NCBI RefSeq assembly: GCF_022808775.1
Contig: NZ_JAKZLA010000004.1
Span: forward strand, 1-64,000
Reading direction: 5' to 3'
Length of the DNA stretch: 64,000 nt
Source of the DNA: Geothrix terrae
GTDB taxonomy: Bacteria > Acidobacteriota > Holophagae > Holophagales > Holophagaceae
Positions 1-64,000 of this stretch are shown here, in pieces. A model generated the notes under the pieces. It worked only from the letters and a program-made list of their open reading frames with translations, made no database searches and had not been told where the DNA came from. The position numbers were made by a program, and so were the translations under genes. Each line of letters begins with the position of its first letter. The stretch's first letter is position 1.

Positions 1-445
1 TGGTGCTGCCTGAGGCTCCCGCCGTGAACGTGATGCTGGTCGTGGTGGCACCGGCCGTGATGCTTCCATTCGTGATGGTCCAGGCATAGGTGCTACCTGC
101 CTGAGCCGGAATTGACGCGGTGTAACCGGCCTGGCTGGCAGTCACATTGGCTGGGGCCGTGACCACCGGAGTCGCCGGCGCGGCCACGATGGTGCTGGTG
201 GCTGTTCCCGCAGTGGAGGCCGTGCCGGCCGCGTTGGTGACGATGCAGGACGGGATGGTGCTGCCTGAGGCTCCCGCCGTGAACGTGATGCTGGTCGTGG
301 TGGCACCGGCCGTGATGCTTCCATTCGTGATGGTCCAGGCATAGGTGCTACCCGCCTGAGCCGGGACCGACGCGGTGTAACCGGCCTGGCTGGCAGTCAC
401 ATTGGCTGGGGCCGTGACCACCGGAGTCGCCGGCGCGGCCACCAC
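1..445. repeat. Tandem 255-bp coding repeat (85 codons) in the Ig-like lipoprotein
   Basis: The segment 1-190 is repeated at 256-445 with a period of 255 bp and only a handful of mismatches, for example around 101/356 and 110-115/365-370. The period is a whole number of codons, so the repeat adds one protein module. The first copy is cut by the window edge, and more copies may lie to the left. Confidence 0.9.
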
Positions 446-1381
446 GGTCACGGTCACTGGCAGAGTGACGGCGGCGCCCGTTGCGTTGGTCACGGTCAGG
501 GTGAAAATCGTTGTGGTCGCCAAATTGCCCGTGGGCACGGCAACACCGCTGGTCACGGCACCGATGCCGTGGTCCACGGTGCCCGTTCCGCCCGTGAACA
601 CGGCCGTCAAGGTCGTGCCGGTTCCCGTGGTCGCGGGACTCTTGGCCGCGACGAAGCTGGCGATGACAGGAGCCGCGATCACAGTGAGCGTGGCCCCACT
701 GCTGTTGAGCGTTCCAACGGCGTTGGTCAAGGCACAACGATACTGGGTACCGGTGTCGCTCAAGGCGGTGGCGGCTGTCGTGTAGCTGGCGCTCGTGGCG
801 CCCGTGCCACCGGACACGTTCGCCCAGGTGGTTCCGTTCGTGCTGGATTGCCATTGGTAGGTAGCGACCGGGCTGGCATCCGGTACCACGGTAAAGGTGG
901 CCGTAGCACCGGCCGTCACACTTGCGTTGGCGGGTTGGGTGGTGATGGCGAGCCACCGTACGGTCAGTGTGGCGGCTGTGCTGGTGGCATCCGGACTAAC
1001 TGCGTTGGTGGCCACCGCACGAAACTGGGCGGCATTGTCCGCCTTGACCGTGGCGGCGGTGGTATAGGTCGCGCCGGTGGCACCGGGGATCGCTGTCCAG
1101 GTGGTGCCACCGTTGTTGCTGCGCTGCCAAGTGAAGGTGGGCGCAGGCGTGCCACTGGCTGCAACCGTGAAGATGGCAGTACTGCCCGCGTTCACGGTCT
1201 GGCTCACTGGCTGGGTGGTGATCAGGGGAGCAGTGTTCGGGGTGGTAGTTCCGCCTCCACCTCCGCAGGCCATGGTCAGGATGAGTGCCGCCTGGGCCAG
1301 AAACAGCCCCGCGGAACGCCAGGAGAATGGTGATGAACCACTCTTGGTGGATAGTGGTGGCCTCTGCGCTGCCATGCACAT
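1..1381 (-). CDS. Ig-like-repeat lipoprotein, 3' end cut by the window
   Basis: Reading leftwards from an ATG at 1381 gives 460 open codons that run off the window edge. An AGGAG lies 6 bases before this ATG; an in-frame ATG at 1375 is the alternative. The N-terminus has a basic stretch, a hydrophobic segment and a lipobox-like LTMAC followed by a Gly run (about residues 30-45), so it is probably a lipoprotein anchored outside the cytoplasm. Two Ig-like modules of 90-95 residues follow, each opening ITTQP and carrying a conserved Trp and a YxC or FRA strand. Next come near-identical 85-residue modules containing TAGATTTSITFTAG-type strands. The composition is Thr/Ala/Ser-rich. Such proteins are usually surface or adhesion-like; no enzyme domain is visible in the part seen. 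Confidence 0.8.
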   Translation of the reverse strand, partial: MCMAAQRPPLSTKSGSSPFSWRSAGLFLAQAALILTMACGGGGGTTTPNTAPLITTQPVSQTVNAGSTAIFTVAASGTPAPTFTWQRSNNGGTTWTAIPGATGATYTTAATVKADNAAQFRAVATNAVSPDATSTAATLTVRWLAITTQPANASVTAGATATFTVVPDASPVATYQWQSSTNGTTWANVSGGTGATSASYTTAATALSDTGTQYRCALTNAVGTLNSSGATLTVIAAPVIASFVAAKSPATTGTGTTLTAVFTGGTGTVDHGIGAVTSGVAVPTGNLATTTIFTLTVTNATGAAVTLPVTVTVVAAPATPVVTAPANVTASQAGYTASVPAQAGSTYAWTITNGSITAGATTTSITFTAGASGSTIPSCIVTNAAGTASTAGTATSTIVAAPATPVVTAPANVTASQAGYTASIPAQAGSTYAWTITNGSITAGATTTSITFTAGASGST

Positions 1382-1990
1382 AACCGGCTCCTGGTTTGTT
1401 GAATACAGTGAATTCCGGCTGGGTCCTCGTCAAGGAATGTTAATAAAATTAATGATTTATCGACCATGTAAACAATTCATACCCCTGAAGTTTTTTTCAT
1501 GTAGCTGTACCCAAAATGATCTCAAATTAATAGTTGAGCCTTAACCGTAGAGCCTGAATCAACAACCATTGAGGTTGATATTCAGGATCCTGAATGGCTG
1601 TACCGAAGGGAAGTTCGTGGATCTTTGCAAGACTTCCTGACTGAAGATCCATATGGATCCAGCGAGAAGTCCCATGCCCTGCTTAGGTTTGACGGGAATG
1701 CGAGTGCTTGGATTCTGGCTACAGGGCGGGGTTGAAGCGGAGACCCGGAAGCCCCTATCCCCCTGCGAGGATCCGGTCACGAAAAGGTGGCGTGTGGTGG
1801 GGCCTGGCCTCACCCCACAAAGCGCTCCGGTTTGCACTGTGCGACGACCGCCAGGATGTCACCGTGTCACACACACCGAATCCAAACGGGCTCAAGACCC
1901 CGAACTGTTGTACTTGTTCTTCTGGTTTCGCGACCTGCCCGAACCCGATGACACTCCTGGCCGGAAAACCAGGTGGCCTGGTTTGGGAAA
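1382..1990. other. 609-bp gap without a recognisable gene
   Basis: The part next to the lipoprotein gene (about 1430-1545) is AT-rich and probably regulatory. At 1580-1595 there is a perfect 16-bp palindrome (ATTCAGGATCCTGAAT), and just before it a CAACC/GGTTG inverted repeat. The rest (about 1600-1990) has short open frames on both strands, but none has a convincing start, family resemblance or Shine-Dalgarno sequence. It may be decayed coding DNA. Confidence 0.5.
1443..1472 (-). promoter_or_regulatory. Possible sigma70-type promoter for the lipoprotein gene
   Basis: On the minus strand TTTACA (1467-1472) is followed after 18 bases by TTTTAT (1443-1448), in the only AT-rich stretch upstream of the lipoprotein start at 1381. 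The -35 box matches consensus at 5 of 6 positions and the -10 box at 4 of 6. This is weak, motif-only evidence. Confidence 0.3.
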
Positions 1991-3280
1991 TCACAGATCA
2001 GCAGGAAAGGCCGCTTCGAGAGGTTCCGAAGCCTTGGCCCACGGCTCACTGAGGTGCAAGGCAAGAGCCAAGAGGGCCGGCACCAGGATCAAGACACAGA
2101 CACCGGCCCAACCTCCTGCCATCCATGCAGGCCTTGCCAGAGCCGCTCCCAGGGCTTGGCCCACGAAGAAGGAGCTGGTGAACAGGCCATTGATGCGGCC
2201 GCGCGCTTCGGGTCGGACCATGTTGACCGCACGACGGCCCAGAGCCTGGTCAGCGATGACACCGGTGTCTAGAAACATGGCCGCAACGGCCATCAGCCCA
2301 AGCGGGATCCACCACGTCCCAATTGACCCCACATAGGTGTTCGTTGAGGTTCCTGCGTATGCGGCCAGGATGGCTCCCGCCACCACGGCCGAGTGGGCCC
2401 ATATCGTGGCGGATCTCGTGAATCCGCGGTCGCCTGCCTGGCCGGCAACTGGGGCAATGATGGCGCTGCCGACGGCAACGAAGGCGAATATCGCGATGCC
2501 CCGAGGACCCAGCGTAAACGGCGGCTGGACCAATCGCCACGGGATGGAAGTCCAAAAGGCGCCGAAGGAAACCATGATGGTGGCCTGATAACAGGCGCGT
2601 CGCCTCAGGATGGGCACACGAGTGAGCAGGGGCCCTAGCGATTTCAGGGACTCCAGATAGGGCAGAACTGCGGTGGGTTGGACAGCCGGCAGCATCCGAA
2701 ACAGCGCCAACAGCAGGGCAGCCGAAAAAATGGCCAGGGTCAGGTACACGTTCCGCCAGCTCGAGGCCGCAGCAAGGAGCACTCCAGCAGGCCGGCACAG
2801 CAGGCCCCCGACCATGACACCACTCATCACGGTGCCCACGACCTTTCCTCGCTCCGATTCGTCGCAAAGGGTCGCCACCATGACGACGGCCATCTGTAAG
2901 GTGCAGGAGGTCACTCCAACAAGGAAGATGGCACAAAGGAAGGTTGCGGCCCCACGGGCATACGAGGCTCCTAGAAGGGCTAGGACCGAGGTAGCCAGGG
3001 TCCCCAGCATCAGCCTTCGGTTCTCCAGCCGATCAGTCAGCGGCAGCAGAAAGACCAGGCCGGTTGCGTACCCGAGCATGGTCAGTGTGGACACCAGGCC
3101 CGCCCATCGCGTCGGCATGCCGATTGATGCACTGATCTCTGCCACGATCGGCTGAGAGGCGAAGAGATTCGAAACGATGACGCCGGCCGACACCGCCAGC
3201 AGGAATAGAAGACCAGGTGTTATTTCATTCTTTTTTATTGATTTTGAAAGGCTTGAAACGTTTGCCGAAAGAGTCTGCAT
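1991..3280 (-). CDS. MFS transporter (probable drug/metabolite exporter)
   Basis: The 429-residue protein has about 12 hydrophobic segments. The loop between TM2 and TM3 carries the MFS motif A-like DRLENRR (about residues 84-90), and a long central loop (about 200-225) separates the two six-helix halves. It resembles the YnfM/arabinose-efflux type of proton-coupled exporter in the inner membrane. I chose the ATG at 3280 because AGGAG lies 7 bases upstream; a GTG directly before it (3283) is less well spaced. It is divergent from the LysR gene at 3382 across a 100-bp region, the classical arrangement for a LysR-controlled transporter. The substrate is unknown. Confidence 0.85.
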   Translation of the reverse strand: MQTLSANVSSLSKSIKKNEITPGLLFLLAVSAGVIVSNLFASQPIVAEISASIGMPTRWAGLVSTLTMLGYATGLVFLLPLTDRLENRRLMLGTLATSVLALLGASYARGAATFLCAIFLVGVTSCTLQMAVVMVATLCDESERGKVVGTVMSGVMVGGLLCRPAGVLLAAASSWRNVYLTLAIFSAALLLALFRMLPAVQPTAVLPYLESLKSLGPLLTRVPILRRRACYQATIMVSFGAFWTSIPWRLVQPPFTLGPRGIAIFAFVAVGSAIIAPVAGQAGDRGFTRSATIWAHSAVVAGAILAAYAGTSTNTYVGSIGTWWIPLGLMAVAAMFLDTGVIADQALGRRAVNMVRPEARGRINGLFTSSFFVGQALGAALARPAWMAGGWAGVCVLILVPALLALALHLSEPWAKASEPLEAAFPADL

Positions 3281-3332
3281 CACTCCACTCCTAGGCCAAG
3301 GGTTGCCTTGGAGGTTCAGCTTAAAAATTCGT

Positions 3333-3361
3333 TTGTCATGCGTCTATTGAATAATTAGAAT
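3333..3361 (+). promoter_or_regulatory. Promoter of the lysR-type regulator gene
   Basis: TTGTCA (3333-3338) and TAGAAT (3356-3361) are separated by exactly 17 bases, and each matches the sigma70 consensus at 5 of 6 positions. The region lies between the divergent MFS and LysR genes. It overlaps a GAATAAT direct repeat (about 3348-3365), which could be part of the regulator's binding site. Confidence 0.55.
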
Positions 3362-3381
3362 AATACATATGAGGATTACGC

Positions 3382-4299
3382 ATGAATACCCGAGACCTTG
3401 AAGCCTTTGTCGCGGTGGTCGAATCCGGTTCAGTCGTGGCGGCATCCACGCGCCTGAACCTTACTCAGCCAGGTGTGACCCGCCGAATTCAAAGTCTCGA
3501 GCAGCTCCTGGATGTTCAGCTTCTGGAGCGCCTGTCGAAGCCACTGCGGCCGACCGAAGCTGGGCGCCGAGTCTACGAACTCAGCCGGAGGGTGCTTCGC
3601 TCGATCGAAGACCTGCGCGCGTCCGTCGTCCAATCGAATGCCTTGACTGGTGAGTTGAGGCTGGGCATTTCTCAATTCGTCGCCGAGACCGCGCTTGCCG
3701 GGCCTCTCGATGAGTTGCGGACCGCCTTCCCCCTACTGACCGTGCATGCCACTTCCGCGTGGTCACCCGAGCTTGTGGAACAGGTCCGTCGCAGCCAATT
3801 GGACGCCGCGGTGGTGTATTTGCCACATGATGAGAAGCTCCCGATTGGCCTTCATTCAGAATCCGTGGGGGAGCAGGCGGTCGCGGTCGTGGCCCCGCTG
3901 GACAGCCCTTTGCCCGACCGGGTGCCGTTGAAGCAGCTGCGCGACATGCCTTGGGTGCTGAATCAGGAAGGATGCGGCGTCCGCAGGATGATCAGGCGAG
4001 CGCTTGAGCGGGCCGGACTTCCATTCGAGATCTCAGTCGAAGCCAGGAGTGAGGATCTCCAGCTTTCCCTCATATCCCGCAAAGTCGGGCTTGGCATCGT
4101 GCCCCTGCGTATCGCGCAGGCGTCACCGTGGCGGGATCTGGTGCGGGTGATTGACGTGCCTGAGCTGAAGAAGGCGATCGGTATTTCGGTTGTTTACACG
4201 TCACCTGAAGGCTGGCTCTCACTCCCGATCAGGCACTTTCGCGATTCGCTGGTGGCTGCCTACGCGAAACCGATCGAGGTGGGGGGCCCAAATACCTGA
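3382..4299 (+). CDS. LysR-family transcriptional regulator
   Basis: The 305-residue protein has the typical LysR layout. An N-terminal winged helix-turn-helix covers residues 1-60, with AFVAVVESGSVVAAS and LNLTQPGVTRRIQSLE as recognition elements. It is followed by a linker helix and a periplasmic-binding-protein-like effector domain (about 90-295). The length is normal for the family. A GAGGA sits 6 bases before the ATG. Being divergent from the MFS gene at 1991-3280, it most likely controls that exporter and its own expression in response to a small effector. The effector cannot be read from the sequence. Confidence 0.9.
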   Translation: MNTRDLEAFVAVVESGSVVAASTRLNLTQPGVTRRIQSLEQLLDVQLLERLSKPLRPTEAGRRVYELSRRVLRSIEDLRASVVQSNALTGELRLGISQFVAETALAGPLDELRTAFPLLTVHATSAWSPELVEQVRRSQLDAAVVYLPHDEKLPIGLHSESVGEQAVAVVAPLDSPLPDRVPLKQLRDMPWVLNQEGCGVRRMIRRALERAGLPFEISVEARSEDLQLSLISRKVGLGIVPLRIAQASPWRDLVRVIDVPELKKAIGISVVYTSPEGWLSLPIRHFRDSLVAAYAKPIEVGGPNT

Positions 4300-4607
4300 C
4301 GTTGCTCCAACGGGTCAGCCAAGGCTCGAGGCCGGGCCACCCACGGCTCCTCCGACGACAGCCGCCTGAGCACGCGGCAGGCCTCCTCCTGACCTGCGCG
4401 CAGTCCCGGAAGCAGGCGTATGAGCCATTTTCGAGCTGTAGGCGACTTCGCCCAGTTGCCTCGCCCGGGCCTCGACACGTGGGTTCCATGCGGACAATCA
4501 GCTCTTCGAGATGGTCTAGCAGCTATTTCAAAAGTGGAACTTTTTCATAGACCAAACAACTGGAGACTTGGGAGGTGACCTGGTGGTCCAACTTCCCAAG
4601 GATGTTT
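4300..4607. other. 308-bp gap between lysR and the cupin gene, no gene seen
   Basis: Several short minus-strand frames overlap here, but they lie in different frames with no shared start signal and no recognisable family. They could be remnants of a lost gene. The last 80 bases before the cupin gene are AT-richer and probably hold its promoter, although no clear -35/-10 pair stands out. Confidence 0.4.
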
Positions 4608-5063
4608 ATGCGCAACATTCCGCCTACCACTTTTGTGGACACCACCCAGATCGGTTGGATTCCACTCTCCAAGGGGTTGTCCTTCAAACCTATTTATATA
4701 TTCCCGGACCTCAGTGGTTGGCAGCTCCTGCTTCGGCTGGAACCTGGAACGGTCATTTCCCGCCACCGCCACACCGGAGAGGTCCACGCATTCAACCTTT
4801 CTGGCACCAGGCGGCTGGATACCGGCGAGATCGTAGGTCCCGGCATGTACGTTCACGAACCTGCGGGGAATGAGGATAGTTGGGAGGCCATCGGCGATGA
4901 ACCCTGCATTGTTCACATCGAAGTGAACGGCCGGAATGAATACCGGGATGTGAAGGGGAATCTGATCCGAGTCGCGGATGCGCTTGGTGCTCGCCAGGAT
5001 TATCTGAATTGGTGCCGCACCGAGGGCGTGGAGCCGCTACCAGCCCTCGCGGGGGAAGCGTGA
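4608..5063 (+). CDS. Cupin, 2,4'-dihydroxyacetophenone dioxygenase-like
   Basis: The single-domain beta-barrel cupin has about 151 residues from the ATG at 4608. The metal-site motif is HRHTGEVHAFNLSG (about residues 46-59), supplying the usual His-x-His...Glu-x-His ligands. The second cupin motif, around GPGMYVHEPAGNEDSW, contributes a further His. The family includes iron-dependent dioxygenases that cleave aromatic ketones, and ChrR-like cupins. I preferred 4608 because AAGGA lies 6 bases upstream; an ATG at 4602 and a GTG at 4575 are in frame but poorly placed. Its stop overlaps the GTG of the next membrane gene (GTGA), so the two are translationally coupled. The substrate is not known. 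Confidence 0.75.
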   Translation: MRNIPPTTFVDTTQIGWIPLSKGLSFKPIYIFPDLSGWQLLLRLEPGTVISRHRHTGEVHAFNLSGTRRLDTGEIVGPGMYVHEPAGNEDSWEAIGDEPCIVHIEVNGRNEYRDVKGNLIRVADALGARQDYLNWCRTEGVEPLPALAGEA

Positions 5064-6115
5064 GCCAGGGTAACCAAACAAGAGCAACCGGCCTGGGCTT
5101 GTCGGATGCATTGAACCGGTCCATTGAATTTATCCCTCCCATCGGGGCGCTCGTTTATCCATACGTACTCGTGGGATTCCACACGTCCTTGGAACACAGA
5201 GGAGGTGGATTCGGCTTGGTCCCAGCCGCCTTACTATTGCTGGCCTTCCTCATGCCTGTCGCAGCTCTGCTCGCCGCCATGCACCTCGGAGGAATTCAGG
5301 CACCCAATTTGGCCGAACTGAGGGCCCGCAGAGTGGCCCTGCTTGCAGTCGCCTCGCCCGCCATTTTCACCCTGACCAGTGTCGCCCTCTACATGGTCGG
5401 CTGCCCCCAAATCTGCAACTGGCTATTGAGCCTCATGTGGGCCGGCTTCGCTTTCCTGATCGCCTTGAGCGATCGGACGCAACCCGTGACCTTGCTCTCT
5501 GCGCGCCCACGCATCAAGCTGCGAAAGTTCCACGGATATACAGCCCTTGGAATCCTCCTGGTTTTTCTGGGAAGTCATCTGGCCAACCATCTCCTCGGTC
5601 TGATCGGACCAGAGGCTCACGCTGCGATGATGCGGTCCCTGCGCCATATTTACCGATCATCGGTGGTAGAACCGCTCCTTATGATTGGTTTTTTCGCCCA
5701 GATTGCCACGGGAGCCATTCTTGGATGGCAATACACGAAATGCGCCACCGGCCGGTTTCGGACCTTCCAGCTCGCATCGGGAATCTATCTCATCTTCTTC
5801 ATCATCAGCCACAGCAACGCTGTCTTCATCCTGGCTCGCAGAATCCTCAACATTGACTCCGGCTGGGGGTTCGCCACCGGAGCCCCTTCGGGGCTGATTC
5901 ATGATGCGTGGAACATCCGTCTGGTCCCACTTTATTGGCTGGCAGTATTCTTCGTCCTTTCTCATTTGAGCAGCGGCCTTCGGGCCATCATGCTTGCCCA
6001 TGGAGCACGGAGGGAATTGGCGAATGGCGTGGTGGTCTGGGGGGCCGTAGCCTCAGCCCTTATCGCTACCGCCATTCTGCTTGGCATGTGCGGCCTGCGA
6101 CTCCAGTTCCTTTGA
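5060..6115 (+). CDS. Multi-pass membrane protein, possibly a b-type cytochrome-like subunit
   Basis: The GTG at 5060 follows a GGGGGAAG stretch and overlaps the cupin stop, giving 351 residues with about eight transmembrane segments. Several His lie within or at the ends of helices: HGYTALGILL, SHLANHLLG, RHIYRSS, FIISHSN and LSHLSSG. This spacing recalls the haem-binding helices of succinate dehydrogenase/fumarate reductase cytochrome b (SdhC-type) proteins, but I cannot assign it to that family with certainty. Its coupling to a metal-dependent cupin suggests a membrane redox or transport role linked to the cupin's substrate. No catalytic motif of a transporter family was recognised. Confidence 0.65.
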   Translation: MSQGNQTRATGLGLSDALNRSIEFIPPIGALVYPYVLVGFHTSLEHRGGGFGLVPAALLLLAFLMPVAALLAAMHLGGIQAPNLAELRARRVALLAVASPAIFTLTSVALYMVGCPQICNWLLSLMWAGFAFLIALSDRTQPVTLLSARPRIKLRKFHGYTALGILLVFLGSHLANHLLGLIGPEAHAAMMRSLRHIYRSSVVEPLLMIGFFAQIATGAILGWQYTKCATGRFRTFQLASGIYLIFFIISHSNAVFILARRILNIDSGWGFATGAPSGLIHDAWNIRLVPLYWLAVFFVLSHLSSGLRAIMLAHGARRELANGVVVWGAVASALIATAILLGMCGLRLQFL

Positions 6116-6232
6116 GGGGGCCGCTCTTGGTTCCTTTGACCTCGATTGTTGGCTTCTCCCGCAGGCGGGGCCGAGGTCAGCTCAACTCGGGCTTCGTCCG
6201 GCAACAGAGGCTGGTTAGGAGGATCGACATCC

Positions 6233-6565
6233 ATGCATCTGGTTAGCGGGCTTTCTCTCGAGGAAGCCGGTCACGTTTGTATGCACCATTGCAGGGCCAT
6301 GTGCTGCCGTGGTCCCCAGTGCCTTCGACTGACCTCTGCAGAAGTTGCGGCGCTTAGGAACCAAGCCGTCCATCTCGGCGTGGCGATCCACATCATCGAA
6401 TCCCCTGATGGTGCCGGAATAGTCCGGTTTCTCGACCACCCCGGTGAACACTGCCCAATGTTGGATCATTCCACATCCGCGTGTCGAATCTACTCAAGCC
6501 GACCCTCGCCCTGTCGCGAATTCCCCGAGAAACTGCGGCCGGGTTGCGCAATCTCAGGCGGGTAA
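6233..6565 (+). CDS. YkgJ-type Cys-rich metal-chelating protein
   Basis: The 110-residue cytosolic protein has the zinc/iron-chelating Cys pattern of the YkgJ family (PF03692). CMHHCRAMCC occurs near the N-terminus, with another Cys in GPQC, then a CPML...CRIY...PCREFP block and a final GC. The ATG at 6233 follows TTAGGAGGA, which fixes the start. The family is thought to bind a metal or Fe-S cluster; its reaction is not established. It lies 117 bp after the cupin/membrane pair in the same direction and may be cotranscribed. The next 266 bp up to 6831 contain no convincing gene. Confidence 0.75.
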   Translation: MHLVSGLSLEEAGHVCMHHCRAMCCRGPQCLRLTSAEVAALRNQAVHLGVAIHIIESPDGAGIVRFLDHPGEHCPMLDHSTSACRIYSSRPSPCREFPEKLRPGCAISGG

Positions 6566-6831
6566 GTGTGGATCCGCATCCCATGCCTGCCTAACCTCCC
6601 GCTCAGCTCGGACCCGGCCTGCATGGCCCTGGCGCTTGATTCGGCTGAAGCCTTGATTGGCCTTAGCTATGCCCGAATCCGTGAGGGAAATCGCCATGAA
6701 ATGAAGCAGCTCTTTACAGATAAGAAATTATCGGATGTCACATCTGCCAGCACGCCCTTCAATCCCTGGAATTCCCTCCAATGTTGCCTTCCAGGCAGAC
6801 TTTCCTTGGGCCACATAGACCATCTGGAATC

Positions 6832-8421
6832 ATGGAGCAGATATTGAGAACTTTACTTATTCTATTGCTGCCAATCCTGCTCGTGGCGGCCCCGCCTTCC
6901 AAGGCCGTTCACGAGCATTATGAGCAAAGCCTAGCGCCTCGGTTGATTCCACTTCTTTCTGAAATCATCCGATTCCCTACCGTCGCAGGCGCCGCAAAGG
7001 CCTGGGAAGATCAGAAGACCTGGATCATGAGGCAAGCCAAGGACCTGGGCTTCTCAACGCGGGATGCGGGCAAGATTTTGGAAGTGGACCTCCCATCCTC
7101 GACGGCAGAGCCAGGCATGGCTCCCGTCATCGGGCTCCTCGTTCATGGGGATGTGCAACCGGTTGGTACCAACTGGACCATTCCACCCTTCGAAGGTGTT
7201 GTTAAAGACGGCATGGTGCTAGGCCGAGGTGCCGCCGATGACAAGGGGCCTCTGATCCAGGCTCTTCTCGCCATGAAGGCGCTTAAGGAGGCGGGGCCGA
7301 TTCGTACGAGCACCATCCGGCTTCTCATCGGCAGCGATGAAGAGAGTGCCAATACAGACATTACCGACTACCTGAAGTTGAACCAACCGCCCTCATACAG
7401 CCTGGTGCTCGATTCCAATTTCCCGGTGGTCGTTGGCGAAAAAGCGTGGAATGAGATCAGGGTCGGGTCCACTCGAATCACGGTTCCGACGAAAGAGAAA
7501 CCGTGGACGATCGAGGATCTGGAGGCGGGTCTTTCACCGAGCATTGTCCCGGATAGGGCGACCATTCGGCTGGGTTGTCCGGAAGGAGAAGGGCCCCTCA
7601 TGGATCTTCGGCGCCGGTTGGAAAAGGTCAGATTGGATCCTGGTTGCCGGGTGACGTTCGAAATGGGGTCCGATCCCGTGAAGGCTGGGGCCTTCCTCAA
7701 CATAACGGTCACCGGTAAGGCCGCTCATGGAGGCATGAACCTCGAGGGTGGACGGAATGCCCTAGTGGCGCTGGCAAGGCTGTTGGCTGAGGAACTGCCT
7801 CCAGGTGGTCCGGATGACCTGCTCGCTTTCGCGCGGGTTGCGGGAAGCGACCTATACGGAACCGGCCTAGGCCTTGTGGAAGCAGATCCGCTATGGGGGC
7901 GTTGTGCGGTGAATGTTGCCACCCTGAAGCCAGATAGGAAGGGCTGCCCCACGCTGACCATTAATATTCGTGTGACTCCAAAGCTGTTTGGTCCTGCCCT
8001 CGAGGCACATCTGCGACAAGTAGTCGCAGATTTTGCGGCACCCCGGAAGGCCTCATTCACGGTGGGAGGTTCTTATGGTGATGTTCCGCTTGCCTTCGAT
8101 CCCCAGGCGCCGTTAATTAAGAGACTTATGGCCAGCTACACCCGAATCACAGGAAGGTCGCAGAAACCCGCCATTTCCGGTGGGGGAACCTATGCAAAGC
8201 GTATGCCTCACGCCATCGCATTCGGCATGTGGTTTCCAGGGACCCCGTACCCTGGGCATGACGTGGACGAGCAAATATCCGTGGCTGACCTGCACCTAGG
8301 CACTCACGTGCTCATCGAGGCCTTGTTCGACCTCGCATGTGGGGTTCCGCTTAAGAATGCTTTCAACGAGGGCTCGCCTCATGTCCGACCCGATTCTCCT
8401 CGATCTTCCTTCACACATTGA
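6832..8421 (+). CDS. Secreted M20 family dipeptidase, PepV-like
   Basis: The 529-residue zinc metallopeptidase has an N-terminal hydrophobic signal sequence (about residues 3-22), so it probably works in the periplasm. Metal and catalytic motifs are present in order: HGDVQPVG (about residue 105), GRGAADDKGP, GSDEES and a C-terminal GHDVDEQIS. An internal lid/dimerisation domain contains KAAHGGMN. This is the PepV/Xaa-His dipeptidase branch of M20, which releases amino acids from di- and tripeptides. The start at 6832 places the signal peptide first; the ribosome site there is weak. The last 41 bp overlap the acetyltransferase gene. Confidence 0.88.
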   Translation: MEQILRTLLILLLPILLVAAPPSKAVHEHYEQSLAPRLIPLLSEIIRFPTVAGAAKAWEDQKTWIMRQAKDLGFSTRDAGKILEVDLPSSTAEPGMAPVIGLLVHGDVQPVGTNWTIPPFEGVVKDGMVLGRGAADDKGPLIQALLAMKALKEAGPIRTSTIRLLIGSDEESANTDITDYLKLNQPPSYSLVLDSNFPVVVGEKAWNEIRVGSTRITVPTKEKPWTIEDLEAGLSPSIVPDRATIRLGCPEGEGPLMDLRRRLEKVRLDPGCRVTFEMGSDPVKAGAFLNITVTGKAAHGGMNLEGGRNALVALARLLAEELPPGGPDDLLAFARVAGSDLYGTGLGLVEADPLWGRCAVNVATLKPDRKGCPTLTINIRVTPKLFGPALEAHLRQVVADFAAPRKASFTVGGSYGDVPLAFDPQAPLIKRLMASYTRITGRSQKPAISGGGTYAKRMPHAIAFGMWFPGTPYPGHDVDEQISVADLHLGTHVLIEALFDLACGVPLKNAFNEGSPHVRPDSPRSSFTH

Positions 8422-8959
8422 GACACCCCGTCTCCTGCTCCGGGTTCCGCAAGCCGGAGATGGCCCGGCGCACCTTGATGCCGTGTCTGAATCATTGCCC
8501 GAATTGAAGCTGTTTCTTTCATTTTTGCCCTGGGTCGCAAACGAGCCCACACCCGAGTCCTGCGAGGCACGCTGCCGTACGGATCAGGCCAATTTTCTTG
8601 CACGAAAAAACTTGGTATTCCTGATGTTCGAGAAAAGCTCAGGACAGCTGCTTGGTTCAGTTGGCCTGTATCGAACCAACTGGGAAACGCCGAAAACGGA
8701 GGTGGGCTATTGGTGCCGAACTTCACGATGCGGCCATGGGTTTGCCCGTGAGGCGGTGGCTGCGCTTACCGACTACGCTTTTTCTCATATCCATGCAGTG
8801 CGCGTTGAACTCATCACAGACTCAGAAAACTCGGCGTCGCGGCGGGTTGCTGAACGTTGCGGCTTTTCGCTTGAGGGTATTCTTCACAACGAGTTTCGTG
8901 CGCCAAACAACTCGCTCCGGCATACGTGTGTCTATGCGCGTGTGCCGAGTGCGCCCTGA
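8381..8959 (+). CDS. GNAT acetyltransferase, RimJ/RimL-like
   Basis: The 192-residue protein begins with the typical IETPRLLLR strand. It has the acetyl-CoA-binding region around RTSRCGHGFAREAV (an R/Q-x-x-G-x-G/A-like loop) and ends with ENSASRRVAERCGFSLEG, the hallmark of RimJ/RimL/ribosomal-protein N-acetyltransferase relatives. GAGGG lies 8 bases before the ATG at 8381. The gene starts inside the end of the upstream peptidase gene, indicating one transcript. The acceptor may be a protein N-terminus or a small amine; it cannot be read from the sequence. Confidence 0.88.
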   Translation: MSDPILLDLPSHIETPRLLLRVPQAGDGPAHLDAVSESLPELKLFLSFLPWVANEPTPESCEARCRTDQANFLARKNLVFLMFEKSSGQLLGSVGLYRTNWETPKTEVGYWCRTSRCGHGFAREAVAALTDYAFSHIHAVRVELITDSENSASRRVAERCGFSLEGILHNEFRAPNNSLRHTCVYARVPSAP

Positions 8960-9097
8960 CCTCTGGGCTCGCCCCGCACCCTTCTAGCTCCGGCCTCTCT
9001 CATCTGTTGGCTGCCCCGTATTCCATCAAGTCCCATCCCTTGGCCAGGTGTTGTTGAGGTTTTATTTAATTATCGATTCGAGTGAGGTTGGATCTTG

Positions 9098-10915
9098 ATG
9101 CTTCTCCTCCCTGCACCCCATTTCCTCATACCGAGCATGGCTCAAGCGTCTCGAATCTCGGCGGAGGAAGTATTGACCAAAGCCAAAGCCGCCATGGGTG
9201 GGAACGCCTGGAACAGCGTGATCCACCTTGAACGCAGGGGCCGATTGAAGACTGGTGGATTAACTGGCACTTTGCACGAATGGGAGAGCCTTCTGGATGG
9301 ACGATCCACCAGCCAATATGACCTCGGGGTGACCAAGGGGGCCCAAGGATTCGACGGGAAATGCCAATGGTTCCAGGACGCGACTGGTGACCTCAGGACG
9401 GAACCTGCGGAGGCTCCAGGAAATCAGGCCTACATGACTTCCCGGGCGTATTGGTTTCCAGAGCGAGGCCAAGGGCAAATCGCTTATAAGGAACTATATG
9501 AGGGCCGTTACCATGTAATCACCCTCAAGCCAGACGGCCTGGATGCTATCGAACTTTGGATCGATGGCCGCAACTGGCTGCCCGACCGTGTGGTGACAAA
9601 TCCAGGCCCTGCCTCCGAGACGACGTTCTTCCAAGACTATCGAAACGTTTCGGGAATGATGATGCCATTCCGTCTATATACGCCAAAGCCGGATCCAGGG
9701 CAGGAAACGGTGATCGAGTACACATCGATTTCCGTGAATCCCAAGCTCGCGAAGGGGGTTTTCTCCCGCCCCGTGCCCAATCTTCTGGATTCGGGTGTTG
9801 AAGGAGGAGGAACCTCCACATCTGTGCCTCTCGAATACCTGGCCGATCACCTCCTCATCATGGCGACGCTGAACGGCAAGGGCCCCTTCCGATTCTTCCT
9901 GGATACCGGTGGGGTGAATGTTCTGAGCCCTGGCACCCTTAAAGCTCTTGGGCTACACGCAGCCGGCGCAGTTGAGGGAACTGGAGCCGGAGAAAAGGCA
10001 GAATCGTTTGGATTGACCCATGTTTCCCGTGTTCAGGTCGGTGCTGCCTGGATGAAGGACCAGAGTTTCTATGTGGTCCCCAGTTTAGAGAACATTAATA
10101 AGGTCATGGGCGTGGAGGTCGCCGGCATTCTTGGGTACGAGCTCCTTCGACGCTTTGTGGCACGGATAAATTATCTTCCTGGACGTCTGACACTGACGAT
10201 TCCAACCGGATGGACCTACCAAGGGCCTGGGGTGGGTGTGCCATTCACATTCAACGGGCATCACCCGCGCGTGAAGGGCGAACTCGATGGGATACCCGGA
10301 CTCTTTGACATCGATACCGGCTCCGGAGCCACGCTCGACGTTTACACCGCTTTCGCCAGCACACATGGGCTGAAAGAACGAGCAAGCCGGAGCATCACAC
10401 TCATGGCCGCCAGCATGGGCGTTGGGGGTAAGGTCACGAGTCATATGATCCGCGCCAAGGAATTGAAGCTGGGTGGAGTCCGCATGAAGGCTCCAATCGT
10501 CGGCCTCTCCACCAGCACGGCAGGTCTATTTGCCGACGCGAAGGCGGCGGGTAACGTGGGACAGGGTTTCCTTCGCCGCTTTGATCTGACGTTCGACTAT
10601 GGAAATCAGATGATCTATTTCGAGCCGAACAAAAACGGCGAAAGGCCCGATCGGTGGAATCTGACCGGATTGATTCCTGACCCATTGGATTTGGGCCGTA
10701 TCGCCGAGGTCATTCCGGATTCCCCAGCCTGGGAGGCAGGCATCAGGAAAGGTGATCGCATCCTGATGATCGATGGCAAGCCCATGGATCGCTGGACCCT
10801 CATCACGCTCCGGAATCATTTCGCCGAACGTGTTCCCGGCGATCACCTCTCAATCACCGTGAAATCGGGCAACCAGGATCGCCGCCTCAGTTTGCTACTC
10901 CGAGACCTTTTATAG
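9098..10915 (+). CDS. Secreted aspartyl protease-like protein with PDZ domain
   Basis: The 605-residue protein has a short N-terminal hydrophobic signal ending near MAQA. The first 250 residues resemble outer-membrane lipoprotein-sorting-like beta-sheet regions. Two retropepsin-like modules follow, each with its own catalytic triplet: FFLDTGG at about residue 269 and FDIDTGSGA at about residue 406. A C-terminal PDZ domain (about 530-600, VIPDSPAWEAGIRKGDRIL) probably binds peptide ends. Two DTG motifs in one chain would allow a single polypeptide to form the two-Asp active site. The ATG at 9098 is preceded by an in-frame TTG (9095); a stop lies 5 codons upstream. The gene stands alone. Confidence 0.85.
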   Translation: MLLLPAPHFLIPSMAQASRISAEEVLTKAKAAMGGNAWNSVIHLERRGRLKTGGLTGTLHEWESLLDGRSTSQYDLGVTKGAQGFDGKCQWFQDATGDLRTEPAEAPGNQAYMTSRAYWFPERGQGQIAYKELYEGRYHVITLKPDGLDAIELWIDGRNWLPDRVVTNPGPASETTFFQDYRNVSGMMMPFRLYTPKPDPGQETVIEYTSISVNPKLAKGVFSRPVPNLLDSGVEGGGTSTSVPLEYLADHLLIMATLNGKGPFRFFLDTGGVNVLSPGTLKALGLHAAGAVEGTGAGEKAESFGLTHVSRVQVGAAWMKDQSFYVVPSLENINKVMGVEVAGILGYELLRRFVARINYLPGRLTLTIPTGWTYQGPGVGVPFTFNGHHPRVKGELDGIPGLFDIDTGSGATLDVYTAFASTHGLKERASRSITLMAASMGVGGKVTSHMIRAKELKLGGVRMKAPIVGLSTSTAGLFADAKAAGNVGQGFLRRFDLTFDYGNQMIYFEPNKNGERPDRWNLTGLIPDPLDLGRIAEVIPDSPAWEAGIRKGDRILMIDGKPMDRWTLITLRNHFAERVPGDHLSITVKSGNQDRRLSLLLRDLL

Positions 10916-10952
10916 ATCGGAAGGACATCTCCCCGCATCGGCCGCCGAGTCG

Positions 10953-11306
10953 TCAGGCGCCTCCCGGGATTCCTTCGCTTCCGGCCAGGAGGTCCGCCCA
11001 CTCGGCCTTCTTGGCCTTCAGCGATTCCTTGAGGATCAGGGGGCTCATCTCTTCTTCGAGGACTTCGAGGATGACGTACTCGAAGGCGGCTTCGCCGTGC
11101 TGGTTCCAGGCCGCCTGCAGCCCGCGATCGAGGTGGCGGCCTTCATTCAGCTGATGCCACAGTCCGTTCCGGGTGGTGTCGAGGTTCGGATTCGCGCCGG
11201 CCCACGCGCGACCCGACGCCAGGTGGCGCACCGCATAGATGCCGGGCCGCGGCTTCCGCTCCTTGTAGGCCCGAAGCGCCGCTTTCCGATCGAAAGAACC
11301 GTCCAT
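10953..11306 (-). CDS. GIY-YIG-fold protein, probably the second gene of a DUF2239 operon
   Basis: The 117-residue protein begins at an ATG with GGAGG 7 bases upstream. GIYAVRHLASGRAW is the GIY strand pair, although the YIG half is degenerate (WAG). It is followed by LWHQLNEGRH, LQAAWNQHG and FEYVILEVLEE. This is the small stand-alone GIY-YIG group common in Firmicutes and Acidobacteria, whose members are annotated as nucleases without a defined target. Because catalytic positions are altered, nuclease activity is uncertain. It lies 32 bp after the DUF2239 gene in the same direction. Confidence 0.75.
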   Translation of the reverse strand: MDGSFDRKAALRAYKERKPRPGIYAVRHLASGRAWAGANPNLDTTRNGLWHQLNEGRHLDRGLQAAWNQHGEAAFEYVILEVLEEEMSPLILKESLKAKKAEWADLLAGSEGIPGGA

Positions 11307-11338
11307 GTCCTGCCCTCCCGTCTCCCAGGTCCGCGCCC

Positions 11339-11971
11339 TCAGGGCTCGGACACGAATGCCGCCTGCGCGAGCTTCCGGGCATGCTCCCGGATGTCCTCCG
11401 GCCATGGCTGGATGTGCGTCTCGAAGGCCGTCGCATTCCCGGCGTAGAGCGCGCGCAGGGCTTCCTCGTACCCGGGGGCATCGCCGGCCATGGCCGCCAT
11501 GAAGCGGTAGGCGCGCTCCTGGGCCAAGCGTCGGCGCTCGCTGGCCGTCCCCGTCCGGCGGGCCTCTTCCACGAGCTTGCGCAGGGCCACCGAAGCCCCG
11601 CCGGGCTGGGCGCTGAGCCACTCCCAATGCCGCGGGAGGAGGGTGACCTCCCTTGGCACGACGCCAAGCCTGGGCCTGCCCCTTCCCCGCGGCTTCTCCG
11701 GCTGCTCCTGCGGGATGCCGAGGCGGGCGACCACGTCCTCGGGCGTCCCGCGCAGGTCGAGGTCGATGACGCGGCCCGTTTCATCGTCGAACACCAATAC
11801 ACTTTGCCCCAGGCCCTCCGCCCGACCCCCAACCTGACCTTCTGCCTGACCCTCTGCCTGGCCGCCATCCACGCGGGCCTTCACGGCCACGGCCACCTGT
11901 CCGAGCGGGCCAGAGGCGAGGCGGCGCGGGCCGTCGAAGGCGGTGCAGGGCGCCATCGTGCGATCGAGCAT
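11339..11971 (-). CDS. DUF2239 family protein
   Basis: The 210-residue soluble protein matches the DUF2239 pattern: TAFDGPRRLASGPLG at the N-terminus, VFDDETGRVIDLDLRG in the middle, then GRGRPRLGVVPREVTLLPRHW and a helical C-terminus containing AYRFMAAMAGD and YEEALRALYAG. The function is unknown. The GRGRPR stretch followed by basic residues is reminiscent of DNA-binding tails, which is my inference only. A small imperfect tandem repeat (GQAEGQAEGQVGG) interrupts the first domain near residue 40. The ATG at 11971 follows an AGGGAA. A promoter with repeated flanking motifs lies just upstream. Confidence 0.8.
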   Translation of the reverse strand: MLDRTMAPCTAFDGPRRLASGPLGQVAVAVKARVDGGQAEGQAEGQVGGRAEGLGQSVLVFDDETGRVIDLDLRGTPEDVVARLGIPQEQPEKPRGRGRPRLGVVPREVTLLPRHWEWLSAQPGGASVALRKLVEEARRTGTASERRRLAQERAYRFMAAMAGDAPGYEEALRALYAGNATAFETHIQPWPEDIREHARKLAQAAFVSEP

Positions 11972-11998
11972 GGGTGGTTCCCTTTCCCTCGCTGTCTA

Positions 11999-12027
11999 TT
12001 ATTACCCGTATTAAAATCACTCGACAA
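11999..12027 (-). promoter_or_regulatory. Promoter of the DUF2239 operon with flanking direct repeats
   Basis: On the minus strand TTGTCG (12022-12027) and TAATAA (11999-12004) are 17 bases apart. A related motif, CCGTAT(T)AAAAT on the plus strand, occurs at about 12005-12017 and again at about 12034-12044. One copy lies between the two promoter boxes and the other just upstream of the -35, the layout expected of an operator. The protein that would bind is unknown. Confidence 0.4.
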
Positions 12028-12155
12028 TAACATCCGTATAAAATTAATCTCACCGGTTTTTGCCAGATCACCCCAAGAGTGGCCGCAAAAAAGACGGCTC
12101 CCCTCGAAACTCACCATGGCGTTCGCCGGGTGACTCGGACACAATCCTTGCCGCC

Positions 12156-13793
12156 ATGGACGCCATGACCTTGCATGTTCCGGGATTCGGCCCGCTCCTG
12201 CTGGAGGGAGAGGACGGCCGGACCTGGCATTTCGGCCGCTCGCACCAGAACGAGGTCGTGATCGCCGATGGGGCCCTGAGCCGGCGCCACGCCCGGGTCG
12301 TGATGCACCGGGGCATCCCCTTCCTCGAAGATCTGGACAGCCGCAACGGCACCTTCATCAACGGCGAGCGGGTCCACGCCCCCCGTCCCCTGCGCGGCGG
12401 GGACGAGGTGCACCTCGGCTCCGTCCACATCCGGGTGACCGGCGGAACCCTCGGTCCCGAGGTCCGGTTCCGCGACGAGAGCGGATCCTCCCCCCAGTCG
12501 AGCGTGGTCCTTCCCATCGACGAGGCCTGGAGGACCTGGCTGCCCTCGGGCGCGCCAGACCGCATGGGGGCGGTGATCCGGGACCTCCAGGACCTCAGCC
12601 TGGAGCTCATCAAGGACGTGCCGCCCGGGACGCTGCTCGACCACGTGCTGGATCACCTCTGGAACCAGCTCCATCCCTGGCGGGCGGCGATCCTCCTCTC
12701 GGGCCCCGGCGGGAATCTTAAGCCCGTGGCTTCCCGCGCCAGCGAAGGACACGCCACCATCAGCCTCTCCACGCATCTGGTGGAGTCCGCCCTGGCACGG
12801 CGGCAGGCCGTGCTCTTCCGTGATGTCGAGGCGGGCACCGGGAGTCCTTCCCTGCTCCTCAGCGGCATCTCCACGGCCATCGTGGCGCCCCTGGAATTCG
12901 AAGGCGCCATCCTCGGCCTGCTCTACCTGGATGCCAAGGCCCCGCGCGCCCCCTTCACCGAGCAGGACCTGGGCCTCGCCAGCACCTTCGCCCACCTGGC
13001 CTCGGCGAAGCTGGAGCAGGTCCGCATGCAGGAGGAGGCCCAGAGACGGCGCTCCCTGGACCAGGAGCTGGACCTGGCCAGGCACATCCAGCAGGGCCTC
13101 CTTCCGGGCCTGCCTCCGGAGATCCCGGGCTACGAGCTCCATGGCAACAACCTGCCCAGCCGCCAGGTGAGCGGCGACCTCTTCGGATGGTGGCTGCGGG
13201 AGGATGGCCGCTGGCTCCTGGCCCTGGCCGACGTCAGTGGGAAGGGCCTGGGGCCGGGGCTCCTCATGGCGAGCCTCTCCGCGTTCCTCGAAGCCTTCGG
13301 CGAGCGGGACATCGCACCGGACGACCTCGCCTTCCACCTCTCTCGCGCCCTGGCCCGGCACACGGACGGGAAACGGTTCGTGACGGCCTTCCTGCTGCTC
13401 TTCGAGCCCGCCACGGGCGAGGTGACCTTCACGAACGCGGGTCACAACCCGGGCTATCTGGTGAGCGCCGACGGGACTTTCCGGGCGCTGGAATCCCAGG
13501 GGCTGCCCCTGGCCATGCTGCCGGGGCAGCCGTACGGCTCCGGCTCCTTCCGCCTGGAGCCCGGCGATCTCCTGGCCCTCTACACCGACGGCATCACGGA
13601 AACCGCGGCGCCGGACGGCGAGGAGTACGGCGAGGATCGCCTCCAGGCCTTCCTGCGGAGGAGCCAAGCCCTCGGGCTCGACGCCATCGACGCGGGCCTC
13701 ATGGCGGACCTGGAAGCCCACGCGAAGGGGGGCCCATTCACGGACGACCGCACCATCCTCCTGCTGCGGCGGGCCGCTAGCTCTTCTGGATGA
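12156..13793 (+). CDS. FHA-GAF-SpoIIE type serine phosphatase
   Basis: The 545-residue cytosolic signalling protein has three domains. An FHA phosphothreonine-binding domain (about 5-100) carries GRS (27-29), SRRH (42-45) and SRNG (62-65). A GAF-like sensor domain spans about 150-300. A PP2C/SpoIIE (RsbU-like) phosphatase occupies 320-540, with metal ligands in SGDLFG (about 338), DVSGKG (about 358), TDGITE (about 477) and DDRTILL (about 529). Such proteins dephosphorylate anti-sigma antagonists or other Ser/Thr-phosphorylated partners; no partner is encoded nearby. There is no clear Shine-Dalgarno before the ATG at 12156, so the transcript may be leaderless. Its 3' end overlaps the slipin gene tail by 17 bp on the opposite strand. 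Confidence 0.88.
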   Translation: MDAMTLHVPGFGPLLLEGEDGRTWHFGRSHQNEVVIADGALSRRHARVVMHRGIPFLEDLDSRNGTFINGERVHAPRPLRGGDEVHLGSVHIRVTGGTLGPEVRFRDESGSSPQSSVVLPIDEAWRTWLPSGAPDRMGAVIRDLQDLSLELIKDVPPGTLLDHVLDHLWNQLHPWRAAILLSGPGGNLKPVASRASEGHATISLSTHLVESALARRQAVLFRDVEAGTGSPSLLLSGISTAIVAPLEFEGAILGLLYLDAKAPRAPFTEQDLGLASTFAHLASAKLEQVRMQEEAQRRRSLDQELDLARHIQQGLLPGLPPEIPGYELHGNNLPSRQVSGDLFGWWLREDGRWLLALADVSGKGLGPGLLMASLSAFLEAFGERDIAPDDLAFHLSRALARHTDGKRFVTAFLLLFEPATGEVTFTNAGHNPGYLVSADGTFRALESQGLPLAMLPGQPYGSGSFRLEPGDLLALYTDGITETAAPDGEEYGEDRLQAFLRRSQALGLDAIDAGLMADLEAHAKGGPFTDDRTILLLRRAASSSG

Positions 13794-14541
13794 AGGGCCG
13801 GAACAGCTCGCTGGGCAGGGGGATGAAGCTGGTGGTGTTGTGCTCGCTGGAGATCTCCACCATGGTCTGGAGGAAGCGCAGCTGGAGCGAGATGGGCTGC
13901 TCCGCCATCATGGCGGCGGCCTGCACCATCTTCTCCGCGGCCTGGAACTCGCCCTCGGCGTTGACGACCTTGGCGCGCCGCTCCCGTTCGGCTTCGGCCT
14001 GCTTGGCCATGGCGCGCTTCATCCCATCGGGCAGCACCACGTCGCGCACCTCCACGGTGCTCACCTTCACGCCCCAGGGCGCGGTCTGGCGGTCGATGAT
14101 CTCCTGCAGCTGGACATTGATCTTTTCGCGATGGGCCAGGAGCTCGTCCAGCTCGGATTGGCCGAGCACTTTGCGCAAGGTGGTCTGGGCGATCAGGGAG
14201 GAGGCCTTGAGGAAGTTCTCCACCTTGACCACCGCCGACTCCGGATCCACCACCCGGAAATAGACCACGGCATCAACCGTCGCGGGGACGTTGTCGCGGG
14301 TCATGACCTCCTGCTTGGGCACGTCGATGGTCACCACGCGCAGGTCCATGCGCACCATGCGGTCGATGAAGGGGATGAGGAAGATCAGGCCCGGCCCCTT
14401 GGCGCCCCTGAGCTTGCCCCAGCGGAAGATCACGCCCCGCTCGTACTCGCGCAGGATTCGGGCGGCCTGGGGCAGGACGATCAATCCCAACGCCACCAGC
14501 ACGACGATCCAGGGTCCCAGGTACATCACGTAGGCGTTCAT
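13777..14541 (-). CDS. Slipin, SPFH/band-7 (stomatin-like) membrane protein
   Basis: The 254-residue protein has one N-terminal transmembrane segment (about 5-28). It is followed by REYERGVIFRWGKL and the SPFH core (GPGLIFLIPFIDRM, RVVTIDVPKQEVMTRDNV, DAVVYFRVVDP), then an Ala/Glu-rich coiled coil containing MAKQAEAERERRAKV. It assembles as membrane-associated oligomers linked to membrane microdomain organisation. GGAGGAG lies 5 bases before the ATG, which overlaps the NfeD stop (ATGA), so translation is coupled. NfeD-slipin pairs are conserved across bacteria and archaea, and in Pyrococcus the NfeD protease cleaves its slipin partner. Confidence 0.93.
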   Translation of the reverse strand: MNAYVMYLGPWIVVLVALGLIVLPQAARILREYERGVIFRWGKLRGAKGPGLIFLIPFIDRMVRMDLRVVTIDVPKQEVMTRDNVPATVDAVVYFRVVDPESAVVKVENFLKASSLIAQTTLRKVLGQSELDELLAHREKINVQLQEIIDRQTAPWGVKVSTVEVRDVVLPDGMKRAMAKQAEAERERRAKVVNAEGEFQAAEKMVQAAAMMAEQPISLQLRFLQTMVEISSEHNTTSFIPLPSELFRPFIQKS

Positions 14542-15887
14542 GGCCGCTCCTCCTCGGAAGTCCCCGCGGGTTTCACCGTCAGGGTCAGGCCGTTCAGCGC
14601 CACGATCTCCACGATCTGCCCCGCCGCGATGGGCACGGCACTGACGGCATCCCAGTATTCGCCTTCGAGGAACACCTTCCCCCTGGAGGCGTCGATCGGT
14701 TCCACGGCCGCGACGGCCCGGCCCAGCATCGTCTGGGCGCCGGCCCTGGCCGGGAGCCGCTGGGCGCGGATGCCCGCGCCGGCCACGAAGATGAAGAACA
14801 GGGCCGTCACGGCGGTGGCCGGCACCAGCCACATCAGCGAGAGCCGCAGGAAGGGCTCGCTCCGATCGAACAGCATGAACAGCCCGAGGAAGAACGCGAT
14901 CACCCCGCCCCCTGTGAGCACCCCGTGGGTCGGCGCGAAGGCGTCGATGGTGAACAGCACGAGGGCCACCGCGATCAGCGCCAGCCCCGTGATGTTCAGC
15001 GGCAGCACCGAGGACAGGTACAGCAGCAGGAGCAGGGCGATCACACCGACCACGCCCGGCAGGATCGCGCCGGGGCTGGTCAGCTCGCCGATGATGCCGT
15101 ACACCACGACCAGCATCAGGATCAGCATCACCTGGGGATGCGCGAGGCCCTGGAAGGCCCTCTCCCGCAGCGACAGGGGAATCTCGACGACGGTCGCCCC
15201 GGCCGTCTCCAGTCGCCGGGTCCCGGCCTGCCGGCCATCCAGCCGCCGCAGCAGGTCGGGCAGATCGTCCGCGAGGAGGTCCACCACGTTCAGTTCCAGG
15301 GCCTTGTCCGCCGTGATGGAGGCGCTCTCGCGCACCGAGGCCCGAGCCCACTCCACATTGCGGTGCCGCTTGCCCGCGATGGCCTCGAGGTAGCTGGCCG
15401 CGAAGTTCTCCAGTTTCTGCTTCATCACCTCGTCCTGCTTCTCGCCGCCGCCGATCCCCACGGGATGGGCCGCCCCGATGCTGGTGGAGGGCGCCATGGC
15501 CGCCACGTCGGCGGCCATGGTGATGAAGCAGCCCGCGCTGCCGGCCCAGGCCCCCTGGGGGGAGACGTAGACGACGGTGGGCACCGGCGAGCGCAGGAAG
15601 CTCTGGATGATCTCCTTCGTGGAATCCAGGAGCCCGCCCGGCGTATCGAGCTGGATGACCAGGCACTGGGCCTTCTGGCCCGCGGCCTCCCCGATGGCCC
15701 GCGCGACGTAGGTCGCCGTGGCCGGCCCGATGGTGCCCTGGACCCGGGCCACGCAGACCCGCCGATCCAGCGTCTCGGGAGCCCGCAGCAGCGAGGCGGT
15801 CGGGACAGCGAGCGCCAAGACGATCAGCCCGCGGAACCAATCCGCCAAGTACGCCGGGAACCCTATCCTTCCGCGACCAGTTCGCAC
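14538..15887 (-). CDS. NfeD family membrane-bound ClpP-class serine protease
   Basis: The protein has about 449 residues. A signal or anchor segment precedes a ClpP-class protease domain with IQLDTPGGLLDS and GAWAGSAGCFITMAAD; the Ser in GSAG is the likely nucleophile, and the Lys in MKQKLENFAASYL corresponds to the general base of the archaeal homologue. Four or so membrane segments follow (about 260-375), and a C-terminal OB-fold (RAVAAVEPIDASRGKVFLEGE) ends the chain. This is the long NfeD form. The exact start is uncertain: GTG 15887 (GAGG 5 bases upstream), GTG 15908 and TTG 15848 are all possible. It is coupled to the slipin gene downstream. Confidence 0.88.
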   Translation of the reverse strand: MRTGRGRIGFPAYLADWFRGLIVLALAVPTASLLRAPETLDRRVCVARVQGTIGPATATYVARAIGEAAGQKAQCLVIQLDTPGGLLDSTKEIIQSFLRSPVPTVVYVSPQGAWAGSAGCFITMAADVAAMAPSTSIGAAHPVGIGGGEKQDEVMKQKLENFAASYLEAIAGKRHRNVEWARASVRESASITADKALELNVVDLLADDLPDLLRRLDGRQAGTRRLETAGATVVEIPLSLRERAFQGLAHPQVMLILMLVVVYGIIGELTSPGAILPGVVGVIALLLLLYLSSVLPLNITGLALIAVALVLFTIDAFAPTHGVLTGGGVIAFFLGLFMLFDRSEPFLRLSLMWLVPATAVTALFFIFVAGAGIRAQRLPARAGAQTMLGRAVAAVEPIDASRGKVFLEGEYWDAVSAVPIAAGQIVEIVALNGLTLTVKPAGTSEEERP

Positions 15888-15950
15888 AGCGACCTCGCGG
15901 GAACACACCAAGTTTAATCCCCCGTGTCCAGCCGGCCTCATACTCGTCCC

Positions 15951-16697
15951 ATGTTCGTGGCGGTGGGTCGGATTCCTGGAACTCCCGAGGCCGTGGCCCG
16001 GGCGGCGCGGCTGGCGGGCCTCGCCCTGCCGGATGCGGCGCGGATGCTGGCAGGCACCCTGCCCCGGATCCTCGTCCGGGCCACGCCGGACGGCGAAGGC
16101 CTGGTGGCGGCCCTGACGGCGGAGGGCTTCCTCGCCTGGGCGGCCGAACCCTCCGCCGTTCCCACGGATGGAACCCGCGTGGTGGTGCGGAGCCTGGACT
16201 GGGAGCCGGGAGGCTTCCGGGCCGTGGACGCGAAGGGCCAGATCCACCCATGCCCCCTGGGCGCCGTCCGCCTCCTGCAGCGGGGGGCCCGGACCCAGAG
16301 CACCACCGAGATCCTCAAGACCAAGGAGACCCGCTTCGATCTGGGGAAGGCCGTCCTCAGCGGAGGGCTCCTGCTGACCAAAAAGGTGGAGAAGGTGGAG
16401 GCGCGCACCACCCACGCCAAGGAGCCCTTCCTCCTGGTCCAGCGCGGGGATGGCCGCCCGGACCTGATGGTCTATGAACACGCCATGGACTACCGCTGCC
16501 TCGGCGCGGACATGCGCCCCGCGACCCTGGCCAACCTCGCCCTGCTGACCACCCGGTTCCAGTCCATCTGCCCGCAAGCGCCCCTCGATGACCGGGTGGG
16601 CCGCCCCGGTTTCGTGGCTGGGCTGCCCCACCTTCCCCTGGACCCGGTGGACCTGGCCCTGGACCTCGTGTCCGAGGCTCGGCGGAGGGGCTGCTGA
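15951..16697 (+). CDS. Protein of unknown function, coupled to a radical SAM gene
   Basis: The 248-residue soluble protein could not be placed in a named family. The first 70 residues are Ala/Arg-rich and helical (MFVAVGRIPGTPEAVARAARLAG), like a repeat or modulator domain. The centre contains TEILKTKETRFDLGKAVLSG and PFLLVQRGDGRPDLMVYEHAMDY, and the end is a helical tail. No signal peptide or membrane segment is visible. It is divergent from nfeD, and its stop is immediately followed by the GTG of the radical SAM gene, so the two are probably made together. An in-frame GTG at 15924 is an alternative start; neither start has a clear ribosome site. Confidence 0.65.
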   Translation: MFVAVGRIPGTPEAVARAARLAGLALPDAARMLAGTLPRILVRATPDGEGLVAALTAEGFLAWAAEPSAVPTDGTRVVVRSLDWEPGGFRAVDAKGQIHPCPLGAVRLLQRGARTQSTTEILKTKETRFDLGKAVLSGGLLLTKKVEKVEARTTHAKEPFLLVQRGDGRPDLMVYEHAMDYRCLGADMRPATLANLALLTTRFQSICPQAPLDDRVGRPGFVAGLPHLPLDPVDLALDLVSEARRRGC

Positions 16698-17570
16698 GTG
16701 CGCTACGACGAGCCCCTCTTCCGCCCGCCCAGCGAAGCGGAGTCGTTCATCCTCCAGGCGACCCTGGGGTGCTCATGGAATGCCTGCACCTACTGCGCCA
16801 TGTACCGGGGGAAGCGGTACCGGGAGCGGCCCCTGGAGGACGTGCTGGCCGACATCGCCGAGGCCGGGGCCCGCTTCGCGGACGACGTGCGGCATGTCTT
16901 CGTGGCCGACGGAGATCCTCTGGCCATGGACACGGACCACTGGGAGCCCATCCTCCGGGGCCTGGCCGTGGCCTTCCCCCGGCTGCGGCGGGTCAGCACC
17001 TACGCCACCGCGCGCAACCTCCTGGAGAAGTCCGCCGGAGAGCTGAGCCGCCTCCGGAAGCTGGGGCTCTCGCTCCTCTACATCGGCCCCGAATCGGGAG
17101 ATGACGAGACCCTCCGGCGCCTCGCCAAGGGGGCCACGGCAGCCGAACATGCCGAAGCGGCCCTGAAGGCCCGTGAGGCCGGGATGGAGCAGTCGTTGAT
17201 GTTCCTGCTTGGCGCGGGCGGACGGGAGCGCAGCGAGGCCCATGCCCGCGCCTCGGGGCGGCTGGCGACGGCCATGGATCCCCGGTTCCTCTCCACGCTG
17301 ACCCTGACGGTGGTCCCCCGCACGCCTTTGGCGGCACTGGAGGACCAGGGGCGCTTCGAACTCCCCGACCTGCGGGGGCTCCTGATGGAACTGCGCTGGT
17401 TCCTGGAGGGTGCCCATCCCGGCAACGCCATCTTCCGGTCCAACCACGCCTCGAACTACCTGCCCGTGGGCGGAAGGCTGCCCCGGGACCGGGAGGCCAT
17501 GCTCGCCCTCCTCGACGCGGCCCTTGAAGGCAAGGTGCCCCTGCGGCCCGAGTGGGCGCGGGGGCTCTAG
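16698..17570 (+). CDS. Radical SAM protein with a CX4CX2C cluster motif
   Basis: The 290-residue enzyme opens with LFRPPSEAESFILQATLGCSWNACTYC-like sequence. The three cluster Cys fall at 25, 30 and 33, spaced CX4CX2C rather than the classic CX3CX2C. This spacing is typical of one COG1032-like group with the GCS-N-CTFC signature. Further radical SAM features are DGDPLAMD, RRVSTYATARNLLEK and LLYIGPESGDD (the SAM-binding strands). A [4Fe-4S] cluster and SAM-derived radical chemistry in the cytoplasm are expected; the substrate is unknown. The GTG start directly follows the stop of the upstream gene. Confidence 0.85.
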   Translation: MRYDEPLFRPPSEAESFILQATLGCSWNACTYCAMYRGKRYRERPLEDVLADIAEAGARFADDVRHVFVADGDPLAMDTDHWEPILRGLAVAFPRLRRVSTYATARNLLEKSAGELSRLRKLGLSLLYIGPESGDDETLRRLAKGATAAEHAEAALKAREAGMEQSLMFLLGAGGRERSEAHARASGRLATAMDPRFLSTLTLTVVPRTPLAALEDQGRFELPDLRGLLMELRWFLEGAHPGNAIFRSNHASNYLPVGGRLPRDREAMLALLDAALEGKVPLRPEWARGL

Positions 17571-17574
17571 GCCC

Positions 17575-17718
17575 TCAGCGTCGCCGGGCGGCGGGACAGC
17601 CGCCGGAGCTGCAGTGGGAACAGGCGTTTCCCGCCTTCAGGTCCTGGTAGGCGCCCCGCAGGAAGTAGAAGGCCGACCAGCTGACGGCGGAGGCGACGAG
17701 GACGATCTGGAGGTTCAT
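17575..17718 (-). CDS. FeoB-associated Cys-rich small membrane protein
   Basis: This 47-residue gene lies 7 bp after feoB on the same strand, with GAGG 5 bases before its ATG. It encodes one N-terminal membrane segment (about 3-21) followed by a cytosolic tail with a CSHCSSGGC cluster and a basic end. This is the pattern of the FeoB-associated Cys-rich membrane protein family, the small partner that replaces FeoC in many bacteria and may bind iron or support FeoB. It completes a feoA-feoB-small-protein operon. Confidence 0.88.
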   Translation of the reverse strand: MNLQIVLVASAVSWSAFYFLRGAYQDLKAGNACSHCSSGGCPAARRR

Positions 17719-17725
17719 GGGCACC

Positions 17726-19897
17726 TCACGCGAAGCCGAGGGCGCGGCCGGCGGCCACGGTGACCCAGGCCAGGCCCCAGCCCAGGACCAGGCCGTAGGC
17801 GATGGTGAAGCCCGCCCAGCCCCAGCTGCCCGCCTCGCGGCGGATCATGGCGACGGTGCCCAGGCAGGGCGTGTAGATGAGCGTGAACACCATGAAGGCC
17901 AGGGCCGTGAGGGGGCTCAGGCCCGAGTTGTCGCGCAGGGACACCTGGAGCGGGCTGAGGCGCTCGCCCGGCTTGGGCTCGTCGCTGGCCTGGTGGATGA
18001 CCGCCATGGTGGAGACCACGATCTCCTTAGCGACGAAGCCGGCGGTGAGGGCGATGACATCCTTCCAGGCCTCGGCGCGCTTGTGGTCCGGATCGAGGAT
18101 GGGCCGGAGGAGGGGGGAGGCCTTCTGGCCCAGCCGCGCGGCCAGGCTCGTGTTCACGATGCGGCTCTCGTGGGCGAGTTGGAGGGCCCTGAGGCGGTCC
18201 TCCTCCTCGGCCCCGGGCAGCTTCAGGGCGGCCACGGCCTGCCGCTGCTCCTGGTACTGGGCCGTCCACTCCTGGTTGGCGATGCCGGGATAGCGCGAGA
18301 GGAACCAGATCAGCGTGGCGCCCGCGAAGATGGTCGTGCCGGCGCGGGTGAGGAAGACCGAGCCCTTCTCCCACATGTGGATGAGCGTGGCCTTCAGGAC
18401 CGGCAGCCGGTAGGGCGGCAGCTCCATCACGAAGGGCGAGCTGGGACCGGCGAACAGCGCGCTGCGCAGGACGCGGCCCATGAGGACGGCCAGGCCCAGG
18501 CCCAGGAAGTGCATGGCGATGATGGCCAGGGCCGCCTTGAAGGGCGTGAAGAAGGTGCCGGCGATGACGATGTAGACCTGGAGGCGCGCGGAGCAGCTCA
18601 CCAGGGGCGTGACGAGGATGGTGATGAGGCGGTCCTGCCGGCTCTCGATGGTGCGGGCGGCCTGGATGGCCGGCACGTTGCAGCCGCTGCCCATGATGAG
18701 GGGGATGAAGCTCTTCCCGTGGAGGCCCATGACATGCATGAGGCGGTCCATGATGAAGGCCGCCCGGGCCATGTAGCCCGTGTCCTCCAGGAAGGCGATG
18801 CAGCCCATGAGGATCATGATCACGGGCACGAAGACGATCACCGCGCTCACGCCGGGGATCACGCCGTCCACCAGGAGGCTGGTCAGCTCGCCGGCGGGCA
18901 GGTGGGCTCCCGCGAAGTCCGACAGCGCCTTGAAGCCCTCGGCGATCCAGTCCTGGGGGATCTTCCCGAGGATGAAGGACACCGAGTACACCAGGGCCAG
19001 GATGCCCACGAAGATGGGGATGCCCAGCCACCGGTGGGTGAGCACCGCGTCGAGCCTGGCGGTGGGGGTGCGGCCCTCGTCCGGCGCCGTGGCCACCTCC
19101 TTCACCAGGCCGTGAGCGAAGCCATAGCGGCGCTCGGCGATCAGCGTCGCGCCATCGGCGCCCAGGTGGGGTTCCAGGAAGGCGAAGCTCTTCGTGAGCT
19201 GCTGGCTGATGGCTTCGCTGGCGTGGCTCTCCGCCACGCGCCGCTTGGCCTCGGCATTGTTCTCCAGCAGCTGCAGGGCCAGCCAGCGGGGCGGCATGGT
19301 CGCCTCGAGCTTCTCATCGCGGCAGATCTCCGTCTCGAGCTTGGCCAGCTCGCCCTCGATGTCGTGGCCATAGTCCACGGTGATGCGGCGGCAGCGGGTG
19401 GACTCTCCGCGGGCCAGGACCGCCAGGAGGGCCTTGAGCTCGGGAATGCCCTGGGCCCGGTTGCCCACAGTGGGGATGACCGGGCCGCCCAGCAGGGTCT
19501 CCAGGGCCGCCACGTCGATGTGGACACCCCGGTTTTCGGCGTCATCCACCATGTTGAGGACGAAGGCCACGGGCTTGCCCAGCTCCAGCAGCTGGGTGCT
19601 GAGGTAGAGGTTGCGCTCCAGGTTGGAGGCGTCCAGCACGTTCAGGACCAGGTCCACCTCCGGGGAGGCCAGAAACTGGGCGGCGACCCGCTCATCCTCG
19701 CTGCGGGCTGCCAGGGAGTAGGTTCCGGGGAGGTCCACCACCTCCAGGGACAGGCCATCCTGCTCGAAAGCACCGCTGCGTCGTTCCACCGTAACGCCGG
19801 GCCAGTTGCCCACGTGGTGGCGGGCCCCGGTGAGGGCGTTGAACAGCGTCGTCTTGCCGCAGTTGGGATTGCCCGCCAGGGCGATGGTGAGGGACAT
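17726..19897 (-). CDS. feoB: Ferrous iron transporter FeoB
   Basis: The 723-residue protein starts with a G-protein domain: G1 GNPNCGKT at 9-16, the switch region HHVGNWPGVTVERR, and G3 DLPGTYSL. A regulatory helical domain follows, then the membrane part with the gate-like repeats GSGCNVPA and PLVSCSARLQVY. The protein is full length and imports Fe(II) across the inner membrane. Its ATG overlaps the feoA stop as TGATG, so the two are translationally coupled. Under iron limitation the operon is normally derepressed by Fur or DtxR-type regulators. A promoter lies before feoA, but no confident operator was seen. Confidence 0.97.
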   Translation of the reverse strand: MSLTIALAGNPNCGKTTLFNALTGARHHVGNWPGVTVERRSGAFEQDGLSLEVVDLPGTYSLAARSEDERVAAQFLASPEVDLVLNVLDASNLERNLYLSTQLLELGKPVAFVLNMVDDAENRGVHIDVAALETLLGGPVIPTVGNRAQGIPELKALLAVLARGESTRCRRITVDYGHDIEGELAKLETEICRDEKLEATMPPRWLALQLLENNAEAKRRVAESHASEAISQQLTKSFAFLEPHLGADGATLIAERRYGFAHGLVKEVATAPDEGRTPTARLDAVLTHRWLGIPIFVGILALVYSVSFILGKIPQDWIAEGFKALSDFAGAHLPAGELTSLLVDGVIPGVSAVIVFVPVIMILMGCIAFLEDTGYMARAAFIMDRLMHVMGLHGKSFIPLIMGSGCNVPAIQAARTIESRQDRLITILVTPLVSCSARLQVYIVIAGTFFTPFKAALAIIAMHFLGLGLAVLMGRVLRSALFAGPSSPFVMELPPYRLPVLKATLIHMWEKGSVFLTRAGTTIFAGATLIWFLSRYPGIANQEWTAQYQEQRQAVAALKLPGAEEEDRLRALQLAHESRIVNTSLAARLGQKASPLLRPILDPDHKRAEAWKDVIALTAGFVAKEIVVSTMAVIHQASDEPKPGERLSPLQVSLRDNSGLSPLTALAFMVFTLIYTPCLGTVAMIRREAGSWGWAGFTIAYGLVLGWGLAWVTVAAGRALGFA

Positions 19898-20142
19898 CAG
19901 GCCACCCGGTGGACGAGGATGCAGGCGCTCTCGTCCCGCCGCAGCGACAAGTGGTAGCCCTTGATCACGAGTTCCATGGGATCCCCCAGGGGGGCCAGCT
20001 TCTCCACCCGCAGGCGCGCGCCCCGGATGAAGCCCATCTCCAGCAGGCGCTGGCGGATCTGACCCTGCGCCTGGACCTGGATCACCTCCCCCTGGTCCCC
20101 CGGTTGGAGGTCGCTCAGCGGGATTGATGGATTCTGAGTCAT
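19897..20142 (-). CDS. feoA: Ferrous iron transport protein FeoA
   Basis: The 81-residue SH3-like protein has the usual PLSDLQPGDQGEVIQV start, LLEMGFIRGARLRVEKLAPLGDP in the centre, and GYHLSLRRDESACILV at the end. It acts on the cytosolic side of FeoB and modulates its GTPase or assembly. It is the first gene of the operon; its stop overlaps the feoB start. GGAG is placed 8 bases before the ATG. Confidence 0.95.
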   Translation of the reverse strand: MTQNPSIPLSDLQPGDQGEVIQVQAQGQIRQRLLEMGFIRGARLRVEKLAPLGDPMELVIKGYHLSLRRDESACILVHRVA

Positions 20143-20172
20143 AATCTCAACTCCAAACCATAGTCTAACTCC

Positions 20173-20201
20173 CCATTAGGGTGCTACAAGGTCCAAGTCA
20201 A
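20173..20201 (-). promoter_or_regulatory. Promoter of the feoAB operon
   Basis: On the minus strand TTGACT (20196-20201) is followed after 17 bases by TAATGG (20173-20178), about 30 bases before feoA. A second possible -10, GACTAT, lies closer to the gene. The same TTGACT-17-TAAT pattern appears before the gene at 62393, which supports it as a host promoter type. Confidence 0.5.
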
Positions 20202-20231
20202 AGGATGTGATCTCCGTCTAAACTGGATCCG

Positions 20232-20804
20232 ATGCCCACAACCAGCCCCCTGACCCTGCCCAACGCACTGACCCTGCTGCGGATCCTGGCCATCCCCTTT
20301 TTCGCCATCGCAGTCTGGTACGGACATCACTGGCAGGCCTTCATCATCTTCGGGGCCGCGGGGCTCACGGACCTGCTGGATGGGCTCATCGCCCGGGTCT
20401 TCGACCAGGGGTCGGACCTGGGCGCCGTGCTGGATCCGGCTGCCGACAAGCTGCTCATGACCACGGCCTTCGTGCTCCTGGCCTGGCGCACCCAGGGCAT
20501 GACCGCCCCCATCCCGGTGTGGGTGGCCATGCTCGCCATCACGCGGGACCTGGTGATCTCCTTCTATGCCTTTGCCTCCGTGGACCGGCTCAGCGACAGC
20601 AAGTTCCACCCCAGCCTCCTGGGCAAGGTGAGCACGGCGGCGCAGCTCGTGGCCGTCTCCCTGGGCCTGCTGTTCAATGCCCTGGGCTACCGGCGCTGGA
20701 TGGACCCCTTCCTGCCGGAGATGTACTGGGTGGTGGCGGCGCTGGTGCTGGCCTCGGGCATCCACTACTTCGTGCGGGCCACCCGGACACCGGCCGCGGG
20801 ATGA
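20232..20804 (+). CDS. pgsA: CDP-alcohol phosphatidyltransferase, PgsA-like
   Basis: The 190-residue inner-membrane enzyme has about five to six hydrophobic segments. The CDP-alcohol phosphotransferase signature is complete: D47, D50-G51, A54-R55, G64, D68 and D72, i.e. the DG-x2-AR-x8-G-x3-D-x3-D pattern. It most likely transfers glycerol-3-phosphate to CDP-diacylglycerol in phosphatidylglycerol synthesis, although other alcohols are possible in this family. Its stop overlaps the ATG of the AI-2E-family gene (ATGA). It starts divergently from feoA. Confidence 0.85.
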   Translation: MPTTSPLTLPNALTLLRILAIPFFAIAVWYGHHWQAFIIFGAAGLTDLLDGLIARVFDQGSDLGAVLDPAADKLLMTTAFVLLAWRTQGMTAPIPVWVAMLAITRDLVISFYAFASVDRLSDSKFHPSLLGKVSTAAQLVAVSLGLLFNALGYRRWMDPFLPEMYWVVAALVLASGIHYFVRATRTPAAG

Positions 20805-21835
20805 CGGAGCGGGGCCGGATACCCCTCCGCTTCGCCCTGGCCGCGACGACCGCCCTGCTGGCCCTCTGGCTGCTGCGGCGGGCCCTGGCCCCCTTCTTCT
20901 TCGCCATGGTCCTGGCCTACCTGCTGGGCCCCCTGGTGGACCGCCTGGCAGGGCGACTGGGCCGGCCCTGGAGCGTGGTGGCGGTGCTCAGCGGCTTCGT
21001 GGTCGCGGTCGCTGGCCTCCTGACGATCCTGGTGCCCTGGCTGGTGGACCAGGGTGAACGCCTCGCCGCTTCCCTGCCGGGCTGGAAGCAGGCCCTGGAG
21101 GCGAGGCTGCTGCCCTGGTTCCAGGCCCACCCGGCCTGGCAGGCCCGCCTGGAGCGCGGCCTGGAGGGTCTGGACCCGGGTCTGCTGCTTCGCGGCCTCC
21201 ACGCCACGGGTGGCGGTCTCCTGGGGTGCTTCCTCGACCTGCTGGCCCTCATCCTCGTGCCTCTGATCCTCTACTACCTGCTCCTGGAGGGCCCCCGGCT
21301 CGTGGCCAGCCTCCGGAGCCTGGCGCCCCCGCGGCACCGGGAGCGCATGGACCGCATGGCCGGAGCCATCCACCAGCGCCTGGGAGGCTACATCCGCGGC
21401 CAGGCCGCCGTGGCCGCCGCCATGGCCCTGCTCCAGGGGCTGGCCTTCACGATCCTCGGCGTGCCCTACGCCTGGCTGCTGGGCCTGGTGGCCGGCGTGT
21501 CCAACGTCGTGCCGTACTCCCCCTACCTGACCGCCCTGCCGCCGGCCCTGGTGCTGGCCTATCTGGACGGGGGGCGCACGGGGCATCTCGTGACCCTGGC
21601 CCTCGTGTTCATCGCCGTGCAGAAAGCCGAGGCCTTCTACTTCACGCCCGTCTGGGTGGGGCGCGCCAGCCGCCTGCATCCCCTGGAGGTGCTGCTGGCC
21701 CTCACGGCCTTCGGCTTCTGGTTCGGCGTGCTGGGACTCATCTTCGCGGTGCCGCTGGCGGTGGTGCTGAAAGTGGCGGCCGAGGAGCTGCTGGCGGACT
21801 ACCGGGCCCATCCCTGGTTCGGCGAGGAAGCCTGA
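20801..21835 (+). CDS. AI-2E family transporter-like membrane protein
   Basis: The 344-residue protein has about seven to eight membrane helices and an extended central soluble segment (about 100-175). The family features are the N-terminal LLRRALAPFFFAMVLAYLLGPLVD, then RLGGYIRGQAAVAAAMALLQGLAFTILGVPYAWLLGL-type sequence, and a C-terminal GVLGLIFAVPLAVVLKV. The family (formerly UPF0118/PerM) includes proteins proposed to export AI-2 and Na+/H+ exchangers; the substrate here is unknown. The start codon overlaps the pgsA stop. Confidence 0.88.
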   Translation: MTERGRIPLRFALAATTALLALWLLRRALAPFFFAMVLAYLLGPLVDRLAGRLGRPWSVVAVLSGFVVAVAGLLTILVPWLVDQGERLAASLPGWKQALEARLLPWFQAHPAWQARLERGLEGLDPGLLLRGLHATGGGLLGCFLDLLALILVPLILYYLLLEGPRLVASLRSLAPPRHRERMDRMAGAIHQRLGGYIRGQAAVAAAMALLQGLAFTILGVPYAWLLGLVAGVSNVVPYSPYLTALPPALVLAYLDGGRTGHLVTLALVFIAVQKAEAFYFTPVWVGRASRLHPLEVLLALTAFGFWFGVLGLIFAVPLAVVLKVAAEELLADYRAHPWFGEEA

Positions 21836-21877
21836 TAGACTGGATCTTCCGCGTCGGGAGACGCCGAAGGAGCCGCC

Positions 21878-22894
21878 ATGAGAAAGCCCGCCCCGAAGGG
21901 GCCCCGCACCGCGCCCGCCACCCGCAAGCCCGCCGCCGCCCGGCCGGCCACAGGCTCGGCCCGGCCAACAGCATCAGCCCGACCAGCTACAGGCTCGGCC
22001 CGGTCATCCTCGGCCTCCCGCCCCTCCTCGATCTCCCGCCCGTCCTCGGGTCCTGCCACCCGCTCGGCTTCTGGCGCTCCCACGCGGCGGCCGGTCATCG
22101 ACAAGACCCGGCCCGCGGCCAAGCAGGCCCCGCGCAAGGCCGCGACGCCCCGCCCCGGCGGAACCTCGCCTCGCCCTCCGCAGGCCGGCCAGGAGCGCCT
22201 CCAGAAGATCCTCGCCGCCGCCGGCATCGACAGCCGCCGGGCCTGCGAGCAGATCATCCTCGACGGCCGCGTGCAGGTGAACGGGAAGACCGTCGCCGAG
22301 CTGGGCGCCCGCGCCGATCCGCGTCGGGACGAGATCACCGTGGACCTGATCCCCATCCACAAAGAGGCCCCGGTCTACATCCTCATGAACAAGCCCAAGG
22401 GCTACGTCACCACCGTCAAGGACGATCAGGGCCGGCCCACCGTGATGGCCCTGCTCAAGGGCGTGCCCGGCCGCCTCTACCCGGTGGGGCGCCTCGACTT
22501 CAACTCCGAGGGCCTGCTGCTCATGACCAACGACGGCGCCCTGGCCCAGGTGCTCATGGGGCCCGAGCACGAGATCCCCAAGGTCTACCTGGTGAAGGTC
22601 CACCGCACCCCGAAGCCCGAGCTGCTGAAGGAATTCGAGGCCGGCTTTCTGCTCAGCGGTCGGCGCCTGAAGCCCTGCCACATCGAGATCGCCGAGAAGG
22701 GCGACAACCCCTGGCTGAAGGTGACCCTCACCGAGGGCAAAAATCAGCAGATCCGCCGCATGTTCGCCGCCGTGGGGCATCCCGTGAGCAAGCTGCGCCG
22801 CGTGCAGTTCGGCCCCCTGTCCGACCCGCTGCTGAAGCCGGGGGCCTGGCGCTTCCTGCACCCCCAGGAGATTGCGGCGATCAAGAGCCTATAG
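21878..22894 (+). CDS. Pseudouridine synthase, RluB/RsuA family
   Basis: The 338-residue protein begins with a disordered tail of about 100 residues rich in Ala, Pro, Arg and Ser with short repeats (ARPATGSAR). An S4 RNA-binding domain follows (about 104-165, ERLQKILAAAGIDSRRACEQ) and then the catalytic domain with VGRLDFNSEGLLLMTNDG; its Asp at about 207 is the nucleophile. A late GKNQQIRRM motif is typical of the RsuA/RluB/RluE/RluF branch, which modifies rRNA. GGAG lies 5 bases before the ATG. The long basic tail is beyond the family norm and may help RNA binding. Confidence 0.9.
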   Translation: MRKPAPKGPRTAPATRKPAAARPATGSARPTASARPATGSARSSSASRPSSISRPSSGPATRSASGAPTRRPVIDKTRPAAKQAPRKAATPRPGGTSPRPPQAGQERLQKILAAAGIDSRRACEQIILDGRVQVNGKTVAELGARADPRRDEITVDLIPIHKEAPVYILMNKPKGYVTTVKDDQGRPTVMALLKGVPGRLYPVGRLDFNSEGLLLMTNDGALAQVLMGPEHEIPKVYLVKVHRTPKPELLKEFEAGFLLSGRRLKPCHIEIAEKGDNPWLKVTLTEGKNQQIRRMFAAVGHPVSKLRRVQFGPLSDPLLKPGAWRFLHPQEIAAIKSL

Positions 22895-22896
22895 AG

Positions 22897-23688
22897 CTAC
22901 AGCAGCGACGAGATCGCCCCGCCATCCACCGCCAGGGTGCTGCCGGTGATGTAGGAGGCTCCGGGTCCCGAGAGGAAGGCCACGGCCTCGCCGAATTCCC
23001 TCGGCTCGCCGTAGCGCCCCACCGGAATGCGGGCCCCCTGCTCCGCCCGGATGTCCTCCATGGTCCGGCCGCTGGCCTTCGCGGCTTCACCGTCCAGGAA
23101 GCGGACGCGGTCCGTGAAGATGCGCCCCGGAGCCACGCAGTTCACGGTGATGCCGTCCTTCGCCACCTGCCCGGCGAGGGTCTTGGCCATGGCGGTCACC
23201 GCGGCCCGCAGCGAGTTGGAGAGCACCAGCGCGGGGATGGGCTGCTTGACGGCGCTGGAGGTGATGAAGAGGATGCGGCCCCAGCCCCGTTCCTTCATGC
23301 CGGGCACCACCGCCCGCGCCAGGCGCACGGCGGGCATGAGGAGGCTGTCGAAGGCCCCCTGCCAGGCGGCGTCGTCGAAGGCCATGAAAGGCCCCGGTTG
23401 CGGCCCGCCCGTGTTGGAGACCAGCACGTCCACGTGGGCGTAGGCGGTCAGGGTGGCTTCCACCAGCCGCTGGACATCCTCGGCGCGGCCCAGGTCCGCC
23501 ACCACCGGCAGGACCGCCCGCCCCGTGGCCCGGCGGATCTCCTCCGCCGCCTTCTCCACCGCCGCCTGTTCCCGGCCGCAGATGGCCAGGTCACAGCCGG
23601 CCCGCGCAAGGGCCTCGGCCGAGGCCCGGCCCAGGCCCTTGCTGGCCGCCGTCACGAGCGCCACCTTGCCTTCCAGTTCCTGCCCCAT
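22897..23688 (-). CDS. SDR family oxidoreductase without the catalytic Tyr-x-x-x-Lys
   Basis: The 263-residue Rossmann-fold protein has TAASKGLGRA at the nucleotide-binding turn, NTGGPQPG and a C-terminal AVDGGAISSLL. At the active site, SSAVKQP is followed by LSNSLRAAV instead of YxxxK, so the usual catalytic Tyr and Lys are absent. This is the known beta-ketoacyl reductase-like SDR subgroup with an imperfect tetrad. The reaction is therefore uncertain. AGGAGG is 6 bases before the ATG at 23688. It ends 3 bp from the end of the convergent pseudouridine synthase gene. Confidence 0.85.
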   Translation of the reverse strand: MGQELEGKVALVTAASKGLGRASAEALARAGCDLAICGREQAAVEKAAEEIRRATGRAVLPVVADLGRAEDVQRLVEATLTAYAHVDVLVSNTGGPQPGPFMAFDDAAWQGAFDSLLMPAVRLARAVVPGMKERGWGRILFITSSAVKQPIPALVLSNSLRAAVTAMAKTLAGQVAKDGITVNCVAPGRIFTDRVRFLDGEAAKASGRTMEDIRAEQGARIPVGRYGEPREFGEAVAFLSGPGASYITGSTLAVDGGAISSLL

Positions 23689-23742
23689 GGGTGCCCTCCT
23701 GCGGGGCATTGTGGCATCCGGAGGCGGGGAGAGGTCAGCGAA

Positions 23743-24195
23743 TCAGGCCAGGTGCAGGCTCCGCACAGCCAGGAGGATCTCCCGCAGGAAAAACACCAGG
23801 GCCGCCACGAAGGCCGCCATGGCCAGGATGAAGAGCAGGGCCACGGGCACGGCCACGCTGGCCTTCAGCACGGCCCCCAGGAACACGGTGGCGATGCTGA
23901 CGCAGACCAGCAGCGCCGCGGTGGTGCCGGAGGTGATGGCCAGGTTGATGAACCGCCTGCGATGCGCCAGGGTGTGCATCTCGTCGTGGATGGCCGGGTG
24001 CCGGCGTTCCGGCGCCTGCTCCAGTAGATCCTTCAGGGCCCGGGCCCGGTCCACGATGCGCGCCAGCCGGGTGGACAGCACCCCGAGGATCGTCCCGATG
24101 GACGTGAGCAGGAAGACCGGCGCCACCGACAGCTGGATGACGTGGGAGATATCGGTGATGGTCTGGGCGGAGACGGGGGGCGCGGGAACGGGCAT
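23743..24195 (-). CDS. DUF2721 family membrane protein
   Basis: The 150-residue protein has an N-terminal segment ISHVIQLSVAPVFLLTSIG, the conserved LSTRLARIVDRARAL block, and two further hydrophobic segments (about 83-105 and 112-140). This fits the DUF2721 family, whose function is not known. The conserved basic/acidic helix after the first membrane segment should face the cytoplasm. It lies 54 bp upstream of the SDR gene on the same strand and may be cotranscribed with it. Confidence 0.8.
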   Translation of the reverse strand: MPVPAPPVSAQTITDISHVIQLSVAPVFLLTSIGTILGVLSTRLARIVDRARALKDLLEQAPERRHPAIHDEMHTLAHRRRFINLAITSGTTAALLVCVSIATVFLGAVLKASVAVPVALLFILAMAAFVAALVFFLREILLAVRSLHLA

Positions 24196-24202
24196 GGCTC
24201 TA

Positions 24203-24288
24203 TAGCTATCAGCTGTCAGCTGTCAGCTGTCAGAAAAAAATGCCGCGCCCCTCTTGAGCCGAAAGCTGAGAGCCGATAGCTGACAGCT
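24203..24288. repeat. Short tandem 7-mers and an imperfect inverted copy between ribA and DUF2721
   Basis: The 7-base unit TCAGCTG occurs about three times in 24209-24233, followed by seven A (24234-24240). An inverted relative, GATAGCTGACAGCT, lies at 24275-24288. The two arms could fold into a long hairpin. For the minus-strand ribA transcript the element lies just downstream of the stop and carries a T7 run, so it may act as a terminator. Confidence 0.55.
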
Positions 24289-24289
24289 C

Positions 24290-24949
24290 CTACAGCGCCT
24301 CTTCCTCGAAATCCAGCATGTGCCCGCTCTTGCGGGCCTTGGTCTTGAGGTAGCGCAGGTTGTGGGGGTTGGAGGCCAGCTGGTGGCGCTCCCGCTCGAC
24401 TTCGATGCCTGCGGATTCCAGGGCCCCGATCTTGCGGGGGTTGTTGGTCAGCAGCTTGACCTTGGTGATGCCGAAGAAGTTGAGCATCTCCACAGCGCAG
24501 TCGTAGGTGCGCAGATCGTCCGGGAAGCCCAGGGAGTGGTTGGCCTCCACCGTGTCGAGGCCCTGCTCCTGGAGGGCGTAGGCCTTGAGCTTGTTCAGGA
24601 GGCCGATGCCGCGGCCCTCCTGGCGGAGGTAGAGCACCATGCCGCCGTGTTCGGCCACGTGGCGGAGCCCCTCCTCCAGCTGCTGGCGGCAGTCGCACCG
24701 GAGGCTGCCCAGCACGTCGCCGGTCCAGCACTCGGAGTGGATGCGCACGGGAATGCGGCGACGGGCGTCGATCTCGCCGGCCACGATGGCCAGGTGCTCC
24801 TTGCCCGTGGCATGCTCCAGGAAGCCGTAGACCGTGAACTTGCCGAAGATGGACGGCACATTGGCCTTGGCGATGAAGGGGACCTTCTCCGCCTGGAGCT
24901 TGCAGAACAGTTCGAGTTTCGGGGCGCTGCTGGGATCTTTGGGCGACAT
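24290..24949 (-). CDS. ribA: GTP cyclohydrolase II
   Basis: The 219-residue enzyme carries out the first step of riboflavin synthesis from GTP. The zinc site is Cys74, Cys85 and Cys87 in ECWTGDVLGSLRCDC, and LRQEGRGIGLLNKLKAY supplies the catalytic and GTP-binding residues. TNNPRKIGAL and a basic end complete the family pattern. It is the stand-alone RibA form, without an N-terminal RibB domain. The start at 24949 was chosen by homology to the family's N-terminal end; no strong ribosome site is visible. The other rib genes are not in the window. Confidence 0.92.
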   Translation of the reverse strand: MSPKDPSSAPKLELFCKLQAEKVPFIAKANVPSIFGKFTVYGFLEHATGKEHLAIVAGEIDARRRIPVRIHSECWTGDVLGSLRCDCRQQLEEGLRHVAEHGGMVLYLRQEGRGIGLLNKLKAYALQEQGLDTVEANHSLGFPDDLRTYDCAVEMLNFFGITKVKLLTNNPRKIGALESAGIEVERERHQLASNPHNLRYLKTKARKSGHMLDFEEEAL

Positions 24950-25056
24950 GGGGGTCCGGGAGAAAGTGCGGCTGATCCATTGGATGCCGCCCGGGAGGAA
25001 AATGAAGTCTGGGGCCTGTACTTTTTCGGGGCAACCGGTTCCCGGCCCGTCCTGCA

Positions 25057-26052
25057 CTAGACCATATCGCGGTCCATCTGGGCCAGCACCGCCGTCTCCA
25101 CCTGGGCGATGAAGGTCTCTAGGGGCATGGCCGCCTTGGCGCCGGAGGCCAGGCGGTGGCCCCCACCCCCGAACAGGCGGCAGACGGCGTTCACGTCCAC
25201 CTTCTCGCGGGAACGGAGGCTCACCTTGGCGCGGCCGTCCGGGGCCTCGGAGAACAGGGCGGCCACCTCGACGCCCTTCAGCTTCCGGGGCTCCTCCACC
25301 AGCTCGTCCAGATCCTCGTGGGTGGCGCCGCAGGCAGCCAGGTCGGTCCTGGTCACGGCCACGTAGGCGAAGCGGCCCCTGTCCCGCAGTTGGAGCCCGC
25401 CTATGGCCCGGCCGAAGAGCTTGAGCTTGGCGGGGGTAGCGGTCTGGTAGAGGGCATTGTAGGTGCGCGCCGGGTGGACCCCCTGGGCGATGAGGTCGGC
25501 CGCCGCCTGGTGGATCTTGGGCGTGGTGTTGGAATGCCGGAAGTTGCCCGTGTCGCTCACCATGCCCGCGTAGAGGGCCTGGGCCATCACCGGGGGCAGG
25601 TCGCCGCCGATGCGGGGCCGCACCAGGTCGTAGACCAATTCCGTGCTGGCGCTGGCGGTGGGATCCGTGAACTCGTCGTCGAAGCCCTGGGGGGCATCCT
25701 TCAGGTGATGGTCCAGGCAGGCCCGTTCGGCCCTCGTGCCCTCGAAGGCGGCATAGAGCGCCCCCATGCGGTGGGGTTCCGACGCGTCGATGAGCAGCCA
25801 GGCATCCGGCCAGGCAGCCAGGTCCGCATGGGCGCCCGCCGGGTCGTAGGCCTCGATCCAGCCTTCGGGATCCAGGAACCGCAGATTCTCAGGCAGGACA
25901 GGCGCCACGACGATGCGCGCCTCCTTGCCCTGCCCTTTCAGATGCGCGGCCAGGGCCACGGCGGCACCCACGCCATCCCCATCCGGGTTCTCGTGGGTGG
26001 TGAGAAGGACCTTGGCGTGGCCTTCGAGAAAGTCGGCAAAGCGATCGAGCAT
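25057..26052 (-). CDS. DHH/DHHA1 phosphoesterase, NrnA-like
   Basis: The 331-residue protein has the DHH superfamily metal motifs HENPDGDG (H20, D24, D26), a D in LLIDASEPHR, LDHH (D114-H116) and GMVSDTGNFRHSNT. A C-terminal DHHA1 domain ends in FGGGGHRLASGA, the RNA-end binding loop. Members are NrnA-type oligoribonuclease/pAp phosphatases that degrade very short RNAs or cyclic-dinucleotide products. The first motif reads DGDGVGA where DGDAIGS is usual, a mild variation. The gene lies between ribA and add on the same strand. Confidence 0.88.
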   Translation of the reverse strand: MLDRFADFLEGHAKVLLTTHENPDGDGVGAAVALAAHLKGQGKEARIVVAPVLPENLRFLDPEGWIEAYDPAGAHADLAAWPDAWLLIDASEPHRMGALYAAFEGTRAERACLDHHLKDAPQGFDDEFTDPTASASTELVYDLVRPRIGGDLPPVMAQALYAGMVSDTGNFRHSNTTPKIHQAAADLIAQGVHPARTYNALYQTATPAKLKLFGRAIGGLQLRDRGRFAYVAVTRTDLAACGATHEDLDELVEEPRKLKGVEVAALFSEAPDGRAKVSLRSREKVDVNAVCRLFGGGGHRLASGAKAAMPLETFIAQVETAVLAQMDRDMV

Positions 26053-26146
26053 GAATCCTGACCTCGGTAGTCAGGATATCAGAGGTGTTTCTTCTCCTTG
26101 GTATCGGCTTCGTCGATACGCGAGACGGTGCCGACCCATCGGAGCC

Positions 26147-27214
26147 TTACAGGTGCTCCTTCTTACTCTCCAGGCTGCCCGGCTTGAAGGCCTTCAGCTC
26201 GTGGACCACTTCCGCCAGCAGGGCCCGCTTGAGGGCATAGGGCAGGAAGGCGCTCTTGAAGCCCATGATGATGAGCTCCTTGATCTCCTCCAGGTTGAAG
26301 TTCAGCTCGTCGTGAATGACCTGGAACTCGCGGCTCACCGTGGTGTTCGTGACCATGCGGTTATCCGTGTTCACGGTGACGCGGAGTCCCAAGTCGTAGA
26401 ACAGGCGGATGGGGTGGTCGGCCATCTTCTTCACGGCCTTGGTCTGCACGTTGCTCGACGGGCAGCACTCCAGCGGAATGCGGTGGTCGTTCACGTAGTT
26501 CAACAGGTCGCCGTCCTCGATGAGCCGCACGCCATGGCCGATGCGGTGGGCGCCGCAGAGGTGGATGGCCTGGTGGATGCTCTCTGGGCCGTAGGCTTCG
26601 CCGGCGTGCAGGGTGCAGTTGATGTTGTTCTGAAGCACGCGGCCGAAGGCGTCCTTGTGGCGCTTGGCGGGGAAGTTCTCCTCGGCCCCCGCCAGGTCGA
26701 AGCCCACCACGCCCTTGTTCTTGAAGGCCACGGTGAGGTCCGCCAGGCGCAGCGAGATGTCCGGCGAGATGTGGCGCATGCCGCAGAGGATGACGCCGGT
26801 CTTGATGTTGTACTGCTTCTCCGCCTGGGCCAGGCCCTCCAGCACGGCCTGCACGATGGCGTGGAGCGTGAGTCCCTTCTGCTGGTGGAGGATGGGACTG
26901 TAGCGCACCTCCATGTAGCGCACGTTCTCCTTGGCCGCGTCCTCCGCCAGCTCGAAGGAGGTGCGCACGAGGCTCTCGTAGGTCTGCATCACGGAGAGGG
27001 TGACGTCGAAGGCCTTGAGGTACTCGACGAGGGACTTGCACTCCTCACCCACCTGGACGAAGGGCCGCAGACCCTCAGGCGTGTCCGCGGGCAGCTTCAC
27101 CTTCTGCTGCTCGGCCAGGTCGAGGATGGTGGTGGTCCGGAGGCTGCCGTCCAGATGGACGTGCAGGTCGGTCTTCGGAAGGCGCTGGAGATCCTGGATC
27201 GTGAGTTTCGGCAT
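26147..27214 (-). CDS. add: Adenosine deaminase family protein
   Basis: The 355-residue TIM-barrel amidohydrolase has zinc ligands H18 and H20 in KTDLHVHLDGS, a His in the central TLHAGEAYGP, and GHGVRLIEDGD. The late VTVNTDNRMVTNT block carries the final metal-binding Asp and substrate contact. The length matches adenosine deaminases, which convert adenosine to inosine in purine salvage; a deaminase acting on a related nucleoside is possible. The C-terminal part contains NFNLEEIKELIIMGFKSAFLP, as in the family. Confidence 0.9.
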   Translation of the reverse strand: MPKLTIQDLQRLPKTDLHVHLDGSLRTTTILDLAEQQKVKLPADTPEGLRPFVQVGEECKSLVEYLKAFDVTLSVMQTYESLVRTSFELAEDAAKENVRYMEVRYSPILHQQKGLTLHAIVQAVLEGLAQAEKQYNIKTGVILCGMRHISPDISLRLADLTVAFKNKGVVGFDLAGAEENFPAKRHKDAFGRVLQNNINCTLHAGEAYGPESIHQAIHLCGAHRIGHGVRLIEDGDLLNYVNDHRIPLECCPSSNVQTKAVKKMADHPIRLFYDLGLRVTVNTDNRMVTNTTVSREFQVIHDELNFNLEEIKELIIMGFKSAFLPYALKRALLAEVVHELKAFKPGSLESKKEHL

Positions 27215-27271
27215 GGCCTAGCCTAGCGCTTCGCGAGGCGGGCGACCATCCGATGAGGACCTTGGAATAAG

Positions 27272-27340
27272 CAGAAGCCCGGCTTCGCCGGACTTCTGCG
27301 CGGGGGCCCGGGGGTGTGCGCGCAGCGCGGAACCCCCGGA
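27272..27340. repeat. Diverged single copy of the 76-bp GC-rich repeat, downstream of fur
   Basis: The segment matches the unit tandemly repeated at 31412-31730: an AGCCCGGCTTCGCCGG core, then GCGCGGGGGCCCGGGGG, GCGCGCAGCGCGGAA and CCCCGGA. It forms a near-perfect 13-bp hairpin (GCAGAAGCCCGGC...). It lies between the fur 3' end and add on the strand where fur is read, so it may terminate fur transcription. Confidence 0.7.
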
Positions 27341-27345
27341 AAGCA

Positions 27346-27846
27346 TCACACGTTGAGCTGGCTCATCCGATGCGCGAGCGTCGGCGCATCCGTCTCCCGG
27401 CTCTGGCACTCCTTGCACAGGCCGAAGATCTGGTGGCTGTGGTGCATGGGCCGGAAGCCGTATTCCCGGCAGATGGCCTCCTGGAGGGCCTCCAGGTCGG
27501 GGCGGAAGAACTCGATGATGGCATCACAGTTCAGGCAGATCAGGTGGTCGTGGTGCTCGTTGCTGCGCACAGCCTCGTAGTGCGCGTGCTGGTCGCCGAA
27601 GCTGCTCTTCCGGACCAGGCCGCACTGCACCAGCAGATCCAAGGTGCGGTACACCGTGGCCCGGCTGATGGCCTTGCCCTTCTGCTTGAGCGCCATGTGC
27701 AGCTGGTCTGCGTCGAAGTGGTGGACCTGGCCGAAGACCTCCTCCACCAGCTCCAGGCGCTCGCCGGTCAGCTTCAGCTGGCGCGACCGCAGGAAGGTTT
27801 CGAAGCGCTGCTGTTCCTCGGGGCGTTCGATCTTGGGTTTGCGCAT
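27346..27846 (-). CDS. fur: Fur-family metal/peroxide-responsive repressor
   Basis: The 166-residue protein has a winged-helix DNA-binding half (about 15-90, LKLTGERLELVEEVFGQVHHFDADQLH and ISRATVYRTLDLLVQCGLV) and a C-terminal dimerisation and metal half with HHDHLICLNCDAIIEF and GLCKECQ. These are the regulatory His cluster and the two CxxC structural zinc pairs. It could be Fur, Zur or PerR; the HHDHLIC pattern and Cys pairs do not separate them. The feoAB operon in this window is a natural candidate target. It is divergent from the gene at 27951. Confidence 0.9.
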   Translation of the reverse strand: MRKPKIERPEEQQRFETFLRSRQLKLTGERLELVEEVFGQVHHFDADQLHMALKQKGKAISRATVYRTLDLLVQCGLVRKSSFGDQHAHYEAVRSNEHHDHLICLNCDAIIEFFRPDLEALQEAICREYGFRPMHHSHQIFGLCKECQSRETDAPTLAHRMSQLNV

Positions 27847-27892
27847 GGAATCCTCGGTGGCAAGTCTAACCGGTCCAGTCGACAGATCGTAT

Positions 27893-27921
27893 TTTACAGA
27901 TGAAAACCCAAAGCGTATTAT
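27893..27921 (+). promoter_or_regulatory. Promoter of the tautomerase-like fusion gene
   Basis: TTTACA (27893-27898) and TATTAT (27916-27921) are separated by 17 bases, each with 5 of 6 consensus positions. The region is shared with the divergent fur gene. An overlapping minus-strand TAAAAT (27891-27896) could be its -10. This arrangement would allow control of both genes from one site. Confidence 0.6.
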
Positions 27922-27950
27922 GTATCAACCGTATGCATATTGGAGTTCCC

Positions 27951-28502
27951 ATGGCCATCGTTATTATCCAATCCCCCAATCTATCATCGGAACAGAAATC
28001 TCGCGTCGGGGAGCGGATCATCACGGCGCTCCAGCAGGAAGGCCTGCCGCCCGGCTCCGTGGTGGTGCTCTTCCGCCCCGAGCGCGGCGACATCTACCTC
28101 GATGGCCTGCTGGTGCAGGCCCAGACTCCGGCGCCAGTCCAGGCCGCGGCTCCCCCCGCGCCCAGGCCCGCCGCCCCCGCGCCCGTGGCCGCCCCGCCGG
28201 CCTTCAAGACCAAGGCCCGCCGATCCAAGCCCGAACTGGAGGATCTGAAGGGGGACCTGATGCGCGCCCTTCAGGACAAAGGCTCCCTCAGCAGCTTCGA
28301 GGCCCAGGTGGCCCTGGACCTCAAGGATTGCGACTGGGCCCCGGCCACGCTCCGCCGCCTCTTCACCGAGCTGGAGGAGGCCAAGCTGATCACCAAGAGT
28401 GGCCAGAAGCGCGGCACCCGCTACGTCTGGAAGGGCATCGTCAACACGCCCCAGTCCACGCCCATCGTGAAGCTCGTGAAGGCGGACACCGACGAAGCGT
28501 GA
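27951..28502 (+). CDS. Tautomerase-like domain fused to a winged-helix-like domain
   Basis: The 183-residue protein has two parts. Residues 1-55 look like a 4-oxalocrotonate tautomerase subunit (MAIVIIQSPNLSSEQKSRVG, ITALQQEGLPPGSVVVLF) but lack the catalytic Pro that follows the initiator Met. After an Ala/Pro linker (about 60-85) comes a basic helical region (KARRSKPELEDLKGDLMRAL) and a domain of about 70 residues ending GTRYVWKG. Its helix-helix-helix-wing order fits a winged helix with a recognition helix around APATLRRLFTELEEAKLI. I infer a DNA-binding regulator with a small-molecule-binding domain. GGAG lies 5 bases before the ATG. It sits divergent to fur. Confidence 0.6.
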   Translation: MAIVIIQSPNLSSEQKSRVGERIITALQQEGLPPGSVVVLFRPERGDIYLDGLLVQAQTPAPVQAAAPPAPRPAAPAPVAAPPAFKTKARRSKPELEDLKGDLMRALQDKGSLSSFEAQVALDLKDCDWAPATLRRLFTELEEAKLITKSGQKRGTRYVWKGIVNTPQSTPIVKLVKADTDEA

Positions 28503-28524
28503 TGCTCTCCGGGGGTCCCCCGCA

Positions 28525-28556
28525 CAGAGGGCCGGCTCAGCCGGCCCTCTGCTTTT
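28525..28556 (+). terminator. Intrinsic terminator after the fusion gene
   Basis: A perfect 12-bp stem (CAGAGGGCCGGC / GCCGGCCCTCTG) with a TCA loop spans 28525-28551 and is followed by CTTTT. It lies 23 bp after the stop codon at 28502. Confidence 0.85.
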
Positions 28557-28583
28557 GCCCCGGAGCCCTGCCACACTCGGGCC

Positions 28584-29300
28584 ATGGACTGGTTCGCCTG
28601 GGACTTCGACCACCCCGCCTACTTCCAGATCTACGCGGACAAGGACGCGGAGGCCGCCACCGAAGGGCCGGCGCTCGCGGCCTTGCTGGACCTGCCTCCG
28701 GGCAGCCGGATCCTGGATCTGCCCTGCGGCTGGGGCCGCCTCCAGCCCCACCTGGTGGCCCGGGGCTGGGAAACCGCGGGGGGCGACCTCAGCCGGCTGA
28801 ACCTGGACCGACACAGGAAGGACCACCCCGCCGCCCTGACCCGCCTCGACCTCCGCGCCCTCCCCTTCCGGACGGGCTGCGCGGATGGCGTCTTCTGTGC
28901 CTACACCAGCTGGGGCTATTTCGCCACGGACGCGGAGAACCTCCGCCAGCTGGCCGAGTTCGCCCGCGTGCTCCGGCCCGGTGGCGCCCTGCTCCTGGAT
29001 CTGGTCGGTCGCTCCTTCCTGCGGCGCGCCATCGCGGAAGTCGAAGGGCAGTGGCTTGAATTCCCGGATGAAGGCTACGAGGAACGCGCCACCTGGAGCC
29101 CGGACGGCCGCCGCATCCGCACGGAGCGCCGCTGCCAGGGCGAGGCCTTCCGCCACGACATCTGGATTCCCACGGACGCCGAGGTCCGGGCCGGCCTGGC
29201 GGCCGCAGGCTTCGGATGCGTGGCGGCCTACGGCGGCCTGGATGGCCGGCCCTGGTCGGAGGAGGCGGAGCGCTGGATCTACCGGGGGATCAGGCGCTGA
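28584..29300 (+). CDS. Class I SAM-dependent methyltransferase
   Basis: The 238-residue enzyme has the SAM-binding glycine motif I in RILDLPCGWGRLQPHL (about residues 43-58) and motif II acidic residues in GGDLSRLNLD. The LPFRTGCADGVFCAYTSWGYF region and the RVLRPGGALLLDLVG strand complete the Rossmann fold. The acceptor is not identifiable. No clear ribosome site precedes the ATG. Its 3' end overlaps the last codons of the convergent MFS gene by 11 bp. Confidence 0.85.
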   Translation: MDWFAWDFDHPAYFQIYADKDAEAATEGPALAALLDLPPGSRILDLPCGWGRLQPHLVARGWETAGGDLSRLNLDRHRKDHPAALTRLDLRALPFRTGCADGVFCAYTSWGYFATDAENLRQLAEFARVLRPGGALLLDLVGRSFLRRAIAEVEGQWLEFPDEGYEERATWSPDGRRIRTERRCQGEAFRHDIWIPTDAEVRAGLAAAGFGCVAAYGGLDGRPWSEEAERWIYRGIRR

Positions 29301-30444
29301 GGCTCCGCGTGGCCAGCAGGTAGGCGCCGAAGCCGAGCCCCGAAAGCCCCATGGCCAGTGGCAGGCCCAGTCCCTGCACCAGGGCGCCACCCACCAGGGG
29401 ACCCACCATCAGGCCCACGGAGTACGCCAGGTTCAGGATGGAGAACGCGGAAGCGAAGCTCTGGCTGCCCTGGCGTTCCACCTGGTCGGCCACCGCGGGA
29501 CTGCAGGGGCTCATGATGAAGCTGGCCGTGCTGCCCAGCCCCATCATGGCCAGCACCACCATCCAGGGCCGGGGCAGCAGCACCGGCAGGGGGATGAAGA
29601 CCACCGCCAGCACCAGCCCCATGCGGAGCACCCGCACCCGCCCGATGCGGTCCGAGAGGGCGCCCATCAACGGCGAGGTGAACGTATGGGCCAGGGCCGC
29701 CGCCGCGAAACAAAGGCCGATCTGGGTCGGCGACTGGCCCAGGCGCCGATCCAGGTCCAGCGGCAGGGTGGATTCCAGCAGGGCCCACAGGCAGGAGCCC
29801 AGGGCCATGGCGCCGGCGAAGACCCGGATGGTCGGATTGGACAGCAGCTGGCGGAAAGGCAGCTGCAGCCCCTGGCCGGAGCCGGTCTCCGGCAAGAGGA
29901 AGGCGCGGCCCGCCGCATCCAGGGCCACCAGGATCGCCCCCAGCACGAAGGGCGCGGTGGGGCCCGCATGCTGATCGAGGAAGCCGGAGAGCGGGGGCCC
30001 GATCAGCACGCCCAGGTTCGCGGCGGCGAATGCGGTGCCCATGGCCTTGCCCCTGGATTCGCTGGGAAAGATGTCCGCCAGCAGCGCCATGCCCGGAAGC
30101 CAGGTGGCCGCTCCCGCCACGCCCTGGAGGAAGCGGGCCAGCACCAGCAGCCAGTACTGCTTCGACACGGCGAAGACCAGAGTGGTGACCCCCAGCCCCG
30201 CCAAACCCCAAAGCATGGGCGAGCGGCGGCCGAAGCGGTCCGTGAGGAGGGCCACGGGAAAGGTGGCCGCCAGCAGGGCCACGGCGTAGCTGCCGAAGAG
30301 GATCCCCACCTCCATCTGGTTCAGGTGGAGATCCCGCGCGTACCTGGGCAGCAAGGGCACCAGCAGGTAATAGAGGAGCATGTCCACGTGGAAAGCCAGG
30401 GCCGTCACGAGGAGGGCGGCGGTGGGGGGAGCGGGGCGGCGCAT
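29290..30444 (-). CDS. MFS transporter
   Basis: The 384-residue protein has 12 predicted membrane helices. Motif A appears twice in related form: LTDRFGRRSPM after TM2 (about residues 57-67) and LSDRIGRVRVLRM in the second half. The central loop holds PETGSGQGLQLPF, and TM5 has the exporter-like GPPLSGFLDQ region. It probably exports drugs or metabolites by proton antiport. The ATG at 30444 follows a G-rich run rather than a canonical Shine-Dalgarno. It is followed by nothing in its own direction, since the neighbour on the left converges. Confidence 0.85.
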   Translation of the reverse strand: MRRPAPPTAALLVTALAFHVDMLLYYLLVPLLPRYARDLHLNQMEVGILFGSYAVALLAATFPVALLTDRFGRRSPMLWGLAGLGVTTLVFAVSKQYWLLVLARFLQGVAGAATWLPGMALLADIFPSESRGKAMGTAFAAANLGVLIGPPLSGFLDQHAGPTAPFVLGAILVALDAAGRAFLLPETGSGQGLQLPFRQLLSNPTIRVFAGAMALGSCLWALLESTLPLDLDRRLGQSPTQIGLCFAAAALAHTFTSPLMGALSDRIGRVRVLRMGLVLAVVFIPLPVLLPRPWMVVLAMMGLGSTASFIMSPCSPAVADQVERQGSQSFASAFSILNLAYSVGLMVGPLVGGALVQGLGLPLAMGLSGLGFGAYLLATRSLSA

Positions 30445-30467
30445 CCCCCCACTATCGCATCGGGTCC

Positions 30468-31226
30468 TCAGCCCCGCGCCATCTCCACCTTGGGGTAGGC
30501 GGCCCGGAAGCCGCAGGCCTCGTAGGACCGCTGACTGGCCGTGCCCGGGGCCGTGGAGGCGCAGGCGAGGTTGCAACCGCATGCCCGCGCAAGGGCCAGC
30601 CGCGTGCCGATGAGGGCCTTCTGCAGGCCGCGGCCCCGGAAGCGGGGCAGCACCGCGTCGCCCGAGAGCAGGGCCACGCCCTCCACGACTCCCAGCATCC
30701 CGCCTCCGGCCAGCTCCCCGCCCTGGAAGGCCAGGAAACCCCAGGCGTCCGGCACCTCAAGGGATACCTCGAAAGGCGGCGCCAGGTCGTGCCAGTCGTC
30801 GCGCTCAAGAAATCCTGCCGCGACCACTCGGTTGAAGATCCCGGCTTCGTCGGGCCGGGCCGGTCGGACCAGGCCTTCCGAACCCACGGCAGATGGGTCC
30901 TCCAGGGATCGTACCCACAGCTGCTGGAAGGCGTGGAGACGGTAGCCCCGGCGTGCCAGCAGGGACCACAGGGATGGATCGGCACCGGGACTCAGCTCCA
31001 GCACGGTGGGCACGCCAAGGAAGGCCTCGACGGCCTCCAGCTCGCGTTCAGAGATCGGATCGATCAACCCCAGCGCCTGGTTGAGGGGGTGGGCCTCGCC
31101 GCGGAGGTGTGCGAAACCGCTGCCCACCGGCAGGCTGCGACCCCCGGCGGCCTGATTGAACCGTTCGTTCTGAAGGGCCTGGGCGCGCTCGAGACGGCGC
31201 GCCAGGCAGGTCAAGTCATGGAACAT
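30468..31226 (-). CDS. GNAT family acetyltransferase
   Basis: The 252-residue protein has an N-terminal half with weak GNAT-like features (LERAQALQNERFN, HPLNQALGLIDPISEREL) and a C-terminal GNAT domain with VLPRFRGRGLQKALIGTRLALA, the acetyl-CoA binding loop, and NLACASTAPGTASQRSYEACGFRAAYP, the family's end. It could be a tandem or N-terminally extended GNAT. CGGAG lies 6 bases before the ATG at 31226. The substrate is unknown. Confidence 0.82.
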   Translation of the reverse strand: MFHDLTCLARRLERAQALQNERFNQAAGGRSLPVGSGFAHLRGEAHPLNQALGLIDPISERELEAVEAFLGVPTVLELSPGADPSLWSLLARRGYRLHAFQQLWVRSLEDPSAVGSEGLVRPARPDEAGIFNRVVAAGFLERDDWHDLAPPFEVSLEVPDAWGFLAFQGGELAGGGMLGVVEGVALLSGDAVLPRFRGRGLQKALIGTRLALARACGCNLACASTAPGTASQRSYEACGFRAAYPKVEMARG

Positions 31227-31411
31227 GGGAATCTCCGAAAAGGGGTGATCCGCCCGCCCGGAGGCGCGGCGGCAGGCACAGGATCGCGTCCTTGCGTCAG
31301 CCCAGGCGCAGGCCCCCGGCGCCAAGTTCAGGCGCGGGACCAACGGAATGACGGAAGCAGGTCAGAGGCCTATCCAGAGAAGCCACCAGCATATCTGAAT
31401 CTTCGACGGCC

Positions 31412-31730
31412 CCCCGGAGGACATAAGCGAAGCCCGGCTTCGCCGGGCTTCGCGCGGGGGCCCGGGGGTATGCGCGCAGCGCGGAATCCCCGGAGGACAT
31501 AAGCGAAGCCCGGCTTCGCCGGGCTGAGCGCGGGGGCCCGGGGGTATGCGCGCAGCGCGGAATCCCCGGAGGACATAAGCGAAGCCCGGCTTCGCCGGGC
31601 TGAGCGCGGGGGCCCGGAGGTATGCGCGCAGCGCGGAATCCCCGGAGGGCATAAGCGAAGCCCGGCTTCGCCGCGCTGAGCGCGGGGGCCCGGGGGTATG
31701 CGCGCAGCGCGGAATCCCCGGAGGGCATAA
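31412..31730. repeat. Tandem array of a 76-bp GC-rich unit, four copies plus a partial
   Basis: Units start at 31412, 31488, 31564 and 31640, each 76 bp, and a 15-bp partial at 31716-31730 ends the array. Copies differ by only a few bases. Each unit holds a 10-bp hairpin (GAAGCCCGGC-TTC-GCCGGGCTTC or a close variant) and a second GC-rich arm pair (CCGGGG/CCCCGG). Because 76 is not a multiple of 3, any frame through the array changes from unit to unit, which argues against coding. It lies directly after the RNase P RNA gene. Confidence 0.9.
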
Positions 31731-31734
31731 ACAC

Positions 31735-31752
31735 GGCCCTCTTTCGAGGGCC
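31735..31752 (-). terminator. Terminator of the RNase P RNA gene
   Basis: On the minus strand GGCCCTC-GAAA-GAGGGCC forms a 7-bp stem with a stable GAAA tetraloop and is followed by GTGTTTAT. It ends the rnpB transcript just before the 76-bp array. Confidence 0.75.
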
Positions 31753-32112
31753 GCGGTGGATCGGTAAGCCGGGTTCTGTCGTGGGACGTCATTCCTCTGG
31801 GATGGATGTCGCCATCCAACTCAAGCGACCTACCCGCCGGCTCGGTCGGGTCAACCCTCGCCGCTTGCGCGGTGCGCCGGCCTATTTGGTCTTGCTCCCT
31901 GGGGGGTTTACCGTGCCCGTCCTGTTGCCAGTCCGGCGGTGGGCTCTTACCCCACCGTTTCACCCTTGCCTGTGATCCGAGGATCCATCGGCGGTCTGCT
32001 CTCTGTTGCACTTTCCGTCGGGTCGCCCCGCCCTGGTGTTACCAGGCCCAGCACCCTGTGGAGCCCGGACTTTCCTCTGCCCTTGCGAGCAGCGACGCCC
32101 TGATCCACAAGG
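31752..32112 (-). ncRNA. rnpB: RNase P RNA, bacterial class A
   Basis: Reading leftwards, the conserved 5' core GAGGAAAGTCCGGGCTC occurs near 32078-32062, then GGTAACACCAGG, GACGGAAAGTGCAACAGA, GGTGAAACGGTGGGGTAAG and finally ACAGAACCCGGCTTA at the 3' end. The ends GTGGATC (about 32109) and GATCCAC (about 31757) pair as helix P1. It is the catalytic RNA that trims the 5' leaders of pre-tRNAs. The ends are estimated from P1 and may be off by a few bases. Confidence 0.95.
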
Positions 32113-32156
32113 GTCGAGGCTAGCACGATCCAAGAGGTCGTACCAAAACCCCGCAG

Positions 32157-32531
32157 CTAGGTGCCCTCCGGAATGGCGATCAGGGCGGGCAACGCTTCCG
32201 GCCGGCCCGCCTTGACGGCGTCGAGGACACCCGTGGCCCGGTGGAGCGGAAGCGAAGGGTGGACCCGGAGCACCACCTTCCCGGTCGTCGCGTGGATCCG
32301 CGCGGGCAGTTCAGCCAGCGTGATCTTCACGCCGTCCAGGTCGAGGGAACCGTCCGCCGCGAGGGTGAGGCGGAGGAGCGGTCCCGGAACCCCGGCCCCG
32401 GCGCCTCCGGGAAGGGAGGCGTCGAGGGCCCGGGGCAGGACCGGAACGAGGGTGATGAAGACGATCAGGAGCACCAGGACGATGTCCACCAGGGGCGTGA
32501 TGTTGATGTCGCTGCGGATCTTCGTGGTCAT
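32157..32531 (-). CDS. ExbD/TolR family protein
   Basis: The 124-residue protein has the typical short basic N-terminus, SDINITPLVDIVLVLLIVFIT with the functional Asp in the single membrane helix (about residues 8-32), and a periplasmic domain ending in PALIAIPEGT. With an ExbB/TolQ partner it would form the proton channel that energises TonB, but no ExbB is found in the window. It lies 7 bp after the TonB-like gene and is clearly in the same operon. Confidence 0.92.
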   Translation of the reverse strand: MTTKIRSDINITPLVDIVLVLLIVFITLVPVLPRALDASLPGGAGAGVPGPLLRLTLAADGSLDLDGVKITLAELPARIHATTGKVVLRVHPSLPLHRATGVLDAVKAGRPEALPALIAIPEGT

Positions 32532-32538
32532 GGCGTCC

Positions 32539-33291
32539 TCACCTCAACCGGAAGTTCAGGGTGAGCCGGAAGCTCGCCACCACCGGGCGGCCATCCATCT
32601 GGGCGGGCTCGAAGCGCCACTGGCGCGCGGCCTGCAACGCGGCGTCCTGCAAGGCCGGATGGCCGTCCAGCACCCGCACCTGCATGGGCACGCCCGACTC
32701 GTCCACCACCATCATCAGCACCACCGTGCCCTGGACATGGGCCCGGCGGGCCAGATCCGGATAGATGGGATCCACACGCCGGAGGATCGCCGGTGCGATG
32801 GCCGTGAAATCGTGGATCACCGGACCGGAAGCAGGCCCCGCCGGCACGGAAGTCGGGACGGCAGGCCCTGGAAGCGCGGGGCCACCCGCAGGGACCTCCG
32901 AGGAACGATCAACCGTGGGAAAGCCCGCCGCGGCCTCATCCGGATCCGCCCTCGCGGGCGCGCCGGAAGGGGCTGCGAGGGTTCCGCTTCCAGTGCCCCC
33001 TGCGACCGTGGGGAGCATCCGTTCGACAGGACGAGTGCGCGGGGGCCCGTCAAGCTCCACGGGTCTCCAGGGAGGCGCGGGCGGGAGCACCGGCGCCAGG
33101 ACGGCCTTCGGCCCGAAGGACGCGAGGATCACCGCGCCGCCGGCGAGCAGGAGGTAGGTCAAGGCGGACAGCGAGGCCGCGCGGAAGGTATCGGAAGGCG
33201 GCGCCGAAGCGAGAACGGCGTGGGGCTGGAGGGTGGGCGGCAGGTCCGGGAAGGCAGGCCCCCGGCCGCGCCGGAGCGCGAGGATGGACAT
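32539..33291 (-). CDS. TonB-like energy transducer
   Basis: The 250-residue protein has a cytosolic N-terminus, one membrane helix (about residues 43-63, SALTYLLLAGGAVILASFG), a Pro/Ala-rich periplasmic linker and a C-terminal TonB domain (about 165-250). The domain contains RVDPIYPDLARRAHVQGTVVL, DESGVPMQVRVLDGHP and QWRFEPAQMDGRPV. It should carry proton-motive energy to outer membrane receptors. AGGAG is 5 bases before the ATG at 33291. It is upstream of exbD, with its own promoter. Confidence 0.9.
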   Translation of the reverse strand: MSILALRRGRGPAFPDLPPTLQPHAVLASAPPSDTFRAASLSALTYLLLAGGAVILASFGPKAVLAPVLPPAPPWRPVELDGPPRTRPVERMLPTVAGGTGSGTLAAPSGAPARADPDEAAAGFPTVDRSSEVPAGGPALPGPAVPTSVPAGPASGPVIHDFTAIAPAILRRVDPIYPDLARRAHVQGTVVLMMVVDESGVPMQVRVLDGHPALQDAALQAARQWRFEPAQMDGRPVVASFRLTLNFRLR

Positions 33292-33426
33292 GGGATCTCC
33301 TGTGGGCGGCGACTGTGGCCTTCCGCAGAACCCACGCCCACCGCAAGCGGCGGACGTCAGGTTGGTGGCAATCCCGGGCCCTGGATCACACACCGTCTGG
33401 AGGAGGTCCAAAGATCGCTTGAATCA

Positions 33427-33454
33427 GGTATCGGCGGCGGAGCACTGCTGTCAA
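33427..33454 (-). promoter_or_regulatory. Promoter of the tonB-exbD operon
   Basis: A perfect -35 TTGACA (33449-33454 on the minus strand) is followed after 16 bases by GATACC (33427-33432), 136 bp before the tonB start. The -10 is poor, so activation or a slightly different spacing is possible. Confidence 0.45.
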
Positions 33455-33490
33455 GGCACCTACCTGGATTAGGTCTGGGAACCCTCCAGA

Positions 33491-36058
33491 TCACTCCGCG
33501 GAGGGCAGCGGCAGCACCCACCCCTTGCGCTGGAGATCCTCCAGCAGCTGCCAGGCGGCCCGGTACGGATCGGGGCTCTGCCCGCCGAGCACCTCCGACT
33601 GGAGACGGGCCCGGAGCGGGGCCAGCTCGGGATGGGGGGCGCCGGCCATGCCCGTTCCGGCCTGGAAGAGCCGCAGGAGCAGAGCCTCCGGATGGGCATG
33701 ACCCAGAGCTGCGGCGCAGAGGACCGCTTCCCCCTCCCCTTCCTCCGCCCCGGCCTGGAGCAGGCGGTTCAGCAGGGGGCGAAGGCTTGCGGCGTCAGCC
33801 CCCAGGCCCAGGCACCGCACCTTCGGCAGGGCCTCGAGGCGCTCGCTCGGATCGCTCCCCGCGAGCCAGGGGCAGGGTGGCCGGCGCCCCTCGTAGGGCA
33901 GCTCGAGCAGGAAGTTCTCATGCTGCGGGTCGTCCCGGACCCAGGCGTGGACGAGGCGCATGAGGCTGCTCCGCCGGGCGGGCTCCATGCCCGGCCCGCA
34001 CCAGAAGAGCCGCTGCACGGGGGCCATCCGAGGGCCAGCCTCGCGGAGCGGGGCTCGCCAGGCGGCTGAATCCACGGTCATGTCGAGCCCGAGGCCCGCC
34101 AGGAAGCGGGGAAATCCCGGGTAGGGGAAGGGCAGCCGGACATCGACCCCCTCAGCGGAAACATGGATTTCCGTACCCGGAAGGCAGGCTCGCAGGGGGC
34201 TCTCCCGGAGTGTCTCCTGCAAGGCATGCCGATGATCCTCGGCGCCGAGGCCTTCGGCGAGGAAGAGCCGCCATGCCTGACCATCCTCGTCGCAGGACCA
34301 ATCCGTCACGGCAGAGGGTTCGGGACGTCCGAGGGCATCCAGCCCCAGGAGAAGCATCCGGATCCCCCCGGCCTGGTCCGGACGGCCGAAGGGACGCGCG
34401 CGCCCGCCGCATTCCAGCAGGCGCGGGCGGCGCTGGGCCCTGGCCCAGGCGACCCGGTTCCAGACGGGATCCGTCCGATCCTCAGGCCCCAGCAGGCCAG
34501 CCAGGTCGCCGTGGGCGATCTGGCGGTAGGCCTCGCTCTGGCGCAGGGCCTGGTGGCCCTCGAGGATCCCCCAGATCTCCTCCATGTTCTTCTGGGCGAT
34601 CCGGGAGAGGTCGCGACCTGCTTCAGCCATGTGCCTGCCGGTCCTGACCAGCTGATCCATCTCGGTCGCCGCCTTGGCCTCCACGCCCCATTGACGACTC
34701 AGGGCCGATCGGATGGCCGCGGAGCACTCGCCGATTTGGAGGAGGGAGTGTTCCGCGCGGGCCGAGGCCTCCTGCACCTGCGCCACCAGGGCCACCTGGG
34801 CCTCCAAGGTCCGTTCCAGGTCCTGCCCCTGCTGATCCAGATGGCCCGCCGCATGGAGGAGTTCCTGGATGCCCGCGCCAAGGCGCTGGGTCACCTCCTG
34901 GAGGTCCCACAGCCCCGCGCTCTCCCGCTCCATGCCCTGCTGGTGCTCGTCCAGGGCCCGCCCCAGGTCCGCCGCCCCCTGCGAGGTCTGGTCCGCCAGG
35001 CCGCGGAGCCGCCCGCCGATGGTCTGCAGGCGGGGCCCACCGCCACCCTGCTGGGCGAGAATCGCGGTGTTCACCGCCAGCAGGCCGGCCTGCTGGGCCG
35101 CCTGGTCGATGACGTGGATGGCTCCCTGGGCGCCGCCGAAGGATTCGATCCGCCGCTGCGATTCGACCCTGAAGCCTTCGATGCGGCGGGCCAGGGCCTC
35201 CGCCTGGTCCCGCAGGTCATCTGCGGAAGTCCGGAACCGCCGGAGCTGTTCCGCCCGGATCCTGGTCTCCTCCACGAGCCTCGGCGTGTGGGTCGCCAGG
35301 CCTTTGACCGCCAGGTCGAGACGCGCCCCCTGACGCACGCCGGCGTCCGCCAGCCGCCCCAGGGACTCCTCGCCTTCCCGCAGGCGGGGGAAGGTCTCCT
35401 TCAGTTCGCCCATCAGCCCTTCAACCTTTTCGAGCCGCCCCTGCGCCTGTTCCATGGCGGCCCGGAACGCCTGCCCCCGGATGCGGTGCTGGTCCGCCCT
35501 GAGCCGCAGCTCCAGCTCGATCCGGTCGACCTTCATGGAGCGCTCCACCCCTTCACGGAGTTCGCGGCCGAAAGTCACCAGCCTTTTCCGGACCGCGACC
35601 TGCGCCGCCCGGTCCTCGCCGGACCGCTGCTGGACCTGTCCCAACAACCCATCCAGGTCCGTCCACTCCCGGAGAACGGCCCGGTGGAGGGACTCCAGGC
35701 GCCCACCCATCCGGCGGCCTTCCTCCAGGAGGAGGTTGAGCGCCTTCGTCACCTCAAGGTCCGCCGGCTCCATGCCCGCGGGGGGCGCGAGCGGCGCGCG
35801 GTCGCCCCGGAGGATGCGGCCGGCCCAGTCCGCCAGCAGGCTCTCCGGCGCCAGACTGCGCTGCCAATCGAGCCACCGGCGTCCCAGCAGCACCAGCCCC
35901 GCAGCCACCATCATCAGGACCGCGGCCTCGGCCGGCCGCAGCGACGTCGAGGCCGTGAAGAGGAGGTAGGCCGCGGCGCCCAGGATGGGCAACGCCACGA
36001 GATCCGCCAGCCAGGAGCGGATGCCGCCCAATCCCACGAAGACGCTCCCCAGCCTCAT
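33491..36058 (-). CDS. Large membrane protein with a degenerate chemoreceptor-like coiled coil
   Basis: The 855-residue protein has two N-terminal membrane segments (about 18-65) with a very short external loop, so it is mainly cytosolic. A long coiled coil follows (about 100-560). Near 310-380 it contains AIHVIDQAAQQAGLLAVNTAILAQQ followed by GLADQTSQGAADL-type sequence, a recognisable but degraded copy of the methyl-accepting chemotaxis signalling tip, in which the usual E-A-A-R-A-G-E core is lost. Residues about 560-855 are globular and unlike known families. GAGG is 6 bases before the ATG at 36058. It lies 103 bp downstream of recO. Confidence 0.7.
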   Translation of the reverse strand: MRLGSVFVGLGGIRSWLADLVALPILGAAAYLLFTASTSLRPAEAAVLMMVAAGLVLLGRRWLDWQRSLAPESLLADWAGRILRGDRAPLAPPAGMEPADLEVTKALNLLLEEGRRMGGRLESLHRAVLREWTDLDGLLGQVQQRSGEDRAAQVAVRKRLVTFGRELREGVERSMKVDRIELELRLRADQHRIRGQAFRAAMEQAQGRLEKVEGLMGELKETFPRLREGEESLGRLADAGVRQGARLDLAVKGLATHTPRLVEETRIRAEQLRRFRTSADDLRDQAEALARRIEGFRVESQRRIESFGGAQGAIHVIDQAAQQAGLLAVNTAILAQQGGGGPRLQTIGGRLRGLADQTSQGAADLGRALDEHQQGMERESAGLWDLQEVTQRLGAGIQELLHAAGHLDQQGQDLERTLEAQVALVAQVQEASARAEHSLLQIGECSAAIRSALSRQWGVEAKAATEMDQLVRTGRHMAEAGRDLSRIAQKNMEEIWGILEGHQALRQSEAYRQIAHGDLAGLLGPEDRTDPVWNRVAWARAQRRPRLLECGGRARPFGRPDQAGGIRMLLLGLDALGRPEPSAVTDWSCDEDGQAWRLFLAEGLGAEDHRHALQETLRESPLRACLPGTEIHVSAEGVDVRLPFPYPGFPRFLAGLGLDMTVDSAAWRAPLREAGPRMAPVQRLFWCGPGMEPARRSSLMRLVHAWVRDDPQHENFLLELPYEGRRPPCPWLAGSDPSERLEALPKVRCLGLGADAASLRPLLNRLLQAGAEEGEGEAVLCAAALGHAHPEALLLRLFQAGTGMAGAPHPELAPLRARLQSEVLGGQSPDPYRAAWQLLEDLQRKGWVLPLPSAE

Positions 36059-36161
36059 GCCCATCCTCAAGCCATGAGGTCCCATCGGCCGGCGACCCCG
36101 CCAAGGCAAATTTGGGCCATCAAGGGCCGTCCGACCCTCGCGCGGGCCTTGTGGATTTTTT

Positions 36162-36899
36162 CTAGATCGTCCGCCAGAGCACCTCATAGCTCCGGAGGCC
36201 GCCCCCCAGTTCCTGGATGAGCCGGGAGCGCAGCAGGGCCGTGACGGCCGCCTGGGCCTCGTTCGCCGGATCCAGGCGCGGAGCCTCGTCGGCGCCGCCG
36301 GTGCGGAGGCGCCGCAGGTGCTCGCGCGTCCCGGGAGGCAGGGCCTCGGCGGGATCCACCGGCGTGCAGTCCGCACAGCACCAGCCGTGTTCGAGGCTCA
36401 GGAGGACCAGCGGCGCCGCCTCGTTCCCGCAGCGCCCACAGACCCGCGGGTGGGGCAGCAGGCCCAGGCAGTGCAGCAGCCAGTGCTCGGCGTAGGCCAG
36501 GATGCCCAGGGCGTTGTCCGGGTCGGCCTTGAGGGCCCGCCCGCAGGCGCTCAGCAGCCGGTAGAGGCGGTCGTCCTCCACGCCCTCCCTGGCCACGCGG
36601 TCGAAGAGGTCCGCCAGGCAGGCCATGACGAGGCTGCACTCCAGGTGGCCGAGGGTCAGCGGGCTGAAGGCCAGCTCGCAGCGGGTGACCCGCTTCAACT
36701 CGGTCTGCTCCTTGCCGAAGAAGCTCACCCGCACCATGCCCAGAGGCTCGAAGGCCGCCACCCACTTGGCCGTGGGCTTCTTCACCCCCTTGGCCAGGCC
36801 CGACAGCCGCTCCCCATGCTCGGACAGGAAGGACACCACGGCTCCGCCCTCGGCGAAGGGCACGGCCTTGAGGACGATGGCGGCGCAGGTGCGGATCAC
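36162..36899 (-). CDS. recO: DNA repair protein RecO
   Basis: The 245-residue protein has the N-terminal OB-fold (IRTCAAIVLKAVPFAEGGAVVSFLSEHGERLSGLAKGVKKP), a helical middle and a zinc-finger-like pair CGRC...CCADC (about residues 153-178). RecO works with RecF and RecR to load RecA on gapped DNA. The start is uncertain: I chose GTG 36899, which gives the usual family N-terminus, but a GTG at 36947 extends it by 16 residues without a better ribosome site. It is divergent from the Spy-like gene. Confidence 0.9.
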   Translation of the reverse strand: MIRTCAAIVLKAVPFAEGGAVVSFLSEHGERLSGLAKGVKKPTAKWVAAFEPLGMVRVSFFGKEQTELKRVTRCELAFSPLTLGHLECSLVMACLADLFDRVAREGVEDDRLYRLLSACGRALKADPDNALGILAYAEHWLLHCLGLLPHPRVCGRCGNEAAPLVLLSLEHGWCCADCTPVDPAEALPPGTREHLRRLRTGGADEAPRLDPANEAQAAVTALLRSRLIQELGGGLRSYEVLWRTI

Positions 36900-36987
36900 C
36901 TTTCCAGTCTGCCCGGAATCAACCGCCGACCCGGAGCCGTGTCTCACCTAGCGAGGCCCCTGAGCCTTCCCGCCGAAGGAGATGGCC

Positions 36988-37437
36988 ATGAAACCGTTGT
37001 TCCGGACCTTCGCGGTCCTCGCTCTCACCGTGTTCCCGGCCCTGGCGCAGCCCGCCCCACGCCGCGGGGACGGCCGCATGGGCCGGGCCCTGGCCCTCAC
37101 CGACGCCCAGAAGACCAGCATCCAGGCCATCCGCGAGAGGCGTCGGCCAGACCTGGCGGCCCAGCGGGACGCGGTGCGGGAGGCCCAGGCCGCCTTCCGG
37201 GCCGCGCTCCGGGATCCCGCCACCCCCGAGGCCCAGCTGCGCCTCCTCCATGACAAGGCCGCCTCCGCCCGGTTCGGGATGCTGATGGCGGGCCGGGCCA
37301 TGCGTCAGGACATCCAGGCCGTGCTCACGCCGGAACAGCGGACCAAGGCCGCCCAGCTGCGCGAAGAGGCCCGGTTCCGCCGCCAGGAGCGCCTGCGCCA
37401 CTTCCGCATGGCCATGGACAGGCAAGGCTGTCGATAG
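36988..37437 (+). CDS. Spy/CpxP-like periplasmic LTxxQ protein
   Basis: The 149-residue protein has a signal peptide ending LALTVFPALAQ (about residue 20), so it is periplasmic. The mature part is a basic, helical, Arg-rich chain with two LTxxQ motifs: LTDAQKTSIQAIRE (about 36-49) and LTPEQRTKAAQLRE (about 114-127). This is the Spy/CpxP chaperone-like pattern, linked to envelope stress. AAGGAG lies 6 bases before the ATG at 36988; the ATG at 36982 sits too close to it. Confidence 0.8.
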   Translation: MKPLFRTFAVLALTVFPALAQPAPRRGDGRMGRALALTDAQKTSIQAIRERRRPDLAAQRDAVREAQAAFRAALRDPATPEAQLRLLHDKAASARFGMLMAGRAMRQDIQAVLTPEQRTKAAQLREEARFRRQERLRHFRMAMDRQGCR

Positions 37438-37446
37438 ACTGGAGGG

Positions 37447-39222
37447 ATGCGCGCATTCCTCCTTTTCGCAGCCGCCCTCAGCGGGATCCTCCTCGCCCAG
37501 GACGCTTCGGTCCAGGACGCTCCAGTCCGGACCTACCGCCAATGGGTGGGAGGGCAGGAAGTGGGCGGGGCCTCCCAGGAGACGAAGACCCGCAGCGGCG
37601 TCCGCGAGGTGCGGAACCGCGAGTGGCTGTCCATCTCGCGTCTCGGCCAGGAGATCCGCCAGGAGGTGGACCAGACCGCCCGCCGCGCCCCAGACGGCGC
37701 CATGACCTTCACCTGGCGGCTTCAGCTCTCCAAGGAGCCCTTCGAAGGCCGCGCGGAATGGTCGCCGTCGGATCCCCACGCCTTGAACCTCCATCCCCTG
37801 AATGGGGCCGCCCTGCGCACCCAGGTGCCCGACGGCGCGCTGCTCTGGCCCGAGGATCTCGACGCCCGCCTCATGGAGGCCGCGCGGCTTCGCCGTCCCG
37901 TGAAGGCGGTCACCTACTCCTTCCCGGTCCAGCAGTGGAGCACCCTCAGCCTCGAACCGGCGGGGGCGGTGCCGCTTCCAGGCTTTCCCGACGCGGTGCG
38001 CTTCACCGGCCAGGAGACCCAGGGCGCTTCGTCGGCGCCGGTGGAAGTCTGGATCTCGCCCACCGCGGGCGAGCTGCGCCAGAAGACCGAACTGGGCGGC
38101 CTCGCCATCCTGATGCAGCGCGCCGAGCTCCCCCCGCCCGAGGCCCGCGCCGGCGATGCAACGGGGTTCTTCGAGCGCACCCTCCAGACCCTGCCGCCCC
38201 ATCCCTTCCAGCCCTGGCTGCAGAGCCTGACGTTGCGGGCCGAGGGATCCCCGCCCTCCCTGCCCGAGGACGCCCAGCAGACGCGGCTTCCCGATGGCCG
38301 ATGGCGCCTCTCCCAGGCGGCGCCGCCCAGCCTCGCGGAGGCGGCCCAGCTCCCCGTGACGGGCCTTCCGGCGGCGGAAGAGGCCCGCTACCTGGCCCCC
38401 AGTCCCCTGGTGCCCTTCCGGGATCCCGCCTTCGACGGCCTCCTCCGGCGCATGGCCCTGCCTCCGGGCCTGCCGCGCTGGGAGGTGGCGAAGCGGGTGA
38501 CCTCCTTCGTCTTCGACTGGATCACCGACAAGGACTTCACCGTGGGCTTCGCCTCGGCCCTGGAGGTCTGCCGCAACCCCCGGGGCGACTGCACCGAGCA
38601 CGGCGTCCTCGCCGTGGCCCTCCTGCGCCGCCTGGGCGTCCCCGCCCGCGGCGTCACCGGCTGGGTGGGCCTGGGCGAGACCCTCGGCCTGCACTTCTGG
38701 GTCGAGGTGAAGCTGAAGGACCGCTGGGTGCCCGTGGACCCTACCTTCGACCAGGCCCCGGCCTCGGCCCTCCGCATCAAGCTCGGCGACACGGATCTCG
38801 CCGATCTCGGGAGCGTGGGTTGGGAGGGCGCGGCCCAGGCCTTCTCAGGCGTCCGCTGGATCCCGGAGCGCGAAGGCCCGACCTCCTGGGGCAAGGGCAT
38901 CCGCATCGAGGGCGACCAGGTGACGGCTTCCGACGGAAGCTCTCTGCGCCTGCCGGGCGGACGGTGGGACCTGCGGCAGGGCACCCTCACCTTGAACGGA
39001 ACCTGGAAGGTGGAGGCCGTCTCCCGCCCCGGGCAGGCCCAGCTCAAGGGGAACCGGCGGCTGGCGGGCGCCCGCACCTTCCGCCAGGGCTGGTGGGACC
39101 CCGCCTCGCGCCTCCTGTGGATGGACCTCGGACAGGGCCGCTGGCTGCGCCTGGACGGCGTGACCGAGACGGCCGCCTATCACCTGCTGGATCAGTTGAT
39201 GGCGCCCACCAGGTCTTCCTGA
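37447..39222 (+). CDS. Secreted transglutaminase-like cysteine protease
   Basis: The 591-residue protein has a signal peptide ending ILLAQ, a long N-terminal beta-rich region (about 20-340) and a transglutaminase-like core (about 345-450). The catalytic triad is visible: Cys in PRGDCTEHGVLAVALLRRLG, His in GLHFWVEVKL and Asp in WVPVDPTFDQ. A beta-rich C-terminal region follows. These proteins cross-link or cleave peptide amides in the periplasm. GGAGGG lies immediately before the ATG, closer than is typical. Its end overlaps the convergent marR gene by 31 bp. Confidence 0.87.
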   Translation: MRAFLLFAAALSGILLAQDASVQDAPVRTYRQWVGGQEVGGASQETKTRSGVREVRNREWLSISRLGQEIRQEVDQTARRAPDGAMTFTWRLQLSKEPFEGRAEWSPSDPHALNLHPLNGAALRTQVPDGALLWPEDLDARLMEAARLRRPVKAVTYSFPVQQWSTLSLEPAGAVPLPGFPDAVRFTGQETQGASSAPVEVWISPTAGELRQKTELGGLAILMQRAELPPPEARAGDATGFFERTLQTLPPHPFQPWLQSLTLRAEGSPPSLPEDAQQTRLPDGRWRLSQAAPPSLAEAAQLPVTGLPAAEEARYLAPSPLVPFRDPAFDGLLRRMALPPGLPRWEVAKRVTSFVFDWITDKDFTVGFASALEVCRNPRGDCTEHGVLAVALLRRLGVPARGVTGWVGLGETLGLHFWVEVKLKDRWVPVDPTFDQAPASALRIKLGDTDLADLGSVGWEGAAQAFSGVRWIPEREGPTSWGKGIRIEGDQVTASDGSSLRLPGGRWDLRQGTLTLNGTWKVEAVSRPGQAQLKGNRRLAGARTFRQGWWDPASRLLWMDLGQGRWLRLDGVTETAAYHLLDQLMAPTRSS

Positions 39223-39698
39223 ACCGTCTCCTCCTGATGGAGGCAGTGCTCCCGCAGGCGCTCCAGCCAGAGCGACATGTTCAAGCACTCCTGCTCGTCG
39301 CAGCAGCTGGTCATCTGGGCGGCCATGCCGCGCACGGGCTCGTCGAGGCGCTCCATGAGCCGCCGTCCCTTGGGCGTGATGACCACGCGGCTCACGCGGC
39401 GGTCCTTGGGATCCGCCACCCGCTTGAGCAGCCCCTGCGCCTCCAGGCGGTCCACCAGGCGCGTCACGTTCGCGAAGCGGTAGATCATGCGCCGCTCGAT
39501 CTCATAGATGGGGTGCCCCTTGACCGGGCCGCCCCGGGCGATGCGCAGGACGTTGTACTGCTGGATGGTGAGGCCATGCGCCTCGAAGAGGCGTTCCTGC
39601 ACCCGGACGACGGCCTCTCGCGTCAGCATCAGCTGCAGCACGAGCTGGACTCCCGGGGACGGGAGCTTCGACATCTGGAGTTCTTCCTGAAGGGACAT
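39192..39698 (-). CDS. MarR family transcriptional regulator
   Basis: The 168-residue protein has the winged helix of the MarR family: QLVLQLMLTREAVVRV, then HGLTIQQYNVLRIARGG, then YRFANVTRLVDRLEAQGLLKRVADPKDRRVSRVVITPKG, the recognition helix and DRR wing. The C-terminal helix has a CCDEQEC cluster that could sense oxidants or metals; this is inference. GAGG lies 5 bases before the ATG. It is divergent from the ABC-F gene, a likely target. Confidence 0.9.
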   Translation of the reverse strand: MSLQEELQMSKLPSPGVQLVLQLMLTREAVVRVQERLFEAHGLTIQQYNVLRIARGGPVKGHPIYEIERRMIYRFANVTRLVDRLEAQGLLKRVADPKDRRVSRVVITPKGRRLMERLDEPVRGMAAQMTSCCDEQECLNMSLWLERLREHCLHQEETVQEDLVGAIN

Positions 39699-39771
39699 GA
39701 CGACCTCACGGATTCTTTGCGGGCAAGGATCTCCCCATCCATGGGATTCTGGAAGGTCTTAGGAGCCCTTC

Positions 39772-41700
39772 TTGCCTTCTATCGCCCTGAGTTTGATCAA
39801 TGTCACGAAACGCTATGGCGCGACAGCCATTCTGGACGGACTGAGCCTCGGTCTCTTCCAGGGCGAGAAAGTCGGTCTCATCGGGCGCAACGGCGCGGGG
39901 AAGAGCACCCTGTTCCGGCTGCTGACCGGGGACGAGACCCCCGATTCCGGCGACGTGGTGATCACCCAGGGCCTCCGCGTCGCGCGCCTGAGCCAGGAAC
40001 CTCATTTCGCTCCGGGCGCCAGCATCCGGCAGGCTCTGGAAGCCGCCCTGGCGGACCATGCGGCCCTGCTGGCCCGCCACCAGCGGATCCACGAGACGCT
40101 CCACGGCGCGACCGGCCCAGAGGAGGCCAGGCTGCTTGACGAACTGCAAAGCGTGGAGCATCAGATCGAGCACTGGGGCTGGGATCTCGAGCCGCGTCTC
40201 AAGGCGGCCGCCACCACCTGGGGTCTGGAGGATCTGGACGCCGAGGTGGAATCCCTCTCCGGCGGCTGGCGCAAGCGGGTGGCCCTGGCCCAGGCCTGGC
40301 TCAAGGAGCCGGACGTGCTGGTGCTGGACGAGCCCACCAACCATCTCGATCCAGACCAGGTGGAGAAGCTGGAAGCCTGGCTCCAGGCCTTCGGAGGCGC
40401 TCTCCTCCTCATCACCCACGACCGCCACCTGCTGGATGCCGTGGTGTCCCGGATGCTCGAGCTGGAAGACGGCGGGCTCCGCAGCTACGAGGGCGGCTAC
40501 AGCGACTACCTGCTGGAGAAATCGGACCGGGAGTTCCGCGAGGCGCGCCTCACGGAGCACATGCAGAACCGCCTGCGGCGCGAGATGGCCTGGCTGCGGC
40601 GCGGCGCGAAGGCCCGCACCCGCAAGTCCAAGCTTCGCATCCAGGAAGTGCTGGACCTGAAGGACACGGTGGAGGACCGCACGCGACTGGAGGTGCGCCA
40701 GGGGCTCGCCTTTGCCGCCGGCGGCAACCGCAGCGACGCCCTGGTCCGCGCCGAGGGCCTGCGCTTCGCCTATCCCGGCGGGTCCGAGCTGCTGGATGGC
40801 CTCGACCTGAGCCTCCAGCGCGGCATGCGCGTGGCCCTGCTGGGACCCAACGGCTGCGGGAAGTCCACCCTGCTGAAGGTGCTCCTGGGGGACCTGGAGC
40901 CGGTCGCGGGCGAGGTGGCCCGGCATCCGAAGCTCGCCACCACCACCATCTCCCAGGGACGCGGGGAACTCGACGGCACGCGCAGCATCCTCGACAACCT
41001 GGCGGACCGCGCCGCAGTGGTGGACACCGGCAGCGGCACCGTGCTGGCCCACGTCTATCTCACCCGCTTCGGCTTCCCCGTGGACCAGCAGGCCCGGAGC
41101 GCGGCCACCCTCAGCGGCGGCGAGAGGAACCGCCTCCTGCTGGCCAAAGCCATGCTCAGCCCGGCCGATCTGCTGGTGCTGGACGAACCCACCAACGATC
41201 TGGACATCCCCACCCTGCAGAACCTGGAGGAGGCCCTGCTGGGCTTCCAGGGCACGCTGCTGCTGGTGAGCCACGACCGCTTCTTCCTGGATCAGGTGGC
41301 GACCCACACCCTGGCCTGGAACGGCGCCGGGACGCCGCGATGGGAGCTCTACGAGGGGGCGCCTTCCACCGTGCGCAGCCTGCGGGAGGCCCGGGAGGCC
41401 TCCCTGGAGGCGGCCAAGCCCGAGGTGATCCGCCCCGGGGCGAAAACCGGGGCTCCGCGCGCCCGCAAGCGGGGGCTCTCCCAGAAGGAGCTGCGGCGTC
41501 TCGCCGAGGTGGAGCAGGCGATGGACGCCCTCCATGCCCGCCTGTCCGAGCTGGATGCGGCCCTGGCCGACCCATCGGCCTTCCTGCGGGCCGACAGCCC
41601 GGGCCATCAGGCCCTGAAGGACCGGGATGGGGCGCGCGCGGAATTGGAGGATCTCGAGATCGCCTGGCTGGAGCTGGAGGAAAAGCGGCAGGAAGGCTGA
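39772..41700 (+). CDS. ABC-F family ATPase, Uup-like
   Basis: The 642-residue soluble protein has two ABC domains. The first has Walker A GRNGAGKS (about 38-45), signature LSGGWRKR and Walker B VLVLDEPTNHLD; the second has GPNGCGKS, LSGGERNR and LLVLDEPTNDLD. A positively charged linker (about 245-310) separates the domains, and a C-terminal coiled coil (about 555-642) is the Uup-type tail. ABC-F proteins act on ribosomes or translation and are not transporters. The start is TTG at 39772 with AGGAG 6 bases upstream. It may be controlled by the divergent MarR. Confidence 0.9.
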   Translation: MPSIALSLINVTKRYGATAILDGLSLGLFQGEKVGLIGRNGAGKSTLFRLLTGDETPDSGDVVITQGLRVARLSQEPHFAPGASIRQALEAALADHAALLARHQRIHETLHGATGPEEARLLDELQSVEHQIEHWGWDLEPRLKAAATTWGLEDLDAEVESLSGGWRKRVALAQAWLKEPDVLVLDEPTNHLDPDQVEKLEAWLQAFGGALLLITHDRHLLDAVVSRMLELEDGGLRSYEGGYSDYLLEKSDREFREARLTEHMQNRLRREMAWLRRGAKARTRKSKLRIQEVLDLKDTVEDRTRLEVRQGLAFAAGGNRSDALVRAEGLRFAYPGGSELLDGLDLSLQRGMRVALLGPNGCGKSTLLKVLLGDLEPVAGEVARHPKLATTTISQGRGELDGTRSILDNLADRAAVVDTGSGTVLAHVYLTRFGFPVDQQARSAATLSGGERNRLLLAKAMLSPADLLVLDEPTNDLDIPTLQNLEEALLGFQGTLLLVSHDRFFLDQVATHTLAWNGAGTPRWELYEGAPSTVRSLREAREASLEAAKPEVIRPGAKTGAPRARKRGLSQKELRRLAEVEQAMDALHARLSELDAALADPSAFLRADSPGHQALKDRDGARAELEDLEIAWLELEEKRQEG

Positions 41701-41780
41701 TCCCATCACAAGTTGCCCTTGGGGCGGGCAGGCCTCAGGCCTTTTCGCTACCCTGGAGCCTGGACTTTTACGGAGTGCCC

Positions 41781-42785
41781 ATGCGCCCGATGCCTCTCAT
41801 CCTCTTCCCCGCCGTGGCGCTGGTGGCTCAGGCCCCCGCCCCCATCGACCTGACCCAGCGGTTCAATGCCGAGCTGCCTGGGATCAACCAGATGCTCAAG
41901 ACCTTCCAGGCCCAGGAGGCCATGAAGAAGGTGGAGGGCCTGATCCCCGCCGAGCGCCCCGCGTTCAACGGCGCCAATCTCCAGACCATCGGCCAGAGCA
42001 TGGACAATGCCCAGGGCCTCCTCTCCTTCTATCGCCTCTGGGCGAACGCGGCCTCCGAGGCCGGCCAGTGGGAGAAGGCCATCGAGATCCAGGAGAAGCG
42101 GTTCAGGACCGCCCAGGCGATCAAGGCGGACCTGGAGAAGGCCCAGGCCCCCATCGCCGCCCAGTGGAACAAGGCCGCCAAGGATTCCCAGGACTACATC
42201 GCCAAGAGCGAACCCCGGAAGCAGGAACTCGAGCCTGAGATCAGCGCTTTCAAGGCCGAGTACGAGGATCTCAAGGCCGGCAAGAAGAAGCTGACCAAGA
42301 AGGAAGCCGACGAGTTCAACGCCCGCGGTGCCAAGATCGGCCAGGACGAGCAGGAACTCGCCCAGATCAACGCGGCCCTCCCGGTCCACAAACAGAACAT
42401 CGCCAACGCCCCCAAGGTGCTCAAGATCCTGGCGGACAACCGCAAGGAAGCCGAGGGCATGGTAAAGGCCGCGGAGACCTCCCTGACCAAGGCCAAGGAA
42501 GTCCTGGCCAGCCAGAACGACGAGATCACCAAGTTCAACACCGAGCAGGTGGTGAAGAAGGTCAAGGTCGTCGGCAAGAAGAACTGGGTGGACGCGGTGC
42601 TCCGCAACCACGAGAACGTCACCAAGCTGAACGGCACGCAGACCCAGGCCGCCTTCCTCAACCGCCTGCTGGTGCTGGATCCCGGCAACGCCACCGCCGC
42701 GAAGGCCCTGGACAACCTGAAGCAGGGCAAGGAACTCTTCGCCAAGGAAGCCAAGCCCGCCAAGAAGGCCGGCAAGAAGAAGTGA
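41781..42785 (+). CDS. Secreted coiled-coil protein of unknown function
   Basis: The 334-residue protein has a signal peptide (MRPMPLILFPAVALVAQ) and is otherwise almost entirely helical and Lys/Glu/Ala-rich, with heptad-like stretches (KAEYEDLKAGKKKLTKKEADEF, EAEGMVKAAETSLTKAKEVL). It ends with LDPGNATAAKALDNL and a KKAGKKK tail. No enzyme motif is seen. The next gene (42817) encodes a similar protein with a comparable tail, so they are probably paralogues that work together in the envelope. CGGAG is 5 bases before the ATG. Confidence 0.7.
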   Translation: MRPMPLILFPAVALVAQAPAPIDLTQRFNAELPGINQMLKTFQAQEAMKKVEGLIPAERPAFNGANLQTIGQSMDNAQGLLSFYRLWANAASEAGQWEKAIEIQEKRFRTAQAIKADLEKAQAPIAAQWNKAAKDSQDYIAKSEPRKQELEPEISAFKAEYEDLKAGKKKLTKKEADEFNARGAKIGQDEQELAQINAALPVHKQNIANAPKVLKILADNRKEAEGMVKAAETSLTKAKEVLASQNDEITKFNTEQVVKKVKVVGKKNWVDAVLRNHENVTKLNGTQTQAAFLNRLLVLDPGNATAAKALDNLKQGKELFAKEAKPAKKAGKKK

Positions 42786-42816
42786 GCACGCCGCGTACGA
42801 CCTGGAGGGAGCGACC

Positions 42817-43674
42817 ATGAGCCGCCTCGGAATCCTGTTTGCCTGCGCCCTGGCTGCCAGCCTTAGCGCCCAGAGCCTCACGGATCGGTTCAAGGAGGTC
42901 CGGGGCCCGTGGGAGCTCCAGCTGGAACGGGGTGACGCCTCGACCGTCCGCCGCGGGGTGGAGGCCCTTCTCGGCCGGGAGGGCCTCACGGTCAATCCCT
43001 CCGACTACAACGATATGCACGCCCTCGCGGCCCTCCGCAGCCTGGCCGCCCGGGCCTGCGTGGCCGAAGGCAGCTGGGAGGAGGCGGTCCTCCACCTGCA
43101 GAAGGCGCAGGCCGCCGCCGAAGAGAACCTGGCCACCGCTGAGCCCCTCCTGGCCAAGACCCGCGCCGAACACGAGGCCAAGCTCCAGGAATTCCGGAAT
43201 GCCATGGACAAGCAGGCCCCGCGGCTCAAAGAGCTGGACGAGGCGCCCGGCCTGACCCAGGAGCAGATGAAGCTCCGCCAGCAGCTCCGGATCTTCATGG
43301 ACGAACAGAAGGCCGCCATCGCCCACAGCGAGCGCGCCCTGAAGGACATCGACAGCATCCTCGAGCGACTGCGCCAGACCAAGGCGAACACCACCAAGGC
43401 CGCCGCGGACTGGAAGGCGTTCCTGGATCGCGAAAAAGCGGAGATCACCGAGGCCGGCGGCACCGCCCGCTTCGTGGCCGGGAAGGTGGAGCAGGTGAAG
43501 GCCGACGATGCCCGGCCCCAGCAGGAGCGCCTGGCTTACGCCCGCCGCCTCCAGAAGCTCGATCCCGCCAACAAGGATGTCACCCGCCTCGTGAACGGCC
43601 TGCTGGGCAAGGATGAGCCGACCGAGCCGGCCAAGCCCAAGGCCCGGAAGAAAAAGGCCGCTCCCAAGAAATGA
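42817..43674 (+). CDS. Secreted coiled-coil protein, paralogue-like second gene
   Basis: The 285-residue protein has a signal peptide (FACALAASLSAQ), a helical Glu/Lys/Ala-rich body (LQKAQAAAEENLATAEPLL, EQKAAIAHSERALKDIDSIL) and an end with LDPANKDVTRLVNGLLGK followed by a Lys-rich tail. The upstream gene ends with the same LDPxN...NL...GK plan, 31 bp before this start. This supports a duplicated pair in one operon. No catalytic site is visible. A strong terminator closes the operon. Confidence 0.7.
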   Translation: MSRLGILFACALAASLSAQSLTDRFKEVRGPWELQLERGDASTVRRGVEALLGREGLTVNPSDYNDMHALAALRSLAARACVAEGSWEEAVLHLQKAQAAAEENLATAEPLLAKTRAEHEAKLQEFRNAMDKQAPRLKELDEAPGLTQEQMKLRQQLRIFMDEQKAAIAHSERALKDIDSILERLRQTKANTTKAAADWKAFLDREKAEITEAGGTARFVAGKVEQVKADDARPQQERLAYARRLQKLDPANKDVTRLVNGLLGKDEPTEPAKPKARKKKAAPKK

Positions 43675-43687
43675 GCAGCTCCCCGGA

Positions 43688-43719
43688 CGAAAAAGCGGCC
43701 CGCACGGGCCGCTTTTTCG
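43688..43719. terminator. Bidirectional intrinsic terminator
   Basis: The inverted repeat CGAAAAAGCGGCCCG-CA-CGGGCCGCTTTTTCG carries a run of A on the left and of T on the right. It can stop the coiled-coil operon from the left and the convergent beta-barrel gene from the right. Confidence 0.93.
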
Positions 43720-43734
43720 TAGGCGGGGGGACCC

Positions 43735-44385
43735 TTAGAACACGAACCCGAATCCCACCTTCACGAAGTCGGTGGCGGGGGGATCGCCGGCGTCCACGTC
43801 GTGGGACGTGAGGGTCTTGTGGTAGGTGGCCTCCAGCGTGAACCGCAGCCCCGCGTCATAGCCGAAGCTGTGGCCGAAGCCGAGGGAGCCGCCCATGCGG
43901 CTCTTGCGGGTGGTGTCGGTGTAGTCGTAGAGCGGATCACCGAAGCTGCGATCGAACTGCTCGAAGTCGGCCGAGAGCCCGGCCACGAAATAGAAGCCGC
44001 GGTGCCGGTAGGCGGTCCCCTCGGGGAAGATCTGCAGGTCCCCGCCCAGGTTGAACATGGAGTGGCGCAGGTTGATGGTGGTCTCGCCCGGGGCGCGGTT
44101 GGTCCCGTTCTCGGCGGATCCGCTGAAGTTCAGGCGGATCGCCAGACTGCGGTCGACGGGGAAGCTGACCGTGAAGCTTCCGCCGAGGCCCACATCGTAG
44201 GTCTCCTTCTGAGGGGGGATCACGTACCCCGCGGAGGGGCTGTAGTAGGCGGGGTAGGTCTTGCTGGAGAACTCCCCGGTGGGGATGGTGAGGTTCAGGC
44301 TGAAGCCCATGTGCGGGGACTGGGCGTGGAGCGCGGCGCCCGAGGCGAGGAGCACGGGTAGCAGGAGCATCGAGATTCGGCGCAT
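43735..44385 (-). CDS. Outer membrane beta-barrel protein
   Basis: The 216-residue protein has a signal peptide (LLLPVLLASGAALHAQ) and alternating amphipathic strands rich in Gly, aromatic and Ser/Thr residues. It ends with the terminal Phe signature (FVKVGFGFVF) that outer membrane proteins need for BAM-dependent insertion. No ligand specificity can be assigned. It resembles the OmpW/outer-membrane-protein-beta-barrel type. GGAGG lies 4 bases before the ATG. The gene is convergent with the coiled-coil pair. Confidence 0.8.
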   Translation of the reverse strand: MRRISMLLLPVLLASGAALHAQSPHMGFSLNLTIPTGEFSSKTYPAYYSPSAGYVIPPQKETYDVGLGGSFTVSFPVDRSLAIRLNFSGSAENGTNRAPGETTINLRHSMFNLGGDLQIFPEGTAYRHRGFYFVAGLSADFEQFDRSFGDPLYDYTDTTRKSRMGGSLGFGHSFGYDAGLRFTLEATYHKTLTSHDVDAGDPPATDFVKVGFGFVF

Positions 44386-44595
44386 AGGGCCTCCAGGAGA
44401 GTGGGCATGGAACCTACGGAGCGAAGGACGTGCCAGCTTAGGGCAAGCCCCGTCAATCCTTGGATCCAGCGCAGCATACTCCGGTTGAAGCCCTGGCGCG
44501 ATCGCGGCGTTTTGCCTCGGTTGCGTGCCGGATTGCAACAGCAGGCTTTGGGCCTGGACCGCGATGGCCTACTCTGGACAAGACGAGGATGGTTC

Positions 44596-45366
44596 ATGGC
44601 GTGGAAGCAGGATCTGGCGAAGTTGAAGCAGCAGCTGGGAGCGCAAGGGGTCCCCGCCCCGGCGCCGAAACCCCCTCCCAAACCTGCCCCGAAGCCCTTG
44701 ACCCCCACCAGCCTGGATGACGAGGACGAGGTCTTCCTGTCGGCCATGGGCCTGAAAGCCAAGGCCCCCCGCCCGGCCAAGACCGCCCCGGAGCCCCCGA
44801 CCGCTCCCTCTGACGCCCCCGTCGCGGCTGCGCCACCTCCCCCCGAGACCTTCGAAGAAGCCCTCAAGGACCTGAAGGGCCTGAAGCCGCTCGCCCGCGG
44901 ACCCATGGCCCCGGCTTCCCCGGCCTCCCTCCCGGCGATCAACCCGGCGCAGGCTCCAGCCCCTCTCCTGGCGGAGAAGGCGCCCATGCCACTTCCTCCG
45001 GAGCCCCCGAAAGCCGCCGCGGAGGCCGCGCCCGCCGGCATGCCGGAGGTTCCCCCGCCCTCCCCGGTGCGGTTCCAGCTGGCGGCGGGGATGGCCATCG
45101 ACGTGGACGGCGTGCTGGACCTCCGCGGCCACACGCTCCAGGACGCCATGGACCGCCTGAAGGACCGCCTGGAGGATGGCCTCGTGCTGGGCTGGCGCAG
45201 CCTCCAGGTCATCCTGGGCCCGGAGCCGGCGCTCCATGAGGGCCTGCTGGCCCTGCTGGCCTCGGGCAAGACGCCCATGGTGGCGCGGTTCGCCCAGGCG
45301 CCCGTGCCCATGGGCGGCAGCCAGGCCTGGCTGCTCTATTTCACGCCATCCCAACCCCAGTCCTGA
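44596..45366 (+). CDS. Proline-rich protein with a degenerate Smr-like domain
   Basis: The 256-residue protein starts with a helical basic segment (MAWKQDLAKLKQQLG) and a long Pro/Ala-rich linker (about 20-170). The C-terminal 85 residues read LDLRGHTLQDAMDRLKDRLE, then LQVILGPEPALHEGLL, then a final GGSQAWLLYF strand. This is the order of an Smr (MutS2-type) nicking domain, but the usual HGKG loop is replaced by GPEP. It may therefore bind nucleic acid without cutting it. GAGGA is 6 bases before the ATG. Confidence in the Smr assignment is moderate. Confidence 0.6.
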   Translation: MAWKQDLAKLKQQLGAQGVPAPAPKPPPKPAPKPLTPTSLDDEDEVFLSAMGLKAKAPRPAKTAPEPPTAPSDAPVAAAPPPPETFEEALKDLKGLKPLARGPMAPASPASLPAINPAQAPAPLLAEKAPMPLPPEPPKAAAEAAPAGMPEVPPPSPVRFQLAAGMAIDVDGVLDLRGHTLQDAMDRLKDRLEDGLVLGWRSLQVILGPEPALHEGLLALLASGKTPMVARFAQAPVPMGGSQAWLLYFTPSQPQS

Positions 45367-45403
45367 CCCGGTTGCCTGGTTCGAATCACATGGAGTTCCC
45401 CCG

Positions 45404-46315
45404 ATGAGTCTGTTGGTGGTTGGCAGTGTGGCCTTTGACGACCTGGAAACGCCCTTCGGCAGCCGCGAGCACGCCCTGGGCGGCTCCGCGACCTACTTCT
45501 CCCTGAGCGCCAGCCGCTTCCATCCCGTCCGCATCGTCGCCGTGGTGGGAGAGGACTTCGGCCCGGACCAGATGCGCGTCTTCGAAGGGCGCCCCATCGA
45601 CCTGGCGGGGCTGTCGAAGGTCAAGGGCCTGAGCTTCCGCTGGAAGGGAGCCTACGGCTATGACCTGAACGAGGCCCAGACCCTGGCCACGGACCTCAAC
45701 GTCTTCGCCGACTTCAAGCCGGTCCTGCCCGCCGGCTACCGAGAGTGCGAGTACCTGTTCCTCGGGAACATCGATCCCGTCCTGCAGCTGGACGTGGTGC
45801 GCCAGATGGCGAAGCGGCCCAAGTGGATCGCGCTGGACACCATGAACTATTGGATCCGGGGCGCCCGTCCGGCCCTGGACGCGGTCCTGAAGGAAGTCGA
45901 CATCCTCCTGGTGAACGATGCCGAGGTCCGGGAACTCACCCAGGAATACAGCCTCATCAAGGCCTACAAGAAGGTCCGGGCCCTCGGCCCCAGCACCCTG
46001 GTGGTCAAGCGCGGCGAATACGGCGTGGCCCTCTTCACGCCCGAAGGGATCTTCGCCGCCCCGGCCTACCCCCTCGAGAACGTGTTCGACCCCACCGGGG
46101 CCGGAGACACCTTCGCCGGCGGCTTCCTGGGCTATCTGGCCTGGATCGAGCGGGCAGATGTGACCGCCCTCAAGCACGCCACCCTGGTGGGGTCGGTCAT
46201 GGCCAGCTTCACGGTGGAACAGTTCTCCACGGAACGCCTCGAGCAGATATCCCAGGATGAAGTTCGCAACCGCTTGGCATTATTTTCAGATATGATCCGC
46301 GTCGAAGACCTATAA
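45404..46315 (+). CDS. PfkB family carbohydrate kinase
   Basis: The 303-residue protein has the family's N-terminal strand SLLVVGSVAFDDLETPFG, a GGSATYFSL loop for sugar contact, and the C-terminal ATP/anion-hole signature NVFDPTGAGDTFAGGFLGYL (about 226-246). The substrate could be a sugar, nucleoside or aminoimidazole ribose; the family signature does not decide. TGGAG lies 8 bases before the ATG. The stop codon lies inside the -10 box of the next gene's promoter. Confidence 0.88.
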   Translation: MSLLVVGSVAFDDLETPFGSREHALGGSATYFSLSASRFHPVRIVAVVGEDFGPDQMRVFEGRPIDLAGLSKVKGLSFRWKGAYGYDLNEAQTLATDLNVFADFKPVLPAGYRECEYLFLGNIDPVLQLDVVRQMAKRPKWIALDTMNYWIRGARPALDAVLKEVDILLVNDAEVRELTQEYSLIKAYKKVRALGPSTLVVKRGEYGVALFTPEGIFAAPAYPLENVFDPTGAGDTFAGGFLGYLAWIERADVTALKHATLVGSVMASFTVEQFSTERLEQISQDEVRNRLALFSDMIRVEDL

Positions 46316-46316
46316 T
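46311..46316 (+). promoter_or_regulatory. TATAAT -10 box for the LysM gene
   Basis: A perfect TATAAT at 46311-46316 overlaps the TAA stop of the PfkB kinase gene and lies 31 bp before the LysM gene start. No good -35 is seen 16-18 bases upstream. It may give the LysM gene its own promoter in addition to read-through. Confidence 0.45.
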
Positions 46317-46346
46317 CAGCACCACCTAATCCCCTGGGGGTCCCTG

Positions 46347-47507
46347 ATGCACCAGCCCAATCGTCTGCCTGTCGGTCGGCGGCGCGCCCTCGCGATGGCG
46401 CCCGGTCTCTTTATGGCCCTGACCTTCGCTGTTCCGGCCCTTGTGGCCCAGGAGCCCGCTGGCACGATCAAGGTCGAGACCCACAGCTCGAAATGGGATT
46501 ATCCCAAGGAAATCAAGGTGCCGGAAGGCTCCCGCACCCACATCGTGGAGAAGGGGGACACCCTCTGGGATCTGGCCGGGAAGTACCTGGGCAATCCTTA
46601 CGCATGGCCCCAGATCTGGGAGCTGAACCAGTGGATCAAGGATCCGCACTGGATCTACCCCGGGGACCCCTTGGTCATCGACCTGACCCGCGCGGTCGCC
46701 ACCGCCGGTTCCGTCCCAGAATCCGTCTCCGGCCTCCAGCCGGACCGGCGGGGCGCCTACACGGCCGCCCGGCGGCCCGAGCTGGGCTTCGCCTTCCAGG
46801 ACTTCATCCAGCTGCCCTTCTTCGCCCCCGACGGCGCCGAGGCCCACTACAAGAACCAGGGCGCCTTCACCCTGACCGGGAATCGCCGGGATGACCGCCA
46901 GCACCTCGCCGAAGGCGAGACCGTCTACATGAACGGCGGCAGCGAGCAGGGCGTGAAGGTCGGCGACCGCTTCCTCATCCTCAAGACCGTGGCCCGCAAG
47001 GTCAAACATCCCGCCACCAAGCACAAGCTGGGCGATGTGGTGCAGCAGGTGGGCGTGCTCCGGGTGGTGACGCCCCAGCCCAAGGGATCCGTCGCCATCA
47101 TCGAGCGCTGCCTCGACGGCGTGGAAGTGGGCGATCACCTGGTGCGCTTCACCGAACCGGCGAACCTGCCCCTCCAGCTCCGGACGGACATCACCGATCC
47201 CGTGAAGGTGGCCCCGAACTCGGCCGTGATCGTCTTTGCCCGCGATGCCCACCAGCACACGGCCAACGGCGATATGGTGATCGTGGACAAGGGCGCCAAC
47301 GACGGCCTGAAGGTGGGCGACGTGCTGCTGGCCGTCCGCACGAAGACCTTCCCCGTGGGCCCGGACGACGACCGGAAGAAGGCCACGGAGACCACCACCC
47401 ACTACATCGGCCAGGCCCTGGTGGTCCGCACGGACGCCCAGTCGGCCACCTGCCGCCTGCTCAGGACCACCGAGGAGATCCTCCTCGGTGACACCCTCAC
47501 CCACTGA
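46347..47507 (+). CDS. Secreted LysM domain protein
   Basis: The 386-residue protein has a signal peptide (about residues 14-33, LAMAPGLFMALTFAVPALVAQ) and a LysM peptidoglycan-binding domain (about 68-115) with VEKGDTLWDLAGKYLGNPYAWPQIWELN. A long C-terminal beta-rich region contains VGDRFLILKTVARKV and repeated VGDxL turns. It is a periplasmic or cell-wall-associated protein. The start is preceded by GGGGG 6 bases upstream, a weaker signal than usual. Confidence 0.85.
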   Translation: MHQPNRLPVGRRRALAMAPGLFMALTFAVPALVAQEPAGTIKVETHSSKWDYPKEIKVPEGSRTHIVEKGDTLWDLAGKYLGNPYAWPQIWELNQWIKDPHWIYPGDPLVIDLTRAVATAGSVPESVSGLQPDRRGAYTAARRPELGFAFQDFIQLPFFAPDGAEAHYKNQGAFTLTGNRRDDRQHLAEGETVYMNGGSEQGVKVGDRFLILKTVARKVKHPATKHKLGDVVQQVGVLRVVTPQPKGSVAIIERCLDGVEVGDHLVRFTEPANLPLQLRTDITDPVKVAPNSAVIVFARDAHQHTANGDMVIVDKGANDGLKVGDVLLAVRTKTFPVGPDDDRKKATETTTHYIGQALVVRTDAQSATCRLLRTTEEILLGDTLTH

Positions 47508-47532
47508 ACGCCTGAACAGACTGGCGAAAACC

Positions 47533-47552
47533 GGGGCCCCTTCGGGGGCCTC
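47533..47552 (-). terminator. Terminator overlapping the rsmG stop codon
   Basis: On the minus strand GAGGCCCC-CGAA-GGGGCCCC forms an 8-bp stem followed by GGTTTTCG. It includes the last bases of the rsmG stop codon, and it also separates rsmG from the convergent LysM gene. Confidence 0.7.
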
Positions 47553-48168
47553 AGTCGTTCCGGTGTTTCAGCAGCACCACCACGCGCCGCCCCCGGGTGG
47601 GCAGGACATAGGGGTGGGGGGTGGCCCCCCACCCCGGAGGAAGGGCCTCCCCGGACCAGTCCGGCCCCTTGAGCGCCAGAAACGGGGCGCCTGGCTTTCC
47701 GTGCCGGTCCCACCAGGCCGCCAGCTGCCCCAGGGATCCCAGGGCCTTGGCGGTCCCGAGATCCGCCTCGAGGGGGGGCAGATCCTCCAGGCGGCCATGC
47801 ACCGGCTTCAGGTTGGGCAGCGGCAGCTCCAGGGCCACCTGACGGACGAAGGCCAGCTTCTTGGTGGAGGCATCCACAGCGAGCACTTCCAGGTCCGGGC
47901 GGGCCAGGGCCAGCACCACCGCAGGGCAGCCCATGCCGGTTCCCAGATCCGCCACCCGGCTTCCCGGGGGAAGAGCCTCGAGGAAGGGGAGGAGCGCCGC
48001 CGCATCCAGCAGCAGCTCTTCCCGCCGCTCGGAAGGGGAGAGGGAGGTCAGGGCGTGGGTGCGGTTCCACCGCTCGAGCAGGTCCAGGTAGCGGCCCAGG
48101 GGCGCGGACAGGGAGGTGGGCAGGCGGGGCTCCATGCCTCCAGGATGCCAGGGATCGGCCCAGGACAT
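47551..48168 (-). CDS. rsmG: 16S rRNA m7G527 methyltransferase
   Basis: The 205-residue protein has the SAM-binding motif RVADLGTGMGCPAVVLALARP (about residues 71-91) followed by VLAVDASTKKLAFVRQVA, the layout of RsmG/GidB. The N-terminal helices (LDLLERWNRTHALTSLSP) match the family. It methylates G527 of 16S rRNA, which affects streptomycin sensitivity. GAGG is 5 bases before the ATG; an internal ATG at 48135 has a poorly spaced GGAGG. Confidence 0.88.
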   Translation of the reverse strand: MSWADPWHPGGMEPRLPTSLSAPLGRYLDLLERWNRTHALTSLSPSERREELLLDAAALLPFLEALPPGSRVADLGTGMGCPAVVLALARPDLEVLAVDASTKKLAFVRQVALELPLPNLKPVHGRLEDLPPLEADLGTAKALGSLGQLAAWWDRHGKPGAPFLALKGPDWSGEALPPGWGATPHPYVLPTRGRRVVVLLKHRND

Positions 48169-48368
48169 TGAATCCTCGGATGGTCGATCACTTCTCTTTT
48201 ATATTCAATATTTTTACGTCATTTTGGTTCAGGTTGGCCAACACCCCGGTCTATCATCTGAAAGGTGAACATTGATGTATTTCATGCTTCTAGAATGAAA
48301 ACATTGACGAATAGCTCAATAGCCCCCATGATGTATTCCCTTTGACTGATCTTCCACAGGAGCCGGCC

Positions 48369-49097
48369 ATGACTGATACCAAGCTGCCCTTCCAGATCGA
48401 TTGGTCGAGCCGGAGCAAAATGCGTGGACCCGGTGAGCAGTCTCTCGGGAAGCTGCTTCATAGCCTTCGGGATCGGCTTGCTCCAGGCGCTCAGGGTGTA
48501 TCGCTGACTTATGTCGATGATCGCGGCATGAGAAAACTCAATCGTGAACACCGCGGGAAAAACATGACGACGGATGTGCTGAGTTTCCCCTCAAGCGCTG
48601 AAAAGGGGGCATTCCCGCACCTCGGCGACATCGTGATCAGCCTTCCCACTGCCGAGAAAATGGCCAAGAAGTTCGGCGTCAGCCGGCGCCGTGAAGTCGA
48701 GACGCTGGTGATCCATGGCTTCCTTCATCTCTGCGGTCACGATCACGAAAAAGATCAGGGCGAGATGATGGCGCTCCAGGCCCAGCTTGAGCGCGAACTG
48801 CTCGAAACCGAACCCCTGTCCATGAGCCTCAAGCGGGGCCGCAAACCGGGCAGCAAGGTCAAGAAGCTCAAGGACGGCACCCGGGTGGTGGTGACGGGCC
48901 GGGCCGCCGCGGCCCTCGTCCGCCGCGAGCGCGTGAAGAAGGAAAAGAAGGTCAAGGTGCGCAAGGTAGCCAAGCCAAAGGAGGCCGTCGCGAAGCGCGG
49001 CCCCGGCCGGCCCCGCAAGGAGGCCGCCGCGGCTCCCGCGAAGCGCGTCCTCCGCCGCCGCCGGCCGAGCCCGTCCCGGAGCGGCGTCATCGCCTGA
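48369..49097 (+). CDS. ybeY: Endoribonuclease YbeY with a basic AT-hook-like tail
   Basis: The 242-residue protein has the YbeY core (1-150) with TDVLSFPSS, LGDIVISLPTA and the zinc motif HGFLHLCGHDH (H116, H120, H126). YbeY matures 16S rRNA and checks 70S ribosomes. The extra 85 or so residues are very basic: RGRKPGSKVKKLKDG, then VKKEKKVKVRKVAKP, then RGPGRPRKEAAAAP, whose GRPRK core resembles an AT-hook. Ordinary YbeY is about 155 residues, so this tail is unusual and probably binds RNA or DNA. AGGAG lies 6 bases before the ATG. The 200 bp upstream are AT-rich. Confidence 0.92.
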   Translation: MTDTKLPFQIDWSSRSKMRGPGEQSLGKLLHSLRDRLAPGAQGVSLTYVDDRGMRKLNREHRGKNMTTDVLSFPSSAEKGAFPHLGDIVISLPTAEKMAKKFGVSRRREVETLVIHGFLHLCGHDHEKDQGEMMALQAQLERELLETEPLSMSLKRGRKPGSKVKKLKDGTRVVVTGRAAAALVRRERVKKEKKVKVRKVAKPKEAVAKRGPGRPRKEAAAAPAKRVLRRRRPSPSRSGVIA

Positions 49098-49106
49098 AGG
49101 TCCGCG

Positions 49107-49135
49107 TGGAAAAAGGGCGTGAGGGCCGATAAAAT
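49107..49135 (+). promoter_or_regulatory. Promoter of the TPR-like gene
   Basis: TGGAAA (49107-49112) and TAAAAT (49130-49135) are separated by 17 bases, 40 bp before the GTG of the next gene. The -10 matches consensus at 5 of 6 positions and the -35 at 4 of 6. AGGGCC...GGCCCT bracket the -10 and could form a hairpin. Confidence 0.5.
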
Positions 49136-49174
49136 GGCCCTTTGGCCCGGTTCCGGGCCCCCATCGGAGCCCCT

Positions 49175-49894
49175 GTGATCAACCTCCTGCTCGGCCTGGG
49201 CGCCGCCCTCGCCGTGATCCTGCTGTCCACCTTGCTCAGCATCAAGCTGTGGATCAGCGTGCCCATCGGCATCCTCGCGGGTGCCGGCCTCTTCATCTGG
49301 CAGGGCCGCAAGGTCCAGCAGGAACTCGAGAAGATCTTCACCCGCGCCGGTGATCAGCTGAAGAAGCAGCAGTTCGATAAGGCCATCGAGATCATGAAGG
49401 AGGGCTACCGCTTCGCCTCCCGCCAGTTCCTCGTGAAGGGCAGCATCGACGGCCAGATCGGCGTGGTGCAGTACCTCCGCAAGAAGAACGAGGAGGCCGA
49501 GCCCCTGCTGGCCTCCGCCTCCATGCAGCACTACATCGCCAAGGCCATGCTGGGCATCCTCCAGTGGAAGCGCGGCGAGAAGAAGAAGGCCAAGGAAACC
49601 TTCGCCCTGGCCCTCAAGGCCGGCAAGAAGGAGAGCCTGCTCTACGCCGTCTACGCCTACGTGCTGGTGGAGATGGGCGAGCGCGATAGGGCCATCGAGG
49701 TCCTCAACCAGGGCCTCGGCGTCTGCAAGGGCGACGAGCGGCTCATCACCAACCGGAACCTGCTGCAGAACGGCAAGGCCCTCAAGATGAAGGTCTACGG
49801 CGAACAGTGGTACCAGTTCATGCTCGAGCGCCCCATGATCCGCCAGGAAGCGCCGGCCTTCGCCCGGGTGTCGCGCCGGGCACTGCGCGGGTGA
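49175..49894 (+). CDS. Membrane-anchored TPR-like protein
   Basis: The 239-residue protein has two N-terminal membrane segments (about 3-22 and 25-43, ALAVILLSTLLSIKLW), a basic linker (WQGRKVQQELEKIFTRAGDQL) and a cytosolic solenoid of helix pairs (FDKAIEIMKEGYRFASRQ, AKAMLGILQWKRGEKKKAKETFALALKAG, LLYAVYAYVLVEMGERDRAIEVLNQG). The repeat pattern fits tetratricopeptide helices that scaffold other proteins. The GTG at 49175 follows CGGAG by 5 bases. The function is unknown; it lies just upstream of yebC. Confidence 0.75.
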   Translation: MINLLLGLGAALAVILLSTLLSIKLWISVPIGILAGAGLFIWQGRKVQQELEKIFTRAGDQLKKQQFDKAIEIMKEGYRFASRQFLVKGSIDGQIGVVQYLRKKNEEAEPLLASASMQHYIAKAMLGILQWKRGEKKKAKETFALALKAGKKESLLYAVYAYVLVEMGERDRAIEVLNQGLGVCKGDERLITNRNLLQNGKALKMKVYGEQWYQFMLERPMIRQEAPAFARVSRRALRG

Positions 49895-50010
49895 CGCTCC
49901 TTCGGGATCACCGCTGCGCGCCGATTCCGCAGCCTTGAAAGATTCTTTTCACTCTTCAGCAAACGCGAAGCGGTTGCTGCACGGAACGAACGATTGAAGG
50001 AGCCCACCCC

Positions 50011-50742
50011 ATGTCCGGCCACAACAAATGGTCCACCATCAAGCACAAGAAGGGCGCTGCGGACGCCAAGCGCGGCAAGCTCTTCACGAAGATCCTCAAG
50101 GAGATCACCGTGGCCGCCCGCCTCGGTGGCGGCGATGTGAACAGCAACCCCCGCCTTCGTCTGGCGGTGGACCAGGCCAAGGGCAGCAACATGCCCAAAG
50201 ACAACTGGGAGCGCGCCATCAAGAAGGGCACCGGTGAGCTCGAGGGCGTGACCTACGAGGAAGTGGTCTACGAGGCCTACGGTCCCGGCGGCGTGGCGAT
50301 CCTCGTGGAGGCCATGACCGACAACAAGAACCGCACCACCCCGGAGGTCCGCAGCTACTTCACCAAGTTCGGAGGGGAGCTGGGTGCCCAGGGCTCCGTG
50401 GCCTACCTGTTCACCAAGGAGGGCCAGATCGTCGTGGAGCCGGAAGTCTCCGAGGACAAAGTCATGGAGGTGGCCCTGGAGGCCGGCGCCGACGACGTGG
50501 CCAACGAGGGAGATGCCTGGGTCATCAAGACCAGCCCCGAGTCCTACCAGGCCGTGAAGGATGCCGTCGACGCCGCCAAGCTCCCCGTCATCGAGGCCAA
50601 GATCATCATGGCCCCCAGCACCAGCACTGCCCTCGAAGGTTCCAAGCTCACCAGCTTCCTCAAGCTCGTGGACCTGCTGGAGGACAACGACGACGTGCAG
50701 AACGTGTGGCACAACGGCGACTACGAGGAACCCGAGGACTGA
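50011..50742 (+). CDS. yebC: YebC/PmpR family transcriptional or translational regulator
   Basis: The 243-residue protein begins [32 protein letters not shown], the classic YebC start, and contains [30 protein letters not shown] and [18 protein letters not shown]. Family members are reported as DNA-binding regulators, and more recent work links them to ribosome stalling relief. AAGGAG is 8 bases before the ATG. Its last 10 codons and stop are duplicated 177 bp downstream. Confidence 0.95.
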
Positions 50743-51025
50743 GGTTCCGTGCCCCACGCCCTCCGGGCGGACGCTGAGCGGCCGGGTCTCCCGGCCGCAC
50801 GCGTTTCTGGCTGCCCCCGATCGCACGCCGCACCGCGGCCTGCTCCCACTCCCCCGCTGCGCGGGCTCGCGGAGCGGGGCCCCCGGCACAACGGCGACTA
50901 CGAGGAACCTGAGGACTGAGGTTCCGTGCCCCACGCCCTCCGGGCGGACGCTGAGCGGCCGGGTCTCCCGGCCGCACGCGTTTCTGGCAGCCCCCGATCG
51001 CACGCCGTGCTGCGGCGCGCTCCCA
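50708..51025. repeat. 141-bp direct duplication of the yebC 3' end and flank
   Basis: The segment 50708-50848 is repeated at 50885-51025 with an offset of 177 bp and about seven mismatches. Copy 1 includes the final 10 codons and stop of yebC. Each copy carries a GC-rich hairpin, GCGGCCGGG-TCT-CCCGGCCGC (50778-50798 and 50955-50975), not followed by T. Between and after the copies there is no gene. This fills most of the 327-bp gap before the M14 gene. Confidence 0.9.
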
Positions 51026-51042
51026 ACCATAGAGATCGGCAT

Positions 51043-51070
51043 GCTCGGGGTGCCTACTGGCGCCCCGAGC
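51043..51070. terminator. Long GC-rich hairpin between yebC region and the M14 gene
   Basis: GCTCGGGGTGCC-TACT-GGCGCCCCGAGC forms a 12-bp stem with one G-T pair. It ends where the stop codon of the minus-strand carboxypeptidase gene begins. No T-run follows on either strand, so termination would be factor-assisted or weak. Confidence 0.45.
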
Positions 51071-52719
51071 TATTCCTGCGCCAAAGGCGCAGGAGAATGC
51101 TGGGTTGTCACAAGGCCAGCATCCCCCTGTCCCACCGCCAGGATGGGGAACCTGGGCGGTTCGCCCCACATGCCGTTGCCCCGGAGGAGGACCGTGTGGA
51201 AGAGGCCCCAGAACACCAGGCTGTCGGTGCTGCGAGGATCCAGCAGGTAGAAGGCGAGGCGGCCGAGGGGCTGATCCAGCGACACGTAGAGCGCCCGGTC
51301 CAGGTCCGCGGGCGTCCAGGGCAGTTCCATCGGCTTCGGCGCGGCCCCCGCCTTCCAGGCACCCTGGAGTTCCAGCGTGAACACGCCCTGGTAGGCCGAA
51401 GGGGAGAGCTTGCGGCCTGTCTCCTCGAAGCGGAGGAGGGGCAGGGTCCGCGGCCGCGCGCGGCCTTCCAGCACCCTCAGGCCGTGGGCCTCCAGGAGGG
51501 GGCGGACCATGGCGGCGAAGGCCGGATCCACCAGGTAGCCGGCCGGAACCGTCACGAAGTCCTGCCCCTCGAAGCCCACGAAGCTGGGCAGGATCAGGTG
51601 GGTGCGGCTCTTCTCGCCAACCACGCGGCCCTTTTCGTCACGGATGGGGTCCACCCAGTCGAACGCTGCCCGTTCGACTTCCTTCAGCTTCGCTGAAAGG
51701 GGAAGGGATACGGGTTTCTTCAACCAGGCTTCGGTCCATCGGGCCTGGGCCATCTGGATCTCACCTCGGATCTCGCCGCGGTGCTCCGCCATCCAGGTCA
51801 GGCAGGCCAGCACGAAGCGTCGGGTGTCGGCGATGCGGTCGGGCCAGCGGCGGTAGACGTAGCTCTCCGAGAGCACCGCCAGGCGGTTCCGCAGGGCCGG
51901 GTAGTTGGTCAGCAGCCTGGGATGGGCGTCGTAGGTCTCCCAGGCGGTGGGCGGCTTCTCCGGCGTGGGCTTGTAGGGCACGAAGTTGCCGTAGTCGTAG
52001 GTGGGCATGCCCTCGGCCTTCAGGCGCTCGCGCACCTCCACCAGCATCTTCCGGTTGAAGGCCAGCAGGCCCTCGTCCGCGCCCAGGGTACAGGCCGGGC
52101 CGTGTGTGAGGTGGAAGCCGTGGGTGCTGCCGTCGGTGGTGTGGAGATCCAGCACCGCCGCCGGGTCGAAATCCCGCAGCATGGCCAGGAGCCAGCGGGT
52201 GTTGGGCGCGGCGGCCTTCATGAGGTCGCGGTTGAGATCGAGGCCCTGGGCGCTCTCGCGCCGGCCCACGCCGCTCTCCGTGGGGTTGGGCTGCCAGGGC
52301 CGGATGGTGGGATCCAGCGCGTCCGTGCCATCGGCGTTGTAGGCGGGCATGACCACCAGGTCGAGGTCCCGGCGCAGTTCGGGGTGCTTCCCCTGGAGCA
52401 GTTCGCGGACGACCTGCTGGATGGCCTCCTTGCCCTCCACCTCGCCGGCGTGGATGTTGGCGTTCACGTAGACCCGGAGCGGGTCCTTCCCCGTGCCCTT
52501 CAGGCGCCAGGCCAGCAGGGGCTTGCCGGTCTCCGTGGCCCGCGGCGCGCCTTTGGGCTGGTAGGGTTCCAACCCCGGGGCCTGCTTGCGCAGGGCCTCC
52601 ATGAAGATCCGGACCTCCGCCACCGTGGAGGTCCGCCGGAGCTGCGTGCGTTCAGGGACAGTCTCGGGCCACCCGGCGAGGAGGCTCGTCCCCGCCAGGA
52701 CCCACAGCAGGCGCCGCAT
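51070..52719 (-). CDS. Secreted M14 family zinc carboxypeptidase
   Basis: The 549-residue protein has a signal peptide (LLWVLAGTSLLAG). The metallocarboxypeptidase core shows the zinc ligands in NIHAGEVEGKE (His and Glu, about residue 90), the substrate-contact region DLDLVVMPAYNADGTD, and the third ligand His in AVLDLHTTDGS. About 200 C-terminal residues follow, beyond the usual M14 size, and may be a propeptide-like or binding domain. It cleaves C-terminal residues from peptides outside the cytoplasm. A 3-bp gap separates it from the membrane gene to its right on the same strand. Confidence 0.85.
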   Translation of the reverse strand: MRRLLWVLAGTSLLAGWPETVPERTQLRRTSTVAEVRIFMEALRKQAPGLEPYQPKGAPRATETGKPLLAWRLKGTGKDPLRVYVNANIHAGEVEGKEAIQQVVRELLQGKHPELRRDLDLVVMPAYNADGTDALDPTIRPWQPNPTESGVGRRESAQGLDLNRDLMKAAAPNTRWLLAMLRDFDPAAVLDLHTTDGSTHGFHLTHGPACTLGADEGLLAFNRKMLVEVRERLKAEGMPTYDYGNFVPYKPTPEKPPTAWETYDAHPRLLTNYPALRNRLAVLSESYVYRRWPDRIADTRRFVLACLTWMAEHRGEIRGEIQMAQARWTEAWLKKPVSLPLSAKLKEVERAAFDWVDPIRDEKGRVVGEKSRTHLILPSFVGFEGQDFVTVPAGYLVDPAFAAMVRPLLEAHGLRVLEGRARPRTLPLLRFEETGRKLSPSAYQGVFTLELQGAWKAGAAPKPMELPWTPADLDRALYVSLDQPLGRLAFYLLDPRSTDSLVFWGLFHTVLLRGNGMWGEPPRFPILAVGQGDAGLVTTQHSPAPLAQE

Positions 52720-52722
52720 GGA

Positions 52723-53193
52723 TCAGCGAGCGGTAAAGGAACTGTCCGCAGTGGCGGGGATCACCGTGGCCGGGGCCGGGGTGCCGCCGAAGAGCCCCTT
52801 GTTGTAGACGATGAAGCTGGAGGCCAGGAAGAGCACCAGGACCAGCAGGGCGGACCCCCGCTTGCCGGCCGCCAGGGCCTTGGGCGTCATCTCGGACAGG
52901 CCCACCAGGACGACCACCAGCAGGAGCTTGATGTGGAAGTAGTGGCCATGCTTCAGGGGGTTCTGCCCGCCCTGGATCATCAGGATCAGGAGCCCGATGC
53001 CGGCGACCAGCGCCAGCCGGAAGGACCAGGCCACCACCTTCGCCCAGATCGTCGCCGCCAGGCCCCGGATCTCCTCGCGGCCCTCCTCGAATCCGGAAAG
53101 GAGCAGCGCCACCACGGCCGCCCCGCCACCCACGGCCAGGGTCACGAAGTGCAGCCAGCGGACAAGGTTCACAGCATCGAGCTTGAAGTTCAT
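52723..53193 (-). CDS. Four-helix integral membrane protein, CopD/cytochrome b-like
   Basis: The 156-residue protein has four membrane helices (about 8-30, 50-70, 83-103, 112-132). A His in RWLHFVTLAVGGGA (helix 1) and His in LKHGHYFHIKLLLVV at the start of helix 3 could bind haem or copper, as in small CopD-like or b-type cytochrome proteins. The last 20 residues are Ala/Pro/Thr-rich. It immediately precedes the M14 gene on the same strand and is likely cotranscribed with it. The assignment is tentative. Confidence 0.6.
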   Translation of the reverse strand: MNFKLDAVNLVRWLHFVTLAVGGGAAVVALLLSGFEEGREEIRGLAATIWAKVVAWSFRLALVAGIGLLILMIQGGQNPLKHGHYFHIKLLLVVVLVGLSEMTPKALAAGKRGSALLVLVLFLASSFIVYNKGLFGGTPAPATVIPATADSSFTAR

Positions 53194-53259
53194 GGTCGCC
53201 CTCGCGAAGAGGACCCCAGGGTAGCAGCCCTGCTAGGCTCGAAGGACCGGGAGGCTTCC

Positions 53260-54225
53260 ATGTCCAAGCTGCGTGTCGCCGTCGTGGGTGTGGGACACCT
53301 GGGCCAGCACCATGCGAGGATCGCCGCCTCCGCGCCGGATGCCGTGCTGGCCGCCGTGGTGGACCCGGACCCGGCCCGCGGCCCTGAGATCGCCGCGAAG
53401 TTTGGCGCGCCGTGGGCCGCCTCGCTCGACCAGGTGCTCGCGGAGGTGGACGCGGTCCAGATCGCCGCGCCCACGGGCTTCCATCATGCCCTCGGCGCCC
53501 AGGCGCTGAAGGCCGGCAAGCATGTGCTCATGGAGAAGCCCCTCGCCGCCTCCCTCGACGAGGGCGCGGCGCTCCTGGAAGCCCTGGCCGAGGCCCGGGT
53601 CGCGCGGCCGGCCCTTGTCGCGCAGGTGGGCCACCTGGAGCGCTTCAACCCCGCCGTGGCGGCCCTGCGCGACCGCGGCTTCAAGCCCCGCTTCCTCGAG
53701 GCGGTGCGGGTCTCCCCCTTCCCGGCCCGCAGCCTGGAGGTGGACGTGATCATGGACGTGATGATCCACGACCTCGACCTGCTGCGCGCCCTGGTGGGAC
53801 GCCCCGTGGTGGACGTGGTGGCCGTGGGCGTGCCGGTGCTGACACCCTATGCCGACCTGGTGAACGCCCGCCTGAAGTTCGAGGGCGGCGCCTATGCCAC
53901 CGTCACCGCCAGCCGCGTGGCCCGCAAGAAAGAGCGCACGCTCCGGGCCTTCGGCGACAAGGAGTACGCCAGCCTCGACTTCGCCGCTCAGAAGCTGGAG
54001 CTGCTGCGCCTCGTGATGGGGCCCGAAGGCCCCGAGGTCCGGCCCGAGACCGCCAGCATCGAGGAGGGCGAACCCCTGCGCCTGGAGATCGAAGCCTTCC
54101 ACGCCGCCTGCCTGGGCAAGGGCCAGGAGGGCGTCACCTGGGAGGAGGGCCAGGAGGCCATGCGCGTGGCCGACCAGGTGCAGAAGGCCGTGGCCAAGAG
54201 CCTGGCGGAGATCCGGAATTCCTGA
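53260..54225 (+). CDS. Gfo/Idh/MocA family oxidoreductase
   Basis: The 321-residue protein starts with the Rossmann motif VAVVGVGHLGQHHARI (about residues 6-21), then AVQIAAPTGFHH and the family EKP signature in GKHVLMEKPLA. A C-terminal alpha/beta domain has LEVDVIMDVMIHDLDLLRAL, which carries the catalytic Asp/His. It oxidises or reduces a sugar or cyclitol with NAD(P); the substrate is unknown. It is the first gene of a coupled operon: the next ATG overlaps its stop as TGATG. Confidence 0.9.
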   Translation: MSKLRVAVVGVGHLGQHHARIAASAPDAVLAAVVDPDPARGPEIAAKFGAPWAASLDQVLAEVDAVQIAAPTGFHHALGAQALKAGKHVLMEKPLAASLDEGAALLEALAEARVARPALVAQVGHLERFNPAVAALRDRGFKPRFLEAVRVSPFPARSLEVDVIMDVMIHDLDLLRALVGRPVVDVVAVGVPVLTPYADLVNARLKFEGGAYATVTASRVARKKERTLRAFGDKEYASLDFAAQKLELLRLVMGPEGPEVRPETASIEEGEPLRLEIEAFHAACLGKGQEGVTWEEGQEAMRVADQVQKAVAKSLAEIRNS

Positions 54226-55199
54226 TGGACGAAGCGGCAGGGGTCATCCCGTTCTACGACCTCGCCTCCCTCGCCAAGCCCCTGGTGACGGCGCCGCTGG
54301 CGCTGGCCTTCCTCGATCTGGACGCGGACCGGCGCTGGGCGCTGGGCTTCCATGACCGCGAGGCGCCGCTCACGGCCCGGCAGCTGCTGTCGCACAGCTC
54401 GGGCCTGCCGCCCTGGCGGCCCTTCACGGGCGAGCCCCTGGCCGCCCAGCTGCGGCGCCCCGTGCCCGACCATCCCCTGCTCCGCCCCGCCACGCCGGGC
54501 CAGGCCACCTACTCGGACCTGAACTACCGCCTGCTGGCGGAGCTGGTGGAGGCCGAGACCCGCGTCCCCTTCCGGAGACTCGGCTCGACGTCGGGCCTCA
54601 GCCCTGCGCCTTGGCCAACGGCCCCGGTGGCCCTTCCGGACGCCCCCGATGCCGAGGCCTGGCGGCTGGCCACTGAGCGGCCCCTGCCCCCGCAGGACCC
54701 GCGCCTGCCCCAGGACGCCAACGCCCGGGCGGGCATGCCCGGCCATGCGGGCTTTGGCGCCACGGCGCCGCAACTGAAGGCCGCCCTGGCCCGCTGGGTG
54801 GCCGCGGGCTGGCCGGAGCGCATGGCGGTGGAAACCGCCCCGGGCGAGGGGGGATCCCGCTGGGGCCTGGGTCTCCAGGCGCTCCCCTCGGGCGGCGGCC
54901 GATTTGGACAGCTGCTGTCCAGGCTTCCGGCTGGCCTGGGACTCCAGGTCCTCGAGGAGCCCGCGACGGAGTTGCCGCCACCCGCGCCGGCCCTGGATTC
55001 CGAGCCGGGTCCCCTCTCGGGCTGGTGGTTCCACCTGGGCTACACGGGCCCCGCCCTCTTCTACCGGCCCACGGACGAAGCCTGCGTGGCCCTCCTGCTC
55101 CACCGGAGCGGGCCGGCCGGAACGATGCTCGACATGGAGGCGCTGCGGGCCCGGCGCTGGCAGGCCCTCTCCCGTTTCGTGGGACAATGCGGCGGATGA
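54225..55199 (+). CDS. Serine hydrolase, class C beta-lactamase-like
   Basis: The 324-residue protein has the penicillin-binding-protein-like motifs. The catalytic SxxK is in YDLASLAKPLVT (Ser at about residue 15), HSSGLPPW follows, and the second motif is YSDLNY (Y-x-N-like). Homologous hydrolases usually have some 40-60 residues before the SxxK, so this protein starts unusually close to it. The start is fixed by the overlap with the upstream stop (TGATG); no signal peptide is seen, so it appears cytosolic. Possible substrates include D-Ala peptides or esters. Confidence 0.72.
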   Translation: MDEAAGVIPFYDLASLAKPLVTAPLALAFLDLDADRRWALGFHDREAPLTARQLLSHSSGLPPWRPFTGEPLAAQLRRPVPDHPLLRPATPGQATYSDLNYRLLAELVEAETRVPFRRLGSTSGLSPAPWPTAPVALPDAPDAEAWRLATERPLPPQDPRLPQDANARAGMPGHAGFGATAPQLKAALARWVAAGWPERMAVETAPGEGGSRWGLGLQALPSGGGRFGQLLSRLPAGLGLQVLEEPATELPPPAPALDSEPGPLSGWWFHLGYTGPALFYRPTDEACVALLLHRSGPAGTMLDMEALRARRWQALSRFVGQCGG

Positions 55200-57301
55200 A
55201 GCCCTTCCTCGTCCCCGCCCTGGTCCTGCCCCTCGTCTCCGCTCCCGCCGCCCAGCCTCCGCTGAAGATCGGGCTCGACACCCAGGCCACGGAATGGATC
55301 GTGTCCCTGGAGGGCGGCGGCCAGATCTGCGACCGCGCGGGGAAGCCGGTCCTGCGGCTGACCCCGGACGAGAAGGTCCGCATCTGGTGGGACAGCCGGG
55401 GGGCCTCGGACCCCACCAGCGAGTACCGCATCCAGGTGGGGCGACCCCTCGGCGCCGACGAGGCCGCGGCCCTGATGGCCCGCCTCCGGAAGCTGGGGGA
55501 GCCATCCAACCGCGTGAAGGTGCCGGATGCCGACACCTGGCGCGTCCTGGCGGGCCATTTCCCGGAGGCCGCCAAGGCTGAGCCGCTGCTCCAGAAGCTC
55601 CAGGACCTGGGCTTCGAGGAACTGTGGGTGGCCTCGGAGCCCCGCGATGCCCAGCCCCGCAAGGGCCGCGCCCTCTACGCCGTCACCGAGCGCTACGAAC
55701 GGCGCCCCCTGCCCCTCGGCGGGGTATGGCTGAAGCCCGCGGGTGAGCTCACCAGCCTCAACGGCAAGGGCCGCTACCGCGGCAAAGTGGAGATCTTCCC
55801 CAACGCGCAGGGCCGCCTGACGGTCGTGAACACCCTGGACCTGGAGACCTACCTGCGCGGCGTGGTGCCCAGGGAGATGGGCGCCTGGGAATTCCCCGCC
55901 CTGGAGGCGCTGAAGGCCCAGGCCGTGGCAGCCCGCACCTATGCCGTGGCCAATCGCGGCAAGCGCGCGGCGGACGGCTTCGACATGGGCGATACCGTGG
56001 CCGACCAGGTCTACGGCGGGCGGGACGGGGAGCAGGCCCTCACGGACCGGGCCATCCAGGAGACCGAGGGCCTCTTCGCCACCTACGGCGGCAAGCCCAT
56101 CCTGGCCCTCTTCATGGCCAACTGCGGCGGCCACACCGTGGACGTGTCCCAGGTCTTCGGCGGGGATGCCCCCTACCTCAGGGCCGCCACCTGCTATCCC
56201 GCCAAACCCCTCACCCTGCCCTTCGCCTCCGGCGTGTCCGTCACCCCAGAGGCCCAGCAGCCCTGGCTCACCTGGGACCTGCTGAGGCTGGCCGCGGACA
56301 TCGTGCCGGTGGACTGGCTGAGCGGCGAGCGCCTGGCCCGCCCCGCCACCGCGGAGGATCTGGCGGCTCCTGTCCTGGCCCTCCAGCAGCGGCTGGGCCT
56401 CGCGCCCGCGCCCCTGTCCCGCCAGGGCTCCCTGATGCTCGCCATGGCGCGCGCCCTGGGCCTGCAGCAGGTGGTGGAAGGCCAGGAGCGCCCCCAGGAT
56501 GCGGCCTACTTCCTGCCTTCCGAGCTCCCCGCCGCGGATCGCCTTCTGGCCACCTTCCTCACCCGGCGCGGCCTGGTGCCCGCGGCCGCCTGGGCCGCCC
56601 AGGAGCCACCCACCCTGCGTCAGGCCCTCGCGGCCCTGGGCCGGATGTGGCAGGACCTGGAGCCCCTGGCGCTGGGGGAGGGCAGCCTGCTGATGGACCG
56701 CCAGGTCCGGCGGAAGCGGGGCGGCCCCGAGCCCCTGGCCCTCTCGCCCCGGCTGCTCCTCGCGGAGGAGGCGCCGGACGGGAGCCTGCGCCTGGTCCCG
56801 AAGGCCGACATCCAGGTGGGCGACCGCCTGAAGTGGATCCCCGACGGCGGGCCGGCCGCCGTGCTGGTGCGCCGCCTCGATCCCGACGGCGCGGCCTGGG
56901 ACCGCTACAGCCCCACGGCCCACTGGCGGGTGGAGTACACCGAGGCGGACCTGCTGGCCCTGGTGCGCAAGCGCATGAAGGTGCCCGGCATCCGCGAGCT
57001 CCGGGCCCAGCACAACGAGGAGGGCCGGGTGCTGGACCTGGCCCTGGTGGATACCCAGGGCGCGGTCCATCGCGTGCGGGGCATGCACATCCGCGGTCTG
57101 CTGGGCCTCAAGGACAACGTCTTCCGATTCCTCACGCTCGGCCAGGGCGCGCAGCGCCGCTGGGTGTTCTACGGGCGCGGCTGGGGGCACGGCGTGGGGT
57201 TGTGCCAGACCGGGGCTTACGGCATGGCCCTGGAAGGCGCCACCTTCCAGCAGATCCTCCAGCACTACTACCCGGGGACCGAGCTCCGGAAGGTCGATTG
57301 A
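55187..57301 (+). CDS. Secreted SpoIID/LytB-like protein
   Basis: The 704-residue protein has a signal peptide (MRRMKPFLVPALVLPLVSAPAAQ) and a SpoIID/LytB domain with TLDLETYLRGVVPREMGAWEFPALEALKAQAVAARTYA. This carries the catalytic Glu in VPREM and the family ARTYA motif. GRGWGHGVGLCQTGAYGMA and YYPGTEL near the end are the domain's other hallmark. SpoIID is a lytic transglycosylase acting on denuded peptidoglycan; here the target may be cell-wall remodelling during division or envelope maintenance. The start overlaps the hydrolase gene by 13 bp. ATG 55196 is an alternative. Confidence 0.85.
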   Translation: MRRMKPFLVPALVLPLVSAPAAQPPLKIGLDTQATEWIVSLEGGGQICDRAGKPVLRLTPDEKVRIWWDSRGASDPTSEYRIQVGRPLGADEAAALMARLRKLGEPSNRVKVPDADTWRVLAGHFPEAAKAEPLLQKLQDLGFEELWVASEPRDAQPRKGRALYAVTERYERRPLPLGGVWLKPAGELTSLNGKGRYRGKVEIFPNAQGRLTVVNTLDLETYLRGVVPREMGAWEFPALEALKAQAVAARTYAVANRGKRAADGFDMGDTVADQVYGGRDGEQALTDRAIQETEGLFATYGGKPILALFMANCGGHTVDVSQVFGGDAPYLRAATCYPAKPLTLPFASGVSVTPEAQQPWLTWDLLRLAADIVPVDWLSGERLARPATAEDLAAPVLALQQRLGLAPAPLSRQGSLMLAMARALGLQQVVEGQERPQDAAYFLPSELPAADRLLATFLTRRGLVPAAAWAAQEPPTLRQALAALGRMWQDLEPLALGEGSLLMDRQVRRKRGGPEPLALSPRLLLAEEAPDGSLRLVPKADIQVGDRLKWIPDGGPAAVLVRRLDPDGAAWDRYSPTAHWRVEYTEADLLALVRKRMKVPGIRELRAQHNEEGRVLDLALVDTQGAVHRVRGMHIRGLLGLKDNVFRFLTLGQGAQRRWVFYGRGWGHGVGLCQTGAYGMALEGATFQQILQHYYPGTELRKVD

Positions 57302-57378
57302 TTTCTGACCATGAAATCCCATTCTGGGATTGACGGAATGCCATGGTGACCCCAGGTTAGCCTCCCCGGGAGGTGGTG

Positions 57379-58332
57379 ATGTCCATGGACGCCTGGATCC
57401 TCGGCGCGCCGCTGAAAGTGCTGCGGCAGGAGGACCATCCGTACCGGGAGACCACCCTGGCCACCCTGGGGCGCCATGAGCTGGGCCTGAGCCGCCGGCG
57501 GTCCGCCGCCGGCCTTCCGGCCTGCGAGATCTTCCTGGACGGCCGCTCCATCTACCTGCCGGGGGCCGCGGCGCCGGACCGCGCCTGGTTCGACCTCTGC
57601 CGCGAGCTGGGCTACGAGCCCGCCCGCCATTGGGACTGGGATCCGGCCCTGATCCTCTTCCAGCAGGTGCTGCCGGCCCTCGCCGCGGACTGGCACGAAT
57701 CGCCCCTGGCCCTCGACGCCCAGGGCCTTCCGGAAGGCGTCCTCAGCCTGGCCAGCCTCCGCCAGACCTTCGCGGAGGCCGTCGCCGACCTGCGCCGGAA
57801 CAGCCTCGGTCCCGTGGGCGCCAAGGTGGCCGAGACCTTCGAATGGCTGCCCCTCCGCGCGGTGGTCTTCCATGACGATGCCCAGCTGCCCCTGGATTTC
57901 GAGGGCGCCGGCGCCTGCGGACGGGTCTCCCTCTGGCTGGGGATCCACCGGGACCGGGCCGTGGCGCTGGACGGGCCCGCCCCCTACGGGCGCGGCCTCC
58001 GGCGCTGGGTGGCCGGAGGTTCCGGCGACCTGCCGCCCACGGAGGCCTTCCTCCGGGCCGCCGGCCTGGACCCCGAACCGCCCAAGGGCTTCGACGCCGC
58101 CTTCGACGCCGCCCTCCATCGCCTCTGCCACCAGCTCGAGGGCCCCCTGGACGCCTACCGCCGCACCTATCCCGTGGGCATCCCCTGGCAGCGGGACCAC
58201 CACGAGCGCCTCCTCGGCCGCACCATCGTCGACCTCCGGCCGGGGGATCCCCCCGTGCTCATCCTGGACGACGGCACCGAGGTGGCTCTGGAGAACAAGC
58301 CCCTGCCCTCCTGGGAGCACGGCGGAATCTGA
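57379..58332 (+). CDS. Soluble protein of unknown function
   Basis: The 317-residue protein was not recognised. It begins MSMDAWILGAPLKVLRQEDHPYRETTLATLGRHELGLSR and contains LDGRSIYLPGAAAPDRAWF and LRRWVAGGSGDLPP. Its C-terminal part (RRTYPVGIPWQRDHHERLLGRTIVD, PPVLILDDGTEVALE) is rich in charged and aromatic residues. There is no signal peptide and no membrane segment. GGGAGG lies 5 bases before the ATG. It stands between the SpoIID-like and DUF2238 genes in its own direction; a hairpin (ATCCCA-TTC-TGGGAT, about 57314-57328) lies upstream. Confidence 0.6.
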   Translation: MSMDAWILGAPLKVLRQEDHPYRETTLATLGRHELGLSRRRSAAGLPACEIFLDGRSIYLPGAAAPDRAWFDLCRELGYEPARHWDWDPALILFQQVLPALAADWHESPLALDAQGLPEGVLSLASLRQTFAEAVADLRRNSLGPVGAKVAETFEWLPLRAVVFHDDAQLPLDFEGAGACGRVSLWLGIHRDRAVALDGPAPYGRGLRRWVAGGSGDLPPTEAFLRAAGLDPEPPKGFDAAFDAALHRLCHQLEGPLDAYRRTYPVGIPWQRDHHERLLGRTIVDLRPGDPPVLILDDGTEVALENKPLPSWEHGGI

Positions 58333-58361
58333 GTTCTGCGGAGGGCGCTGGGAGCCGGGGC

Positions 58362-59036
58362 TCAGGCGCCGGCCGCGGGCGACGGCTCGGGCGAGGGTTC
58401 GGGCATCCGCCTCATCCGCCGCACCAGCGCCACCACCAGCATGGTGAGGACCGCCCCGATGGCGGCGGCCGTCATGTCCTTCTGGGCGTCCCAGATGTCC
58501 CCCTGGGTGCCGAGGAATGCGTCGCCCAGCTCCGGGGCGGCGAGACGGGCCGTGAGGCTCTCGATGATCTCGTAGACGGCGGAGGCCGCCAGCACCACGT
58601 CCAGCGGCAGGTAGTAGTTCCAGAACCCCCGGGTGCGGGCCACCCGCATGAACACCTCGCGGGCCGGGTAGGCCATCAGCAGGCCGAAGCTGAAGTGGAC
58701 GATGCGGTCGAAGGGGTTCCGCGCCAGTCCCCAGTGGGCCTTCATCCAGAAGCCGAGGGGCACGTTGGCGTAGGTGTAGTGGGCCCCGACCGCGTGCAGG
58801 GACAGGAACACGGCGATCAGCAGGTAGCTGAGGTCCGACAGGGGGAAACGGCGGTAGGTCCATGCCAGCCCGGCCACCGCGATGACCACCAGCAGGTTCT
58901 CCATCCGCCAGTCGCCGGGATAGAGGGGCCGGATGGCCGTCACGATCCAGACGAGGGCGTAGAGCAGGCACAGGACCTGGAGGAACCGGTTCTCGCGGAA
59001 GGGGCGCGGGTTCGGCTGGGCGGCATGGCTGAGCAT
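58362..59036 (-). CDS. DUF2238 (YjdF-like) membrane protein
   Basis: The 224-residue protein has about six membrane segments. It contains HAVGAHYTYANVPLGFWMKAHWGLARNPFDRIVHFSFGLLMAYPAREVFM, which is the DUF2238 core with several conserved His, and QGDIWDAQKDMTAAAIGA near the end. The function of the family is unknown. The C-terminal tail is Pro/Ala-rich with no known motif. It lies 8 bp downstream of the molybdoenzyme gene on the same strand, so the two are probably cotranscribed. Confidence 0.85.
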   Translation of the reverse strand: MLSHAAQPNPRPFRENRFLQVLCLLYALVWIVTAIRPLYPGDWRMENLLVVIAVAGLAWTYRRFPLSDLSYLLIAVFLSLHAVGAHYTYANVPLGFWMKAHWGLARNPFDRIVHFSFGLLMAYPAREVFMRVARTRGFWNYYLPLDVVLAASAVYEIIESLTARLAAPELGDAFLGTQGDIWDAQKDMTAAAIGAVLTMLVVALVRRMRRMPEPSPEPSPAAGA

Positions 59037-59044
59037 GCCCCAGG

Positions 59045-61735
59045 TTACCGGACCTTCGAGTCGGCGGTAGGGCGCAGGCTGACCGCCGTGACCTTGTATT
59101 CCGGCGTCCCCGTGACCGCGTCCCGGCCCGGGCCCGTGGCCAGGTTCACGTAGGCGGCCACCGCATGGAAGGTGGCGAAGGGCTCGCCCCGCCGGACCCG
59201 GTCCGTGGGGCGGACCCGGAGCGTGAAGGCGCCGTGGCGGCTCCGCACCTGCACCGGATCACCCGTCGAAAGCCCCAGTTCCATGGCATCGTCGGGGTGG
59301 AGTTCCAGCTCATCGTCCGCCCGCAGCTCGTGGTTCCGGGTCCGCCCCGTCATGGTGGCGGCATTGAAGTGGAACAGGCTGCGGCCCGTGTTCAGCAGGA
59401 AGGGGAACTCGCGGTCCGGAGCCTCCGGCGAAGGCGTCCAGGCCAGCGGGCGGAAGGTGGCGCGGCCTTCGGGGAAGGCACCCGCGTGAAGCACCGGCGT
59501 GCCGGGATGGTCCTCCGCCGGGCAGGGCCACTGGAGGCCCCCCTCACGGTCCAGCCGTGCATGGCTGATGCCCGCGATGGCCGGCCAGACCTGGCGCGCC
59601 TCCTCCCATACGGCCGCCGCATCCGGATGGGCGAACTGCGGGCCGGCGCCCAGCCGTTCCGCGAGGGCGGCCAGGATCGCCTGGTCCGTGCGGCTGTTCC
59701 CCCTCGGCGGCAGCACACGGCGGACGCGTTGGACGCGCCGCTCCCCGTTCATGAAGGTGCCCTCCTTCTCGAAGGGGCTGGCGGCCGGCAGGAAGACCGT
59801 GCCGAAGGCCTTGGCCGTCTCCGTGAGGAAGAGATCCACCACGATGAGGGCCTCCAGCCCGTTCAGGTTCTCCGCGGTCTCCCGCGCCCCGGGATGGCTC
59901 AGCAGGGGGTCATAGCCGATCACCAGCAGGGCCTTCAGCCGGCCCTCCCCCGCGGCGTCGATCATCTGCAGGGCGTTGAGACCCGGCACCTGCGGCAGGT
60001 CGGCGCCCCAGACCTGCGCGTGGATCCCTTCCGCGTGCTCCACCTTCTGGTAGCCCGTGAGGCGGGAGGGCTCGCAGCCCATCTGCGCACTGCCCTGGAC
60101 GTTGTTCTGGCCCCGCAGGGGATTCACCCCGCCACCCGGAATGCCCACGTTCCCCGTGAGCAGCGCGAGGTGGGCCAGGGCCGCCACGCCATCCGTGCCC
60201 TGCCGGTGCTCGGTGACCCCCAGGCCGTGGAAGGTCATGGCCGGCTTGGCTGTGGCGTATAACCTTGCCGCCTGCAGGATGGCCTCCGGATCGATCCCGC
60301 AGAGGGCGCCCGCCCGCTCCGGAGTCCACGCCCGCAGCGAATCGGCATAGGCCTCCAGGTTCCGGGTGCGGGCCCCCAGGAAGGCCATGTCCGCGAGGTC
60401 CCCGGCCAGGATCACGTTCGCCATGGCCTGCAGGAGGGGCAGGTTCGTGCCGGGCCGCGGAGCCAGGTGGTGCGTGGCCATCGCGGCCAGCTCCGTGCGG
60501 CGCGGATCGATCACGATGAGGGGCACGCCCGTGCGCGCGCGCTGACGGAGGCGGGCGCCGACGATGGGGTGGTTCTCCGTGGGATTGGCGCCCACCACCA
60601 TCAGCAGGCCGGCCCGCTCGATGTCCGCATAGCTGTTGGTGGCCGCCCCGGTGCCGAAGGTCTGGCCCAGGCCCGCGGCGCTGGGGGCGTGGCAGACCCG
60701 GGCGCAGCAGTCCACGTTGTGCGTGCCGAGCGCGAGGCGCGCGAACTTCTGCGCCAGGTAGTTCTCCTCGTTGGTGGCGCGGCTGGAGGCCAGAACGCCG
60801 ACGGCTTCTGGCCCGCCCGAGGCCATCCCGGCCCGGAGCGCCGAGGCGGCGGCATCCAGCGCCTCCTCCCAGCTCACGGGCTCCCAGACACCGCGGCGGC
60901 GGAGCATGGGCTCGGTGATCCGGTCCGGCGCCTCGTTGAAGCCCCAGCCGTAGCGGCCCTTCACGCAGAGGTGCCCCCGGCTCACCGGCGAGGCGACCAC
61001 CGGGCGGGCCTCGGTGATGCGTCCCTCCGCCACCCCCACGTCCAGCTCGCAGCCGGTGCCGCAGTACGGGCAGGTGGTGCGGACCCAGCGCTCCGGAAGC
61101 CCCGCGGCCAGGCGGGAGACATCCTCGATGGCCCCCGTGGGACAGGTGTCGGCGCAGGCGCCGCAGCTCACGCAGGCGCTCTCCCGCAGGCCGGGCGAGA
61201 GCTCCGGGGCCAAGGCCAGGTCCCTGCCGCGCCCCGTGAACGTCCAGATGTTCTGCCCCTGCACCTCGTCGCAGATGCGCACGCAACGGCCGCAGGCCAC
61301 GCACCAGGACAGATCCACGTCCAGGTAGGGATGCTCCGGATGCCTCGCCTCGGGCCTGCGCGCGCCCGAAGGCACCAGGCCGTAGGCTTCCAGCAGCTTC
61401 CGGAAGGGCTTCCCCGCCAGACGCGCCGGATCCTCGGCGGGGATGCGCTCGGCCAGGCGCATCAGCATGGCCCGGCGGAAGTCCTCCAGGGCGGGCGTAT
61501 GGGTCTCCACCACCATGCCCTCCTCCGCCGGGGTGGCGCAGGCGCAGGGAGGGCGCTCGCGGCCCTCCACCTCCACCTCGCACAGCCGGCAGCTGGAGGC
61601 CGGCTTCAGCCGCGGGTCCGAGCAGAGGGTGGGAATCTCGATGCCGTTCCGCCGGCAGGCCTCCAGCAGCGTGGTCCCCGGCTGCGTCGCGACGTCGCGG
61701 CCATTCACCCGCAGGCGGATGGGGGTTCCGGTCAC
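59045..61735 (-). CDS. Formate dehydrogenase alpha-type molybdoenzyme with NuoG-like N-terminus
   Basis: The 896-residue protein has a 2Fe-2S ferredoxin-type start (C38, C49, C52, C64). Two ferredoxin 4Fe-4S blocks follow (CVACGRCVRICDEVQG and CVSCGACADTCPTGA), then a 4Fe-4S motif CPYCGTGCELDV...GHLC. The molybdopterin domain follows, with the metal ligand Cys in CARVCHAPSAAGL, not selenocysteine. This is the FdhA/FdhF-type subunit of NAD-linked or ferredoxin-linked formate dehydrogenases. The GTG start follows AGGAG by 8 bases. No partner subunit (NuoE/NuoF-like) or FdhD is in the window. Confidence 0.9.
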   Translation of the reverse strand: MTGTPIRLRVNGRDVATQPGTTLLEACRRNGIEIPTLCSDPRLKPASSCRLCEVEVEGRERPPCACATPAEEGMVVETHTPALEDFRRAMLMRLAERIPAEDPARLAGKPFRKLLEAYGLVPSGARRPEARHPEHPYLDVDLSWCVACGRCVRICDEVQGQNIWTFTGRGRDLALAPELSPGLRESACVSCGACADTCPTGAIEDVSRLAAGLPERWVRTTCPYCGTGCELDVGVAEGRITEARPVVASPVSRGHLCVKGRYGWGFNEAPDRITEPMLRRRGVWEPVSWEEALDAAASALRAGMASGGPEAVGVLASSRATNEENYLAQKFARLALGTHNVDCCARVCHAPSAAGLGQTFGTGAATNSYADIERAGLLMVVGANPTENHPIVGARLRQRARTGVPLIVIDPRRTELAAMATHHLAPRPGTNLPLLQAMANVILAGDLADMAFLGARTRNLEAYADSLRAWTPERAGALCGIDPEAILQAARLYATAKPAMTFHGLGVTEHRQGTDGVAALAHLALLTGNVGIPGGGVNPLRGQNNVQGSAQMGCEPSRLTGYQKVEHAEGIHAQVWGADLPQVPGLNALQMIDAAGEGRLKALLVIGYDPLLSHPGARETAENLNGLEALIVVDLFLTETAKAFGTVFLPAASPFEKEGTFMNGERRVQRVRRVLPPRGNSRTDQAILAALAERLGAGPQFAHPDAAAVWEEARQVWPAIAGISHARLDREGGLQWPCPAEDHPGTPVLHAGAFPEGRATFRPLAWTPSPEAPDREFPFLLNTGRSLFHFNAATMTGRTRNHELRADDELELHPDDAMELGLSTGDPVQVRSRHGAFTLRVRPTDRVRRGEPFATFHAVAAYVNLATGPGRDAVTGTPEYKVTAVSLRPTADSKVR

Positions 61736-61791
61736 CAGCTTGTCTCCTGAAGGAAGGGGCGCTCAGCAGTATGCGCCGCCTGCCCTGGAGT

Positions 61792-62223
61792 TCAAGGCTG
61801 GCCGTGGTGCTCCCACTTCACGCCGAAGTGGTCGAGGATGTGCTGGCGCTCCACGCGTTCCTGCTCGGCGATGCTCGCGTAGGGGTGGCGGAACACCACC
61901 CGCCGCACGCCGCGGCGCACCAGCGCGCGGCAGCAGGTGAGGCAGGGCTCGTGGGTGACGTACGCCGTGGCCACAGGGCCGTCGCAGAACCCGAGGGCGT
62001 TCTCCTCCGCGTGGCTGGTGTGCAGGCAGCGCTGGCCCGGCCTGCAGGTCTCCGGCGTGCAGTGGGGCATGCCGGGCAGCGCGCCGTTGAAGCCCGCCGC
62101 AGCAATGCCGCCATCGCCCCGCAGCAGGACGGCACCCACCTGGAGGCGGCAGCAGGTCCCCAGCCGGCTCAGCTCCAGCGCCATGTTCATGAAGACTTCG
62201 TCCTTCAGCTGGGATCGCGTCAC
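61792..62223 (-). CDS. Deoxycytidylate deaminase family protein
   Basis: The 143-residue protein has the cytidine-deaminase zinc motif: H71-A-E73 in TSHAEENAL and C94-x2-C97 in EPCLTCCRALV. Other Cys-rich loops (LGTCCRLQ, PHCTPETC, RCLHTSH) fit dCMP deaminase/ComEB proteins that convert dCMP to dUMP for dTTP synthesis. I chose GTG 62223 because GAGGGG is well placed; two ATGs (62247 and 62250) lack a ribosome site. It is divergent from the secreted protein gene. Confidence 0.85.
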   Translation of the reverse strand: MTRSQLKDEVFMNMALELSRLGTCCRLQVGAVLLRGDGGIAAAGFNGALPGMPHCTPETCRPGQRCLHTSHAEENALGFCDGPVATAYVTHEPCLTCCRALVRRGVRRVVFRHPYASIAEQERVERQHILDHFGVKWEHHGQP

Positions 62224-62345
62224 GTCCGCCCCTCGGGAAACCTCCATCATCGCAAGAAGCGAGGGGTTCCGGGGCCCGTCGGGGCCTCTCAACAGATCTG
62301 AATGTCTTTGGAATAAATCGTGCGCTTCGTCACAGGGAGATGGGT

Positions 62346-62374
62346 TTGACTGAAGTCGCAGATAGGCATAATAA
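62346..62374 (+). promoter_or_regulatory. Promoter of the secreted protein gene at 62393
   Basis: TTGACT (62346-62351) and TAATAA (62369-62374) are separated by 17 bases, about 19 bp before the ATG. The -35 is nearly perfect and the -10 reads TAATAAAAT. The short leader still leaves room for a weak AGG site. Confidence 0.7.
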
Positions 62375-62392
62375 AATATAGGCAGGTAATTT

Positions 62393-63481
62393 ATGAGACT
62401 CCGCCTTCTGACCTTCTTTGCCACGCTGGCCCTCTGCGGCCCCCTTCCCCTGGACGCCCAGGCCCGGGCTTCGGCCCAGAGCTGGGATCCCGCCCGTGCG
62501 ACGGGAGGATGGGCCTTCCAGGAAGTGGACGGCTCGCTGGTCTTCTTCGATCCGCCCACCCGCTCCCTGCGTTCCTGGATGAAGGGGAGCGGCCTCCTGT
62601 CCACGCTCCAGATCACCCTTCCCGAAGTCCGGAAGGCCGCCGCGGCGCCGAAACCGGCACCGACGGCGAGCAGCCCCGTTGCCACCGACTATGACGCGGC
62701 CGGCGCCCTCCTTTACGGGATTCCGCGCCACCGGCCCCACGCCGCAGCCGCGAAGCCCGCCGCGCAGCCTGCCCCGGAACCCGCTTGTGAAGCCGTGCCC
62801 GAGCGCTGGGTGGTCGACTCCTACAGCCGGACCTGGATGGCCTGCGACGGCCGCCTGGTCATCCTCAACAAGGACGGCCAGATCGAGAACGCCCTGGCGG
62901 TCCCCACCGCCATCGAGGACATGGCCGTGGGCCGCGAGGGCATCCTCGTCCTCTACCGGACCCTGAAGCCCTACCTCGAGAAGCGCGACCTGAGGACCGG
63001 CGCGGTGCTCTGGTCCTACGGCGACCGCACCCAGGTGAAGGACGCCGCGGCCCAGCCGCTGCTGGTTCCGCTCAACCGCATGGCGCTGGGAACGGATGGG
63101 ACGGTGTACCTCGCGGAGGGCCCCAGCCTGGCCTTCACGGTCCTCGATCCCGCCCGGGGTCCCAAGGAGCCCGGTCAGACCTTCTTCACCTGCCGTGACG
63201 CGCTGCCCGGCCGCGCCATGCTGGGCTCGGTGGGCCGCGGGCCCATGTTGTCATGGGCAGGCAAGGACGTGATCTTCAGCGTCTTCACGCCAAGCCAGAT
63301 CAGGTCCTGCGGCGCCCCTGAATCCAAGGGCCTCGTGCTCGCCCGCTTCGACCTGCTCAACGGCGCCCTGGAGTGGATCCCGACCGAGCTTCCCGAAGGT
63401 CACCGGCTGGTGGGCCTCCTCGATCACGAAGCCGTCTTCCTGGCCCCCGGCGGAGGGCTGGCCTACGCCCCCATCCGGTGA
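62393..63481 (+). CDS. Secreted protein of unknown function, possible beta-propeller
   Basis: The 362-residue protein has a signal peptide (LLTFFATLALCGPLPLDAQA) and a Pro/Ala-rich insert (about 80-125). The rest is made of repeated short beta strands (MACDGRLVILNKDGQIENAL, DMAVGREGILVLYRTL, RMALGTDGTVYLAEGP, LARFDLLNGALEWIP). The spacing of DG and GT turns about every 45-60 residues suggests a beta-propeller. Paired Cys (CEAV, MACD, TCRD, RSCG) may form disulphides. No family name could be given. A terminator follows. Confidence 0.6.
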   Translation: MRLRLLTFFATLALCGPLPLDAQARASAQSWDPARATGGWAFQEVDGSLVFFDPPTRSLRSWMKGSGLLSTLQITLPEVRKAAAAPKPAPTASSPVATDYDAAGALLYGIPRHRPHAAAAKPAAQPAPEPACEAVPERWVVDSYSRTWMACDGRLVILNKDGQIENALAVPTAIEDMAVGREGILVLYRTLKPYLEKRDLRTGAVLWSYGDRTQVKDAAAQPLLVPLNRMALGTDGTVYLAEGPSLAFTVLDPARGPKEPGQTFFTCRDALPGRAMLGSVGRGPMLSWAGKDVIFSVFTPSQIRSCGAPESKGLVLARFDLLNGALEWIPTELPEGHRLVGLLDHEAVFLAPGGGLAYAPIR

Positions 63482-63514
63482 AGGGGCAGCGTTTCCCCCG
63501 TCGTCCTGGCCTAC

Positions 63515-63543
63515 GAGCAAAAGCTCCAATGGAGCTTTTGCTC
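63515..63543. terminator. Bidirectional hairpin terminator before tRNA-Arg
   Basis: GAGCAAAAGCTCC-AAT-GGAGCTTTTGCTC is a perfect 13-bp stem with a three-base loop. It contains an AAAA/TTTT stretch inside the stem but has no free T-run. It lies between the secreted protein gene and the convergent tRNA gene. Confidence 0.6.
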
Positions 63544-63578
63544 GCTTTGGAAATGCCCGGGGCGGGCCTGGACAAGAG

Positions 63579-63655
63579 TGGTGGCCCCGATGCGATTCGA
63601 ACGCACGACCTGCTCCTTAGGAGGGAGCTGCTCTATCCAGCTGAGCTACGGGACC
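63579..63655 (-). tRNA. tRNA-Arg, anticodon CCU, encoded CCA end
   Basis: The 77-base sequence folds as a standard tRNA. The acceptor stem pairs GGTCCCG with CGGGGCC, the D arm is GCTC...GAGC, and the anticodon stem GCTCC/GGAGC encloses loop CTCCTAA with anticodon CCU. The T arm has TTCGAAT, and the 3' CCA is in the DNA. It reads AGG codons for arginine. The region up to 63849 contains no further gene. Confidence 0.95.
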
Positions 63656-63849
63656 CACGCGGGTTTGCGAGTCTCCCAGTCTAGCAGTTGTGCCCATGTT
63701 GTGGCTCGGCCAGAGGCGCGGGCCTCCACCGCCAGGGCACCCGCGCGCCTCCATCCCCGGGAGGCGCCATGGCGGCACCCTGATCTCCCCGCGGAGCCCT
63801 GGGGAGATTCGGGTAGGCTCAACCCATACCCCCTCCCACAGGACCTTCC

Positions 63850-64000
63850 GTGCTGCGCGCCAAGATGCCTTTCCTCGCCTTGATCCTGCTGCTCGGAGGC
63901 CCCTTCCGGCTCGCCGCACAGGCGCCCCGGGCGACCCCCGGCCGACCGGTCCCGAACAAGCCGATCCCGACCAAGCTCATCCCGGCGCCCTGGGTCCTCG
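63850..64000 (+). CDS. Start of a secreted protein gene, cut by the window edge
   Basis: The GTG at 63850 with AGGA 6 bases upstream opens a frame with a signal peptide (MPFLALILLLGGPFRLAAQ) and a Pro/Lys-rich mature start (APRATPGRPVPNKPIPTK). The ATG at 63865 is an alternative start. Only about 50 codons are in the window, so the product cannot be named. Confidence 0.65.
   Translation, partial: MLRAKMPFLALILLLGGPFRLAAQAPRATPGRPVPNKPIPTKLIPAPWVL

Follow-up and report, generated by a model that had tools for sequence, protein, structure and literature searches.

The TetR and MarR families are autorepressors of multidrug efflux operons. The DUF2239 family resembles them in that it is, as we propose here, autoregulated, in that palindromic operators lie over the -35 and -10 elements of its promoter and in that further sites are found in trans; its genes also often share an operon with a MATE gene, and in single cases with an MFS gene or with genes of a detoxification type. 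Unlike TetR and MarR regulators, DUF2239 has a pseudo-GIY-YIG protein as a partner and gives no fold match, and neither TetR nor MarR Pfam families are among the matches of 50 DUF2239 members listed at E 10, a search in which the HMMER filters drop most weak matches. The mode of working would be that of the known efflux autorepressors, and the DUF2239 family and its site are undescribed in the literature searched: no open-access paper on the family was found, also under the names COG3644, PF09998 and IPR018715, and searches with the operator (TACCCGGGTA and six site variants including ACCCGGATAA) gave no regulator of the site by title among the matches listed. In one paper TACCCGGGTA occurs as a cloning primer. 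A synthetic operator, AATTGTTATCCGGATAACAATT, is one that we take to be of the lac type. It forms part of an engineered circuit (PMC6129954) and does not belong to a DUF2239 system.

The partner protein has its own described relative in the GIY-YIG domain of I-TevI (1mk0, 1ln0), with which it agrees in fold and in sequence profile and from which it differs in having other residues in place of the catalytic Arg, of the second Tyr and, mostly, of the Glu. On plasmids of Bacillota, a relative of the partner is fused to DUF2087 (Priestia) or stands in tandem with it (Peribacillus; loci L247 2242-3396 and L248 2220-3354). DUF2087 has been associated with putative transcriptional regulators (PMC7113386). 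This pairing differs from the one described here in that the regulator belongs to another family and that its upstream sequence, inspected by eye, shows no site of the DUF2239 type. Read by eye, the Peribacillus and Priestia GIY-YIG proteins have no catalytic Arg and keep Glu-Asn-Lys-Trp-like and Gly-Tyr-Asn stretches, and they may be less degenerate. On the Priestia plasmid a MATE gene is also close by, on the far side of an IS110 transposase. In Caulobacter, two GIY-YIG genes, not necessarily of the partner family, are reported to rise upon deletion of XRE factors, and a phage factor represses them (PMC10688885).

Here we analyse a DUF2239 locus of Geothrix terrae. We propose, with a probability of roughly 0.8 and on sequence comparison, that DUF2239 is a self-controlling transcription repressor that acts through the palindrome TTTTACCCGGGTAATA and that elsewhere it would control a regulon of an efflux or detoxification type. 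This would give a testable function, namely repression with a named site and named targets, to a family that occurs in several phyla and is annotated only as unknown, and it would tie the family to MATE drug-efflux pumps in various bacteria, many of which belong, going by their names, to genera of soil or root nodules. It also suggests that the GIY-YIG nuclease fold has a second use, in which it accompanies regulators and does not cut. For genetic tools, the pair of site and protein appears simple enough to be used as a portable repressor.

The operon and its promoter

The window, a stretch of 64,000 nucleotides, carries both genes on the minus strand, with an intergenic gap of 32 bases from DUF2239 to the GIY-YIG gene. 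The first-pass annotation had read them as one operon, and the gene pair is confirmed here. The DUF2239 gene (11339..11971, minus) encodes 210 aa and, on our proposal, the autorepressor; its product matches PF09998 at E 1.1e-76 with 257 bits, the cut-off being 25, over profile positions 2-182 of 182. A purine-rich stretch, in sequence a ribosome-binding one, lies just 5' of its ATG at 11971. The closest named relatives with DUF2239 are Geothrix paludis and Geothrix sp. SG200, at a protein identity of 85-86%. Second in the operon is the small GIY-YIG-fold gene (10953..11306, minus; 117 aa), whose product is probably not a nuclease.

Upstream of the pair, two copies of a CCGTAT(T)AAAAT repeat had been noted around the -35 and -10 elements. 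They are indeed present on the forward strand (CCGTATTAAAAT at 12006-12017 and CCGTATAAAATT at 12034-12045) but are better read on the minus strand, as the opposite strand of two imperfect palindromes, TTTTATACGGATGTTA and TTTAATACGGGTAATA, which stand 28 bp apart and have TTTTACCCGGGTAATA as their family consensus. Operator site 1, TTTTATACGGATGTTA (12028..12043, minus), abuts the -35-like hexamer TTGTCG (12022..12027, minus), whose position is that of the family consensus TTGACn directly after site 1; the site has one mismatch to the pattern used in the genome search and agrees with the family consensus at 11/16 positions. Operator site 2, TTTAATACGGGTAATA (12000..12015, minus), overlaps the -10-like hexamer TAATAA (11999..12004, minus), which lies 17 bp from the -35 hexamer and occupies the position of the family -10 within site 2; this site matches the pattern exactly, the best match in the genome, and reaches 13/16 to the family consensus. 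Together the two sites have the conserved dual layout described below.

Within the 64-kb window, and with two mismatches allowed, the motif has 4 matches; shuffled windows have a mean of 1.98, and 12/100 of them reach 4. As this is not beyond chance for the window alone, the weight of the motif rests on its conservation across bacteria. When the whole genome is searched with the palindromic pattern, which was drawn up to include the two window sites, both operator sites are recovered, at 0 and 1 mismatches, and no other match lies below 2. At two mismatches the genome gives 4 matches versus 10 for the reversed-pattern control, so that matches at this level are meaningless.

The surroundings of the pair are as follows. 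A divergent gene on the plus strand (12060-13793), by eye encoding a phosphatase of the FHA-GAF-SpoIIE type, has the intergenic region in common with the pair, and a gene convergent with the GIY-YIG gene (9095-10915, plus) appears by eye to encode an aspartic-protease-like protein with a PDZ-like C-terminal part.

Conservation of the operator

The repeat is conserved upstream of DUF2239 genes elsewhere, one of the two points by which the first-pass annotation had proposed to judge its reading. A site agreeing with the consensus at 12 or more of 16 positions lies upstream of 101 of the 105 unique DUF2239 genes, a set that is unbalanced in that Bradyrhizobium and other Alphaproteobacteria dominate it. 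Sites in the dual layout, 24-31 bp apart, are found in 81/105 and missing, at the thresholds used, in 24/105. In control windows (n=9,244; taken from the 63 loci L018-L080 and mostly coding) a site at this threshold occurs in 3 and the dual layout in 0, and in shuffled upstream regions (n=10,500) the numbers are 64 and 1; the background with both strands scored is 62 of 7,383 windows (0.8%) at 12 or above. The upstream regions numbered 109 before removal of duplicates, and 5 more, including the one from Acinetobacter (L244), were dropped because they lacked a usable start. Among the four upstream regions that have no site at 12 or above, one (L033) owes this to a misplaced start and scored 13 in a separate scoring.

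The geometry is conserved as well: of the 81 dual promoters, 75 have a spacer of 16-18 bp, with site 1 abutting the -35 element and site 2 overlapping the -10 element. This is a conserved operator-like site over the gene's own promoter, as autoregulatory repressors have it. Going by record titles, the dual layout is present in Acidobacteriota, many Proteobacteria and one record each of Desulfobacterales, Gemmatimonadetes and Anaerosomatales; it is also found in Deinococcus and, on a plasmid, in Paenibacillus. The family itself also occurs in Caulobacter vibrioides. Acinetobacter, which stands outside the count of 105 regions, has by eye a weaker pair of sites. At one locus (L039 5592-5858, genome G093), the GIY-YIG frame beside DUF2239 is broken by a stop, and the spacing of the operator pair is altered (34).

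Among the 77 genomes of Holophagaceae, with one mismatch allowed, a site match occurs in 15/16 genomes with DUF2239 versus 3/61 without it (Fisher 3.5e-12), and in the DUF2239-bearing genomes every match listed precedes DUF2239. The one exception is G065, where DUF2239 is divergent and a GIY-YIG partner is absent; the DUF2239 promoter there nonetheless carries two weaker-matching sites, of 13/16 and 12/16. The single matches in the three DUF2239-free genomes have neither gene nearby, the one in G069 lying inside what appears to be chemotaxis-receptor code. In other genomes the one-mismatch pattern does give chance matches, as reversed-pattern controls match in 8/16. Site matches away from the DUF2239 locus were sought in 47 DUF2239 genomes, the reversed-pattern control matching in 2/47. 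Thirty loci were fetched, and six of them lie at neither gene (L130, L131, L145, L151, L157, L158), including one inside a dnaJ-like frame (L151) and one upstream of an FAD gene (L145); at three further off-locus matches (L235, L238, L239) no clear target was seen.

The partner gene and its own sites

DUF2239 and the GIY-YIG gene occur together. In the 77 Holophagaceae genomes each is found in 16, with both in 15 and adjacent in the fetched loci; in the order that contains the Bradyrhizobium locus (G092; 249 genomes) GIY-YIG is found in 22, DUF2239 in 40 and both in 21, and the order that contains the Caulobacter locus (G094; 249 genomes) has 44, 55 and 39 in turn (Fisher p 1.5e-18 and 3.7e-27, kinship ignored). 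The arrangement varies, with DUF2239 first, with GIY-YIG first, divergent or unlinked, the last in 24 of the 58 genomes with DUF2239 that were examined in the two orders. Of 114 DUF2239 locus rows, which are not deduplicated and over-represent Bradyrhizobium, 22 have GIY-YIG downstream, 20 have it divergent, 24 have a codirectional MATE gene close downstream and 49 have none of these, one row having both MATE and a divergent GIY-YIG. The neighbourhood of the two genes is thus conserved beyond Geothrix, the second point that the earlier reading had depended on, as the 15/16 of Holophagaceae and the downstream and divergent rows attest. In the sole GIY-YIG-only genome of Holophagaceae (G009; L241 2335-2667), the partner gene has an internal stop and no site upstream, which looks like decay following the loss of DUF2239.

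Upstream regions of GIY-YIG genes were scored on both strands over 200 bases (180 in one set). In the DUF2239 genomes of the two orders, GIY-YIG genes other than those second in the DUF2239 operon reach 12 or more upstream in 20/21 and 34/35 cases, or 54/56, the exceptions being G613, which has no site, and G326, which scores 11. From the second order we left out G608, for which tblastn gave no match, G398 and G470, which matched only weakly and in part, and two GIY-YIG genes that are second in their operon. In genomes without DUF2239, the site is found on 0/5 GIY-YIG genes (G368, G424, G557, G582 and the weak G521). Since the site of a divergent pair is common to it and DUF2239, unlinked GIY-YIG copies are the cleaner test, and here the site is present in 23/24 when DUF2239 is present. 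The association of the site with DUF2239 has a Fisher p of 3.5e-6 overall, 5e-5 for unlinked copies and 2.4e-4 without G521, kinship ignored. Six further GIY-YIG loci, outside the two orders and with no DUF2239 in the fetched stretch, reach 12 or more in 5/6 cases, the remaining one (L124; G102) scoring 11; two of the six (L121, L129) lie near contig ends, which makes their linkage ambiguous, and one (L128) is also in the count of the second order. Conversely, several genomes have DUF2239 with an exact site match and no GIY-YIG partner that could be found. The site so tracks the presence of DUF2239 and not that of GIY-YIG, and with 23/24 for unlinked genes versus 0/5 where DUF2239 is absent, the simplest candidate for the regulator is DUF2239 itself.

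Efflux and detoxification-type genes

The efflux link comes from other bacteria, as the genome-wide pattern search of Geothrix, with at most one mismatch, gave no efflux gene with a site. Elsewhere, MatE was confirmed by Pfam in all four of the MATE loci that were tested (L021, L061, L073, L064), and single loci have, close downstream of DUF2239, an MFS (L066), ABM (L199), SnoaL (L041), DSBA-like (L047), DUF1993 (L068) or alpha/beta hydrolase (L205) gene, or a DUF1330-like one that falls below the Pfam cut-off (L057, L243). The genome G339 has four separate operator-bearing promoters, those of the DUF2239 operon, GIY-YIG, an FAD gene and MATE, the last with two sites 26 bp apart; two one-mismatch matches in this genome lie outside the examined set. 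In Bradyrhizobium-like genomes (L231, L233, L236) a gene for an FAD-dependent oxidoreductase is preceded by a lone operator-like site, at a distance of about 80 bp (G092, G097). The site of the FAD gene in G339 lies 110 bp upstream, the frame being shorter, and that in G266 (L234) looks decayed by eye.

The two proteins

The most conserved segment of DUF2239 comprises residues 98-138 (GRPRLGVVPREVTLLPRHWEWLSAQPGGASVALRKLVEEAR; 11558..11680, minus). Of the 22 columns that are invariant in an alignment of 50 sequences, 17 fall here. These residues are a natural candidate for the contact with DNA, and we propose them as the DNA-binding module; the aligned motif LLPxHWxWL is found in 50/50 members. 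Overlapping its start is the basic stretch RGRGRPR (residues 95-101; 11669..11689, minus), which to our reading resembles an AT-hook. The basic character of this stretch had been pointed out earlier, and it extends through the aligned family set, with GRP in 50/50 members and RGRP in 41/50; the RGRPR arm would possibly contact the AT-rich flanks of the site.

No DNA-binding fold emerges for DUF2239, with no significant match in PDB sequences, in PDB Foldseek or in viral Foldseek. The AlphaFold2 model has helices at 113-120 and 125-161 and low confidence at 103-106, VIA-align finds only helical look-alikes (best Z 6.0, mainly residues 117-210), and the model, being of a monomer, may conceal a dimeric fold. 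DUF2239 is the sole significant Pfam family in the 50 members, and in PADLOC the protein is unmatched. By eye, an extended stretch, a short helix, a long helix and a basic N-terminal arm recall the ribbon-helix-helix proteins (CopG/Arc/MetJ). The fold of those repressors is a dimer, with a two-stranded sheet plus four helices, and the DUF2239 models are of the monomer. In hhalign against approximate ribbon-helix-helix sequences, the probability is 0.6%, with 100 column-shuffled decoys reaching up to 0.9%, and the only related Pfam name is TraY, in 1/50 members at E 0.21, TraY being of ribbon-helix-helix fold. The likeness suggested by eye finds no support in hhalign, Pfam or fold searches.

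For the partner, the fold is plain. For the window protein Pfam gives nothing at E 1; phmmer against the I-TevI catalytic domain gives E 0.0014, and a profile of the partner family against I-TevI (1ln0) gives E 3.9e-9. Its AlphaFold2 model (mean pLDDT 82) matches 1mk0 (I-TevI) in Foldseek at E 2e-5 with a TMt of 0.78, so that profile and structure both place it in the GIY-YIG fold, and PADLOC (E 1.3e-7) and likewise PHROGs (E 0.00067) label it 'homing endonuclease'. The catalytic residues of I-TevI are numbered R27 and E75. In an alignment of the partner family with I-TevI, whose catalytic columns were read by eye, the Arg27 column has Arg in 0/21 relatives and the Glu75 column has Glu in 3/20; the partner family thus lacks the catalytic Arg of the GIY-YIG superfamily and, in most members, the Glu. 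Its YIG half, previously described as degenerate, is just that, reading W-A-G in the window protein and with W at the position of the second Tyr in 20/21 relatives. The partner is probably a catalytically dead member of the fold and not a nuclease, and with its catalytic residues lost it is more likely to bind than to cut, perhaps in the capacity of a co-regulator or sensor. This binding or sensing role, which the DUF2087 fusion and tandem pairing in Priestia and Peribacillus also favour, is the weakest step of the model set out below.

A repressor model and its alternatives

The first-pass annotation had thought autoregulation, or control by a regulator that recognises the motif, plausible, and the conserved neighbourhood and the upstream repeat speak for it. 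The conserved sites, their promoter geometry, the sites in trans, their dependence on the presence of DUF2239 and the operon partners are all read directly from the genomes. From them we infer that DUF2239 would bind the two TTTTACCCGGGTAATA-type palindromes of its own promoter, the first directly next to the -35 element and the second partly over the -10, and that in its bound state it would keep RNA polymerase off the promoter; repression rather than activation is favoured because the sites cover both promoter hexamers. A signal would release it, probably a small toxic compound, an inducer that the efflux and detoxification neighbours suggest. In Geothrix the controlled unit would be the DUF2239-GIY-YIG operon, and elsewhere DUF2239 and the site would control unlinked or divergent GIY-YIG genes, MATE pumps and further genes for transport or of a detoxification type. 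The partner protein would probably act by binding, for instance as a co-regulator or sensor. We also consider, tentatively and as a rather doubtful extension, that DUF2239 could be a phylum-crossing and so far unrecognised family of transcription factors with a DNA-binding architecture outside the known folds and that the pseudo-GIY-YIG protein could be its dedicated co-regulator or ligand sensor, a case of a nuclease fold taken into gene control, which has been paired independently with a second family of regulators, DUF2087, in Bacillota.

The sites could instead be bound by a separate, unlinked transcription factor that has DUF2239 and GIY-YIG merely as its targets. The binding by DUF2239 is indeed our deduction, and in the searches made here none of the known DNA-binding domains resembles it in fold. 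We nevertheless hold a separate factor to be unlikely, because such a hidden regulator would not regulate itself through the site in Holophagaceae, where the matches in DUF2239 genomes lie only before DUF2239, because GIY-YIG genes have the site in 54/56 cases with DUF2239 and 0/5 without it, and because no other regulator gene recurs among the downstream ORFs read by eye. Nor do the sites look like a mere promoter. If the repeat were a strong sigma-70 promoter conserved for its strength, with no operator, then the part of the conservation that consists of TTGAC and TAwwAw at promoter spacing would be accounted for; this would leave unexplained both the palindrome and the near-invariant CCGG core, neither of which belongs to the sigma-70 promoter consensus. 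The absence of any other site below two mismatches from the Geothrix genome and of the site from GIY-YIG genes without DUF2239 also argue against this explanation, to which we give hardly any credence.

The two genes could also be a pair of the toxin-antitoxin kind, with GIY-YIG as a nuclease toxin and DUF2239 as its autoregulated antitoxin. Loss is asymmetric in the manner that this would predict, GIY-YIG without DUF2239 being rare (1/22 and 5/44 in the two orders) and DUF2239 alone common (19/40 and 16/55), and the sole GIY-YIG-only genome of Holophagaceae has an internal stop in the gene. The catalytic Arg, however, is missing in 21/21 relatives, stop-free GIY-YIG frames stand without DUF2239 in G368, G424, G557 and G582, and DUF2239 operons often have MATE pumps instead. 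GIY-YIG is often unlinked and under its own promoter, and the tight linkage of toxin-antitoxin systems is not found here, with 24/58 unlinked and a stop-free partner without DUF2239 in those four genomes. We regard this explanation as improbable and prefer the repressor model.

In the phage collection, DUF2239 matches only two records, both of Acinetobacter phage, and is thus not mainly a phage gene there. In these records (H25 and H26, Acinetobacter phage MD-2021a), which are phage-labelled and 115 kb in length, the DUF2239 homologue lies near the end and could belong to flanking host DNA.
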